A stretch of 64,000 bases of DNA from Daedaleopsis sinensis (taxonomy: Eukaryota; Basidiomycota; Agaricomycetes; Polyporales; Polyporaceae), in assembly GCA_033807695.1 (NCBI GenBank), contig CM066302.1, forward strand, positions 4,092,001 through 4,156,000, written 5' to 3'. Both the position numbers and the translations under genes were made by a program. Shown one piece after another: positions 1 through 64,000 of this stretch. Within the stretch, counting starts at the first letter, position 1; each line of letters begins with the position of its first letter. The notes beneath the pieces were generated by a model. That model searched no databases. It had not been told where the DNA came from and was given only the letters and a program-made list of their open reading frames with translations.

Positions 1-657
1 GACCCCGGATTTGAGGCGTTTGGGTATGTGAGCACGGATGCGTGCATCACGGATTGTGCGGCGGCGCCGTGCCAGAAGGATGGGATGTGCTGCCGTATGC
101 AGCGCCCACCGCTGTTACTCCCGGACCCCGCACAAGATGGGCGTTGGGGGGCGAGGGTGCGCAGGGTACCCCATCGGAGAGACAGTCGTCCGCACGTCCG
201 GGGAAGACTGACGAAGAGTTGGAGCAGGGGAGGAGGAGCGGCGACGAGACGAGGAGAACTCGTACGAAGAGGTAAGTCCCCTCCGCACCTGTCGCTCTCC
301 TCTGTCCGCCCGCAGCCTGCTCCGGTGCGTCGACTCATCCGCTCTCTTTTCGACTACGATCCCTGTAGTAGCACTTCGAATGCATACGATTCGCTTGTGC
401 TCTTGCCCCATCCGTCTGTGTGCCAACTGTCTGCCGACCAAGTCCGTCCTCCACCTCCCGCTCTCTCTGACACTTCCCCTGTAAGTAAGTCTATCGCCCG
501 TCATTCTCTGCCTGTCTCACCGCTCACGCTGTCTCTCAGTTTCGGTGCTGCACTCGCACCAGCACATCGCTGTCATCTCATGTATCCCGGAGGAGATATT
601 CCGACCTGCAGCGTCCGTCCCTCATCCGATTCACGCGAGTCCGGGTGCGTTGGATAG
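1..657 (+). pseudogene. 3' end of a truncated GDSL esterase copy fused to array spacer
   Basis: The first 90 bases match esterase exon 6 of the complete copy near 46.6 kb, up to the codons for DGMC. The sequence then leaves the esterase and enters array spacer, so the last esterase exon and its catalytic His region are absent. The esterase frame stays open into the spacer until a stop at 655-657, adding an Arg/Pro/Ser-rich tail that resembles no family I know. Most of this gene lies left of the window. I read it as a truncated pseudogene; a chimeric product is possible but unsupported. Confidence 0.75.
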
Positions 658-660
658 CCC
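91..660 (+). other. Possible relic exons at the start of each unit
   Basis: After the junction the plus strand shows an open stretch to 270, a GTAAGT donor, a CAG acceptor at about 316 (46-bp intron), a second open stretch, and a second intron from about 483 to 540. One frame of the first stretch encodes a polar, charged peptide. The same arrangement recurs at 12747, 24700 and 35734. Unit 2 has lost one T near 13005, which shifts the frame. This could be the interior of a gene whose 5' part was left outside the duplication. I do not recognise a product. Confidence 0.3.
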
Positions 661-935
661 TCGACCGGCCGGACCAGGGCATATGGGTCCCGTCGCCAGA
701 CGTCGAGTGCTCGTCGACTTGCGACCCGAACACTGTCCGACTCAGGACAAGAACCCGCCTCACCCTCGCTCCCGGCATGCTTTCCGCCGGAAGCCATGAC
801 CACGAGCACCCCGTGAACACCTCGCAACGGCCCCCCCATTCGCGCGGCGATCCGACAAGTTTGAAAATAGCCTCATTTCGGACGGTTTCATTGCTTTTCG
901 CCAGCCGTCCGACTCATCCGCGAGTGCTCCCCCAG

Positions 936-1264
936 TTCTCACCGGTCCGCGTGCTAATACATCATCCCAGAACGCGCTGAACGTTCCGCGTCCAACACAG
1001 CCGGCCATACCGCGATCCTTTGAGTTTTCAAAAATCGCTTTCAGCGCGATTTCATGGCATTTCATGGGGTACGCCAGAAATCCGCCATAACTCTTCGAGT
1101 TCTCACCCGTACGCGTGCGAACGCATGTTCACAGAACGCGCTGAACGTTCCGCATCCAGCGCCCCCGGTCGCATCGCGATCCGACGAGGTCTCAAAATGC
1201 ACATCTCACAGCGACTTCATGGGTACCGGAGGTGAGTCCGCTCTCCCGTCCGAACGACGACTCG
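936..1264. repeat. Degenerate tandem repeat, period about 164 bp
   Basis: Two adjacent diverged copies share the landmarks TTCTCACC (936 and 1100) and CAGAACGCGCTGAACG (968 and 1132). They end in related TTTCAAAA/CTCAAAAT segments followed by ATTTCATGG or ACTTCATGG. Fragments of the same motif flank both sides (about 860 and 1350). The repeat is present in every unit. Confidence 0.6.
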
Positions 1265-3649
1265 CTGCGCCGCGCGACTTATGTACGATGTATATGCTGA
1301 CTACGTACGCCGTGTACGATACGTTTGCAGGTCCGGAAAGCGACTTTTCAAAATGAGCCCCATGGGCCCTCCCGAGACTGGTGAAGACGAACTCACGATA
1401 CAGCCAGTCTCTGGCCCCGGGCGCAGCTAACATCGACCCGGCAGCGCGTTCTATCCATGGAGAGTCGGTTTCGAAGCCGTCGGGGCCGTTGAAGAGCGAC
1501 ATGACGACATTCGCGCGGGAGGGGTAGGATAGACCCAATGCCGAACTCGCGAACCGCGCGCTGCGCCGCCGCGAAACCCTCTTCAAGTGTCCCAAGCACA
1601 CTCTCTATGCCTGGGACAGCCGGTTCCATGGAGTCCGGGCCCGAAACGATCACACAGGAATTAAAAAGGTGCGCATTTTCGCGCAAAATCGCTGTATTTC
1701 GTTCACTACTCACGCAATACATGTCTATAGCCTACATAACGTGCTGGACAAGTCTCTCGCACTGTTTCCGAGCTGCCGACACCCGCATCCCGTCGAGGGC
1801 ACGCCGCCGCCGTTCACGGCGCGGTGCGAGAAGTCCGGCTCGGACGCTGCGAAGGAGCCGCGGCGGCGGCGCGTGCGCAGTCCGAGCGTGCCTGCGAAGG
1901 CCGTGGCGACATCTCCCCAGCGGGACTCGACGGCGCTGAGCACGTCCCAAGCCGTGCTCACGCGTTCTCGCGCGGTGGAAGTGCCGCCGAGTCGCGGAGC
2001 CCACTCGTCTCAGCGGCGCGCAAGATCCCCCCGCCGTGGGCAAGGCCATCGAGCCTGTGAGCGGCGAGACGGTCTGCAGTGCGCACGGAGCCGAGCTCGC
2101 AGCAAGTCGCGCGCGGGGAACGTTGAGGCCCGCCAGCCTGCGCTCGAGATGCGGCCCACTCCGACTTCCGGCCTCTGCCGCGTGTACGACGCCCCGGACG
2201 CATCGCGGACAGTCGAGCTCGTCTGCTCGAGTGCCAAGACGGTCGCGAGTCCGACGGAGACGGGCATGCAGGACGTTGCGCAGCGTCCCTCGGCGGGAGA
2301 TGCGAAGGCCGCCTGTCCATGCTCGAGGCGAGGCCGCACCGGTACCGGTACCCCACCGTCGGTCTCGTCGTCTCGCAGCGGCGCGCGCGACGTCCGTGAC
2401 GCGTGCGTGACGGCGGACCCGCCTGTGTGAGCGGCGAGACGGACGGACGGGCCGTCGGAGAGGACCAGCGGCTGGGGAACGGAAGGAAGGGTCAGCGGGA
2501 GGGAGAGCGGGCGCGGTACGGTATGTAACTACTGTGTACTACGTTAGTCAAGCTTAATGGAAGCTATCCGCCGGATTTCGGCGGCCTCTCCCTCCTCTCC
2601 CCGAGTCGCGACGGTCCGAAGTCGCAGCACGGCGCACGCGTTCGTCGCGCACCACAGCCGGGGTCCTGACTCCAGAGCCCGTCGCGTGTCTGCTGCTCTC
2701 GCAGCAGCAGCACAGAGCTCCCCGACGCGTGCGAGATGGCTCTATCGCCTGCTCGAGCGGGGAGACGGACGGCGGAGCCTGCAGCCTGACGAGAGGCGGG
2801 TCCGACTTGGAGTCCACGGGCGGGCTGTCGGGTACTCAAGTCAGCGGGGCGGGGGCGGGGTCCGGCACGGTGACACGTACATAGATACGTACCCTCGCCG
2901 AGCGGGATCTCAAGTGTCCATACACAAACTGTCGAATACAAGCGTCCTATGTCCGAAGTCAGCATTAAGGTCAGCACAGCGAGCCGGGGCCAGGGGCCGG
3001 CACACAGATAGACATACCTTATCTGCGATGCTCGATAGTCGACGTCCTCATGCAGGCATCCGGGACCGCACACACGTATCTGAGGGACATCACTGTCAGC
3101 ATCCGGGGCAGCGGTCAAGGGCGTGGCGCGGGAACGACTCACTAGTACGACAGCGCGCGGACGAGTGCGCCGCACGCACGCGGCACAGTCCAGTGTGCGG
3201 AGCCGAGCCTGCAGAGTGGTGGGGGAAGTCAGTTGCGTACAGGGCGGAAAGGCGGACCCGCGAGGTTTGCGCACCGGTCTGAGCTAAGGCGCAACGACGC
3301 GATCGTGCGCGAGCGTAAGGCACCTGCGGTCCACTCGCGTTGAGTCGGGACCATCCACAGAGTCCTCGGACCTGGGCGAGAACGGCTGTCAGCGACGCGG
3401 CGGAGCATCCGGAGACAGAATCAAAGAGACTTACCTTCACGTTAAGTCACAGCAGAACACCGGCTCGTGTGGGTGCAGAGGATGCGACACTTCCCGAGCA
3501 CGTGGAGACCGTCAGCTGCCGGTGAGCCTGCAAATGGTGACCATGTCAGATACACCCCGCCGCGCGAACAGTGAGCAATACGCACCTGTCGGCGAGCAGC
3601 GGCGAACACGTACAGTGCGGCGGCGTGCATGAGCTCAGTGAGGCCGAGT

Positions 3650-3716
3650 GAGAGAAGGGAGGGAAGAGGGAGGGAAGTGAGGGAAAGGGAGAAGTGGGGG
3701 AGAGGGTGTTGGGGGA
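3650..3716 (+). repeat. Purine-only tract of about 65 bp
   Basis: The plus strand is almost entirely A and G, with many GGGA/GGGG runs. Equivalent tracts lie near 16244, 26924 and 37958. Such tracts can form triplex or G-quadruplex structures and are plausible fragile points, which is inference only. Confidence 0.6.
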
Positions 3717-4543
3717 CTTGTCGAGTCTGCGGGCCTACTTGTACCTCGCGAGCTTGGTCTGTGCGCAGTCCCCACGGTCAGCAGACCGGACCGTGTGGAA
3801 GTGACAACAGCTGACTTCGCACGCACCCTTCGGACGTGGCGGGGGCGGGACCAACCAGAACGCTGCACGACAGAGGACCCTGCGCGTGAGGACGGGAATG
3901 GCGCAAGTTCCGAGATCGGAGGAGCATGGAATGTTCTCCGCCATCTTCGCGTAGTAGCGTGGGCGCTCGGCTAATGTGTGATGCAATTTGTGTTGTAATG
4001 CCGTTGTAAATTAGGGCGGAAGGGGCAGGAGGAGAGGGTCCTGCACGGATAACACCGTCCGGACTATTTCTGGCTGTTTCGGTGGATGTGGGCTCAACAG
4101 AGACCCTTGTCTCATGTAGTACGCATATGGGGGCTGCTAACAAGCATTCATGTACTAGTCAGTACTGCACCCATGGCCCTGTGATATTCGCATATCAGTC
4201 AGCAATCTCGAAGTGCTAAGTCTAAACATGACAGCATGGCACTTACTATGTGCAGGAGAGTCGACCTCTTCATACTTGCAGCTTTCCAGATCTCATAGCA
4301 GTAGATCAATGGTACTCTAGTCTTGCTGTCTTCGTCCTGGACGGAATGCGTCAGTTTTCTGAAGAGAGATAAACGCCCGGCGGTGAATATGGCCGTCCGC
4401 ATTTGGGCATTGGCTAGCGCTCTTCCCGCGCTTGGCGCTGACTCGCCTGCCACCTCCGCCGTTCATCTTCCCGCCGTTCCCGCATCATAAGTGTCCGTGC
4501 GAACAGCCAGAATGACCTTGCATCTTCGATGTGATGCTCAGAA

Positions 4544-4577
4544 TTCAGCAGGCCACTAGTATACTCTGCCTGCTGAA
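4544..4577. repeat. Perfect 10-bp hairpin
   Basis: TTCAGCAGGC (4544-4553) pairs exactly with GCCTGCTGAA (4568-4577) across a 14-base loop. It is present in every unit (near 17156, 27836 and 38870). A second short inverted repeat (CAAGC...GCTTG) follows about 50 bases later. Function unknown. Confidence 0.6.
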
Positions 4578-4736
4578 ATAATACATGCACACTTGGACTC
4601 GAGCTTCAAGCTTTCAGGCTTGAGTGAGAGGTACAGACCTTACACCTTCAAGTCACGAGTCCTAAAACACATTCTGGCTGCTATAGACATCAAAGATACG
4701 TTCCGTTTCCCTGCACAGAAGTCGTACGAGTACTGG

Positions 4737-5617
4737 ACATCGGCGCCGAGACTCTAAGTCATAAGTTACACTTGCCGTGTGTATGCGACCGTGATGGGCG
4801 GGAACAAGCGAGTGGCTAAGCTGTTTCCGGTCCAGGCGGGTCCAATGACGCGGTCACAAATTCTACCGAACAGAATACAGACTAGTCTGGTTGCTGTGAT
4901 AAGTATTATCCCTGAGCAGGACCCTGTCAGCCTAGACCCGGGATGAGATAAATGTGCAGCCGACTAATGATGTGATCTTGTGATTTGCAAAGGATGTACC
5001 ATGATTGAGATCTCACCAGTCTGTCGGAAGACATCGGCGCCGAGACTCTAAGTCATAAGTTACACTTGCCGTGTGTATGCGACCGTGATGGGCGGGAACA
5101 AGCGAGTGGCTAAGCTGTTTCCGGTCCAGGCGGGTCCAATGACGCGGTCACAAATTCTACCGAACAGAATACAGACTAGTCTGGTTGCTGTGATAAGTAT
5201 TATCCCTGAGCAGGACCCTGTCAGCCTAGACCCGGGATGAGATAAATGTGCAGCCGACTAATGATGTGATCTTGTGATTTGCAAAGGATGTACCATGATT
5301 GAGATCTCACCAGTCTGTCGGAAGACATCGGCGCCGAGACTCTAAGTCATAAGTTACACTTGCCGTGTGTATGCGACCGTGATGGGCGGGAACAAGCGAG
5401 TGGCTAAGCTGTTTCCGGTCCAGGCGGGTCCAATGACGCGGTCACAAATTCTACCGAACAGAATACAGACTAGTCTGGTTGCTGTGATAAGTATTATCCC
5501 TGAGCAGGACCCTGTCAGCCTAGACCCGGGATGAGATAAATGTGCAGCCGACTAATGATGTGATCTTGTGATTTGCAAAGGATGTACCATGATTGAGATC
5601 TCACCAGTCTGTCGGAA
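4737..5617 (+). repeat. Perfect-looking triplication of a 294-bp segment
   Basis: The block beginning ACATCGGCGCCGAGACTC starts at 4737, 5031 and 5325, giving a period of 294 bp, and ends with CAGTCTGTCGGAA. Units 2, 3 and 4 carry the block once (about 17350, 28028 and 39062) and lack a 6-bp AAGTAT-like insertion present in all three unit-1 copies. The triplication therefore arose after that small difference. Confidence 0.92.
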
Positions 5618-6205
5618 CTTGAAGCGGATGAACTTGCAGCGCACATGGGACTCTGTCTTGCGGAGCTTGAGCATAATTTGTACCGAGTCTACCATAGAGT
5701 ACAGGGTGTGTTAATCTAACAGGCTCTAGAGAGACCGGGGCAAGGAGAACAGCAGAATTGATGCCAAGCAAGGAACTCACACAAGCCGATGGTATGCGAG
5801 CTGAGCTTGAACCACGAACCCTGACCTGCCCGTCACAGTCGCTTCTGCATCGAAAGAAGGGTGTTTCGCACGGGCAGGTGGGAGGAGAGCGACCGCTGGT
5901 ATGTCATCGCATCCTGAGTCCCAAGTGTACTGTGTCCGGAAGCGCAAGGAGCTTCGTGCTCACATGGTGTGGTGCACCATTCACAGGTCTAGTGAAAACG
6001 AGCATGAGATGGGGCAACACACAGACGAGACTAGGACCATGCTGCTGGAGTGCAACGACTCGTCTCACGAGGTCGGAATGGGGTCAGGTACGAAGCAGCA
6101 GACCCTGGACTCCCGTCACAGTCGCTTCGAGTAAGAATCAAGTCGGAGGCGAATCCACATGGACGGAGCAGGCTCAATGCGTGCTCATTCTGTCAATTTA
6201 GCTCT
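5618..6205. other. Spacer upstream of the exon-1-like repeats, unit 1
   Basis: No supported gene. A plus-strand frame from 5761 to 6201 is open and present in the other units, but it overlaps other frames, has no recognisable features, and breaks in unit 2 (shortened by small changes near 18175). Confidence 0.5.
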
Positions 6206-6520
6206 CTTCGGACAACCGGCACCCATGCGAAAGGGTCGTCGCGACAGGGATCGGGGGACGGAGTCAGTTGAACTTGCGCGAGCCGGTTCAATGGGAGCTG
6301 AGCAACTCGGAACCGTGAACTACATACACAGTCGTGTCCAGTTCGAAACGAGTTGGAGACGATTCAGCACACACGGAGCGAGCTGCACAGCTCGCACTGT
6401 ATCTGTGCTCGCTCTATCTTACTAACTCACTGGCAGCTCCTCGGATGACCGCCCAAGCGAAAGGCTCATTGCGATGGAGGTTAAGGAGAGCTGAGCTTGC
6501 AAAGACCGCTTGGGGGATCA
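6206..6520 (+). repeat. Decayed copies of the 223-aa gene's first exon (unit 1)
   Basis: Segments at about 6206-6290 and 6436-6510 resemble exon 1 of the gene at 6881. Both have an ACCGGCAC/ACCGCCCAAGCGAAAGG-like block, then a CGCGACRGG-like block, then a GACGGAGTCAGTTG-like block that corresponds to GACGGAGCCAGCTG in the gene. Each is preceded by a pyrimidine-rich GCTCT...CTC segment like the end of the gene's 5' intron. They lack a usable start codon and frame, so I read them as relics of repeated local duplication of the gene's 5' end. Confidence 0.55.
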
Positions 6521-6880
6521 GGTCCAACGCAACAGACGGGAGCTGAGCAACGAGTCCTGAACTCCCGGCACAGTCACTTCCAATTCGAAACGATTCCACA
6601 CGGACCGTGGAGTGACTGCGGGCTCCCACTGCGTCGGTGCCTGCTCTATCTTCCCAGCTCTGCTCTTAGCTGAGCTTGTGCAGACCGTTTGGGGGATCAG
6701 GTCCGACGCGACAGACCCTGAGTGCTCGTCACACTCGGTTCGACGTCGAGGCCATTAAGTACATAGTCAACTATGCTCAACTCGTTCATTCCGTCTTCCC
6801 ACTTCCCACTCACCTCCCGTATGTCGACGCACTCCGTTCTGCTGCTCTCGCACTGACCCTCTCCCGCACCGTGCAGCACG

Positions 6881-7602
6881 ATGGCACGACCTACCGGAAC
6901 GACTGCGCAAGCCAAAGGCTCCCCGCGACGGGAGATCGCGAGACGGAGCCAGCTGCGCGTGCGCATGAACGCTGCACTCGGTGAGTTCCTTAACGCTCCC
7001 CGCGATGTGTGCGTCCCTGACATCCTGCAGCCGTGCTCTCCGGAGTGCCCGACGCGACGATGTGCTGGACACTCGAGACGTACGTCGCAGACGTCGTCCT
7101 CCGCTGCGGCGTCGAGCTGCTCGGCTTCCCACCCACCTACACGTTCGGGAACCTCAGCGACCACGCGACGGGGCTCCGGCGCATCACCCACCTCCTCACG
7201 CGCTGGGAGAACCGCGTGATGCGCTTCGTGCGCGTGTCCGACGAGAGGCGGCGGGCGGTCGCCGCGAACCCGCTCCTGGCCGCCCCGAGTCCCCTGCTCG
7301 CCGACAAGCAGTCGACCGGAGGACGTCCGGACATCAAGAAGCGTCGATACCGGCCGGTGACAAACCCGATGGGTCTGCCCGGACGGTACGAGCGGAACGG
7401 GCCGAAGTCGGCGCCGTTCGTCAGCGCAGAGGTCGAGGCGGCGGTCGAGGCGGAGATCGAGAAGGAGCGGGCGGAGGACCCGCTCGCAGAGCTCAGCGGC
7501 GACGAGGAACACCAGAGGTTCGTGCGCCGCGCTGAGAGGAGGCGGCGGCAGGTCCGGAGTATCGTGCGGAACCCTGTCGAGGGTTGGTTCTTGTTGTCGT
7601 AG
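6881..7602 (+). CDS. Uncharacterised 223-aa basic protein, copy 1
   Basis: Two coding exons, 6881-6980 and 7031-7602, flank a 50-bp intron (GTGAGT...CTGCAG). An apparent 5'-UTR intron (6819-6876, GTATGT...GTGCAG) ends four bases before the ATG. The protein has a basic, Ser/Thr/Arg-rich N-terminus, and a central part with a Cys-Trp pair (MCW) and the motif NLSDHATGLRRITHLL. An Arg-rich stretch and an acidic Glu-rich helix-like stretch (EVEAAVEAEIEKE) follow. A second Arg cluster comes next, and the chain ends in GWFLLS. I see no signal peptide or membrane segment. I do not recognise the family and propose no function; the charge pattern would suit a nucleic-acid-binding or nuclear protein, but that is inference. 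The frame is intact in all four units, unlike the spacer around it. Confidence 0.75.
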
Positions 7603-8847
7603 AGTACTTACATTGTCCGTTTGAATGTATCGGGCACGGTCGTCGTCGTGCACACAGTCGGGACACTCAGTCTGGTGCGGAAGGCGGGGTCTGGCGCGGA
7701 AGGCGGGCCGAGTCTGCATGGCTCACGCATGGTGCGCAGACAGAGCAATGACGTACCGTCACGTACGTGCGCATGGACGTCGATCTTTGTGGTGGAAACG
7801 AGCGGGTCTCCATCGCTTCACATCTGCGTAAGATCTGCAGGATATCAATCAGCGAGCAAATACGAACAAACGCGGCCGCGTAGCGATCCTCTTACCGTCC
7901 CCGTCCCCTCGCAGATTGGGATCAGCAGCTCAGGAGCACACAGTGCTGCTGAACTACCCATCCCAGTCAGCGAGCCACCGCCGTGCAGCGGCGCGAACGT
8001 GCTCGAGAGCACACGCGGCCGCGCGGGGGGGCAGTGGGCTTGGGGACAGTCCCGGCCGAGTCCGAGTGGTCGGAGATCGACGAGTCGAGATCTGTGGAGG
8101 TTAATGAGCTCAATCAAACACCGCTTAGGTGTCGTACGAGCGCGCACCTTTCGCTCCCGAGTCCCTTCTCTACTCTTTCCCCCATCTCCGCCAGCTGGTG
8201 CCCTTCCCTTTCCTCCTACCTTCATCCCGACTCCTCGCCGCAGCTGTGCGCTACGCTCCGTGAACCGTACGTCGTCTACCTCGATCGACACGGTACTCGA
8301 CTCTCACTGATGTGTCTCCCAGGTTTCGACACGCGCGCCCTGCAGGCCACGACGTAGTTGGTGAGTCTCGCCCTCCCTCGTCGAACGAACACGCTCCGGG
8401 CGCCGGTCACGCTCGAGCCGTCGGTGCGAAGGGGCGCACGAGACGGCTTCGGACTCGCCTGTTCGGGAGGCTCCGCGTACACGCACGCGGTGGTCGACGT
8501 GCAGAGCGCGGGACTCGTTCCGCGGGACGACAGAGATGCTTGAGGCATCCGCGGCTCTGCTTGAGGATCCCCGCCGGCTGGAAGTCCTTGAACGGCACGA
8601 TCTCGACGCCTGGGGGCGGCGCAGGGAACGGGGGGAATGTGAGCCAGACGTTGGTCACTGTCGGTCGGCCAGGCGGGTGCTGCGGTAGGGCCCGACGCGT
8701 CCGTGGCGCCACTCACGGTCAGGCATCAGCAGCTCCGTGCGGAGTCGCTTCCCGAGGGACGCGAATGCAGACGACGTGGTGCTCGAGAGATCGAGCGCAG
8801 AGCGTGCGACGTTTACCGCATCACCGACACCGGAAAACTCTGCCGCC

Positions 8848-8903
8848 CTCTGCAGATCATGCAGAGGGCGTCAGAGCGTGAGGCAGGCCCCGGGAGCGGG
8901 GCC
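8848..8903. repeat. Two adjacent GC-rich hairpins
   Basis: GCCCTCTGCA and TGCAGAGGGC form a 10-bp stem with a 5-base loop. About 12 bases later GGCCCCG and CGGGGCC form a second stem. Both are repeated in units 3 (about 31690) and 4 (about 42724). They could be a terminator-like or element-end structure; nothing nearby decides. Confidence 0.45.
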
Positions 8904-9051
8904 CGGAGGGCTTCGCCTGCTCATTTGAGTGGGCACACGCGCGCGGTGCGATTGCAGACGTACCTGGGCAGGCCAGACTGTCGAGCACGTGCTGAGCTTA
9001 TGCACGGGCGTCGAGGAGCGTGCGTGCTTGCTGATATGCGGCGCATGCGCT

Positions 9052-9680
9052 TGCGAGCACGGTACAGGGCGTCCGGGGACGGTACAGCGCGCCGTTCGCG
9101 CATTCTGCGCCGCCGCACGAGCGCAAGCGGGGCCCGGGCTCGTCGCCGTCCCGGATGGGCCCGAAAGCGGGACGCTCCCGCCTCTCGAGGCGACGGCTCG
9201 TCCAAGTGACGAGCCCGTGCGACGACGGATGGCGTTAGCCCGGAGGTCAGTTCTTCGCGGCTTTCTATGCAGATGAGCGAAGCACTTACCTTGATCATCA
9301 GCATAGGACGCGGCTCGGCACGCGAGCGAGGACGTCCGGGCGGATCTGTGGGGTACCCGGGGCACGGTACAAGGCGTTCGTGCACGGTACCGGGCGTCCG
9401 GGGCACAGTACAGCGCGTACAGCGCGTCCGGGAACGGTACAGCGCGTCCAGCGCGTCCGGGAACGGTACAGCGCGTTCTGCGCCGTGTCCACTCGCGCAA
9501 GCGGGCCCCGGGGTCGTTGCTGTCCCGGATGGGCCCGAACGCCGGTGGCTACTGCGTCTCGAGGCGACAGCTCGTCCAAGAAAGGAGCCCGGGCGACGCG
9601 GATTGCATTCTAGTCAGCCCGGAGGTCAGTTCATGGTTCTCTGTGCGGCGTGTGCGAGACACTGACCTTGATCGTCGGCA
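9052..9680. repeat. Diverged direct duplication (about 380 bp) with minisatellite
   Basis: The first copy (from about 9052) and second copy (from about 9440) share ordered landmarks: a GGTACAGCGCG block, GCAAGCGGG, CCCGGATGGGCCCGAA, CTCGAGGCGAC, GCCCGGAGGTCAGTTC (9238 and 9617) and GGACGCGG. Between them, 9361-9481 is a minisatellite built on GGTACAGCGCGTCCGGGAAC. The same structure occurs in unit 3 (about 31905-32540) and unit 4 (about 42939-43574), and is missing from unit 2. Confidence 0.75.
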
Positions 9681-10039
9681 CAGGACGCGGTTCGGGCACG
9701 CGAGCGGGGATGTCCGGTGGGGCTGTACGGTACGCGGTACGCGGAGTCGAGGGGACGTGGGCTTACTGGTGCGTACCTGCGTTCTGGACCGCTCACGGCG
9801 ATCTCTCACTGACCCTCAATCGCGGCCTGATAGCGACGATCGGAGCGTGCTGGAGGGCAAGCTACTCGCACTATGCATCGCTCGGCGAATCCGGAAGGGA
9901 AGAGCGGCGGGGTGGAGAGAAACGGAAGGGGAGGGGACGTACCGGTACGTGGTTGCATTTGTCTCCTAGCCGGTCCTGCAAGTTCACCCGGTGGCTCGCC
10001 ACATCGAGTGCGACGCGAGCGCGGGAGACGAGCGCGGAA

Positions 10040-10490
10040 GGCGCGCAGGCGGTCGGAGGATGGTCGTGGTCGAAGGACAAGGAGGAGGCGGACTAGGCGC
10101 CCTTCCCGTTTGGCTCAGATCGGCGGGGGAGGATGGTGGTGGTCGGATGGCGAGAGGGACGGAATAGGCGCCCGTCCGGCGCGCTTGAAAGCTCGGCGTG
10201 CGGAGGCCAGTCGCCGTAGCGGTGCGTGCTCGGATTCGATTCGAGACAAGGGCGTACCTATAGGTGCGTAACACGGTCGTTTCGTCGCATATCCGGAGGT
10301 GAGGATGGCGGTAGAAGTTGGGGGTGACGAGTCGGCGGCTTGGATGCGGGTGGTAAAAGGTGAGTGCTCGGATTCGTCTTCGGGGTGCGGGAGAGCACGG
10401 ACGGGCGTCGGGGAATGCAAGTCGCGCAGTTCCGGAGAGAGGAGGACGGTGGTGGTCGGAGGACAAGAGGGATGCATAATAGGCGCCCGT
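10040..10490. repeat. Repeated blocks ending in TAGGCGCCC
   Basis: A block of about 50 bp, roughly GGAGGATGGTGGTGGTCGGA then GGACAAGRGGGA and TAGGCGCCC, occurs three times (ends near 10100, 10173 and 10488). Related sets lie near 21952, 22127 and 22359 in unit 2, near 32939, 33097 and 33391 in unit 3, and near 43974, 44130 and 44403 in unit 4. Spacing is irregular, which suggests an old degenerate repeat. Confidence 0.55.
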
Positions 10491-11435
10491 GGGTCCTCTG
10501 CAGAATCTGCGTTTCTGGCGGGTGGTAGTCAGTGTAACGGAGACTCTGTACGTGTAGAATACACGCAAATACTCACCTGGAGGCCTGCGGACATGTTCCA
10601 TGTGCTGCACCCTTCGTATGTGCTGCTGCCCTCCTGCTGCCTTCCTGCTGCCTTCCTGTACGCTGCACCCTCTGTACAGGCTACGCCCCTCGGACGGGTA
10701 TAATAGTGTGTATAGGCACGGTCGTTTGGATTCCAGACGGTACCCTTGCGTGCACGACGGCCCGGGGTGCGAGTCCGTGCGCAGGACGCGACGGGCGCTA
10801 GCGTCGAGAGCTGAGAGCCGAGAGCCGCGAGCGGAGAGCGCGTCGTGCGAGCGAGAGTCGTGCGCGACGAGAGAGAGACCGGTACCGAGAGCCGTTGCCT
10901 GGCGTTGCAGACTCAGTGTGCGGCGTTCGGTGCGGTGGCAAGAGACGTGCGACGTGCAGTCAGCCACCGCGCGCGATCGGCCTTCTCCGAGGCGCTCTGT
11001 CCTGTACCGTCTGCGAGTAACGAGTAGCCGTCTGCGAGTAACGAGTAACGACGTCGACGATGTCCTTGCCCTCTCTCCCTTGTCGACAGACACCAGGACG
11101 AGGAAGCTCTGCATCTATAGCTGAACTCGAAACTATCCCAGTGCACGCTGCGAGGGCCGGATCTACTCGAGGTCGTAGCTGCAAAGCCTAGCGACTTGCC
11201 TTATCTCCTCGTCGGGCGCACGCTGAACTCGTCGTCCTCTACGACGTCGGCGATACTGTACCCCAGGCTGCCGGCATGCTCTCTACCTCCGTCTGATTCT
11301 TCGCTCTCCACCATTTATTTCTGTCGCTCTTCTGTCGCTTCGAGACGGTCATATGCTCAGCTTCGTCCTCGCAGCTGCATCTTTTCAGCCTCGCCGCCCG
11401 CGTGATGCGCATCCCCCGTCGAAGGCCTGAGCTGC

Positions 11436-11442
11436 CATAAAG
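11436..11442 (+). promoter_or_regulatory. Degraded TATA-like element of esterase copy 1
   Basis: The sequence is CATAAAG, where the other three esterase copies have TATAAAG at the same place (23350, 34384, 45350), about 90 bases before the ATG. The loss of the first T suggests weaker promoter activity for this copy. Confidence 0.5.
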
Positions 11443-11530
11443 CCCGCTCGCTCGCGCGTCGACTGCCGTGAGTCAAGCCCCTTATCTCCCCCAGTCGACT
11501 GTCCTAGCCGGAGAGCCACTTCGCCCGATC

Positions 11531-13139
11531 ATGAGGAGCTCACTTTCGCTCGCTGCCGCCGTCTCCGCCGCTGCCTACTTCGTCTGCGCGAACGCGCTGC
11601 GTCTCCCCAACCCTGGTGGCCATCTTCCCCAGTACTCGTCTTCGATCGCCCGACAGGCCAGCGGGAACAACAGCGGGATCCATCTCGCTGTCTCCCCCGT
11701 TTGCGGGCCGCTTTCGGGACAGACGGCCGACGCGAACGCCGGTATCGACTTCAAGAAGATCAAGACTATCGTTGCTTTTGGGGTAGGTTCGTCTGAACTC
11801 GACCTGCATTCGTGACGCTGACTCGCCACACAGGACTCCTACACTGACGGCGGCCGGCAGGACGGAGGACTGCTCCCACCCGCGGTGGTCATACCACCGG
11901 ATGCGGAGGCGGGCGGGAGGTCGACAGATGGGAAGACGTGGGTTGAGGACCTCGCGGACGACGCCGGAGCGGCAATCATGGACTACGCGGTATGTCTCTA
12001 TGTTCAGCCTCCCGCCACGCTATCCCCTTGCCCACATCTTGCACATGTCTAGCAATCCGGTGCATGCACAGACCTGAGTCTCTGGCCGAGCGCCATCAAG
12101 AAGGTCGACTTCATTGGCCAGAGTACGCACAACGTAATATTGTTACCCTCCATTTGTTTACCGTACTTTATAGTGGCCACGTTCCTTGGCCAGTCCCACG
12201 AGCTCGACCCGGACACGACGCTATATGCGATCTTTTTCGGCATCAAGTGAGTATCTACCGTCGCCGCCGCAATTGCTCTACAACATCTCACAATGCCCGC
12301 ACACACAGCGACTACGAGAACTCGAAGAGTGCGCACATCCCCCGTCTTCCCCCGCGAAGACGGCCGCTGACCTCTCGTAACTCGTTGCAGCCGACGGCGA
12401 AGCGAACCTGCAAGCCGCTGCGCAGGTCATCCTCGCCCAAATCCGCACACTCGCCAGCGCGCCCACGAACGGCCGCGCCTTCCTCGTCACAGACGTCTAC
12501 GGGCGCGGCACGCACACCCCCGCGGGCGACGCCTTCGTCCAGACCGTCTTCTCCGGGCTGCACGCCCTCCACCTCGGCACCAACTCCACCGGGCACAACG
12601 AACCTGAAGGCGAGGGCCCGAAACTGGATGTGGCGTTCGCGGCGTTCAGCCGCATCTGGGACGGGGTGCTGGGGGCGGACCCCGGGTTTGAGGCGTTTGG
12701 GTATGTGAGCACGGATGCGGCGCCGTGCCAGACGGATGGGATGTGCTGCCGTATGCAGCGCCCACCGCTGTTACTCCCGGACCCCGCACAAGATGGGCGT
12801 TGGGGGGCGAGGGTGCGCAGGGTACCCCATCGGAGAGACAGTCGTCCGCACGTCCGGGGAAGACTGACGAAGAGTTGGAGCAGGGGAGGAGGAGCGGCGA
12901 CGAGACGAGGAGAACTCGTACGAAGAGGTAAGTCCCCTCCGCACCCGTCGCTCTCCTCTGTCCGCCCGCAGCCTGCTCCGGTGCGTCGACTCATCCGCTC
13001 TCTTTCGACTACGATCCCTGTAGTAGCACTTCGAATGCATACGATTCGCTTGTGCTCTTGCCCCATCCGTCTGTGTGCCAACTGTCTGCCGACCAAGTCC
13101 GTCCTCCACCTCCCGCTCTCTCTGACACTTCCCCTGTAA
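11531..13139 (+). pseudogene. GDSL/CE16-like esterase, truncated copy 1
   Basis: Exons 1-6 match the complete gene at 45444 and keep the secretory N-terminus (MRSSLSLAAAVSAAAYF), the GDSY block split by intron 1, and the GIND block. Exon 6 has an in-frame 21-bp deletion in the Cys-rich stretch, so only DAAPC remains. At 12746 the gene runs into array spacer and loses the final segment with the putative catalytic His. The frame continues in the spacer to a stop at 13137-13139. The TATA-like box is also changed. I expect no active esterase from this copy. Confidence 0.85.
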
Positions 13140-16100
13140 GTAAGTCTCTCGCCCGTCATTCTCTGCCTGTCTCACCGCTCACGCTGTCTCTCAGTTTCGG
13201 TGCTGCACTCGCACCAGCACATCGCTGTCATCTCATGTCTCCCGGAGGAGAGATTCCGACCTGCAGCGTCCGTCCCTCATCCGATTCACGCGAGTCCGGG
13301 TGCGTTGGATAGCCCTCGACCGGCCGGACCAGGGCATATGGGTCCCGTCGCCAGACGTCGAGTGCTCGTCGACTTGCGACCCGAACACTGTCCGTCTCAG
13401 GACAAGAACCCGCCTCACCCTCGCTCCCGGCATGCTTTCCGCCGGAAGCCATGACCACGAGCACCCCGTGAACACTTTGCAACGGCCCCCCCATTCGCGC
13501 GGCGATCCGACAAGTTTGAAAATAGCCTCATTTCGGACGGTTTCATTGCTTTTCGCCAGCCGTCCGACTCATCCGCGAGTGCTCCCCCAGTTCTCACCGG
13601 TCCGCGTGCTAATACATCATCCCAGAACGCGCGGAACGTTCCGCGTCCAACACAGCCGGCCATACCGCGATCCTTTGAGTTTTCAAAAATCGCTTTCAGC
13701 GCGATTTCATGGCATTTCATGGGGTACGCCAGAAATCCGCCATAACTCTTCGAGTTCTCACCCGTACGCGTGCGAACGCATGTTCACAGAACGCGCTGAA
13801 CGTTCCGCATCCAGCGCCCCCGGTCGCATCGCGATCCGACGAGGTCTCGAAATGCACATCTCACAGCGACTTCATGGGTACCGGAGGTGAGTCCGCTCTC
13901 CCGTCCGAACGACGACTCGCTGCGCCGCGCGACTTATGTACGATGTATATGCTGACTACGTACGCCGTGTACGATACGTTTGCAGGTCCGGAAAGCGACT
14001 TTTCAAAATGAGCCCCATGGGCCCTCCCGAGACTGGTGAAGACGAACTCACGATACAGCCAGTCTCTGGCCCCGGGCGCAGCTAACATCGACCCGGACAG
14101 CGCGTTCTATCCATGGAGAGTCGTTTTCGAAGCCGTCGGGGCCGTTGAAGAGCGACATGACGACATTCGCGCGGGAGGGGTAGGATAGACCCAATGCCGA
14201 ACTCGCGAACCGCGCCCTGCGCCGCCGCGAAAACCTCTTCAAGTGTCCCAAGCACACTCTCTATGCCTGGGACAGCCGGTTCCATGGAGTCCGGGCCCGA
14301 AACGATCACACAGGAATTAAAAAGGTGCGCATTTTCGCGCAAAATCGCTGTATTTCGTCCACTACTCACGCAATACATGTCTATAGCCTACATAACGTGC
14401 TGGACAAGTCTCTCGCACTGTCTCCGAGCTGCCGACACCCGCATCCCGTCGAGGGCACGCTGCCGCCGTTCACGGCGCGGTGCGAGAAGTCCGGCTCGGA
14501 CGCTGCGAAGGAGCCGCGGCGGCGGCGCGTGCGCAGTCCGAGCGTGCCTGCGAAGGCCGTGGCGACATCTCCCCAGCGGGACTCGACGGCGCTGAGCACG
14601 TCCCAAGCCGTGCTCACGCGTTCTCGCGCGGTGGAAGTGCCGCCGAGTCGCGGAGCCCACTCGTCTCAGCGGCGCGCAAGATCCCCCCGCCGTGGGCAAG
14701 GCCATCAAGCCTGTGAGCGGCGAGACGGCCTGCAGTGCGCACGGAGCCGAGCTCGCGCCAAGTCGCGCGTGGGGAACATTGAGGCCCGCTAGCCTGCGCT
14801 CGAGATGCGGCGGACTCCGAGTCGAAGCCGCATCGCCGCCCTGTGCCGCGTGTACGACGCCCCGGACGCGTCGCGGACAGTCGGCTCCGTCTGCTCGAGT
14901 GCGGACACGGTCGCGAGTCCGACGGAGACGGGCATGCAGGACGTTGCGCAGCGTCCCTCGGCGGGAGATGCGAAGGCCGCCTGTCCATGCTCGAGGCGAG
15001 GCCGCACCGGTACCGGTACCCCACCGTCGGTCTCGTCGTCTCGCAGCGGCGCGCGCGACGTCCGTGACGCGTGCGTGACGGCGGACCCGCCTGTGTGAGC
15101 GGCGAGACGGACGGACGGGCCGTCGGAGAGGACCAGCGGCTGGGGAACGGAAGGAAGGGTCAGCGGGAGGGAGAGCGGGCGCGGTACGGGATGTAACTAC
15201 TGTGTACTACGTTAGTCAAGCTTAATGGAAGCTATCCGCCGGATTTCGGCGGCCTCCCCCTCCTCTCCCCGAGTCGCGACGGTCCGAAGTCGCAGCACGG
15301 CGCACGCGTTCGTCGCACACCACAGCCGGGGTCCTGACTCCAGAGCCCGTCGCGTGTCTGCTGCTCTCGCAGCAGCAGCACAGAGCTCCCCGACGCGTGC
15401 GAGACGGCTCTATCGCCTGCTCGAGGGTCCGACTTGGAGTCCACGGGCGGGCTGTCGGGTACTCAAGTCAGCGGGGCGGGGGCGGGGTCCGGCACGGTGA
15501 CACGTACATAGATACGTACCCTCGCCGAGCGGGATCTCAAGTGTCCATACACAAACTGTCGAATACAAGCGTCCTATGTCCGAAATCAGCATTAAGGTCA
15601 GCACAGCGAGCCGGGGCCAGGGGCCGGCACACAGATAGACATACCTTATCTGCGATGCTCGATAGTCGACGTCCTCATGCAGGCATCCGGGACCGCACAC
15701 ACGTATCTGAGGGACAGCACTGTCAGCATCCGGGGCAGCGGTCAAGGGCGTGGCGCGGGAACGACTCACTAGTACGACAGCGCGCGGACGAGTGCGCCGC
15801 ACGCACGCGGCACAGTCCAGTGTGCGGAGCCGAGCCTGCAGAGTGGTGGGGGAAGTCAGTTGCGTACAGGGCGGAAAGGCGGACCCGCGAGGTTTGCGCA
15901 CCGGTCTGAGCTAAGGCGCAACGACGCGATCGTGCGCGAGCGTAAGGCACCTGCGGTCCACTCGCGTTGAGTCGGGACCATCCACAGAGTCCTCGGACCT
16001 GGGCGGAAACGGCTGTCAGCGACGCGGCGGAGCATCCGGAGACAGAATCAAAGAGACTTACCTTCACGTTAAGTCACAGCAGAACACCGGCTCGTGTGGG

Positions 16101-18221
16101 TGCAGAGGATGCGACACTTCCCGAGCACGTGGAGACCGTCAGCTGCCGGTGAGCCTGCAAATGGTGACCATGTCAGATACACCCCGCGAGCAGCGGCAAA
16201 CACGTACAGTGCGGCGGCGTGCATGAGCTCGGTGAGGCCGAGTGAGAGAAGGGAGGGAAGAGGGAGGGAAGTGAGGGAAAGGGAGAAGTGGGGGAGAGGG
16301 TGCTGGGGGACTTGTCGAGTCTGCGGGCCTACTTGTACCTCGCGAGCTTGGTCTGTGCGCAGTCCCCACGGTCAGCAGACCGGACCGTGTGGAAGTGACA
16401 ACAGCTGACTTCGCACGCACCCTTCGGACGTGGCGGGGGCGGGACCAACCAGAACGCTGCACGACAGAGGACCCTGCGCGTGAGGACGGGAATGGCGCAA
16501 GTTCCGAGATCGGAGGAGCATGGAATGTTCTCCGCCATCTTCGCGTAGTAGCGTGGGCGCTCGGCTAATGTGTGATGCAATTTGTGTTGTAATGCCGTTG
16601 TAAATTAGGGCGGAAGGGGCAGGAGGAGAGGGTCCTGCACGGATAACACCGTCCGGACTATTTCTGGCTGTTTCGGTGGATGTGGGCTCAACAGAGACCC
16701 TTGTCTCATGTAGTACGCATATGGGGGCTGCTAACAAGCATTCATGTACTAGTCAGTACTGCACCCATGGCCCTGTGATATTCGCATATCAGTCAGCAAT
16801 CTCGAAGTGCTAAGTCTAAACATGACAGCATGGCACTTACTATGTGCAGGAGAGTCGACCTCTTCATACTTGCAGCTTTCCAGATCTCATAGCAGTAGAT
16901 CAATGGTACTCTAGTCTTGCTGTCTTCGTCCTGGACGGAATGCGTCAGTTTTCTGGTCAGAGATCGGCAGAGGAAGAGAGATAAACGCCCGGCGGTGAAT
17001 ATGGCCGTCCGCATTTGGGCATTGGCTAGCGCTCTTCCCGCGCTTGGCGCTGACTCGCCTGCCACCTCCGCCGTTCATCTTCCCGCCGTTCCCGCATCAT
17101 AAGTGTCCGTGCGAACAGCCAGAATGACCTTGCATCTTCGATGTGATGCTCAGAATTCAGCAGGCCACTAGTATACTCTGCCTGCTGAAATAATACATGC
17201 ACACTTGGACTCGAGCTTCAAGCTTTCAGGCTTGAGTGAGAGGTACAGACCTTACACCTTCAAGTCACGAGTCCTAAAACACATTCTGGCTGCTATAGAC
17301 ATCAAAGATACGTTCCGTTTCCCTGCACAGAAGTCGTACGAGTACTGGACATCGGCGCCGAGACTCTAAGTCATAAGTTACACTTGCCGTGTGTATGCGA
17401 CCGTGATGGGCGGGAACAAGCGAGTGGCTAAGCTGTTTCCGGTCCAGGCGGGTCCAATGACGCGGTCACAAATTCTACCGAACAGAATACAGACTAGTCT
17501 GGTTGCTGTGATATTATCCCTGAGCAGGACCCTGTCAGCCTAGACCCGGGATGAGATAAATGTGCAGCCGACTAATGATGTGATCTTGTGATTTGCAAAG
17601 GATGTACCATGATTGAGATCTCACCAGTCTGTCGGAACTTGAAGCGGATGAACTTGCAGCGCACATGGGACTCTGTCTTGCGGAGCTTGAGCATAATTTG
17701 TACCGAGTCTACCATAGAGTACAGGGTGTGTTAATCTAACAGGCTCTAGAGAGACCGGGGCAAGGAGAACAGCAGAATTGATGCCAAGCAAGGAACTCAC
17801 ACAAGCCGATGGTATGCGAGCTGAGCTTGAACCATGAACCCTGACCTGCCCGTCACAGTCGCTTCTGCATCGAAAGAAGGGTGTTTCGCACGGGCAGGTG
17901 GGAGGAGAGCGACCACTGGTATGTCATCGCATCCCGAGTCCCAAGTGTACCGTGTCCGGAAGCGCAAGGAGCTTCGTGCTCACATGGTGTGGTGCACCAT
18001 TCACAGGTCTAGTGAAAACAAGCATGAGATGGGGCAACACACAGACGAGACTAGGACCATGCTGCTGGAGTGCAACGACTCGTCTCACGAGGTCGGAATG
18101 GGGTCAGGTACGAAGCAGCAGACCCTGAACTCCCGTCACAGTCGCTTCGAGTAAGAATCAAGTCGGAGGCGAATCCACGGAGCAGGCTCAATGCGTGCTC
18201 ATTCTGTCAATTTAGCTCTCT
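13140..18221. other. Unit 2 spacer upstream of the 223-aa gene
   Basis: Equivalent to 661-6205 of unit 1, with the same degenerate 164-bp repeat, purine tract (16244-16310) and hairpin (about 17156), but a single 294-bp block. No supported gene. Confidence 0.55.
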
Positions 18222-18665
18222 TCGGACAACCGGCACCCATGCGAAAGGGTCGTCGCGACAGGGATCGGGGGACGGAGTCAGTTGAACTTGCGCGAGCCGG
18301 TTCAATGGGAGCTGAGCAACTCGGAACCGTGAACTACATACACGGTCGTGTCCAGTTCGAAACGAGTTGGAGACGATTCAGCACACACGGAGCGAGCTGC
18401 AAAGCTCGCACTGTATCTGTGCTCGCTCTATCTTCCCAACTCAGCTCACAAGCGAAAGGCTCGTCACGATGGGGGTTGGGGAGAGCTGAGCTTACGAAAA
18501 CCGCTTGGGGATCAGGTCCAACGCAACAGATGGGAGCTGAGCAACGACTCGGAGTCCTGAACTCGTCGCTTCCAGCTCGAAACGATTCCGCATGGACGGA
18601 GCGAGCTGCGACTGTGTCGGGGATCGGGAGACGGAGTCAGTTGAGCTTGCGCGACTTGTGCAAGC
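18222..18665 (+). repeat. Decayed exon-1-like copies (unit 2)
   Basis: Three segments (about 18226-18310, 18447-18500 and 18615-18660) share the AAGCGAAAGG-like, CGGGGATCGGGAGACGG-like and AGTCAGTTGAGCTTGCGCG-like blocks that correspond to exon 1 of the downstream gene. Each is preceded by a GCTCGCTCTA-type block. None has an open frame with a start like the intact exon. Confidence 0.55.
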
Positions 18666-18970
18666 CGATTCGAGCTGCGACCTCCCGGTGCGTCGGTGCT
18701 CGCTCTACTTATCTTCCCGGATCAGCTCTCCCCAGCTGAGCTTGCGCAGACCGCTTGGGGAGTCAGGCCTCAGGTCCGACGCGACAGACACCCTGAGTGC
18801 TCGTCACACTCGCTTCGACGTCGAAACGAGCCTGTAGCAGCGGCCGTTAAGTACATAGTCAACTACTCGACTTGTTCGTGCTGTCTTCCCCACTCACCTC
18901 TTCTCACCGCCCGTATGTCGTCGCACTCTGATTCGCATGCCCTCGCGCTGACCCTCTCTCGTATAGCACG

Positions 18971-19692
18971 ATGGCTCGACCCATAGGGACCACTGCGAAA
19001 CCCACAGGCTCCTCGCGACGGGAGGTCACGCGACGGAGCCAGCTTCGCGTTCGCATGAACGCCGCACTCGGTGAGTCCCATAACGCTCCCCGCGATGTGT
19101 GCGTCCCTGACATCCTGCAGCTGCGCTCTCCGGAGTGCCCGACGCGACAATGTGCTGGACCCTCGAGACGTACGTCGCGTACGTCGTCCTCAAGTGCGGC
19201 GTCGAGCTCGTCGGCTTCCCACCCACCTACACGTTCGGGAACCTCAGCGACCACGCGACGGGGCTCCGGCGCATCACCCACCTCCTCACGCGCTGGGAGA
19301 ACCGCGTGATGCGCTTCGTGCGCGTGTCCGACGAGAGGCGGCGGGCGGTCGCCGCGAACCCGCTCCTGGCCGCCCCGAGTCCCCTGCTCGCCGACAAGCA
19401 GTCGACTGGCGGCCGTCCGGACATCAAGAAGCGTCGATACCGGCCGGTGACGAACCCGATGGGTCTGCCCGGACGGTACGAGCGGAACGGGCCGAAGTCG
19501 GCGCCGTTCGTGAGCCAGGAGGTCGAGGCGGCGGTCGAGGCGGAGATAGAGAAGGAGCGGGCGGAGGATCCGCTCGCAGAGCTCAGCGGCGACGAGGACC
19601 ACCAACGGTTCGTGCGTCGTGCTGAGCGGAGGCGGCGGCAGATCAAGAGCATCGTCTCGAACCCCGTTGAAGGCTGGTTCTTGCTGTCTTAG
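18971..19692 (+). CDS. Uncharacterised 223-aa basic protein, copy 2
   Basis: Exons are 18971-19070 and 19121-19692, with a 50-bp intron and an apparent 5'-UTR intron at 18913-18966. It differs from copy 1 by conservative changes such as VLKCGVELVG for VLRCGVELLG. It also differs near the C-terminus: EDHQRF, RQIKSIVSNP and a different final codon context. The reading frame and splice sites are intact. The family is unrecognised. Downstream DNA (19693-22020) is unlike that of the other units, so this copy has its own 3' environment. Confidence 0.75.
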
Positions 19693-22020
19693 AGTATACT
19701 ACATCGTCGGTACCGTACCATGGGCAACCTCAGTCTGCTTGACTCGATGCACGAGAGCTATCGCGCTACGCAATGCACCTGTCTGTAGGATCGCCATGCC
19801 CGCGTCGGCGTTGGCGGCGGGGACGAGTGCGAGCAGCGGCCGCATGCGCGTGATTTGGAAGGTCTCCACCGCTTCGTTCCGGTGGACGATCTGGGGCGGT
19901 CAGTCAACAAGTGCAAAGGAACGTAACTGCGAAACGCTTACCGTTATTCCGCACTTTTCCGTGTGAGTGGTCCGCGGTCCCGACGTGCAGACCAATCGGG
20001 AGGCGTCCGTGCCGGCTGTGGGCCTCGAATCGTGTCGGAGATCTGGGGATTCGGAAGTCAATGAGTGCAAACAGACACCGCATTCACGTAACCCCCATCG
20101 TACCACGGTCACGCAAATGCCTTCTTACCTTCTCCCCATCCACGACGGCCGTCTCGCTCTCCTCCTTCCCATCGACTTACGAAGCCGCCGCCGCGTCGCC
20201 AGCACACCCTCCCCATCCACCGTCGCGCGAAGGCATTCTCACCTTCTTCCCATCCACGACCGCCGTTTGGCTCTCCTTCTCCCGCAGCTTCTCGTCGACT
20301 CGCCGCGTCGCCAGCCGCCGTCGCTCCGCCCCTCGAATCCAGCTCACCAAGGACCTACCGCATCGCCAGCACGCCCTTCCCGTCGCTCCCGCCCGTCGCA
20401 AACACGTACGGCATCGCCAGCACGCCGTTCTCCTCATCCCCCGGCCCCCGACTCTCGTCCTCGGCGCCATGCCATGCCAGCACGCCGACGCCGTCCCGGG
20501 AAGCACCTCGCATGCTCAACGTCCGCACAGGGAGCCAACACGGTACGTCCCGCTCATGCCCTCGAATGAGGGCGACGCACTCGGCACGTTCTGCGGACAC
20601 CCGCAGAGCGCACGGAGTGCTTCGGACACGCGTGGGCTGTCTGGACGCGGATGGGTGCACCACACGGGGACGGCGGTCGTGTCTTGGTACCGACCGTGAG
20701 AGCTCGTGAACCAGCCGCGGGCACGTTCTTGATGTGCGCATTGGCTCGAGCGTGCGCGTCCGGACAGCTCACCGGCACGGTACACACTCGGTGACGCGCT
20801 TTCCGGGTTGCGTGCACGAGAGCGTCGCCGCGGCGACCAACGTTCCGGCGCAGAGCGCATGTACGTGTTGAGGACAGCGGCGCACCGAGCTGTGTGCCCC
20901 GTCCGGACGATGGCTGTAGCGTCTCGAGGACGCATGTGTCTGTACGAGCAGTGGCCGTTAGCGAGGGGATCAGTGCTGGGGAAGGGCGCTCACCTTGTTC
21001 GGAGGTGACGGTACACGCGGAGGGCCTGGTCTGGGCGGCGGCGAGCCGTCCCGGCCCTTCCGTTCATGTCCTCTCCACGCATTCTCACAGCGGGTGCGGC
21101 CATCTCTCGTGTCGCGATGTACTCCTGCCGGAGGCTTGCTGCTCGTCTTCTGAGTGCATGCAGCGAGCGCGAAGGCTCGGTACCTGCGCGAGGACTGGAA
21201 TGAGCGGTCCGAGCGGTATGTGATTCACTTACCTGCTCCGCTCAGACGGTACGCGTTGGGACTGGACACGACGGGATCTGCGTCGCTCTGGCGCAGTCGA
21301 GCGCAGGGATCGGGCCGTCTGTGGACGCACACGCCGCATCCGGAGCCGTGCGCGTTCGCATCATCGCTCCCCGGGCGGGCGCGACGACGGGAGCTGACGA
21401 GCTCTCGAAGCGCGTCCCTTGCGTCCTGTGCAAGTGCGCAGGACGCGAGGGACGGCCTTCGAACTGCGGGCGACGCGTTTGAAAGGAGTGCTGAGGACGT
21501 ACCGCATGGGTTCCGGCTGAGATGAGCCGTCGGCCGTCGTCGCCTGACGTCTTCTGCCGTGGCTCAGCGCCGAGTCCAGCACTTGACGCGCTGGGAGTGC
21601 GAGGAACGGGCGGGGGTGGTCGAGCTGGCGGATGGTACTTGCCAGGGACTGACCTGTTCGTCATGCAGTGCGTATCGGTACCTGTGCGGTTCCCAGCACC
21701 GTCCAAGCGGGGTTCCGGCCGAGAAGACGCGTGTTCACGTCGAGCGGAGGGCGATGCGAGTGCGGGAGGGGAGCAAGTCGAGGAGGACGGGAGTGAATGG
21801 AGTGCAGAAGGGAGAGTCACTCACTGGTCTATCTGCGCGTCGTTTCGCGTGTCGAGCAGGTATGTGCTCCCACTCCGCACGAGTCGTTGCCTGGAGGAGA
21901 GAGCGGGAGAGGAGAGGATGGTGGTGGTCACAAGGCAAGGAGGACGGCCATTAGGCGCCCGCGAGTCGTCTGAGAGAAGTCACCGGTACGTGTGCGCGTT
22001 TACCTTCGAGCCTGTTTTTT
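19693..22020 (-). other. Unit-2-specific segment with possible minus-strand relic exons
   Basis: This 2.3-kb stretch does not align by eye with the corresponding DNA of units 1, 3 and 4. On the minus strand it shows several GTAAG donors and TTGAC...CCCAG acceptors in good spacing. One example is a 50-bp intron at about 19895-19944, followed by a stretch reading IVHRNEAVETFQITRMRPLL in one frame. Another stretch (20741 down to 20177) repeats the phrase GVLAMP/GVLAMR. Stops interrupt the whole. It may be a decayed multi-exon gene converging on the 223-aa gene. I do not recognise the product. Confidence 0.35.
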
Positions 22021-23349
22021 GAGCTCAGCCTACCTTCTCAGAGAGACGAGGTCGCGTGCGCACACACGCCGCTTCCCGTTTGGCTCAGATCGGCGGGGGA
22101 GGATGGTGGTGGCGAGAGGGACGGAATAGGCGCCCGTCCGGCGTGCTTGAAAGCTCGGCGTGCGGAGGCCAGTCGCCGTAGCGGTGCGTGCTCGGATTCG
22201 ATTAGCCTTGTGCTTGGAATTTCCGCGGGTGGTAAAAGGTGCGTGCTCGGATTCGTCTTCGGGGTGCGGGAGAGCACGGACGGGCGTCGGGGAATGCAAG
22301 TCGCGCAGTTCCGGAGAGAGGAGGACGGTGGTGGTCGGAGGACAAGAGGGATGCATAATAGGCGCCCGTGCGTCCTCTGCAGAATCTGCGTTTCTGGCGG
22401 GTGGTAGTCAGTAGAACGGAGACTCTGTACGTGTAGAATACACGCGAATACTCACCTGGAGGCCTGCGGACATGTTCCATGTGCTGCACCCTTCGTATGC
22501 GCTGCTTCCTCTGCGCTGGTCCTTTTTGTACGCCGCACCCTCTGTACACGCCGCACACCCTCTGTACAGGCTACGCCCCTCGGACGGGTATATTAGCTAT
22601 ATACGCACCTTGGGCAGGTATATTAGCTATATAGGCACCTTGGGCAGGTATATTGTCGTTTGGATTCCAGACGGTACCTTTGCGTGCACGACGGCCCGGG
22701 GTGCGAGTCCGTGCGCAGGACGCGACGGGCGCTAGCGTCGAGAGCTGAGAGCCGAGAGCCGCGAGCGGAGAGCGCGTCGTGCGAGCGAGAGTCGTGCGCG
22801 ACGAGAGAGACCGGTACCGAGAGCCGTTGCAGACTCGTGCGGTGGCAAGAGACGTGCGACGTGCAGTCAGCCACCGCGCGCGATCGGCGCGCGATCGGCC
22901 TTCTCCGAGGCGCTCTGTCCTGTACCGTCTGCGAGTAACAATGTCCTTGCCCTCTCTCTCTCGTCGACGGGCACCAGGACGAGGAAGCTCTTCATCTAGA
23001 GCTGAACTCGAAACTATCACAATGCACGCTCCGAGGGCCGGATCTACTCGAGGTCGTAGCTGCAAAGCCTAATTCTCCCTCTCCCCCCGCCTGCGACTTG
23101 CCTTATCTCCTCGTCGGGCGCACGCTGAACTCGTCGTCCTCTACGACGTCGGCGATACTGTACCCCAGGCTGCCGGCATGCTCTCTACCTCCATCTGATT
23201 CTTCGCTCTCCACCATTTATTTCTGTCGCTCTTCTGTCGCTTCGAGATGTTCTGCAAGGTCATATGCTCAGCTTCGCCCTCGCAGCTGCATCGATTCAGC
23301 CTCGCCGCCCGCGTGATGCGCAATATTCCCCGTCGAAGGCCTCAGCTCC
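22021..23349. other. Esterase upstream spacer, unit 2
   Basis: GC-rich, with TAGGCGCCC blocks, a 30-bp tandem repeat at 22587-22656, and a GAGAGC-rich simple stretch near 22740. No supported gene. The last part probably contains the esterase promoter. Confidence 0.5.
22587..22656 (+). repeat. 30-bp tandem repeat GGTATATTAGCTATATA...
   Basis: The unit GGTATATTAGCTATATA plus SGCACCTTGGGCA is repeated twice and followed by a partial third. Unit 3 has the same number (33621-33690). Unit 4 has one copy (about 44631), and unit 1 has only a decayed remnant near 10700. It is AT-rich within GC-rich DNA about 800 bp upstream of the esterase start. Confidence 0.75.
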
Positions 23350-23356
23350 TATAAAG
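23350..23356 (+). promoter_or_regulatory. TATA-like box of esterase copy 2
   Basis: TATAAAG lies 94 bases upstream of the ATG, at the same relative place as in the complete copy 4 (45350). The promoter looks intact although the gene is truncated. Confidence 0.5.
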
Positions 23357-23443
23357 TCTGCTCGCTCGCGCGTCGACTGCCGTGAGTCAAGCCCCTCATC
23401 TCCGCCAGCCGACTGTCTATGCCGGACAGCACTTCGCCCGACC

Positions 23444-25281
23444 ATGAGGAGCTCACTTTCACTCGCTGCTGCCGTCTCCGCCGCTGCCTACTTCGTCTGC
23501 GCGAACGCGCTGCGTCTCCCCAACCCTGGTAGCCATCTACCGCAGTACTCGTCTTCGATCGCTAGACAGGCCAGCGGGAACAACAGCGGGATCCATCTCG
23601 CTGTCTCCCCCGTTTGCGGGCCGCTCTCGGGACAGACAGCCGACGCGAACGCCGGTATCGACTTGAAGAAGATCAAGACCATCGTTGCTTTCGGGGTAAG
23701 TCCATCCGAACTTGAACGCGACCTGGATCTGACGCTGACTGGCCACACAGGACTCGTACACTGACGGCGGCCGGCAGGACGGAGGTCCGCTCCTTCCTGC
23801 GGTGGTCATACCGCCGGATGCGGAGGCGGGCGGGAGGTCAACGGACGGAAAGACGTGGGTTGAGGACCTTGCGGACGACGCCGGAGCGACGATTATGGAC
23901 TATGCGGTATGTGTCTATGTTCAGCATCCCGCCGCGCCATTTCCTTGCCCTCATCTCGTCTCGCATATGCCTAGCAATCAGGCGCGTGTACAGACCTGAG
24001 CCTCTGGCCGAGTGCTATTAAGAAGGTCGATTTCATTGGCCAGAGTACGCACGACATCATATTGTCAACGTCTATTCGCTGATTGTATGTTCCTAGTGGC
24101 CACGTTCCTTGGCCAGTCGAACGAACTTGACCCGGACACGACGCTGTATGCGATCTTTTTTGGTATCAAGTGAGTATATATCGCTCGTCGCCACCATGTA
24201 CATGTTGCTCAACGACATCCCACAACGCGCGGCATACTACAGCGACTATGAGAACTCGAAGAGTGCGTCGATCACCTACCCTCCCCGCATACACGCTATC
24301 AAGCACTGACACCTCGTCACAGCCGACGGCGAAGCGAACCTGCAAGCCGCCGCGCAGGTCATCCTCGCGCAGATCCGCACGCTCGCCAGCGCACCCACGA
24401 ACGGCCGCGCCTTCCTCGTCACAGACGTCTACGGGCGCGGCACGCACACCCCCGCGGGCGACGCCTTCGTCCAGACCGTCTTCGCCGGGCTGCACGCCCT
24501 CCACCTCGGCACCAACTCCACCGGGCACGGTGAACCTGAAGGCGCGGGCCCGAAACTGGATGTGGCGTTCGCGGCGTTCAGCCGGATCTGGGACGGGGTG
24601 CTGGGGGCGGACCCCGGATTTGAGGCGTTTGGGTATGTGAGCACGGATGCGTGCATCACGGATTGTGCGTCCGCGCCGTGCCAGACGGATGGGATGTGCT
24701 GCCGTATGCAGCGCCTGAGCTGCGCCCACCGCTGTTATGTACTCCCGAACCCCGCACAAGATGGGCGTTGGGGGGCGAGGGTGCGCAGGGTACCCCATCG
24801 GAGAGACAGTCGTCCGCACGTCCGGGGAAGACTGACGAAGAGTTGGAGCAGGGGAGGAGGAGCGGCGACGAGACGAGGAGAACTCGTACGAAGAGGTAAG
24901 TCCCCTCCGCACCCGTCGCTCTCCTCTGTCCGCCCGCAGCCTGCTCCGGTGCGTCGACTCATCCGCTCTCTTTTCGACTACGATCCCTGTAGTAGCACTT
25001 CGAATGCATACGATTCGCTTGTGCTCTTGCCCCATCCGTCTGTGTGCCAACTGTCTGCCGACCAAGTCCGTCCTCCACCTCCCGCTCTCTCTGACACTTC
25101 CCCTGTAAGTAAGTCTCTCGCCCGTCATTCTCTGCCTGTCTCACCGCTCACGCTGTCTCTCAGTTTCTGTGCTGCACTCGCACCAGCACATCGCTGTCAT
25201 CTCATGTCTCCCGGAGGAGAGATTCCGACCTGCAGCGTCCGTCCCTCATCCGATTCACGCGAGTCCGGGTGCGTTGGATAG
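23444..25281 (+). pseudogene. GDSL/CE16-like esterase, truncated copy 2
   Basis: Exons 1-6 are intact by eye, including the secretory leader, GDSY, GIND and the Cys-rich segment DACITDCASAPC. After the codons for DGMC (24699) the sequence switches to the next unit's spacer. The last 35 residues of the normal enzyme, with the putative catalytic His, are missing. The frame runs on for nearly 200 codons to a stop at 25279-25281 with an Arg/Pro/Ser-rich tail. Because the TATA box is kept, a secreted, catalytically dead chimera could be made, but only RNA data would show it. Confidence 0.87.
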
Positions 25282-28200
25282 CCCTCGACCGGCCGGACCA
25301 GGGCATATGGGTCCCGTCGCCAGACGTCGAGTGCTCGTCGACTTGCGACCCGAACACTGTCCGTCTCAGGACAAGAACCCGCCTCACCCTCGCTCCCGGC
25401 ATGCTTTCCGCCGGACGCCATGACCACGAGCACCCCGTGAACAGTTCGCAACGGCCCCCCCATTCGCGCGGCGATCCGACAAGTTTGAAAATAGCCTCAT
25501 TTCGGACGGTTTCATTGCTTTTCGCCAGCCGTCCGACTCATCCGCGAGTGCTCCCCCAGTTCTCACCGGTCCGCGTGCTAATACATCATCCCAGAACGCG
25601 CTGAACGTTCCGCGTCCAACACAGCCGGCCATACCGCGATCCTTTGAGTTTTCAAAAATCGCTTTCAGCGCGATTTCATGGCATTTCATGGGGTACGCCA
25701 GAAATCTGCCATAACTCTTCGAGTTCTCACCCGTACGCGTGCGAACGCATGTTCACAGAACGCGCTGAACGTTCCGCATCCAGCGCCCCCGGTCGCATCG
25801 CGATCCGACGAGGTCTCAAAATGCACATCTCACAGCGACTTCATGGGTACCGGAGGTGAGTCCGCTCTCCCGTCCGAACGGCGACGGTCCGAAGTCGCAG
25901 CACGGCGCACGCGTTCGTCGCGCACCACAGCCGGGGTCCTGACTCCAGAGCCCGTCGCGTGTCTGCTGCTCTCGCAGCAGCAGCACAGAGCTCCCCGACG
26001 CGTGCGAGACGGCTCTATCGCCTGCTCGAGCGGGGAGACGGACGGCGGAGCCTGCAGCCTGACGAGAGGCGGGTCCGACTTGGAGTCCACGGGCGGGCTG
26101 TCGGGTACTCAAGTCAGCGGGGCGGGGGCGGGGTCCGGCACGGTGACACGTACATAGATACGTACCCTCGCCGAGCGGGATGTCAAGTGTCCATACACAA
26201 ACTGTCGAATACAAGCGTCCTATGTCCGAAATCAGCATTAAGGTCAGCACAGCGAGCCGGGGCCAGGGGCCGGCACACAGATAGACATACCTTATCTGCG
26301 ATGCTCGATAGTCGACGTCCTCATGCAGGCATCCGGGACCGCACACACGTATCTGAGGGACAGCACTGTCAGCATCCGGGGCAGCGGTCAAGGGCGTGGC
26401 GCGGGAACGACTCACTAGTACGACAGCGCGCGGACGAGTGCGCCGCACGCACGCGGCACAGTCCAGTGTGCGGAGCCGAGCCTGCAGAGTGGTGGGGGAA
26501 GTCAGTTGCGTACAGGGCGGAAAGGCGGACCCGCGAGGTTTGCGCACCGGTCTGAGCTAAGGCGCAACGACGCGATCGTGCGCAAGCGTAAGGCACCTGC
26601 GGTCCACTCGCGTTGAGTCGGGACCATCCACAGAGTCCTCGGACCTGGGCGAGAACGGCTGTCAGCGACGCGGCGGAGCATCCGCAGACAGAATCTAAGA
26701 GACTTACCTTCACGTTAAGTCACAGCAGAAAACCGGCTCGTGTGGGTGCAGAGGATGCGACACTTCCCGAGCACGTGGAGACCGTCAGCTGCCGGTGAGC
26801 CTGCAAATGGTGACCATGTCAGATACACCCCGCCGCGCGAACAGTGAGCAATACGCACCTGTCGGCGAGCAGCGGCGAACACGTACAGTGCGGCGGCGTG
26901 CATGAGCTCGGTGAGGCCGAGTGAGAGAAGGGAGGGAAGAGGGAGGGAAGTGAGGGAAAGGGAGAAGTGGGGGAGAGGGTGCTGGGGGACTTGTCGAGTC
27001 TGCGGGCCTACTTGTACCTCGCGAGCTTGGTCTGTGCGCAGTCCCCACGGTCAGCAGACCGTACCGTGTGAAAGTGACAACAGCTGACTTCGCACGCACC
27101 CTTCGGACGTGGCGGAGGCGGGACCAACCAGAACGCTGCACGACAGAGGACCCTGCGCGTGAGGACGGGAATGGCGCAAGTTCCGAGATCGGAGGAGCAT
27201 GGAATGTTCTCCGCCATCTTCGCGTAGTAGCGTGGGCGCTCGGCTAATGTGTGATGCAATTTGTGTTGTAATGCCGTTGTAAATTAGGGCGGAAGGGGCA
27301 GGAGGAGAGGGTCCTGCACGGATAACACCGTCCGGACTATTTCTGGCTGTTTCGGTGGATGTGGGCTCAACAGAGACCCTTGTCTCATGTAGTACGCATA
27401 TGGGGGCTGCTAACAAGCATTCATGTACTAGTCAGTACTGCACCCATGGCCCTGTGATATTCGCATATCAGTCAGCAATCTCGAAGTGCTAAGTCTAAAC
27501 ATGACAGCATGGCACTTACTATGTGCAGGAGAGTCGACCTCTTCATACTTGCAGCTTTCCAGATCTCATAGCAGTAGATCAATGGTACTCTAGTCTTGCT
27601 GTCTTCGTCCTGGACGGAATGCGTCAGTTTTCTGGTCAGAGATCGGCAGAGGAAGAGAGATAAACGCCCGGCGGTGAATATGGCCGTCCGCATTTGGGCA
27701 TTGGCTAGCGCTCTTCCCGCGCTTGGCGCTGACTCGCCTGCCACCTCCGCCGTTCATCTTCCCGCCGTTCCCGCATCATAAGTGTCCGTGCGAACAGCCA
27801 GAATGACCTTGCATCTTCGATGTGATGCTCAGAATTCAGCAGGCCACTAGTATACTCTGCCTGCTGAAATAATACATGCACACTTGGACTCGAGCTTCAA
27901 GCTTTCAGGCTTGAGTGAGAAGTACAGACCTTACACCTTCAAGTCACGAGTCCTAAAACACATTCTGGCTGCTATAGACATCAAAGATATGTTCCGTTTC
28001 CCTGCACAGAAGTCGTACAAGTACGGGACATCGGCGCCGAGACTCTAAGTCATAAGTTACACTTGCCGTGTGTATGCGACCGTGATGGGCGGGAACAAGC
28101 GAGTGGCTAAGCTGTTTCCGGTCCAGGCGGGTCCAATGACGCGGTCACAAATTCTACCGAACAGAATACAGACTAGTCTGGTTGCTGTGATATTATCCCT

Positions 28201-28904
28201 AAGCAGGACCCTGTCAGCCCAGACCCGGGATGAGATAAATGTGCAGCCGACTAATGATGTGATCTTGCAATTTGCAAAGGATGTACCATGATTGAGATCT
28301 CACCAGTCTGTCGGAACTTGAAGCGGATGAACTTGCAGCGCACATGGGACTCTGTCTTGCGGAGCTTGAGCATAATTTGTACCGAGTCTACCATAGAGTA
28401 CAGGGTGTGTTAATCTAACAGGCTCTAGAGAGACCGGGGCAAGGAGAACAGCAGAATTGATGCCAAGCAAGGAACTCACACAAGCCGATGGTATGCGAGC
28501 TGAGCTTGAACCACGAACCCTGACCTGCCCGTCACAGTCGCTTCTGCATCGAAAGAAGGGTGTTTCGCACGGGCAGGTGGGAGGAGAGCGACCGCTGGTA
28601 TGTCATCACATCCCGAGTCCCAAGTGTACCGTGTCCGGAAGCGCAAGGAGCTTCGTGCTCACATGGTGTGGTGCACCATTCACAGGTCTAGTGAAAACGA
28701 GCATGAGATGGGGCAACACACAGACGAGACTAGGACCATGCTGCTGGAGTGCAACGACTCGTCTCACGAGGTCGGAATGGGGTCAGGTACGAAGCAGCAG
28801 ACCCTGAACTCCCGTCACAGTCGCTTCGAGTAAGAATCAAGTCGGAGGCGAATCCACATGGACGGAGCAGGCTCAATGCGTGCTCATTCTGTCAATTTAG
28901 CTCT
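25282..28904. other. Unit 3 spacer upstream of the 223-aa gene
   Basis: Equivalent to unit 1 spacer but about 1.35 kb shorter. Near 25880 the sequence jumps from the position equivalent to unit 1 base 1252 to the position equivalent to base 2608. It holds a purine tract (about 26924-26990), a single 294-bp block near 28028, and no supported gene. Confidence 0.55.
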
Positions 28905-29370
28905 CTTCGGACAACCGGCACCCATGCGAAAGGGTCGTCGCGACAGGGATCGGGGGACGGAGTCAGTTGAACTTGCGCGAGCCGGTTCAATGGGAGCTGA
29001 GCAACTCGGAACCGTGAACTACATACACAGTCGTGTCCAGTTCGAAACGAGTTGGAGACGATTCAGCACACACGGAGCGAGCTGCAAAGCTCGCACTGTA
29101 TCTGTGCTCGCTCTATCTTCCCAACTCAGCTCATCAGATGACCGTCCAAGCGAAAGGCTCGTCACGATGGGGGTTGGGGAGAGCTGAGCTTACGAAGATC
29201 GCTTGGGGATCAGGTCCAACGCAACAGATGGCATTGGGAGCTGAGCAACGACTCGGAGTCCTGAACTCGTCGCTTCCAGTTCGAAACGATTCCGCATGGA
29301 CGGAGCGAGCTGCGACTGTGTCGGGGATCGGGAGACGGAGTCAGTTGAGCTTGCGCGACTTGTGCAAGCC
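28905..29370 (+). repeat. Decayed exon-1-like copies (unit 3)
   Basis: Segments at about 28906-28990, 29132-29200 and 29315-29365 correspond to those of unit 2 and resemble exon 1 of the gene at 29675. Confidence 0.55.
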
Positions 29371-29674
29371 GATTCGAGCTGCGACCTCCCGGTGCGTCGG
29401 TGCTCGCTCTACTTATCTTCCCGGATCAGCTCTCCTCAGCTGAGCTTGCGCAGACCGCTTGGGGAGTCAGGCCTCAGGTCCGACGCGACAGACACCCTGA
29501 GTGCTCGTCACACTCGCTTCGACGTCGAAACGAGCCTGTAGCAGCGGCCGTTAAGTACATAGTCAACTACTCGACTTGTTCGTGCTGTCTTCCCCACTCA
29601 CCTCTTCTTACCGCCCGTATGTCGTCGCACTCTGATTCGCATGCCCTCGCGCTGACCCTCTCTCGTATAGCACG

Positions 29675-30396
29675 ATGGCTCGACCCATAGGGACCACTGC
29701 GAAACCCACAGGCTCCTCGCGACGGGAGGTCACGCGACGGAGCCAGCTTCGCGTTCGCATGAACGCCGCACTCGGTGAGTCCCATAACGCTCCCCGCGAT
29801 GTGTGCGTCCCTGACATCCTGCAGCTGCGCTCTCCGGAGTGCCGGACGCGACGATGTGCTGGACACTCGAGACGTACGTCGCGTACGTCGTCCTCAAGTG
29901 CGGCGTCGAGCTCGTCGGCTTCCCACCCACCTACACGTTCGGGAACCTCAGCGACCACGCGACGGGGCTCCGGCGCATCACCCACCTCCTCACGCGCTGG
30001 GAGAACCGCGTGATGCGCTTCGTGCGCGTGTCCGACGAGAGGCGGCGGGCGGTGGCCGCGAACCCGCTCCTGGCCGCCCCGAGTCCCCTGCTCGCCGACA
30101 AGCAGTCGACTGGCGGCCGTCCGGACATCAAGAAGCGTCGATACCGGCCGGTGACGAACCCGATGGGTCTGCCCGGACGGTACGAGCGGAACGGGCCGAA
30201 GTCGGCGCCGTTCGTGAGCCAGGAGGTCGAGGCGGCGGTCGAGGCGGAGATCGAGAAGGAGCGGGCGGAGGACCCGCTCGCAGAGCTCAGCGGCGACGAG
30301 GAACACCAGAGGTTCGTGCGCCGCGCTGAGAGGAGGCGGCGGCAGGTCCGGAGTATCGTGCGGAACCCTGTCGAGGGTTGGTTCTTGTTGTCGTAG
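29675..30396 (+). CDS. Uncharacterised 223-aa basic protein, copy 3 (recombinant)
   Basis: Exons are 29675-29774 and 29825-30396, with a 50-bp intron and an apparent 5'-UTR intron at 29617-29670. The first two thirds match copy 2 (VLKCGVELVG, VSQEVEAA). The last part matches copy 1 (EEHQRF, RQVRSIVRNP). The switch falls between about 30218 and 30249, inside the Glu-rich segment. The open frame is intact. The family is unrecognised. Confidence 0.75.
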
Positions 30397-33300
30397 AGTA
30401 CTTACATTGTCCGTTTGAATGTATCGGGCACGGTCGTCGTCGTGCACACAGTCGTGACACTCAGTCTGGTGCGGAAGGCGGGGTCTGGCGCGGAAGGCGG
30501 GCCGAGTCTGCATGGCTCACGCATGGTGCGCAGACAGAGCAATGACGTACCATCACGTACGTGCGCATGGACGTCGATCTTTGTGGTGGAAACGAGCGGG
30601 TCTCCATCGCTTCACATCTGCGTAAGATCTGCAGGATATCAATCAGCGAGCAAATACAAACAAACGCGGCCGCGTAGCGATCCTCTTACCGTCCCCGTCC
30701 CCTCGCAGATTGGGATCAGCAGCTCAGGAGCACACAGTGCTGCTGAACTACCCATCCCAGTCAGCGAGCCACCGCCGTGCAGCGGCGCGAACGTGCTCGA
30801 GAGCACACGCGGCAGCGCGGGGGGGCAGTGGGCTTGGGGACAGTCCCGGCCGAGTCCGAGTGGTCGGAGATCGACGAGTCGAGATCTGTGGAGGTTAATG
30901 AGCTCAATCAAACACCGCTTAGGTGTCGTACGAGCGCGCACCTTTCGCTCCCGAGTCCCTTCTCTACTCTTTCCCCCATCTACGCCAGCTGGTGCCCTTC
31001 CCTTTCCTCCTACCTTCGTCCCGACTCCTCGCCGCAGCTGTGCGCTACGCTCCGTGAACCGTACGTCGTCTACCTCGATCGACACGGTACTCGACTCTCA
31101 CTGATGTGTCTCCCAGGTTTCGACACGCGCGCCCTGCAGGCCACGACGTAGTTGGTGAGTCTCGCCCTCCCTCGTCGAACGAACACGCTCCGGGCGCCGG
31201 TCACGCTCGAGCCGTCGGTGCGAAGGGGCGCACGAGACGGCTTCGGACTCGCCTGTTCGGGAGGCTCCGCGTACACGCACGCGGTGGTCGACGTGCAGAG
31301 CGCGGGACTCGTTCCGCGGGACGACAGAGATGCTTGAGGCATCCCCGGCTCTGCTTGAGGATCCCCGCCGGCTGGAAGTCCTTGAACGGCACGATCTCGA
31401 CGCCTGGGGGCGGCGCAGGGAACGGGGGGAATGTGAGCCAGACGTTGGTCACTGTCGGTCGGCCAGGCGGGTGCTGCGGTAGGGCCCGACGCGTCCGTGG
31501 CGCCACTCACGGTCAGGCATCAGCAGCTCCGTGCGGAGTCGCTTCCCGAGGGACGCGAATGCAGACGACGTGGTGCTCGAGAGATCGAGCGCAGAGCGTG
31601 CTTACCTGATGTGAGAGGCAGCGTCAGTACGAGCCTCCGGGGCATGGTACGACGTTTACCGCATCACCGACACCGGCAAACTCTGCCGCCCTCTGCAGAT
31701 CATGCAGAGGGCGTCAGAGCGTGAGGCAGGCCCCGGGAGCGGGGCCCGGAGGGCTTCGCCTGCTCATTTGAGTGGGCACACGCGCGCGGTGCGATTGCAG
31801 ACGTACCTGGGCAGGCCAGACTGTCGAGCACGTGCTGAGCTTATGCACGGGCGTCGAGGAGCGTGCGTGCTTGCTGATATGCGGCGCATGCGCTTGCGAG
31901 CACGGTACAGGGCGTCCGGGGACGGTACAGCGCGCCGTTCGCGCATTCTGCGCCGCCGCACGAGCGCAAGCGGGGCCCGGGCTCGTCGCCGTCCCGGATG
32001 GGCCCGAAAGCGGGACGCTCCCGCCTCTCGAGGCGACGGCTCGTCCCAAGTGACGAGCCCGTGCGACGACGGATGGCGTTAGCCCGGAGGTCAGTTCTTC
32101 GCGGCTTTCTATGCAGATGAGCGAAGTGGCACTTACCTTGATCATCAGCATAGGATGCGGCTCGGCACGCGAGCGAGGACGTCCGGGCGGATCTGTGGGG
32201 TACCCGGGGCACGGTACAAGGCGTTCGTGCACGGTACCTGGCGTCCGGGGCACAGTACAGCGCGTACAGCGCGTCCGGGAACGGTACAGCGCGTACAGCG
32301 CGTCCGGGAACGGTACAGCGCGTTCTGCGCCGTGTCCACTCGCGCAAGCGGGCCCCGGGGTCGTTGCTGTCCCGGATGGGCCCGAACGCCGGTGGCTACT
32401 GCGTCTCGAGGCGACAGCTCGTCCAAGAAAGGAGCCCGGGCGACGCGGATTGCATTCTAGTCAGCCCGGAGGTCAGTTCATGGTTCTCTGTGCGGCGTGT
32501 GCGAGACACTGACCTTGATCGTCGGCACAGGACGCGGTTCGGGCACGCGAGCGGGGATGTCCGGTGGGGCTGTACGGTACGCGGTACGCGGAGTCGAGGG
32601 GACGTGGGCTTACTGGTGCGTACCTGCGTTCTGGACCGCTCACGGCGATCTCTCACTGACCCTCAATCGCGGCCTGATAGCGACGATCGGAGCGTGCTGG
32701 AGGGCAAGCTACTCGCACTATGCATCGCTCGGCGAATCCGGAAGGGAAGAGCGGCGGGGTGGAGAGAAACGGAAGGGGAGGGACGTACCGGTACGTGGTT
32801 GCATTTGTCTCCTAGCCGGTCCTGCAAGTTCACCCGGTGGCTCGCCACATCGAGTGCGACGCGAGCGCGGGAGACGAGCGCGGAAGGCGGGCAGGCGGTC
32901 GGAGGATGGTCGTGGTCGAAGGACAAGGAGGAGGCGGACTAGGCGCGCGCGAGCCTTCTGAGGAAAGTCCCCGGTACGCCAGCGCATCTGTTTCGGGCGT
33001 GCTGGAGACGGACGTTGGGTGCGCACACAGATGCGTGCCGCTTCCCGTTTGGCTCAGATCGGCGGGGGAGAATGGTGGTGGCAAGAGGGACGGAATAGGC
33101 GCCCGTCCGGCGTGCGTGCTCGGATTCGATTCGAGACAAGGGCGTACCTATAGGTGCGTAACACGGTCGTTTCGTCGCATATCCGGAGGTGAGGATGGCG
33201 GTAGAAGTTGGGGGTGACGAGTCGGCGGCTTGGATAGCCTTGTGCTTGGAATTTCCGCGGGTGGTAAAAGGTGCGTGCTCGGATTCGTCTTCGGGGTGCG

Positions 33301-34383
33301 GGAGAGCACGGACGGGCGTCGGGGAATGCAAGTCGCGCAGTTCCGGAGAGAGGAGGACGGTGGTGGTCGGAGGACAAGAGGGATGCATGATAGGCGCCCG
33401 TGCGTCCTCTGCAGAATCTGCGTTTCTGGCGGGTGGTAGTCAGTAGAACGGAGACTCTGTACGTGTAGAATACACGCGAATACTCACCTGGAGGCCTGCG
33501 GACATGTTCCATGTGCTGCACCCTTCGTATGCGCTGCTTCCTCTGCGCTGGTCCTTTTTGTACGCCGCACACCCTCTGTACACGCAGCACACCCTCTGTA
33601 CAGGCTACGCCCCTCGGACGGGTATATTAGCTATATACGCACCTTGGGCAGGTATATTAGCTATATAGGCACCTTGGGCAGGTATATTGTCGTTTGGATT
33701 CCAGACGGTACCTTTGCGTGCACGACGGCCCGGGGTGCGAGTCCGTGCGCAGGACGCGACGGGCGCTAGCGTCGAGAGCTGAGAGCCGAGAGCCGCGAGC
33801 GGAGAGCGCGTCGTGCGAGCGAGAGTCGTGCGCGACGAGAGAGACCGGTACCGAGAGCCGTTGCAGACTCGTGCGGTGGCAAGAGACGTGCGACGTGCAG
33901 TCAGCCACCGCGCGCGATCGGCGCGCGATCGGCCTTCTCCGAGGCGCTCTGTCCTGTACCGTCTGCGAGTAACAATGTCCTTGCCCTCTCTCTCTCGTCG
34001 ACGGGCACCAGGACGAGGAAGCTCTTCATCTAGAGCTGAACTCGAAACTATCACAATGCACGCTCCGAGGGCCGGATCTACTCGAGGTCGTAGCTGCAAA
34101 GCCTAATTCTCCCTCTCCCCCCGCCTGCGACTTGCCTTATCTCCTCGTCGGGCGCACGCTGAACTCGTCGTCCTCTACGACGTCGGCGATACTGTACCCC
34201 AGGCTGCCGGCATGCTCTCTACCTCCATCTGATTCTTCGCTCTCCACCATTTATTTCTGTCGCTCTTCTGTCGCTTCGAGATGTTCTGCAAGGTCATATG
34301 CTCAGCTTCGCCCTCGCAGCTGCATCGATTCAGCCTCGCCGCCCGCGTGATGCGCAATATTCCCCGTCGAAGGCCTCAGCTCC
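30397..34383. other. Unit 3 spacer between the 223-aa gene and the esterase
   Basis: Matches the unit 1 spacer rather than the unit 2 one. It contains the GGTACAGCGCG minisatellite (about 32209-32322), TAGGCGCCC blocks and the 30-bp tandem repeat (33621-33690). A short insertion with CTTACCTGATGTGAGAGG near 31600 is present here and in unit 4 but not in unit 1. No supported gene. Confidence 0.55.
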
Positions 34384-34390
34384 TATAAAG
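34384..34390 (+). promoter_or_regulatory. TATA-like box of esterase copy 3
   Basis: TATAAAG lies 94 bases upstream of the ATG, identical to copies 2 and 4. Confidence 0.5.
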
Positions 34391-34477
34391 TCTGCTCGCT
34401 CGCGCGTCGACTGCCGTGAGTCAAGCCCCTCATCTCCGCCAGCCGACTGTCTATGCCGGACAGCACTTCGCCCGACC

Positions 34478-36315
34478 ATGAGGAGCTCACTTTCACTCGC
34501 TGCTGCCGTCTCCGCCGCTGCCTACTTCGTCTGCGCGAACGCGCTGCGTCTCCCCAACCCTGGTAGCCATCTACCGCAGTACTCGTCTTCGATCGCTAGA
34601 CAGGCCAGCGGGAACAACAGCGGGATCCATCTCGCTGTCTCCCCCGTTTGCGGGCCGCTCTCGGGACAGACAGCCGACGCGAACGCCGGTATCGACTTGA
34701 AGAAGATCAAGACCATCGTTGCTTTCGGGGTAAGTCCATCCGAACTTGAACGCGACCTGGATCTGACGCTGACTGGCCACACAGGACTCGTACACTGACG
34801 GCGGCCGGCAGGACGGAGGTCCGCTCCTTCCTGCGGTGGTCATACCGCCGGATGCGGAGGCGGGCGGGAGGTCAACGGACGGAAAGACGTGGGTTGAGGA
34901 CCTTGCGGACGACGCCGGAGCGACGATTATGGACTATGCGGTATGTGTCTATGTTCAGCATCCCGCCGCGCCATTTCCTTGCCCTCATCTCGTCTCGCAT
35001 ATGCCTAGCAATCAGGCGCGTGTACAGACCTGAGCCTCTGGCCGAGTGCTATTAAGAAGGTCGATTTCATTGGCCAGAGTACGCACGACATCATATTGTC
35101 AACGTCTATTCGCTGATTGTATGTTCCTAGTGGCCACGTTCCTTGGCCAGTCGAACGAACTTGACCCGGACACGACGCTGTATGCGATCTTTTTTGGTAT
35201 CAAGTGAGTATATATCGCTCGTCGCCACCATGTACATGTTGCTCAACGACATCCCACAACGCGCGGCATACTACAGCGACTATGAGAACTCGAAGAGTGC
35301 GTCGATCACCTACCCTCCCCGCATACACGCTATCAAGCACTGACACCTCGTCACAGCCGACGGCGAAGCGAACCTGCAAGCCGCCGCGCAGGTCATCCTC
35401 GCGCAGATCCGCACGCTCGCCAGCGCACCCACGAACGGCCGCGCCTTCCTCGTCACAGACGTCTACGGGCGCGGCACGCACACCCCCGCGGGCGACGCCT
35501 TCGTCCAGACCGTCTTCGCCGGGCTGCACGCCCTCCACCTCGGCACCAACTCCACCGGGCACGGTGAACCTGAAGGCGCGGGCCCGAAACTGGATGTGGC
35601 GTTCGCGGCGTTCAGCCGGATCTGGGACGGGGTGCTGGGGGCGGACCCCGGATTTGAGGCGTTTGGGTATGTGAGCACGGATGCGTGCATCACGGATTGT
35701 GCGTCCGCGCCGTGCCAGACGGATGGGATGTGCTGCCGTATGCAGCGCCTGAGCTGCGCCCACCGCTGTTATGTACTCCCGAACCCCGCACAAGATGGGC
35801 GTTGGGGGGCGAGGGTGCGCAGGGTACCCCATCGGAGAGACAGTCGTCCGCACGTCCGGGGAAGACTGACGAAGAGTTGGAGCAGGGGAGGAGGAGCGGC
35901 GACGAGACGAGGAGAACTCGTACGAAGAGGTAAGTCCCCTCCGCACCCGTCGCTCTCCTCTGTCCGCCCGCAGCCTGCTCCGGTGCGTCGACTCATCCGC
36001 TCTCTTTTCGACTACGATCCCTGTAGTAGCACTTCGAATGCATACGATTCGCTTGTGCTCTTGCCCCATCCGTCTGTGTGCCAACTGTCTGCCGACCAAG
36101 TCCGTCCTCCACCTCCCGCTCTCTCTGACACTTCCCCTGTAAGTAAGTCTCTCGCCCGTCATTCTCTGCCTGTCTCACCGCTCACGCTGTCTCTCAGTTT
36201 CTGTGCTGCACTCGCACCAGCACATCGCTGTCATCTCATGTCTCCCGGAGGAGAGATTCCGACCTGCAGCGTCCGTCCCTCATCCGATTCACGCGAGTCC
36301 GGGTGCGTTGGATAG
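34478..36315 (+). pseudogene. GDSL/CE16-like esterase, truncated copy 3
   Basis: It appears identical to copy 2 at an offset of 11,034 bp: exons 1-6 are intact, the break comes after DGMC at 35733, and the read-through frame closes at 36313-36315. It has the same loss of the catalytic-His segment. Its identity with copy 2 points to a very recent duplication or conversion. Confidence 0.87.
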
Positions 36316-39300
36316 CCCTCGACCGGCCGGACCAGGGCATATGGGTCCCGTCGCCAGACGTCGAGTGCTCGTCGACTTGCGACCCGAACACTGTCCGTCT
36401 CAGGACAAGAACCCGCCTCACCCTCGCTCCCGGCATGCTTTCCGCCGGACGCCATGACCACGAGCACCCCGTGAACAGTTCGCAACGGCCCCCCCATTCG
36501 CGCGGCGATCCGACAAGTTTGAAAATAGCCTCATTTCGGACGGTTTCATTGCTTTTCGCCAGCCGTCCGACTCATCCGCGAGTGCTCCCCCAGTTCTCAC
36601 CGGTCCGCGTGCTAATACATCATCCCAGAACGCGCTGAACGTTCCGCGTCCAACACAGCCGGCCATACCGCGATCCTTTGAGTTTTCAAAAATCGCTTTC
36701 AGCGCGATTTCATGGCATTTCATGGGGTACGCCAGAAATCTGCCATAACTCTTCGAGTTCTCACCCGTACGCGTGCGAACGCATGTTCACAGAACGCGCT
36801 GAACGTTCCGCATCCAGCGCCCCCGGTCGCATCGCGATCCGACGAGGTCTCAAAATGCACATCTCACAGCGACTTCATGGGTACCGGAGGTGAGTCCGCT
36901 CTCCCGTCCGAACGGCGACGGTCCGAAGTCGCAGCACGGCGCACGCGTTCGTCGCGCACCACAGCCGGGGTCCTGACTCCAGAGCCCGTCGCGTGTCTGC
37001 TGCTCTCGCAGCAGCAGCACAGAGCTCCCCGACGCGTGCGAGACGGCTCTATCGCCTGCTCGAGCGGGGAGACGGACGGCGGAGCCTGCAGCCTGACGAG
37101 AGGCGGGTCCGACTTGGAGTCCACGGGCGGGCTGTCGGGTACTCAAGTCAGCGGGGCGGGGGCGGGGTCCGGCACGGTGACACGTACATAGATACGTACC
37201 CTCGCCGAGCGGGATGTCAAGTGTCCATACACAAACTGTCGAATACAAGCGTCCTATGTCCGAAATCAGCATTAAGGTCAGCACAGCGAGCCGGGGCCAG
37301 GGGCCGGCACACAGATAGACATACCTTATCTGCGATGCTCGATAGTCGACGTCCTCATGCAGGCATCCGGGACCGCACACACGTATCTGAGGGACAGCAC
37401 TGTCAGCATCCGGGGCAGCGGTCAAGGGCGTGGCGCGGGAACGACTCACTAGTACGACAGCGCGCGGACGAGTGCGCCGCACGCACGCGGCACAGTCCAG
37501 TGTGCGGAGCCGAGCCTGCAGAGTGGTGGGGGAAGTCAGTTGCGTACAGGGCGGAAAGGCGGACCCGCGAGGTTTGCGCACCGGTCTGAGCTAAGGCGCA
37601 ACGACGCGATCGTGCGCAAGCGTAAGGCACCTGCGGTCCACTCGCGTTGAGTCGGGACCATCCACAGAGTCCTCGGACCTGGGCGAGAACGGCTGTCAGC
37701 GACGCGGCGGAGCATCCGCAGACAGAATCTAAGAGACTTACCTTCACGTTAAGTCACAGCAGAAAACCGGCTCGTGTGGGTGCAGAGGATGCGACACTTC
37801 CCGAGCACGTGGAGACCGTCAGCTGCCGGTGAGCCTGCAAATGGTGACCATGTCAGATACACCCCGCCGCGCGAACAGTGAGCAATACGCACCTGTCGGC
37901 GAGCAGCGGCGAACACGTACAGTGCGGCGGCGTGCATGAGCTCGGTGAGGCCGAGTGAGAGAAGGGAGGGAAGAGGGAGGGAAGTGAGGGAAAGGGAGAA
38001 GTGGGGGAGAGGGTGCTGGGGGACTTGTCGAGTCTGCGGGCCTACTTGTACCTCGCGAGCTTGGTCTGTGCGCAGTCCCCACGGTCAGCAGACCGTACCG
38101 TGTGAAAGTGACAACAGCTGACTTCGCACGCACCCTTCGGACGTGGCGGAGGCGGGACCAACCAGAACGCTGCACGACAGAGGACCCTGCGCGTGAGGAC
38201 GGGAATGGCGCAAGTTCCGAGATCGGAGGAGCATGGAATGTTCTCCGCCATCTTCGCGTAGTAGCGTGGGCGCTCGGCTAATGTGTGATGCAATTTGTGT
38301 TGTAATGCCGTTGTAAATTAGGGCGGAAGGGGCAGGAGGAGAGGGTCCTGCACGGATAACACCGTCCGGACTATTTCTGGCTGTTTCGGTGGATGTGGGC
38401 TCAACAGAGACCCTTGTCTCATGTAGTACGCATATGGGGGCTGCTAACAAGCATTCATGTACTAGTCAGTACTGCACCCATGGCCCTGTGATATTCGCAT
38501 ATCAGTCAGCAATCTCGAAGTGCTAAGTCTAAACATGACAGCATGGCACTTACTATGTGCAGGAGAGTCGACCTCTTCATACTTGCAGCTTTCCAGATCT
38601 CATAGCAGTAGATCAATGGTACTCTAGTCTTGCTGTCTTCGTCCTGGACGGAATGCGTCAGTTTTCTGGTCAGAGATCGGCAGAGGAAGAGAGATAAACG
38701 CCCGGCGGTGAATATGGCCGTCCGCATTTGGGCATTGGCTAGCGCTCTTCCCGCGCTTGGCGCTGACTCGCCTGCCACCTCCGCCGTTCATCTTCCCGCC
38801 GTTCCCGCATCATAAGTGTCCGTGCGAACAGCCAGAATGACCTTGCATCTTCGATGTGATGCTCAGAATTCAGCAGGCCACTAGTATACTCTGCCTGCTG
38901 AAATAATACATGCACACTTGGACTCGAGCTTCAAGCTTTCAGGCTTGAGTGAGAAGTACAGACCTTACACCTTCAAGTCACGAGTCCTAAAACACATTCT
39001 GGCTGCTATAGACATCAAAGATATGTTCCGTTTCCCTGCACAGAAGTCGTACAAGTACGGGACATCGGCGCCGAGACTCTAAGTCATAAGTTACACTTGC
39101 CGTGTGTATGCGACCGTGATGGGCGGGAACAAGCGAGTGGCTAAGCTGTTTCCGGTCCAGGCGGGTCCAATGACGCGGTCACAAATTCTACCGAACAGAA
39201 TACAGACTAGTCTGGTTGCTGTGATATTATCCCTAAGCAGGACCCTGTCAGCCCAGACCCGGGATGAGATAAATGTGCAGCCGACTAATGATGTGATCTT

Positions 39301-39938
39301 GCAATTTGCAAAGGATGTACCATGATTGAGATCTCACCAGTCTGTCGGAACTTGAAGCGGATGAACTTGCAGCGCACATGGGACTCTGTCTTGCGGAGCT
39401 TGAGCATAATTTGTACCGAGTCTACCATAGAGTACAGGGTGTGTTAATCTAACAGGCTCTAGAGAGACCGGGGCAAGGAGAACAGCAGAATTGATGCCAA
39501 GCAAGGAACTCACACAAGCCGATGGTATGCGAGCTGAGCTTGAACCACGAACCCTGACCTGCCCGTCACAGTCGCTTCTGCATCGAAAGAAGGGTGTTTC
39601 GCACGGGCAGGTGGGAGGAGAGCGACCGCTGGTATGTCATCACATCCCGAGTCCCAAGTGTACCGTGTCCGGAAGCGCAAGGAGCTTCGTGCTCACATGG
39701 TGTGGTGCACCATTCACAGGTCTAGTGAAAACGAGCATGAGATGGGGCAACACACAGACGAGACTAGGACCATGCTGCTGGAGTGCAACGACTCGTCTCA
39801 CGAGGTCGGAATGGGGTCAGGTACGAAGCAGCAGACCCTGAACTCCCGTCACAGTCGCTTCGAGTAAGAATCAAGTCGGAGGCGAATCCACATGGACGGA
39901 GCAGGCTCAATGCGTGCTCATTCTGTCAATTTAGCTCT
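36316..39938. other. Unit 4 spacer upstream of the 223-aa gene
   Basis: Looks identical to the corresponding unit 3 spacer. No supported gene. Confidence 0.55.
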
Positions 39939-40404
39939 CTTCGGACAACCGGCACCCATGCGAAAGGGTCGTCGCGACAGGGATCGGGGGACGGAGTCAG
40001 TTGAACTTGCGCGAGCCGGTTCAATGGGAGCTGAGCAACTCGGAACCGTGAACTACATACACAGTCGTGTCCAGTTCGAAACGAGTTGGAGACGATTCAG
40101 CACACACGGAGCGAGCTGCAAAGCTCGCACTGTATCTGTGCTCGCTCTATCTTCCCAACTCAGCTCATCAGATGACCGTCCAAGCGAAAGGCTCGTCACG
40201 ATGGGGGTTGGGGAGAGCTGAGCTTACGAAGATCGCTTGGGGATCAGGTCCAACGCAACAGATGGCATTGGGAGCTGAGCAACGACTCGGAGTCCTGAAC
40301 TCGTCGCTTCCAGTTCGAAACGATTCCGCATGGACGGAGCGAGCTGCGACTGTGTCGGGGATCGGGAGACGGAGTCAGTTGAGCTTGCGCGACTTGTGCA
40401 AGCC
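39939..40404 (+). repeat. Decayed exon-1-like copies (unit 4)
   Basis: Same three segments as unit 3, shifted by 11,034 bp, resembling exon 1 of the gene at 40709. Confidence 0.55.
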
Positions 40405-40708
40405 GATTCGAGCTGCGACCTCCCGGTGCGTCGGTGCTCGCTCTACTTATCTTCCCGGATCAGCTCTCCTCAGCTGAGCTTGCGCAGACCGCTTGGGGAG
40501 TCAGGCCTCAGGTCCGACGCGACAGACACCCTGAGTGCTCGTCACACTCGCTTCGACGTCGAAACGAGCCTGTAGCAGCGGCCGTTAAGTACATAGTCAA
40601 CTACTCGACTTGTTCGTGCTGTCTTCCCCACTCACCTCTTCTTACCGCCCGTATGTCGTCGCACTCTGATTCGCATGCCCTCGCGCTGACCCTCTCTCGT
40701 ATAGCACG

Positions 40709-41430
40709 ATGGCTCGACCCATAGGGACCACTGCGAAACCCACAGGCTCCTCGCGACGGGAGGTCACGCGACGGAGCCAGCTTCGCGTTCGCATGAACGC
40801 CGCACTCGGTGAGTCCCATAACGCTCCCCGCGATGTGTGCGTCCCTGACATCCTGCAGCTGCGCTCTCCGGAGTGCCGGACGCGACGATGTGCTGGACAC
40901 TCGAGACGTACGTCGCGTACGTCGTCCTCAAGTGCGGCGTCGAGCTCGTCGGCTTCCCACCCACCTACACGTTCGGGAACCTCAGCGACCACGCGACGGG
41001 GCTCCGGCGCATCACCCACCTCCTCACGCGCTGGGAGAACCGCGTGATGCGCTTCGTGCGCGTGTCCGACGAGAGGCGGCGGGCGGTGGCCGCGAACCCG
41101 CTCCTGGCCGCCCCGAGTCCCCTGCTCGCCGACAAGCAGTCGACTGGCGGCCGTCCGGACATCAAGAAGCGTCGATACCGGCCGGTGACGAACCCGATGG
41201 GTCTGCCCGGACGGTACGAGCGGAACGGGCCGAAGTCGGCGCCGTTCGTGAGCCAGGAGGTCGAGGCGGCGGTCGAGGCGGAGATCGAGAAGGAGCGGGC
41301 GGAGGACCCGCTCGCAGAGCTCAGCGGCGACGAGGAACACCAGAGGTTCGTGCGCCGCGCTGAGAGGAGGCGGCGGCAGGTCCGGAGTATCGTGCGGAAC
41401 CCTGTCGAGGGTTGGTTCTTGTTGTCGTAG
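40709..41430 (+). CDS. Uncharacterised 223-aa basic protein, copy 4
   Basis: Exons are 40709-40808 and 40859-41430, with an apparent 5'-UTR intron at 40651-40704. The encoded protein is the same as copy 3, including the copy-2-like front and copy-1-like end, so the recombination predates the unit 3/unit 4 duplication. The family is unrecognised. Confidence 0.75.
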
Positions 41431-44400
41431 AGTACTTACATTGTCCGTTTGAATGTATCGGGCACGGTCGTCGTCGTGCACACAGTCGTGACACTCAGTC
41501 TGGTGCGGAAGGCGGGGTCTGGCGCGGAAGGCGGGCCGAGTCTGCATGGCTCACGCATGGTGCGCAGACAGAGCAATGACGTACCATCACGTACGTGCGC
41601 ATGGACGTCGATCTTTGTGGTGGAAACGAGCGGGTCTCCATCGCTTCACATCTGCGTAAGATCTGCAGGATATCAATCAGCGAGCAAATACAAACAAACG
41701 CGGCCGCGTAGCGATCCTCTTACCGTCCCCGTCCCCTCGCAGATTGGGATCAGCAGCTCAGGAGCACACAGTGCTGCTGAACTACCCATCCCAGTCAGCG
41801 AGCCACCGCCGTGCAGCGGCGCGAACGTGCTCGAGAGCACACGCGGCAGCGCGGGGGGGCAGTGGGCTTGGGGACAGTCCCGGCCGAGTCCGAGTGGTCG
41901 GAGATCGACGAGTCGAGATCTGTGGAGGTTAATGAGCTCAATCAAACACCGCTTAGGTGTCGTACGAGCGCGCACCTTTCGCTCCCGAGTCCCTTCTCTA
42001 CTCTTTCCCCCATCTACGCCAGCTGGTGCCCTTCCCTTTCCTCCTACCTTCGTCCCGACTCCTCGCCGCAGCTGTGCGCTACGCTCCGTGAACCGTACGT
42101 CGTCTACCTCGATCGACACGGTACTCGACTCTCACTGATGTGTCTCCCAGGTTTCGACACGCGCGCCCTGCAGGCCACGACGTAGTTGGTGAGTCTCGCC
42201 CTCCCTCGTCGAACGAACACGCTCCGGGCGCCGGTCACGCTCGAGCCGTCGGTGCGAAGGGGCGCACGAGACGGCTTCGGACTCGCCTGTTCGGGAGGCT
42301 CCGCGTACACGCACGCGGTGGTCGACGTGCAGAGCGCGGGACTCGTTCCGCGGGACGACAGAGATGCTTGAGGCATCCCCGGCTCTGCTTGAGGATCCCC
42401 GCCGGCTGGAAGTCCTTGAACGGCACGATCTCGACGCCTGGGGGCGGCGCAGGGAACGGGGGGAATGTGAGCCAGACGTTGGTCACTGTCGGTCGGCCAG
42501 GCGGGTGCTGCGGTAGGGCCCGACGCGTCCGTGGCGCCACTCACGGTCAGGCATCAGCAGCTCCGTGCGGAGTCGCTTCCCGAGGGACGCGAATGCAGAC
42601 GACGTGGTGCTCGAGAGATCGAGCGCAGAGCGTGCTTACCTGATGTGAGAGGCAGCGTCAGTACGAGCCTCCGGGGCATGGTACGACGTTTACCGCATCA
42701 CCGACACCGGCAAACTCTGCCGCCCTCTGCAGATCATGCAGAGGGCGTCAGAGCGTGAGGCAGGCCCCGGGAGCGGGGCCCGGAGGGCTTCGCCTGCTCA
42801 TTTGAGTGGGCACACGCGCGCGGTGCGATTGCAGACGTACCTGGGCAGGCCAGACTGTCGAGCACGTGCTGAGCTTATGCACGGGCGTCGAGGAGCGTGC
42901 GTGCTTGCTGATATGCGGCGCATGCGCTTGCGAGCACGGTACAGGGCGTCCGGGGACGGTACAGCGCGCCGTTCGCGCATTCTGCGCCGCCGCACGAGCG
43001 CAAGCGGGGCCCGGGCTCGTCGCCGTCCCGGATGGGCCCGAAAGCGGGACGCTCCCGCCTCTCGAGGCGACGGCTCGTCCCAAGTGACGAGCCCGTGCGA
43101 CGACGGATGGCGTTAGCCCGGAGGTCAGTTCTTCGCGGCTTTCTATGCAGATGAGCGAAGTGGCACTTACCTTGATCATCAGCATAGGATGCGGCTCGGC
43201 ACGCGAGCGAGGACGTCCGGGCGGATCTGTGGGGTACCCGGGGCACGGTACAAGGCGTTCGTGCACGGTACCTGGCGTCCGGGGCACAGTACAGCGCGTA
43301 CAGCGCGTCCGGGAACGGTACAGCGCGTACAGCGCGTCCGGGAACGGTACAGCGCGTTCTGCGCCGTGTCCACTCGCGCAAGCGGGCCCCGGGGTCGTTG
43401 CTGTCCCGGATGGGCCCGAACGCCGGTGGCTACTGCGTCTCGAGGCGACAGCTCGTCCAAGAAAGGAGCCCGGGCGACGCGGATTGCATTCTAGTCAGCC
43501 CGGAGGTCAGTTCATGGTTCTCTGTGCGGCGTGTGCGAGACACTGACCTTGATCGTCGGCACAGGACGCGGTTCGGGCACGCGAGCGGGGATGTCCGGTG
43601 GGGCTGTACGGTACGCGGTACGCGGAGTCGAGGGGACGTGGGCTTACTGGTGCGTACCTGCGTTCTGGACCGCTCACGGCGATCTCTCACTGACCCTCAA
43701 TCGCGGCCTGATAGCGACGATCGGAGCGTGCTGGAGGGCAAGCTACTCGCACTATGCATCGCTCGGCGAATCCGGAAGGGAAGAGCGGCGGGGTGGAGAG
43801 AAACGGAAGGGGAGGGACGTACCGGTACGTGGTTGCATTTGTCTCCTAGCCGGTCCTGCAAGTTCACCCGGTGGCTCGCCACATCGAGTGCGACGCGAGC
43901 GCGGGAGACGAGCGCGGAAGGCGGGCAGGCGGTCGGAGGATGGTCGTGGTCGAAGGACAAGGAGGAGGCGGACTAGGCGCCCGCGAGCGGTCTGAGGAAA
44001 GTCCCCGGTACGCCAGCGCATCTGTTTCGGGCGTGCTGGAGACGGACGTTGCGTGCGCACACAGATGCGTGCCGCTTCCCGTTTGGCTCAGATCGGCGGG
44101 GGAGGATGGTGGTGGCAAGAGGGACGGAATAGGCGCCCGTCCGGCGTGCGTGCTCGGATTCGATTCGAGACAAGGGCGTACCTATAGGTGCGTAACACGG
44201 TCGTTTCGTCGCATATCCGGAGGTGAGGATGGCGGTAGAAGTTGGGGGTGACGAGTCGGCGGCTTGGATGCGGGTGGTAAAAGGTGAGTGCTCGGATTCG
44301 TCTTCGGGGTGCGGGAGAGCACGGACGGGCGTCGGGGAATGCAAGTCGCGCAGTTCCGGAGAGAGGAGGACGGTGGTGGTCGGAGGACAAGAGGGATGCA

Positions 44401-45349
44401 TAATAGGCGCCCGTGCGTCCTCTGCAGAATCTGCGTTTCTGGCGGGTGGTAGTCAGTAGAACGGAGACTCTGTACGTGTAGAATACACGCGAATACTCAC
44501 CTGGAGGCCTGCGGACATGTTCCATGTGCTGCACCCTTCGTATGCGCTGCTTCCTCTGCGCTGGTCCTTTTTGTACGCCGCACCCTCTGTACACGCCGCA
44601 CACCCTCTGTACAGGCTACGCACCTTGGGCAGGTATATTAGCTATATACGCACTGTCGTTTGGATTCCAGACGGTACCTTTGCGTGCACGACGGCCCGGG
44701 GTGCGAGTCCGTGCGCAGGACGCGACGGGCGCTAGCGTCGAGAGCTGAGAGCCGAGAGCGGCGAGCGGAGAGCGCGTCGTGCGAGCGAGAGTCGTGCGCG
44801 ACGAGAGAGACCGGTACCGAGAGCCGTTGCAGACTCGTGCGGTGGCAAGAGACGTGCGACGTGCAGTCAGCCACCGCGCGCGATCGGCGCGCGATCGGCC
44901 TTCTCCGAGGCGCTCTGTCCTGTACCGTCTGCGAGTAACAATGTCCTTGCCCTCTCTCTCTCGTCGACGGGCACCAGGACGAGGAAGCTCTTCATCTAGA
45001 GCTGAACTCGAAACTATCACAATGCACGCTCCGAGGGCCGGATCTACTCGAGGTCGTAGCTGCAAAGCCTAATTCTCCCTCTCCCCCCGCCTGCGACTTG
45101 CCTTATCTCCTCGTCGGGCGCACGCTGAACTCGTCGTCCTCTACGACGTCGGCGATACTGTACCCCAGGCTGCCGGCATGCTCTCTACCTCCATCTGATT
45201 CTTCGCTCTCCACCATTTATTTCTGTCGCTCTTCTGTCGCTTCGAGATGTTCTGCAAGGTCATATGCTCAGCTTCGCCCTCGCAGCTGCATCGATTCAGC
45301 CTCGCCGCCCGCGTGATGCGCAATATTCCCCGTCGAAGGCCTCAGCTCC
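41431..45349. other. Unit 4 spacer between the 223-aa gene and the intact esterase
   Basis: Equivalent to 30397-34383, with the GGTACAGCGCG minisatellite near 43243-43356. It has a single 30-bp repeat near 44631, and small differences from unit 3 from about 43980 onward. No supported gene. Confidence 0.55.
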
Positions 45350-45356
45350 TATAAAG
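45350..45356 (+). promoter_or_regulatory. TATA-like box of the intact esterase
   Basis: TATAAAG lies 94 bases upstream of the ATG at 45444, and the intervening leader has no other ATG-started long frame. The position fits a core promoter with transcription starting near 45380, which is inference. Confidence 0.5.
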
Positions 45357-45443
45357 TCTGCTCGCTCGCGCGTCGACTGCCGTGAGTCAAGCCCCTCATC
45401 TCCGCCAGCCGACTGTCTATGCCGGACAGCACTTCGCCCGACC

Positions 45444-46856
45444 ATGAGGAGCTCACTTTCACTCGCTGCTGCCGTCTCCGCCGCTGCCTACTTCGTCTGC
45501 GCGAACGCGCTGCGTCTCCCCAACCCTGGTAGCCATCTACCGCAGTACTCGTCTTCGATCGCTAGACAGGCCAGCGGGAACAACAGCGGGATCCATCTCG
45601 CTGTCTCCCCCGTTTGCGGGCCGCTCTCGGGGCAGACAGCCGACGCAAACGCCGGGATCGACTTCAAGAAGATCAAGACCATCGTTGCATTTGGGGTAAG
45701 TCCATCCGAACGCGACCTGGATCCGACGCTGACTCGCCACACAGGACTCGTACACTGACGGCGGCCGGCAGGATGGAGGACCGCTACCACCCGCTGTGGT
45801 CATACCGCCCGACGCAGAGGCGGGCGGGAGGTCGACGGATGGGAAGACGTGGGTGGAGGATCTTGCGGACGACGCCGGGGCGACGATCATGGACTATGCG
45901 GTACGTCTCTGTTCAGCTTGCCGCCACACTATCCATCCCCCTTACACATCTCGCGTATGGCTAGCAATCCGGCGCGTGTACAGACCTGAGTCTTTGGCCG
46001 AGTGCTATCAAGAAAGTCGACTTCATTGGCCAGAGTACGCGCAACACGATATTGTCACCCTCCATTCGCTTACCGTACGTTTCGCTACAGTGGCCACCTT
46101 CCTTGGACAGTCGAACGAACTCGACCCGGAGACGACGCTCTATGCGATCTTCTTCGGAATCAAGTGAGTGTCGTCCCGCCACCGCCGCCACAACCTGCTC
46201 TACAATCTCTCACAATGCGCGCATACAGCGACTACGAGAACTCGAAGAGTACGCTCATCCCCCGTCTTCCCCGTGAACACGCCGCTGACCTCCCGTACCT
46301 CGTCGCAGCCGACGGCGAAGCGAACCTGCAAGCCGCTGCGCAGGTCATCCTCGCCCAAATCCGCACACTCGCCAGCGCGCCCACGAACGGCCGCGCCTTC
46401 CTCGTCACCGACGTCTACGGGCGCGGCACGCACACCCCCGCGGGCGACGCCTTCGTCCAGACCGTCTTCTCCGGGCTGCACGCCCTCCACCTCGGCACCA
46501 ACTCCACCGGGCACAACGAACCTGAAGGCGAGGGCCCGAAACTGGATGTGGCGTTCGCGGCGTTCAGCCGGATCTGGGACGGGGTGCTCGGGGCGGACCC
46601 CGGATTTGAGGCGTTTGGGTATGTGAGCACGGATGCGTGCATCACGGATTGTGCGGCGGCGCCCTGCCAGACGGACGGGATGTGCGGGGACCCGGACCAT
46701 TTCTTCCAGTATATCCCTGGGTGCGTCTCGTGCTGCTCGTCGGGAGAGTGTGTGTGGCTGACTGACGGGTTGTGTGCGTGTAGACATCCGTCGAAGGAGG
46801 GCATGAGGCTTATGGTGGACTACGTGGAGGAGGTGCTGGATCGGTGCGCTGAATAA
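45444..46856 (+). CDS. Secreted GDSL/CE16-like esterase, complete copy (351 aa)
   Basis: Seven exons: 45444-45695, 45745-45900, 45965-46034, 46091-46163, 46229-46248, 46309-46720 and 46784-46856. All introns are 49-65 bp and GT-AG. A hydrophobic Ala/Ser-rich leader ends near residue 22 (ANA), so the enzyme is probably secreted. The block-I Ser is S86 in FGDSYTDGG, split by intron 1. GIND (residues 182-185) is the block-III motif. A Cys-rich segment (DACITDCAAAPC) and GDPDHFF precede GHPSKEG, whose H329 is the likely catalytic His. The residue three before H329 is Ile, not the Asp of a canonical DxxH motif. By family, GDSL/CE16 enzymes remove acetyl groups from hemicellulose-derived sugars; the substrate here is not shown. 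It is the only copy with the last exon. Confidence 0.88.
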
Positions 46857-47631
46857 TGACCGCCTCGAGTGGAATACAAGCTACGTTCTGTCTCCGGCTG
46901 CAGTACCGATGGAACTTGGAGTATCTCCGTGATGGCCTTCCAATGTCGCGAAGGCGTTATTGCCCCACGTCGTGACCCGTGGTCGGCGACATCATCGTTA
47001 GTTCTCAACCACGATGTCGCGCGGCCGAGACCGCACCATGAGTTCGGAAGGGGCTCAAGAAGCTCTCGAGTATTTCAGGCAGTTCAACGACATGCTTGAC
47101 GTCCTTGTAGGACACGTTCACAGTAAGACAAACACTTAGAGACATCCTCTAGTATCGACGAGGTGAGCGCACCTCATCTCGATTCGGGCGACTGCTCATC
47201 TGAACGCTGGCCAAGGCAAGGTCTCCACTACGTCACTCAATCACTGATTCGGAGGCTGCGATACAACCCTTACTCTCGATGTCTTATACCACGTCTCCAT
47301 CTTCTTTCCGCAGCCATGTTTGGTGCCGCAGAGTTGAGGTATACTCCAATTACTTGGACAATATTAATGATTGGCCTGTACATGGCAGATAGAGCACCGT
47401 TTATGCACTCCCAGAATCCATCCGCGAGTCGGAGCCTTCTCTGCCTCAAACGATCGAACAAGGGCCATCCCAGGGCCACACTTCCTTGTCATTCTACCAC
47501 GAATACACTGATACACTGATACTAAGGCTGCAGCTACAGCTAGTACATGCGGCATAGCAACAGTGGGACTCCATGATTACTAATGACTACTATTCGAGAC
47601 CCCCCATAACTTGGAGTGTCTGAGATCGTCT
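46857..47631. other. Single-copy DNA right of the array
   Basis: About 775 bp between the intact esterase and the convergent minus-strand gene fragment. It probably holds both 3' ends. A 118-codon plus-strand frame (47163-47519) has no recognisable features. No supported gene. Confidence 0.5.
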
Positions 47632-48107
47632 TTATCTAACTGTGTCTGGACGTTCCCGACAGCGACGGTATTCTTCTAAAAAGGCGTCCTCCATTGCCTC
47701 TTTCATGGCTTGTTTTCCCTCCGAGTCACCATTCCAGCATTTTATGGGCGACCATGGTGGCATATAGTACTCCCAGTCTGACTGATGTGGATTGCAACAC
47801 ATCTCGATCAATCTTTTCCTGTAAGGGCCGGCATTAGTTTCTGCTGCCTGAAGCTGGAGAACCCGAAGAACTTGTGCATACTCATGAAGCTCCTTGATAT
47901 CAGTATATGTCCCGCCCACTCCCCCATCGGGTCTGTAGCTTGTATCGATGTATTGTTCCGCAGGCTCAGTCAGTTCTTTGAAAAAGACGGCCCACACCCA
48001 GAAGGGTCCTGACGAGACAACTGCAAAGACAACAGGTTTCTCGAACATGCCCTGGGAAAAGTAATGCTGAACTTGTTTATAGACTTGAATCGTTGCTTCT
48101 CTTATTT
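47632..48107 (-). pseudogene. 3' part of a gene split by the 9.76-kb transposon
   Basis: On the minus strand the frame from 48107 down to the stop at 47632 begins KIREATIQVYKQVQHYFSQG. It then has a hydrophobic core (FAVVSSGPFWVWAVFF) and ends in ERPDTVR. The 5' part lies at 57880-58637. With the element and one 9-bp duplication copy removed, the two parts join in frame as 945 bases of exon 2. The family is unrecognised; the protein is soluble-looking, without a signal peptide. The frame on this side shows no later damage, so the insertion may be recent. Confidence 0.8.
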
Positions 48108-48116
48108 TGATGTCCA
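48108..48116. repeat. Left target-site duplication TGATGTCCA
   Basis: The same nine bases occur at 57880-57888, directly flanking both inverted termini. This is the expected footprint of cut-and-paste transposition. Confidence 0.9.
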
Positions 48117-48158
48117 GGATAACTCTATTTTGAAACCCCGGGTATCGAAATGCAACCC
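48117..48158 (+). repeat. Left terminal inverted repeat of the transposon
   Basis: Begins GGATAACTC and includes the palindromic block CCCCGGG. Its inverse partner is 57838-57879. Agreement is strong over the outer 29 bases and weaker inward to AACCC. Confidence 0.88.
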
Positions 48159-48460
48159 CCCTTCTATTGAGAGCATCCGAACGACTGGAACAAGTGTCCG
48201 GCGGAGTGTCCGGCGGAGGCGGTGACAATAGGTCACAGTAGCGTCACTGGTGACACTTGGCGCCCCACCTGTGACCCCGACGCATCCGCCACTTCTATCC
48301 CGCCATGTCCTTCTGGCGCTGCCGCCACCCGCCGCCCTCCCCGCCACTCGGCCGCTGGCCATTGCTATCTGAGCTGAGCTAGGACCCATCGGGGCTATTG
48401 TACTATGTAATCTATAAGTAATACAACCGTGAAGTTGTTCGAACAACACAGTGCCCCACC
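48159..48460 (+). promoter_or_regulatory. Left subterminal and transposase upstream region
   Basis: About 300 bp between the left terminus and the transposase ATG. It has two copies of GTGTCCGGCGGA near 48193-48217 and a C-rich stretch near 48300-48360. Paired inverted copies (TCCGCCGGA) lie near 56668 and 56682 upstream of the RTC4-like gene. They could be transposase binding sites or shared promoter motifs; nothing here decides which. Confidence 0.4.
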
Positions 48461-50846
48461 ATGAATCTCCTAGCTATGTGCCACTCGCTGCAGGCAGCCC
48501 CTCATCTTGCGGGCAGCCTGAACTATGACGACCTCGTGAAGTTCTGTGACCTCGTCTGCTGGCTGCGCGACGACATTGCAGCTGGACAGCTTCCTGGGAC
48601 TACGACACCTCCCGCATCCCTTCCATCTAAGATTCATTTATTTATCAGAGATATATTCTCGCTATCCGATGAGGATACAACATCACTCTGGGCTCTACTA
48701 CGGAATATTGCTTGGGGTTCATCACCTGCTGAGCCGAGCAAGCTTGAACAGCGCCGTGCACATGCGTTGCTTCCGCTATTTCTCAAGTATGGTGTGCCTC
48801 ACAACCTAGGTATGTCTCTGACTTGCTAGCGAGCATGTTTTTTCTTCAACTAATAAGTACATGCACATTTACTAGCTTTCTACAACCTACGCCCACCGAC
48901 ACGTGTTTGTCTCGATCCTGCATGCAGTCGGAAGCGTGCCCGGATTGGCTCCCATGACGAGTACGAGATGGTACCTTCCATGCTTGCAGAGCCTTTATCC
49001 CACGCTATCGTCATCTTCACCGAGGATCTGGGTCCTATCCCTGCGGAGAGTACATCTCTCTATTGCCGTAGTACGTACCATCAGGATAAGGAGAGTCAGG
49101 CTACTAACTCTACTCTTACAGAATGTAATACCCGCTACTATCACAACTACTTCGTCCACAACCGTGCAACTGCACGGACTTACTATATGCAACCTCCGCC
49201 CTTCCTGGAAATAGCTCAGCACTTCTACATCACGTCATCTATATGTGAGAACTTTACCAATTCCATGATGCTTGCATGGTATGTGTAATAATGTTCAGTC
49301 ACAATCATATACTGACACTTACCACTTTCGCAGGACCTCTGCAACCAATTGTGCCGAGATATATAACCTCGCTGACCGACCACACGACCTCTCCGCACAG
49401 CTCTCAAAGCTATGGAAGCTGAAGCCCGAGCTCACGACCGAGCTTGTCTGGGATGCTTTCTACATTCATGCACTGCTATTAGACCATCAAGAGCGCAAAG
49501 TCCCCCTTAAGCTGGTCCACAATGCTCCTTCGCATTTTGAGCGCCTTCGACCTGCACTTCAAGCACGTAACTTACGTATGGTGGGCCCTGGGCAAGAGGA
49601 ATGGTCGCACGCATGCAAGCTTTGCTGCTGGATCGACAAGGACGAAGAGTCTGAAGAAGAAGGTCAGTTCTCTGAGTCAATATCTATTCTACACACTTCA
49701 TTGCTCACACTGCGTCCAGTCGCAATTCGTTCTGTGGTCACAGATGGAGTTACCGTCGGTCACCCCTGCTGTGCCGTGCATGACTGCAAGCTCCCTCTTG
49801 TCCGTCGAAAGGGTGCCCGATATTGTGTCGAGCATGCTGCTAGAGAGCTCGAATGCTCGGTCATTGGTTGTAGCACCCCTGCAGAAAACAAGTTCAAGTC
49901 TTGCGCAGATCCCGCTCACCGTGCTCTGGATGAACGCTATCATATGCAGAATGCCGCAATGTTCCAACTTAAAGGTCGTTACGAGCGCCTCAACGAATCT
50001 CGCGGGCGTGGATCAGATCACAACTTGGCTCCACACACCGATTCTCTCCTCCCTTCCCCCGCAGCCATTACTGGATCAGACGACCCCATTCTTGAAGACG
50101 ACATGATGGACGATGAGCTCTTGATAGACTCTGAAGCAGTCTCCGAATCCGAGGCCGACTCTACCCCCAAGAACGCATGTGCTTTGGAGAAATCACCACA
50201 TGGCAACCGGAGGCTGAAGACTCAGTTTGGGCGTAGGCGCACTCACAACGAGGAACTATGTGTCGCATCATGCGGCACAGTTCTGGGACGTGCTAGCTTT
50301 CATGGCTCTGAGGCAATCAACGGTGTTGTCGTATGATTTCTACAACTATTGCATGATGACCGGCAGGAATAGCTAATGTCTGTCGTTTAGCAATTCTGGC
50401 GACGACTGTTCCCTTACCGCCGATCTCTACCTCAAGTCTTATGGCACGATCAGAACTGCAGGGTGTGGACAATGATTCACGGCGCTGAATCAGATGACGA
50501 AACACGCGAGTTCTTTTCGTACTGTGCATTGCCTGTGGATGTCTTCCACTTCAAATGCAAGCACAAGGAATCCGACATCGTCTGCGGCACCCATTGCAAC
50601 CCTTACAACTGGCCCGAACTTCGAACTCCGGACAGAAAGTGGCGTTTCAATTCCTCTGCTGCCGAGCAGATCAACGCGTGGTTCTGCAAATTTCATCCCA
50701 TTGTTTGCGAGATGGACGTCGACAGGTACAACTTCTTCCTGGACGAAATGATCAAGCGACGGAACAGGGTCACAGTGAGGAAGCTCGCAAGCAAAGGTCA
50801 GGCTCCATATCGTATTCCACGGGATGCGCTATTGCGAGATGACTAG
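48461..50846 (+). CDS. KDZ-like transposase with CxC5/CxC6 cysteine clusters (698 aa)
   Basis: Six exons: 48461-48809, 48876-49070, 49122-49278, 49334-49662, 49720-50330 and 50391-50846, with introns of 51-66 bp. The N-terminal cluster contains FYNLRPPTRVCLDPACSR (C128, C133) and YCRKCNTRYYHNYFVH (C180, C183), as in the CxC5 module, and is followed by WTSATNCAEIYN. The second cluster (about residues 352-420, HPCCAVHDC, YCVEH, GCSTPAENKFKSC) matches the CxC6 module. Candidate acidic catalytic residues are D352 in VVTDGVTVG, D567 in WHDQNCR (compare the KDZ motif YDxxC) and E639 in AAEQINAW. They are separated by DVFHFKCKHK and CNP. The role would be cutting the terminal repeats in the nucleus and reinserting the element. 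Introns are clean and no stops remain. A Ser/Glu-rich acidic stretch lies before exon 6. Confidence 0.85.
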
Positions 50847-51222
50847 ATGAACAGTTGTGTTTTGTACATTGATTTATGCCGACTATCTACATCGTGCTTG
50901 CAATGCTGCTCAGCCACAATCATAAGTAATGAACCTCTCGTGACACTCAAGCTACGACTCACCATCTTCCTCCAACCGGTCGCTGCCCAGCTCAGCCAAG
51001 ACCACAGTCTCGATGCCCACTGCCTGTCACGTTGCGCACAGGGGTGTCGGAAACAGGCTCGTGAGATTGAGCCCGTCATTGCGCCCAAGGTGGTTGTAGG
51101 ACACGATTGAGAGCGGCTTGATGCCCGTGTTCATGACGAACTCTGCGAACACCAATGTGACCTTCGTCTGGCCAGACTTGAGCCCCACACAACGACACAT
51201 GAGCCTGTGGGCAGCACCCAAA
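50847..51222. other. Gap between transposase and HET relic
   Basis: About 375 bp where the two convergent genes end. A short minus-strand frame (51266 to 51027) does not look like the missing HET C-terminus. Nothing else is seen. Confidence 0.45.
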
Positions 51223-52647
51223 CTAGCAACGGCAAGGCAACAGGCGGTGGACGTAGAAGAAGACACTGTCGTCTGACTTGAGGATCACGTCCGGCGGCGT
51301 GGGGAGCAGCTGCCCCAGGCTGGAAGGTGGTCGAGATGGAGCGTCGGGGGGCTGCGCGCGGATGCACGCGTCAAGTACGAGCACCACGCCAGCTTCCTTG
51401 TACGTCCGACCCATCATCCGGATTGCCTGCTTGCGCAGCGCGCCCGCCGCAGGCACGCAAAGTGCGTCGATCCAGAACGCGCCGCGCCGCAGCTCTGCAT
51501 TTGACTCTGCTTCTGAGTCTGGGTCGGGTGGGGGCACAAAGTGTGCGGTGTGTGCCCCGAGCCGCGAGACCTGGCACATGGGGAGGCCGAGCTCGGACGC
51601 GCTGCCGAGGCCGTCGACCCAAACATGCGAGATGGCGACATACGCGCCGGGTACCGCAGGCTCGACACGTAGCTGTTGTCCGTCGAAGACGACGGCCGGA
51701 ATCGTCCCGGCGGACAGAAGACGAACTACATCGTCTACGGGAGGATTGACAAATGGGCAGTTGCAAGAGGGTTCGACGTGTCGCGGGGAGTAGTTGTGCG
51801 TGTCGGTGATGGTGTAGAGCTTGCAAGCGCGCTCCGTGCAGTCCTGGTGCTCGTCGGGGGCCCGCCGGATGAATGGCGGCTGGCGGAAGAGGGCGGAGTA
51901 GACCGACACCTAGGGAATCGTGTTGAGGAAGTCGTAGGAGATGGTGTGGGGGCACCAGCCAGCGCGATGCATCGCGTGCATGCACGCGAACGGGACGTGC
52001 TCCCAAAACGCGCGCCCGCCAGGCTTGATGGACTCGAGCGCGAGCGTTTTCAACTCCGTCGAGTCGGGCCAGATTGACAGCGCCATCCCGCAGAGGGCCA
52101 TAATTGAGAATGCGATCGCGGAGAGAATGTGTCGGTGGTTGTCCTTTATTCCTGCGCGCGAGAAGATCCCGCCGAAGAAGGTGACCGAGTCCTCGTCCAG
52201 CGCTGCGAATGCGTGCTCTAACAGATGGAAGACCTTGCGCCCACGTTCGAGATGCGCGCGGGAGTTCGGCCAGGGGTATTGGACCATGTACGTGCACCAG
52301 CTACTAAGGAAGCCTGCAAGATGGTGTCCAGATATGAATCGTTTATCAGGATCTGCGGGCGAGGAGAGAAGGAGAGTCTCGGGGATGTGCATGGCTGTAA
52401 CGGTCTCGAGGAGGGTTTTATACGCGGCCTTGAGGAGTACGGGGTCGCGGGTGCGCAACACGGCTATGAGCTCTGCCTGTGTTCGTTGCTGGAGCTCCGT
52501 CGTCCACGGGACATGCTGGTGGCCCTCCCAGCATGGGCCTTGAGCTGGGTCTGGGGGGTGTTCGCCCGGTGATAGAAGGCATTGACGATGCAGGCCATGC
52601 TCCCATCTTACTGCATGCCCATCCCTCGCCCTCATCTCTGTCTCCAT
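51223..52647 (-). pseudogene. HET-domain protein, truncated and with an in-frame stop
   Basis: Read from the ATG at 52647. An N-terminal helical region contains GHHLAGFLSSWCTYMVQYPW and the typical lead-in AGWCPHTISYDFL, then a TAG (51910-51912) interrupts the frame. The same frame continues open with a Cys pair (DCTERAC). HET-domain blocks follow: GAYVAISHVWVDGLGS, then FWIDALCVPAAGALRKQAI and RMMGRTYKEAGVVLVLD. It stops at 51223 just after the HET core, without the following WTLQE-type segment of full-length basidiomycete HET proteins. No intron that would skip the TAG is evident. In ascomycetes, HET proteins trigger cell death on non-self fusion; in basidiomycetes their role is poorly known. 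It is cargo within the transposon. Confidence 0.82.
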
Positions 52648-53008
52648 CGTTCCCCAAAAGAGCGACTCACTTAGAAGAAAACGCTATCAGCGTGGTCATT
52701 AGGCTCCGTCTGTCCCTAGCCCGGTCCCCAAGGTCGAGGTCACACGGCAGGAGACGACAGGGTCTAGAGTTTGAGGCAGCGTGTACTCAGTACTGACGGA
52801 GGTCGAGAGAGGACAGCAGGTGGTGGAGGAGAGAATGTGAGAGCCCTAAGTCCCTTTGGGCGTCTAGATCTCCCAATATGATCGCAAACCCCTACGAGTC
52901 GGAGGAAGTCTTTACGATCATAACAACATGGCATATATAGTTGTGATTATGACTAGCATTACAGTGGTACTAGGTGTAGTATACAGTTCAACCGGTACAA
53001 CAGTGTAC
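52648..53008. other. Intergenic stretch between HET relic and RTC4-like gene
   Basis: About 360 bp upstream of the HET relic and downstream of the RTC4-like gene. An AT-rich block with ATATAGTTGTG lies near 52930. No gene seen. Confidence 0.45.
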
Positions 53009-56000
53009 TTATTCATCATCATCATCAGTGTCGATCACATACACCTCTCGTACTGTCCCTCGCAGTGCATCTATGGGCTCTTGAACTACGCGGAAGCCAC
53101 ATACAGTATCGTTACTCGAAATAGCGGGGATACTACCTTCTTCCTCCTCCCTCTTGATAACAGGCTCGCCATCAGCATTAGAGAGGGATTGGATGGCCCT
53201 ACTGGTCGTCTCCGCTACGGACAAGTTGGCGGGACTCGTGGTGCCTGGCAGAACACGAGGGTGAGGGCGAGGGCGAGGAGTATTAGACTGCTGTGGTGTG
53301 TCCAGAATAGCACAGTGTGGGCACGGAGCGATTGTCGTAAGGCCGGATATGAGGTCTGACTCAGTCGCTGTGACCGTGTTCAAGCAGGCATTGATGTCGT
53401 CGTCTTCACTGAGAGGAAAAGTTATGCGGCCATAGTCTCGACTTGTGCGCAGAGCCTCAACAGCCTGGTCACGCGAACAAGTGGGGTTGTCGTCGAGGAT
53501 GAGGGCGACAGCGAGCTCGGGTACGAGCACCTGCCGGATGAGGGTACCAGCATCGAGACCGTGGACCAATGCGGTGTTGTTACCCAGAGTCTTCTGGCAA
53601 GTCTTGAGTACGAACATCAGGAGCAGAGCATAGCCCTTTTCCCCATAGCTGAAGACCATGCACGTCAATGGAAGCGCAACATGTTATGAGCGTGAGCGTA
53701 CTCACAATCCTGCCGATATTCTGTTCATCTCTGCCATGCGGTGATGAACATGAGCGTTAGGCTTGAATGTTCTTCGCGCTTCTAAAAAGAAGCCGTTGTT
53801 GTGCGGATCTTGAATCAACGCAGCGAGGTGTGGGAGGAAGCGAGGGAGGCGTGCCCCTAGGGCATCGAAGTCGAGATGAATGGGATAAGTGATTCCCTCT
53901 TGACTACTGCGGGAAGCTTGGTTGGCGATCGCAGATTCTCGTCGATGAGCAGGACAGAAGCCGTTCTCGAAGAGGTTGAAGGATGTGAAACTGAGGTCGT
54001 ATTCGCGGTGCCCAGGATTGGCCGCATTCGGTTCACTCCACGAGTGTTTGAGTAGATCTGCCTGACGTGCCAGAAGTGCAGCAGATGGTGCTGGAGGCAT
54101 TGGGTCGTCGCAGAAGGGACAGAGTGTGGCGCCCAAAGCCGTGCCGTTAGGATGATCTGTGTTGTCTCCGAGTCCAGCCTCTGGTTCGTTGGCGTCCGGA
54201 TCATCTTCCATCTCCTGCTGTTCCTCAGCAGTCAAGAACAGCAAGGGCGCTGGTGAGAGTCGGACGATAGGGCTCGGAAAGGGGTCATTGTACTCAAGGT
54301 CGTCATGCGTGGCTGGAAGGGATGACGAAGTAGGAGTGCTGCTGCGGATACTAGCATCACCAGGCGAAGTCGAAGAATATTGAGTATCCTCGGACTTCAC
54401 CGACGCGCTTGTGCTTGAACGAGCAATGGCATCTAAGAACAGCGCCCAGCTACCTTGAGTGTCATCTCCGTAAGCCACAAATGTGTCACGAAGCGCGACT
54501 GGAGCCCTGTCCAAGTGCCGCACATGGTCATAGAAGGTGCTGCTAGCGAGACGTTCCCCGAAGACCATGGGGAATATGTCCCTCTTCTTCATCTGCTTGG
54601 GCGGCTTGGAAGCGATGAGGTCGTTCATTCTGTTGATGCCGTCTTGGACCTGTGCGACGGTGAATGTATACGGCCAAGTTTTCTGCCCCGCCTTCGTGCG
54701 CGTACCGGTACCGACAATTTGATGTGATGAGGCGTCTGGTCGAGCGATTGTGGTGTCTGGCAGAGGAGGATCCAGATCCAGTGCCGGACGGCGCTGCTGA
54801 GGCTGAGGCTGAGCCTCCGCACCCATGGGCACCACGGTCGAACGAGGTTCAAGCAGCTAGAAGATGTATGTTAGATAGAACACGTGGACAGGATGTATAT
54901 AAATGCTTACCAGCGGTTCACGTTGAGCATTGCCCCGCATGAAGGTGACATCCACTCCGGGGGTGGCACGGTGGACTTTGGAGGGAGGGGCAGCAAGGTG
55001 ATCTGCACGGCGCTTGCCATCGAATGCGAGCGCGAGCTCTGAGTCCAGGTCAGGACACAAGTCGTCGGACCAGCGCACTCCATCTGTGTCGAGACGGATA
55101 ACCACACGAGGCAGTGTGTCACCGATGCGTCGGGCGACCGTGACAGATATAGCGGTCTTGGCGGGTTGAAGATACCAGTAGCGCTGTCTAGCGACGTTTG
55201 ACATGTCGAGAACCTCAAGAAGGGTGTCCGGTGTGAGCCCGAGCTTCTTGACTAGGATGGGGACACTTAAAGGCTCGATGTTGGGGAAGTGGGGAAACGA
55301 ATCCACAAGACGCAGAGGCAGCTCGTTTGGCTACGATACAAAATATATATAAGATATTGTACACTGTATAAGAGCGAGAGACTTACCCTATAGTAGGCAA
55401 TGACCATGGCCTTTCCCTCCGCCTCCTTCATGAGCTCTTCCCGCTTCGTCTTGAGACTCTTGGTGTGGACTTCTTGATGTTCCGCATCACGATGCGCACC
55501 CTGCCACGCAGAGTTGATTGGCATGGCAAGGCGTGCCCGCGGAGCTGTGACCCGACCGTTCGGACGGGCGACAGCAGGACCAGAGGGCTGAGATAGCGGA
55601 GCCGATGCCTGATGCTGGGTTCGGGAAGGCGGTACGGGAGGAAGCGGCTGCGATTGAGCGACAGGAGGAGGAGGTGGAGCATTCTGGAGGAGGCTCTGTA
55701 GAGACTGAGTGGCGACTAAATTGATAGCAAGAGCGTCGGGAGGTAGCACAGGGAGAGCAGCGGGCGGCTGGGTGGAGACGTACGGCCCAGCGGGGGAGAG
55801 CTGTGTACTCTCACCCTCGTAGCCTGGAGTGTCATGCACCTTGCAAGCGAATGTAATGGCGTGGGTGAGGGCAGCAAGATGAGCTAGTGCCTTGCAGCAC
55901 TGTTTGCAGCGAAGGTGGGGGCATTGGCGGTTTCCCTTGCGGGCACCATCTTGTGTCGACTTTGTGCACGAAGCATTGCTACACACTATGTCCTTCTGCG

Positions 56001-56383
56001 TGTGGGGAGGGAGGACGGGAGGACGAGGTGCAAGGTGCAGTTCGGCACCTTCGGGCGTAAATTGTTGAAGGTGAGCGTACGGATCGGTGAGACGGGCAAC
56101 GAGCCGCCAAAGAAACCGGATTGCGTCGTTGTATGCAAATGCAGCGGTGAGAACTTCGGTATAATGGCATTGAGGATCGGTACACTAGAAACTCATGAAT
56201 AGATGATACAATATGAGTAAGATGGAGACGTACTCGAAGACAAATACACCCTCTCCTCGCAATCCCATCAAACCCTGTTCCTTCGTGTACCCTCCACTGG
56301 ATTGCCTTGCTACACTTCTTGCATCGGGTGGAATACTTGTCGATCTTCGGGTCAGGAACTACGGCAGTGGCGTCAGGAGGCAT
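53009..56383 (-). CDS. Large cysteine-cluster protein with RTC4-like domain (1,052 aa), transposon cargo
   Basis: Five exons on the minus strand: 56383-56234, 56184-55387, 55330-54911, 54856-53706 and 53648-53009, with introns of 49-57 bp, giving an uninterrupted 1,052-codon frame. The N-terminus has a zinc-type cluster, C21xxC24, C46xC48, C51 and C55, spanning the exon 1/2 join. A second cluster (C118, C123, C138, C143, C146, C147, C164, H167) follows. Then come a Pro/Gln-rich linker, a basic stretch (TKREELMKEA) and a central region with KTWPYTFTVAQVQDGINRMN. The C-terminal third resembles the RTC4-like domain. It has CPFC at about 702, CPAH at about 757, then GEKGYALL, VLVPELAVALI and EALRTSRDYG. 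An acidic tail ends in DTDDDDE. Yeast Rtc4 is named for an effect on telomere capping; the role of basidiomycete homologues is unknown. A DNA-binding helper of the transposon or captured host cargo are both possible. Confidence 0.8.
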
Positions 56384-57837
56384 GTAGACGAGGAGGATGC
56401 GGTAAACGGGGACGTACTCTGAGGCTCCGGATGGTTAAGTAGTTATACTCGACGCTTTGTGGGACGCTTTGAACAACAGCGAGGAGCGAGGCCACACTGC
56501 AGCTTTGATCTTGATATGTTTTGAGAGTGGCGGGGTGGGCGGGGTGGCGCATGCGCACAGGGCAGGCGGCGGGGGAGGTAGTCGGCAGGAGGTGACAGTG
56601 TGTGGCGGGAGAGTGACGATGTAGACGCCCACGGCTCATAGTCCGTACGGGCGCCTCAAGGACAATGTCCGCCGGAATTTCTCCGCCGGACAGGTGCCCC
56701 AGTAATTCTGACTTTCTGCTTCTATTTGAGAGCCGGATTTCCACCCGGCCGACTGGCCGGCTGCGGCGCTCTCGCCCGGTACTCAGGCGTCTAAGCTACC
56801 AAAAAGAGACAACACGTTAGCGTCTGCCACGGCCGCCGCGCAATTCTTTCATGCCAATATCAATGCTATAGACATACATATATGGGACGGTGGTCCTCAC
56901 TATATAGCCTCATAGTCAAGGACTATGATACCTATACTCCCTACTAGTTCATGAGTATTGTACTACTCGACTGCCACCAGTGGCCCGGCGCCGGTGTCCA
57001 GGCCCCGGCGCCCACCTTACCGGCGCTGCCACTGATGGCATGATCTCAGAATCAGACTTGTGCGAGAAGCCTTTTCGAGTTGAATGTGCTCGATATAGAC
57101 CACCTAAGGCTGAGACTAGCAAATGAACTGTATAGTACTATCACTCTGCGTGGCCAACTTAGGCTTCAGCCGATTCCGTAAAATGAAGCTCACTGGACTT
57201 GAAGTACTAGTCACGTACTGTGTCGGTGCGTACAAAGCTCAAGCTATATCAACTAGCACGTTAAAAGCTGTTATTTCACAAATCTTGGTTCACAGTATCC
57301 TCATGACATACCACCTCCCCGAGAGAGTCGAGTAGTACTTATCTCTGAGTCGGACTCCGATGTGCCCGAATGGGCAAAATCTAGTATACATAGTACTAAG
57401 TAATATCAGATCATATGGACTCTGTTACCAAACTTCCCGAGGCTGAACAGCCTTTTACGAGTCCAGATGTAGAACTTTGTTACTGTGCTACCTAAACCTT
57501 CCGAACAAAAATATGAAAGGGAGGTTGGCTATTCAATTGGCATAGCATTGCAGCGACTAGTATGTAAAGCTGGAAGTACCATTTTGTTGCGTACCCAGAA
57601 CTCAACACTCAATTTTGACACTGTCCTGAGTGCTATAGATGGTATAAACGATTATTCAGGCGTATTTTGGGGCGTCGAGGGCGTTGTCGGGAGGGGAGGA
57701 GGATCGGAGCTCGAGCCTGAGGAGAACAAATGCTCAAGCGCGGCGCCTCTTGGGCGCTCGTGCCCCGGGTGACGCCCGCTGACCGGCCGGGCGGAGGAAC
57801 CCTTTATATCAAGATAAGTCTTATTTTGCTTGCAACC
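56384..57837. other. Right arm of the transposon, no supported gene
   Basis: About 1.45 kb between the RTC4-like start and the right terminus. It contains paired TCCGCCGGA motifs (56668, 56682), a GC-rich inverted stretch near 56985-57040 (CCGGCGCCGG), then AT-richer DNA with short frames only (57123-57335, 57485-57772). It probably holds the promoter of the RTC4-like gene and subterminal sequences. Confidence 0.5.
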
Positions 57838-57879
57838 CGGGTTACTTCACATACCCCGGGTTTCGAAATAGAATTATCC
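57838..57879 (-). repeat. Right terminal inverted repeat of the transposon
   Basis: On the minus strand it begins GGATAATTC and includes CCCGGGG. It pairs with 48117-48158 with three mismatches in the outer 29 positions. Confidence 0.88.
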
Positions 57880-57888
57880 TGATGTCCA
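57880..57888. repeat. Right target-site duplication TGATGTCCA
   Basis: Perfect copy of 48108-48116, directly outside the right terminus. Confidence 0.9.
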
Positions 57889-58637
57889 CGCTTTTATCAA
57901 AACTTTCTCCTTCATCCGGACCAGGAAGCTTTTTAACCTCTGAGATCACAAATGTGCAAGCGAGGGCGGTGTCAAGGGGGTACGGCGAGTATTGGTTCTG
58001 TTGTTCAAGACTCCACATGTTCCACGTCCGAATGGCAGATGGCTCTAGCATTACGCCTGGTTGGAGCTTGAGGGGAAGAAATGAGATGGTTCCGTCGATA
58101 ATCACCCATCGCTTTCTCATGTTGCCGTTTTGGTCTTCTTGTAGAATGCTCACCCGGGTCTCAGGGGGGAACACTACTAGATACTTTGAGATATCTTTGA
58201 GGAGTTCGTCGTAAATGACTTGCGGCCACATCGCATACCAGCGATGCTCAAGGGTGGCGTCCTCGTGTGCCCCAAGCGCGTTCAATAACGCTTGTACTCG
58301 GTAAACCGTGAGTGATCGTGTGGAGGACCCGGAGTTGGACATGGCAGCCTGATTTGTACTGAGTATACCATTGAATATATATGTATATATGTAAGTGGTA
58401 GTAATGATGATCATAAATGGGACTCGGACCTACCAGAGCGTGGCACTTGCAAGGATTATCTTCTATTGTAAAGCAGGATGGGGCGCTTAAACCCAAATTA
58501 GAAAGTTTTGCGTATATGGCAGTCGAGGACAACCATGTCGCTCCTGCACGTCTTCTGTATTTCTGATTCGCATCGGAGTAGTATAGATACAACGCTGAAT
58601 ACCTCAAGATGTGTGCTATGTCAAAAATGGGAGCCAT
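57880..58637 (-). pseudogene. 5' part of the gene split by the transposon
   Basis: Exon 1 is 58637-58434 and, after an 85-bp intron (GTAGGT...ATCAG), exon 2 runs from 58348 to the insertion point. The downstream ATG (58342) could serve as an alternative start. The encoded part includes RSLTVYRVQALLNALGAHED, WAMWP-like YAMWPQVIYDELL, and VISEVKKLPGPDEGESF. Exon 2 joined to 48107-47632 gives an unbroken 945-base exon. With exon 1 the protein would have been about 382 aa. I do not recognise it. In the present allele the frame runs only a few codons into the element, ending in RNPGYVK. Confidence 0.78.
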
Positions 58638-59221
58638 TCCTGCGAACTGGGATCAACCGCTCGGGTCCGCGACGGAAAGCTGAAGTTAAACTTAAAGGAG
58701 TACTGACTGTTATGACAGTAATGCGTGTTGTGTGTAGTAGCTGATAGCTACGTTCCAGGCAGGCCTCAAATTGTATTCACAGCTCTCTCCTCACTGTCGT
58801 AACGTAGACATACATATCAAACCCGAGTGGGCAGCGTCATGACATCATGAGCGCTAGGCTGCTACCACTTTTGGTTGTCCCGCCGCTCAGCAACTCTTGA
58901 CCGCTGCCATACACTCACTTCCTCATGAACGAGTTGCATGGACACAGGTGCAGCAGATACCATGCACATAAGTGAGACATGACATAACTGGATCTTTTCT
59001 ACTGATGAGTCTCACAGGTAAGTCGAATGTCGGAAGGGGAGTCTCACGCTGTGGCGGCGGTCGTCCAACTACGTCGCGATCCGTCGGGGGCGGCGGGCCT
59101 AAGGGGTTCAATCAAGCCGTGTTCGGCTCAGCTATGTATGGCTCGATAAAATCCTTGAGATCCTGGTCCCCCGTCCGCTTCAGCCAAAAGTCACGAAACC
59201 TGCCAGCTCACGATAGGCATC
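58638..59221. other. Stretch between the split gene and the Helitron coding region
   Basis: About 580 bp with no supported gene. The 5' end of the Helitron should lie here or further left, but no terminus could be fixed because Helitrons lack inverted repeats and target duplications. Confidence 0.4.
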
Positions 59222-59796
59222 ATGACCTGCGGGCGGCGGCCTACTGGCACTCGCAGGCGAAGGCGGCAGCAAGTGGCGGATCCCCGCAATGATGCTGAGA
59301 CGGAGCGCGCCAGGACACATCAGGCTTCGCGACGCGCGCGCGAGCTAGACAATAGATCAAGTCCCAGTCCGATGCGTAGACTACCACAGACACACCTACG
59401 TCAAGCACAGGATGAAAATAGGCCTATCTCTGCAGCAAGCTCACATCTAGAGCAAGCAAGTGCATTCATTGATTATTCTATATTCGCTGTAAAATCCTCT
59501 ATGCTGACACCTTGTAGATACCCAGGCCTCCCAGTCGATCATTCAATTTGTGCCAGGCTACACACCCGGGCCTTCAAATGCTGAGTCCGGAGAACATCGC
59601 AACGGTCAAGTTCGTGCAGCGTCTGCCAGTATGTGTCATTAATGATACGTATTGAACCTCCCTAACTCTTGATTGTACGTTTGTAGGTAGTACCATCTGG
59701 GAACAGACAGGTCGCTTTCGTGTCACTGTCTCATCTCAGCCACTTCACCCTAGACCTGAGAATGACATTGAGACATGTAGTGCTGTAGCGGCAGGT
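59222..59796 (+). other. Probable N-terminal region of the Helitron protein
   Basis: A plus-strand frame (59222-59584) encodes an Arg/Glu/Ala-rich stretch (RRRRQQVADPRNDAETERA) like the basic N-terminal tails of fungal Helitron helicases. Candidate splice sites (GTATGT near 59631, TTTGTAG near 59686) lie between it and the long frame at 59797. I could not settle the exon joins. Confidence 0.4.
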
Positions 59797-62700
59797 ATGG
59801 ACTTGGGTCGTTATGCTCAGATTATACACATTGCTCACGTGAGGCATCATTTAGGGTACCATCAAGGGATACTAGAAACTCGCTCACGACAACAAGCTGC
59901 GAGTGAGGATGCATACCAACATCCCAGACTTTGCCGTACGTACACTTCCAATTCTATACAGTACACTTTCGGCTTATATTATAAACTTTTGTCGGGTACC
60001 ACAGACACATCTGAGAGCGCTATGCCACGGGCTCGCCGACCCTATAGCGAGCCAGTAGAACAGCACAATCTAGGACGAATGAATATTTCTTGCCCACATT
60101 GCGGAGCCCTTCACTGGTCGGCCGAGAGACTCTCGAAGAGCTCACAGCAACGGCCCCAGTTCGGAACATGTTGCAATAGCGGCAAGATCACGCTCCCTGC
60201 TGCCCCTGATCCTCCACCGCTTCTACAGCATCTTCTCACTGAGAACGATGACCAGTCTAAGGAATTCCGCTCAAATATCCGCCGGTACAATGCTGCATTT
60301 GCATTTACTTCTCTTGGCATTAAGATCGACGACGAGCTCAATCGATCTGGTCACGGACCGTACGTCTTTCGGATCCATGGAGAGCTCTGCCACAGGTCCG
60401 GAGCCCTCCTCACCCCCCAGGGAGAACAACCACACTACTCACAGCTCTACATCTACGATCTTGCCGTCGCGCTCGCGTTACGCACAGAGAATAACCCCGA
60501 CTTGCGCTCCGACACACTCAGCCAGCTCGAGACCATGCTTCGAACGTCTCACTGCTATGCGGCTGTCTACAAGCACACCTTTGAAGTCCTGTCAGGCTAT
60601 AGAGATCAAGATGACGCCTCTGTCCGCCTCATCGTTGACCAGTCTCGGGATCCACGACGCTACAATCTCCCCACCGCCGATGATGTTGCCGTGCTTTTGC
60701 CAGGAGTTTCCGAAGACGCTCCGAGCATAGGGGATTCAAGAGATATCCTCTTGCGATCTCGATATACGGGACCTCTGCAGCGCATTAGTGAGAGCCATCC
60801 TGCCTATGCGCCACTTCACTATGTGCTTCTCTTTCCACATGGAACAAGCGGATGGCATTGGAGTATCCCTCAGCGGCAGCAGGAGCGGTCAAACGACGAG
60901 GGATCTCATAGCTCTGACCCCGATGGGACTACACACCACCGTCGCCGACCTCACAGAGATCAAACAGTCTCACAGACACGATACTACGCATATCAACTAC
61001 AGGCGAGATCTTCCGGATTTCCAACAATTCTCCGGGGGGGCAGGCTCCTTCAGCAGTACGCTGTCGATATGTGGGCTGTATCCGAGCAGCAACGACTCGC
61101 GTTTCTGCGTAATAACCAGAATGAGATCTGGGCGTCATTGTATAGCGGCCTAGAGGATGTGTTGCGCGGTGGACAGGACATCAATCTTCAAGATCTTGGA
61201 CAACTAATCATTCTCCCTTCTTCCTTTACTGGAGGTCCTCGAGCGATGCAGCAGCTATTCCAGGATGGGATGGCTATCGCCCGGTACTACCGGAATGTCG
61301 ACCTCTTCATTACAATGACCGCGAACCCGCAGTGGCCTGAGGTCGTACGAGAGCATCTACCAGGCCAACAGCCCTCCGACCGACCGGATCTCATCGCCCG
61401 CGTCTTCAAGCTCAAGAAGCAAGCCCTCATTCAAGAAATATTCAAGGATGGTATCTTTGGACACGCTGTCGCGCACATCTACACTATCGAGTTCCAGAAA
61501 CGCGGACTACCCCACATGCATCTGCTGGTCTTTCTAGACCGACGAGACAAGCTCCTTGACCCAGCAGCAGTCGACTCTGCCATCCGCGCGACATGGCCAG
61601 ACCCCATCAAAGAGCCAGCACTTTTTAACGCGGTCAGATCCCACATGGTACATGGTCCGTGTGGGGCATACAACCCCACAGCACCATGCATGGAGAACGG
61701 CCGATGCAAGAAGCGTTTTCCGAAGAACTTCGAGGACCACACTTCCATGGAGGAGGAGGGCTACCCTCGCTACTATCGTCCACGAGATGGTAGGGCTTAC
61801 CCTGTAGGTCCGCAACGCCATGAACTCGACAACAGCTGGATTGTCCCTTATAACCCATATCTCCTCATCCGGTACAACTGCCATATCAACGTCGAGTGCT
61901 CCGCTACATTTGCGACCGTCAAGTATATCAACAAATATATCCACAAAGGTCACGACCGGGCTACAGTCGAGATCAATGTCCGGGACGAGATCCGTTCTTA
62001 CCTTGACGCTCGCTTTATTGCTGCACCTGAGGCTGTCTGGCGACTCTTCCATTATGAGATGCACAAGCAAATCCCTAACGTTGTCCGTCTTCAAATACAT
62101 CTCCCAGGACAGCATATGGTCACATACAATCCACGAGAGCGGCTCGAAGACGTTCTGGCTCGCGCTGCCAATGAGAAGACCATGCTCACTGCTTTCTTCG
62201 AAGCCAACGCTGACCCTGGTCCCCGCGGCGATCTCGCCCGTCTCTATACCTACCAGGAGTTCCCTCAACACTTCGTTTGGAGCAAGGTGAAGAAACGATG
62301 GGATATACGGCAGAGAGGCTTTGCCCTTGGTCACATGTATTTCGTCTCACCCAACGCCGGTGACCAGTTTTATCTGCGAACCCTCCTAACGGTGACGCGA
62401 GGGCCCACCTGCTTTGAAGACCTCCGGAGGGTGAATGGACAGCTCTGCGACTCATTCCATGCAGCATGTCTCGCCCGCGGCCTTCTCGAGGATGACGGTG
62501 AATGGGAGCAGTGTTTGAAGGAGGCATGCGAGATGCAAACTGGGTCCCGCCTCAGATATCTCTTTGCAGTCATTCTTCACTACTGCAGTCCTGCACATCC
62601 CGCTGAGTTGTGGGATAGATACCGATCATCTATCTGCGACGACCTCCCCCATCGCCTTCGTCTCATGGGCCGGCAGAACTTCTCTGAGGACGATGTTTAC

Positions 62701-64000
62701 GACTACGGTCTCTTTTTGCTTGACAAGATACTTCGAGGGTATGGGACGTCGCTGAAAGAGCATGGCAGAATGCCTCTTCCCCTCCACGACTGGGAGGCCG
62801 AAGTCGAGAATCCCCTGATCACCGAACAACTCGACTACGACATTGACGAAGAGTGTCGCCTTGCTGCATCGTGTATCCCTCAGCTCAACCCGGAGCAACG
62901 TCATGCCTTTGACTGTATCATCGACTCAGCAATATTGGAGAAGGGCGAGACATATCTTCTTCACGGGGCTGGAGGCACCGGAAAGACATTTGTCTACAAA
63001 GCACTTTGCCATAAGGTTTGTGACCGAGTTTGTAATTGGCTCTCATATGGTACTGAAATATTATTCTAGCTTCGAGGCGAAGGGCACATTGCCCTCTGTG
63101 TATCCTCCTCCGGAATATCCTCACTTCTTCTATTAGGCAGCCGCACAGCGCACTCAATGTACAAGATTCCGATTGAGAGCCTCGGCCCCGAATCAACGTG
63201 TGGATTTAGCAAGGAGAGCTTGCGAGCAGCGCTGTTTCGTCGAGCCCGTGTGGGAGTTTGGGACGAGATCAGCAGCCAGCATTGTCACGCCATTGAGGCT
63301 GTGGATAGATCCCTTCGCGATGTCCGTGGAGTCGACCGCCCATTTGGAGAACTTACAATGGTATTTGGAGGCGACTTTCAACAGATGCTTCCTGTGGTTG
63401 TGCGCGGCTCACGGGAGGAGGTCGTCCATGCATCCCTTCGTTTTTCGCATCTCTGGCCTCACATCAAAGTCCTTCATCTTCGACAGAACATGTGACTCGA
63501 ACGTAGCGAGGACTCCACTGCATATGCCCAATGGCTTCTAGATGTCGGCCATGGACGGGTCCATGTTGATGGAGACCACTCAAAAGTGGCTCTACCAATG
63601 CACATGCTCCGAACTGACATCGATTCTCTCATCAACTCAGTCTATGGGGGTCTGACACCTATGACCGGTGTACCCCCTCCCGATTACTTCCTACATCGCA
63701 CAATTCTCTCTGCGCGTAATGAAGACGTCGACGACATCAACCGACTTGCTCTAGACCGCATGATGGGCGAGGAGCGCATCTTCTATAGTGCGGACACGAT
63801 ACAGACTGAGCCAGGCGCGGACCATGACCTCACCAGTAGTCCGTATGAAATTCCTGTGGAGTATCTTAGATCGCTGAGGCTCTCAGGACTTCCTCCAGGC
63901 GAGCTACGTATCAAGATTGGTTGCCCGGTGATCCTCTTGCGGAATCTTTGCCCATCCCTCGGTCTCTGCAATGGAACACGACTGACTGTAGCTCAAGTCT
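59797..64000 (+). pseudogene. Helitron Rep-helicase with a nonsense codon, incomplete at window end
   Basis: The long first frame (59797-63015) has a zinc-type start (CPHCGALHW, C99/C102), then the Helitron N-like domain. The HUH motif is GLPHMHLL (H573, H575). The two-tyrosine motif is KYINKYIHKG (Y710, Y714). The PIF1-type helicase begins with LNPEQRHAFD and Walker A GAGGTGKT (1057-1064). A 54-bp intron (63016-63069, GTTTGT...TTCTAG) follows; it contains a stop, so splicing is required. The next exon has LGSRTAHS, Walker B VWDEIS, and GGDFQQMLPVV. After HLRQNM there is TGA (63493-63495) where the family has Arg (CGA to TGA), and the frame then stays open to the window end with GCPVILLRNL. 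Known role: single-strand nicking, joining and unwinding during rolling-circle transposition. Confidence 0.87.
63016..63069 (+). other. Intron in the Helitron helicase gene
   Basis: Removing these 54 bases joins CHK to LRGEGHIALCVSSSG, restoring the conserved helicase sequence after Walker A. The intron begins GTTTGT and ends TTCTAG. Confidence 0.8.

Follow-up and report, generated by a model that had tools for sequence, protein, structure and literature searches.

A reading frame of Daedaleopsis sinensis was found to be split by what are very probably two stacked transposons, a gene-less unit of 1.2 kb and, likely added later, an element of 8,550 bp with a gene for a predicted DDE transposase. 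The window analysed was a stretch of 64,000 nt (GCA_033807695.1, CM066302.1:4,092,001-4,156,000), and searches covered the whole assembly (51.6 Mb, 24 contigs). The original prediction had taken the inserted segment for one complete 9.76-kb KDZ element. This reading was given up: the 8.5-kb block with the genes is separately bounded, and its site is empty in 5/5 other copies aligned. Feature coordinates are listed in Table 1.

The insertion inside an open frame is real. TGATGTCCA was found at two sites only (whole window, both strands), at the two edges of a 9,763-bp segment (48117-57879), as the perfect 9-bp duplication had been described. The imperfect inverted termini were recomputed with equal result, 26 of the 29 outermost positions agreeing (31/42 over the full length). 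For one given pair of positions, the probability of at least 26/29 identity is 8e-13. Host flanks were rejoined by removing 48117-57879 and one TGATGTCCA, which gave a single minus-strand frame of 341 codons stop-to-stop. The open exon of 945 bases expected after removal was thus restored as a frame; it measures 939 bases from ATG to stop, and 945 only if counted from a splice-acceptor-like AG six bases upstream (CAG, then GCTGCCATG). None of 1000 dinucleotide shuffles of the rejoined flanks gave a junction-spanning frame that long (maximum 206 codons). Among 620 candidates, none was homologous to the host frame at E ≤0.001, which leaves the frame an orphan in the database searched.

Table 1. 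Features of the nested insertion, in window positions.
Feature	Position	Strand	Evidence
Interrupted host frame, 3' part	47632..48116	-	Rejoined-flank frame; includes one outer duplication copy
Outer 9-bp target-site duplication TGATGTCCA, left copy	48108..48116		Direct sequence comparison
Outer element, left terminal inverted repeat	48117..48145	+	26/29 vs right arm
Outer non-autonomous unit, left piece	48117..48168	+	Matches five other copies; holds one inner duplication copy
Inner 8-bp target-site duplication CTTCTATT, left copy	48161..48168		Single uninterrupted site in short copies
Inner element, CxC5/CxC6 DNA transposon, 8,550 bp	48169..56718		Own ends and empty site
Inner terminal inverted repeat, left arm	48169..48206	+	27/38 vs right arm
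CxC5/CxC6 predicted DDE transposase, six exons, 698 aa	48461..50846	+	Splice model, Pfam, relatives, fold of a relative, D-D-E columns
HET-domain frame	51226..52683	-	Single in-frame TAG (51910-51912) breaks the frame
Accessory gene of five exons (1,052 aa) with C-terminal RTC4-like domain	53009..56383	-	Pfam, one homologue (P0056)
Inner terminal inverted repeat, right arm	56681..56718	-	27/38 vs left arm
Inner 8-bp target-site duplication CTTCTATT, right copy	56719..56726		Single uninterrupted site in short copies
Outer non-autonomous unit, right piece, 1,161 bp	56719..57879	+	Alignment to other copies
Outer element, right terminal inverted repeat	57851..57879	-	26/29 vs left arm
Outer 9-bp target-site duplication TGATGTCCA, right copy	57880..57888		Direct sequence comparison
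Interrupted host frame, 5' part	57889..58342	-	Rejoined-flank frame

Further copies with the outer ends were searched for in the assembly, as had been proposed with the original prediction. The 22-bp terminus GGATAAnTCTATTTnGAAACCC returned 19 copies, all exact though two mismatches were permitted, and none when reversed. Sixteen of these pair up into eight two-ended elements; three are single. A lack of further copies, which would have spoken against the original prediction, was not observed. The flanking duplications are mostly 9 bp: exact in five elements (window, L036, L039, L040, L041), with one mismatch in L038, and replaced by 10 bp in L034 and 8 bp in L035. Insert-free members measure about 1.2 kb and are gene-less, and the longest stop-to-stop frame of the rejoined window unit is 99 codons. 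Two subfamilies have common ends (93% over the first 27 bp), and their interiors were not alignable at the sensitivity applied. Termini, duplication and restored frame, which had been taken to define the element, thus do delimit this outer family; the transposase block has its own ends.

Five other outer copies (L034, L035, L036, L037 and L038) are without the window's 8.5 kb of genes. They align to the first 58 bp of the window copy and then from 56719 onward, the right-hand alignment reaching the right end in four (L038 with an insert; L037 is without the end). In all five, the joint reads CTTCTATTTGAGAGCC, the undisturbed inner site. The window reads CTTCTATT, then 8,550 bp starting GAGAGCATCCGAACGACTGG, then CTTCTATTTGAGAGCC. 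The inner inverted ends agree without gaps, except for 11 mismatches that include the outermost base (G/C), and are single-copy in the assembly. A 14/15-bp near-repeat, CTTCTATTGAGAGC / CTTCTATTTGAGAGC, lies across the inner junctions. An inner duplication of 14/15 bp with one lost T was considered and dropped; the 8-bp reading was preferred because it needs no indel and the inner ends then align to their last base, and it leaves a 6-bp agreement (GAGAGC) to chance. Two tandem copies of TGTCCGGCGGAG lie at the left end of the inner element (window 48195-48218), and a single one lies in the right arm; these repeats are possibly transposase binding sites.

The order of events was judged from the outer units. 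With the block omitted, ungapped identity of the window unit was 98.2% to L034, 95.0-95.2% to L035 and L038, and 77-81% to L036 and L037. In an unrooted tree of six outer units, the window paired with L034, split from the rest at 0.97 support. Since the window unit stands beside a short copy, a history by deletion needs the same loss at least twice (three times if rooted on L036/L037), which favours insertion. Deletion between short repeats such as the near-repeat could likewise produce the short form, and non-autonomous elements often originate by internal deletion. The segment would then be a single autonomous 9.76-kb element, with the 1.2-kb copies derived from it by deletion between direct repeats (14/15 bp, at 48161 and 56719). 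The short copies and the tree led to the rejection of this history, which is considered highly improbable, as it also leaves unexplained a perfect 8-bp duplication and inverted ends exactly at the repeats. Moreover, the outer duplications, 9 bp in most copies rather than the KDZ-like 7-8 bp, lie beyond the 4-8 bp given for KDZ elements in the available text of two reports (PMC12730594, PMC12810828), so that the outer ends fit the KDZ group poorly. Still less probable is a joining of the inner block by recombination or repair, without transposition; it would agree with inner ends that are single-copy in the assembly, but not with the perfect 8-bp duplication, the inverted ends and the stop-free predicted transposase gene within.

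By the preferred two-insertion reading, the gene-less 1.2-kb element would have entered the host frame first, with a 9-bp target duplication, and the 8,550-bp element would have landed within it later, with an 8-bp duplication. The outer unit was presumably mobilised in trans by a transposase encoded elsewhere, and the inner element would have moved by cut-and-paste through its own CxC5/CxC6 protein.

The CxC5/CxC6 gene was modelled with GT..AG introns picked by hand, which gave a stop-free product of 698 aa. Its pieces matched Pfam CxC5 (E 7e-26) and CxC6 (E 5.5e-24). An intact KDZ-like transposase had been predicted here; the intact frame with its cysteine clusters was recovered, but the KDZ catalytic domain PF18758 had no match in the four pieces of the gene or in 8/8 relatives scanned. 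The assembly gave 175 PF18758 matches, and the window gene is not among the matches listed. Alignment of the inner catalytic core with KDZ by hhalign gave a probability of 1%, the KDZ side consisting of four partial sequences only. An RNase H-like fold with D, D and E is indicated for the inner protein by the predicted fold of a relative and by D-D-E columns. Foldseek by itself gave nothing better than E 0.036; apart from transposases and integrases, its rows were set aside as noise, every row having E >0.001.

The accessory protein matched the RTC4-like domain at 33.3 bits (cut-off 23.7) and may be an element-encoded helper. Its sole homologue among 7,986 candidates was P0056 of Daedaleopsis nitida (65% identity over 64% of the query), in which the RTC4 match falls below the cut-off. 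P0056 and the best CxC5/CxC6 transposase match appear to lie on one contig, judging by the equal length of their contigs (3,037,819 bp). In the D. sinensis assembly, a 384-aa piece of the accessory protein matched only itself and one sequence at 25% (E 2e-5). The HET frame (25.4 bits, cut-off 22.5) is likely cargo of the inner transposon, carried as a passenger, and possibly concerned with non-self-recognition. For HET cargo in DNA transposons, the literature search gave ascomycete Starships only, as far as the retrieved text of the sources goes.

The assembly contains at least 19 CxC5/CxC6 loci. On C7, two 6.5-kb CxC5/CxC6 elements abut head to tail (L061:2120 to L071:383). An 8-bp repeat, GCGGCAGG, stands at both outer edges of the pair (...GGCGGCAGG before, GCGGCAGGGG after), and no clear inverted ends were seen in it. 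Besides the window, the pair is the one CxC5/CxC6 locus read at both outer edges, and both CTTCTATT and GCGGCAGG fall within the 7-8 bp characteristic of KDZ. CxC5 and CxC6 are likewise cysteine clusters of the kind expected in KDZ proteins; in Pfam naming, they appear only as clusters accompanying KDZ transposases. In the text available, 8-bp duplications are reported for Zisupton and a Dileera lineage, and a 7-bp duplication without inverted ends for Kyakuja (PMC12730594). For Cryptococcus, the accessible part of the report gives 8 bp for KDZ1, 4-8 bp for KDZ2 and KDZ3, and inverted ends of 139-241 bp with CxC1 (PMC12810828). The inner element thus resembles fungal KDZ elements (Kyakuja, Dileera, Zisupton) in its 8-bp duplication, imperfect inverted ends, cysteine clusters and predicted DDE-type protein. 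It differs in the missing Pfam KDZ domain match, in CxC5/CxC6 instead of CxC1/CxC2, in the shortness of its imperfect ends, and in its RTC4-like partner and HET frame.

Nested insertions were found in 4/8 two-ended outer units (window, L038, L040 and L041). L040 and L041 are 1.17-kb units of the second subfamily with inserts of 6.15 kb and 6.14 kb, respectively, at two different places. The inserts (L040:861-7011, L041:1369-7507) have 9-bp flanking repeats (AGCAGTAGC and CCATGCAAG, respectively) and perfect inverted ends of 6 bp in L040 and at least 60 bp in L041. Both code for DUF6589 and for a helicase protein (Pfam DEAD, Helicase_C), which we take to be RecQ-like. DUF6589, of which the assembly holds at least 16 loci, might represent the transposase in a group of DNA transposons not yet described; the literature searched gave no match for it, alone or with transposition. 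The eight outer units make up 0.019% of the assembly, and the probability that at least 2 of 16 DUF6589 loci fall there by chance is 4e-6, or 4e-4 if a mere tenth of the genome was available; this test was picked post hoc, its locus counts are lower bounds, and it ignores the tolerance of transposon-rich regions for new insertions. The insert in L038 (L038:956-2049, on C5) is 1.09 kb long and has CATCAGG...CCTGATG ends, similar to the CATCA..TGATG ends reported for PlavakaB in the text available (PMC12730594).

Mutator-like transposases make 8-10-bp duplications, as in non-autonomous inverted-repeat (MITE-like) elements. The outer units resemble MITE-like elements of the Mutator type in their length of 1.2 kb, the lack of a long frame, near-identical ends, mostly 9-bp duplications, and interiors unalignable between two subfamilies. 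No coding partner with the outer ends was found in the assembly with the 22-bp pattern, which gave only the exact ends and none with 1-2 mismatches. A 14-bp core of the terminus added one end, on C23. The search for MULE loci in the assembly gave four. In the 14-bp core search, a GGATAA end lay near a MULE at the C10 locus only, with none within 100 kb of the other three. The GGATAA ends on C10 are part of a separate outer unit, and the inverted repeats of the MULE itself differ from them. There, adjoining outer unit L039, a Mutator-like gene lies between 183-bp perfect inverted repeats (L084:151-4532); the MULE match in L084 is 2.75 kb away from L039.

A combined reading is offered tentatively, as somewhat short of an even chance: that CxC5/CxC6 proteins themselves act as transposases, in a mushroom lineage of DNA transposons that stands apart, makes 8-bp duplications and in this instance includes an RTC4-like helper and a HET passenger; and that several autonomous transposons, unrelated to one another, preferentially insert into the small gene-less family with 9-bp duplications. 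Iyer 2014, cited by the authors of a Pleurotus study for CxC5/CxC6 and KDZ, may already have classed these proteins among the KDZ transposases. In that study, as far as its available text goes, MSH4 of a sporeless Pleurotus ostreatus was split by a 6,792-bp fragment coding for a 739-aa CxC5/CxC6 protein; its authors associated this fragment with Copia retrotransposons and reported no KDZ transposon nearby (PMC7641404). They also counted 44 and nearly 60 CxC5/CxC6 regions in two Pleurotus genomes (PMC7641404). In the literature searched, theirs was the only paper to mention CxC5 together with KDZ. Both there and in the window, a gene is split by a CxC5/CxC6-coding fragment. In contrast to the Copia link, the inverted ends, 8-bp duplication and predicted DDE fold in the window speak for a DNA transposon mobilised by its own CxC5/CxC6 protein.

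The window also gives reason for caution, as termini, duplication and restored frame may all be correct and yet belong to another element than the enclosed gene. In a sporeless commercial oyster mushroom, MSH4 is split by a CxC5/CxC6 fragment, which was attributed to a retrotransposon in the text available (PMC7641404). With an inner element that has both ends, a duplication, an empty site and a stop-free predicted DDE gene, the mover of such fragments becomes testable.
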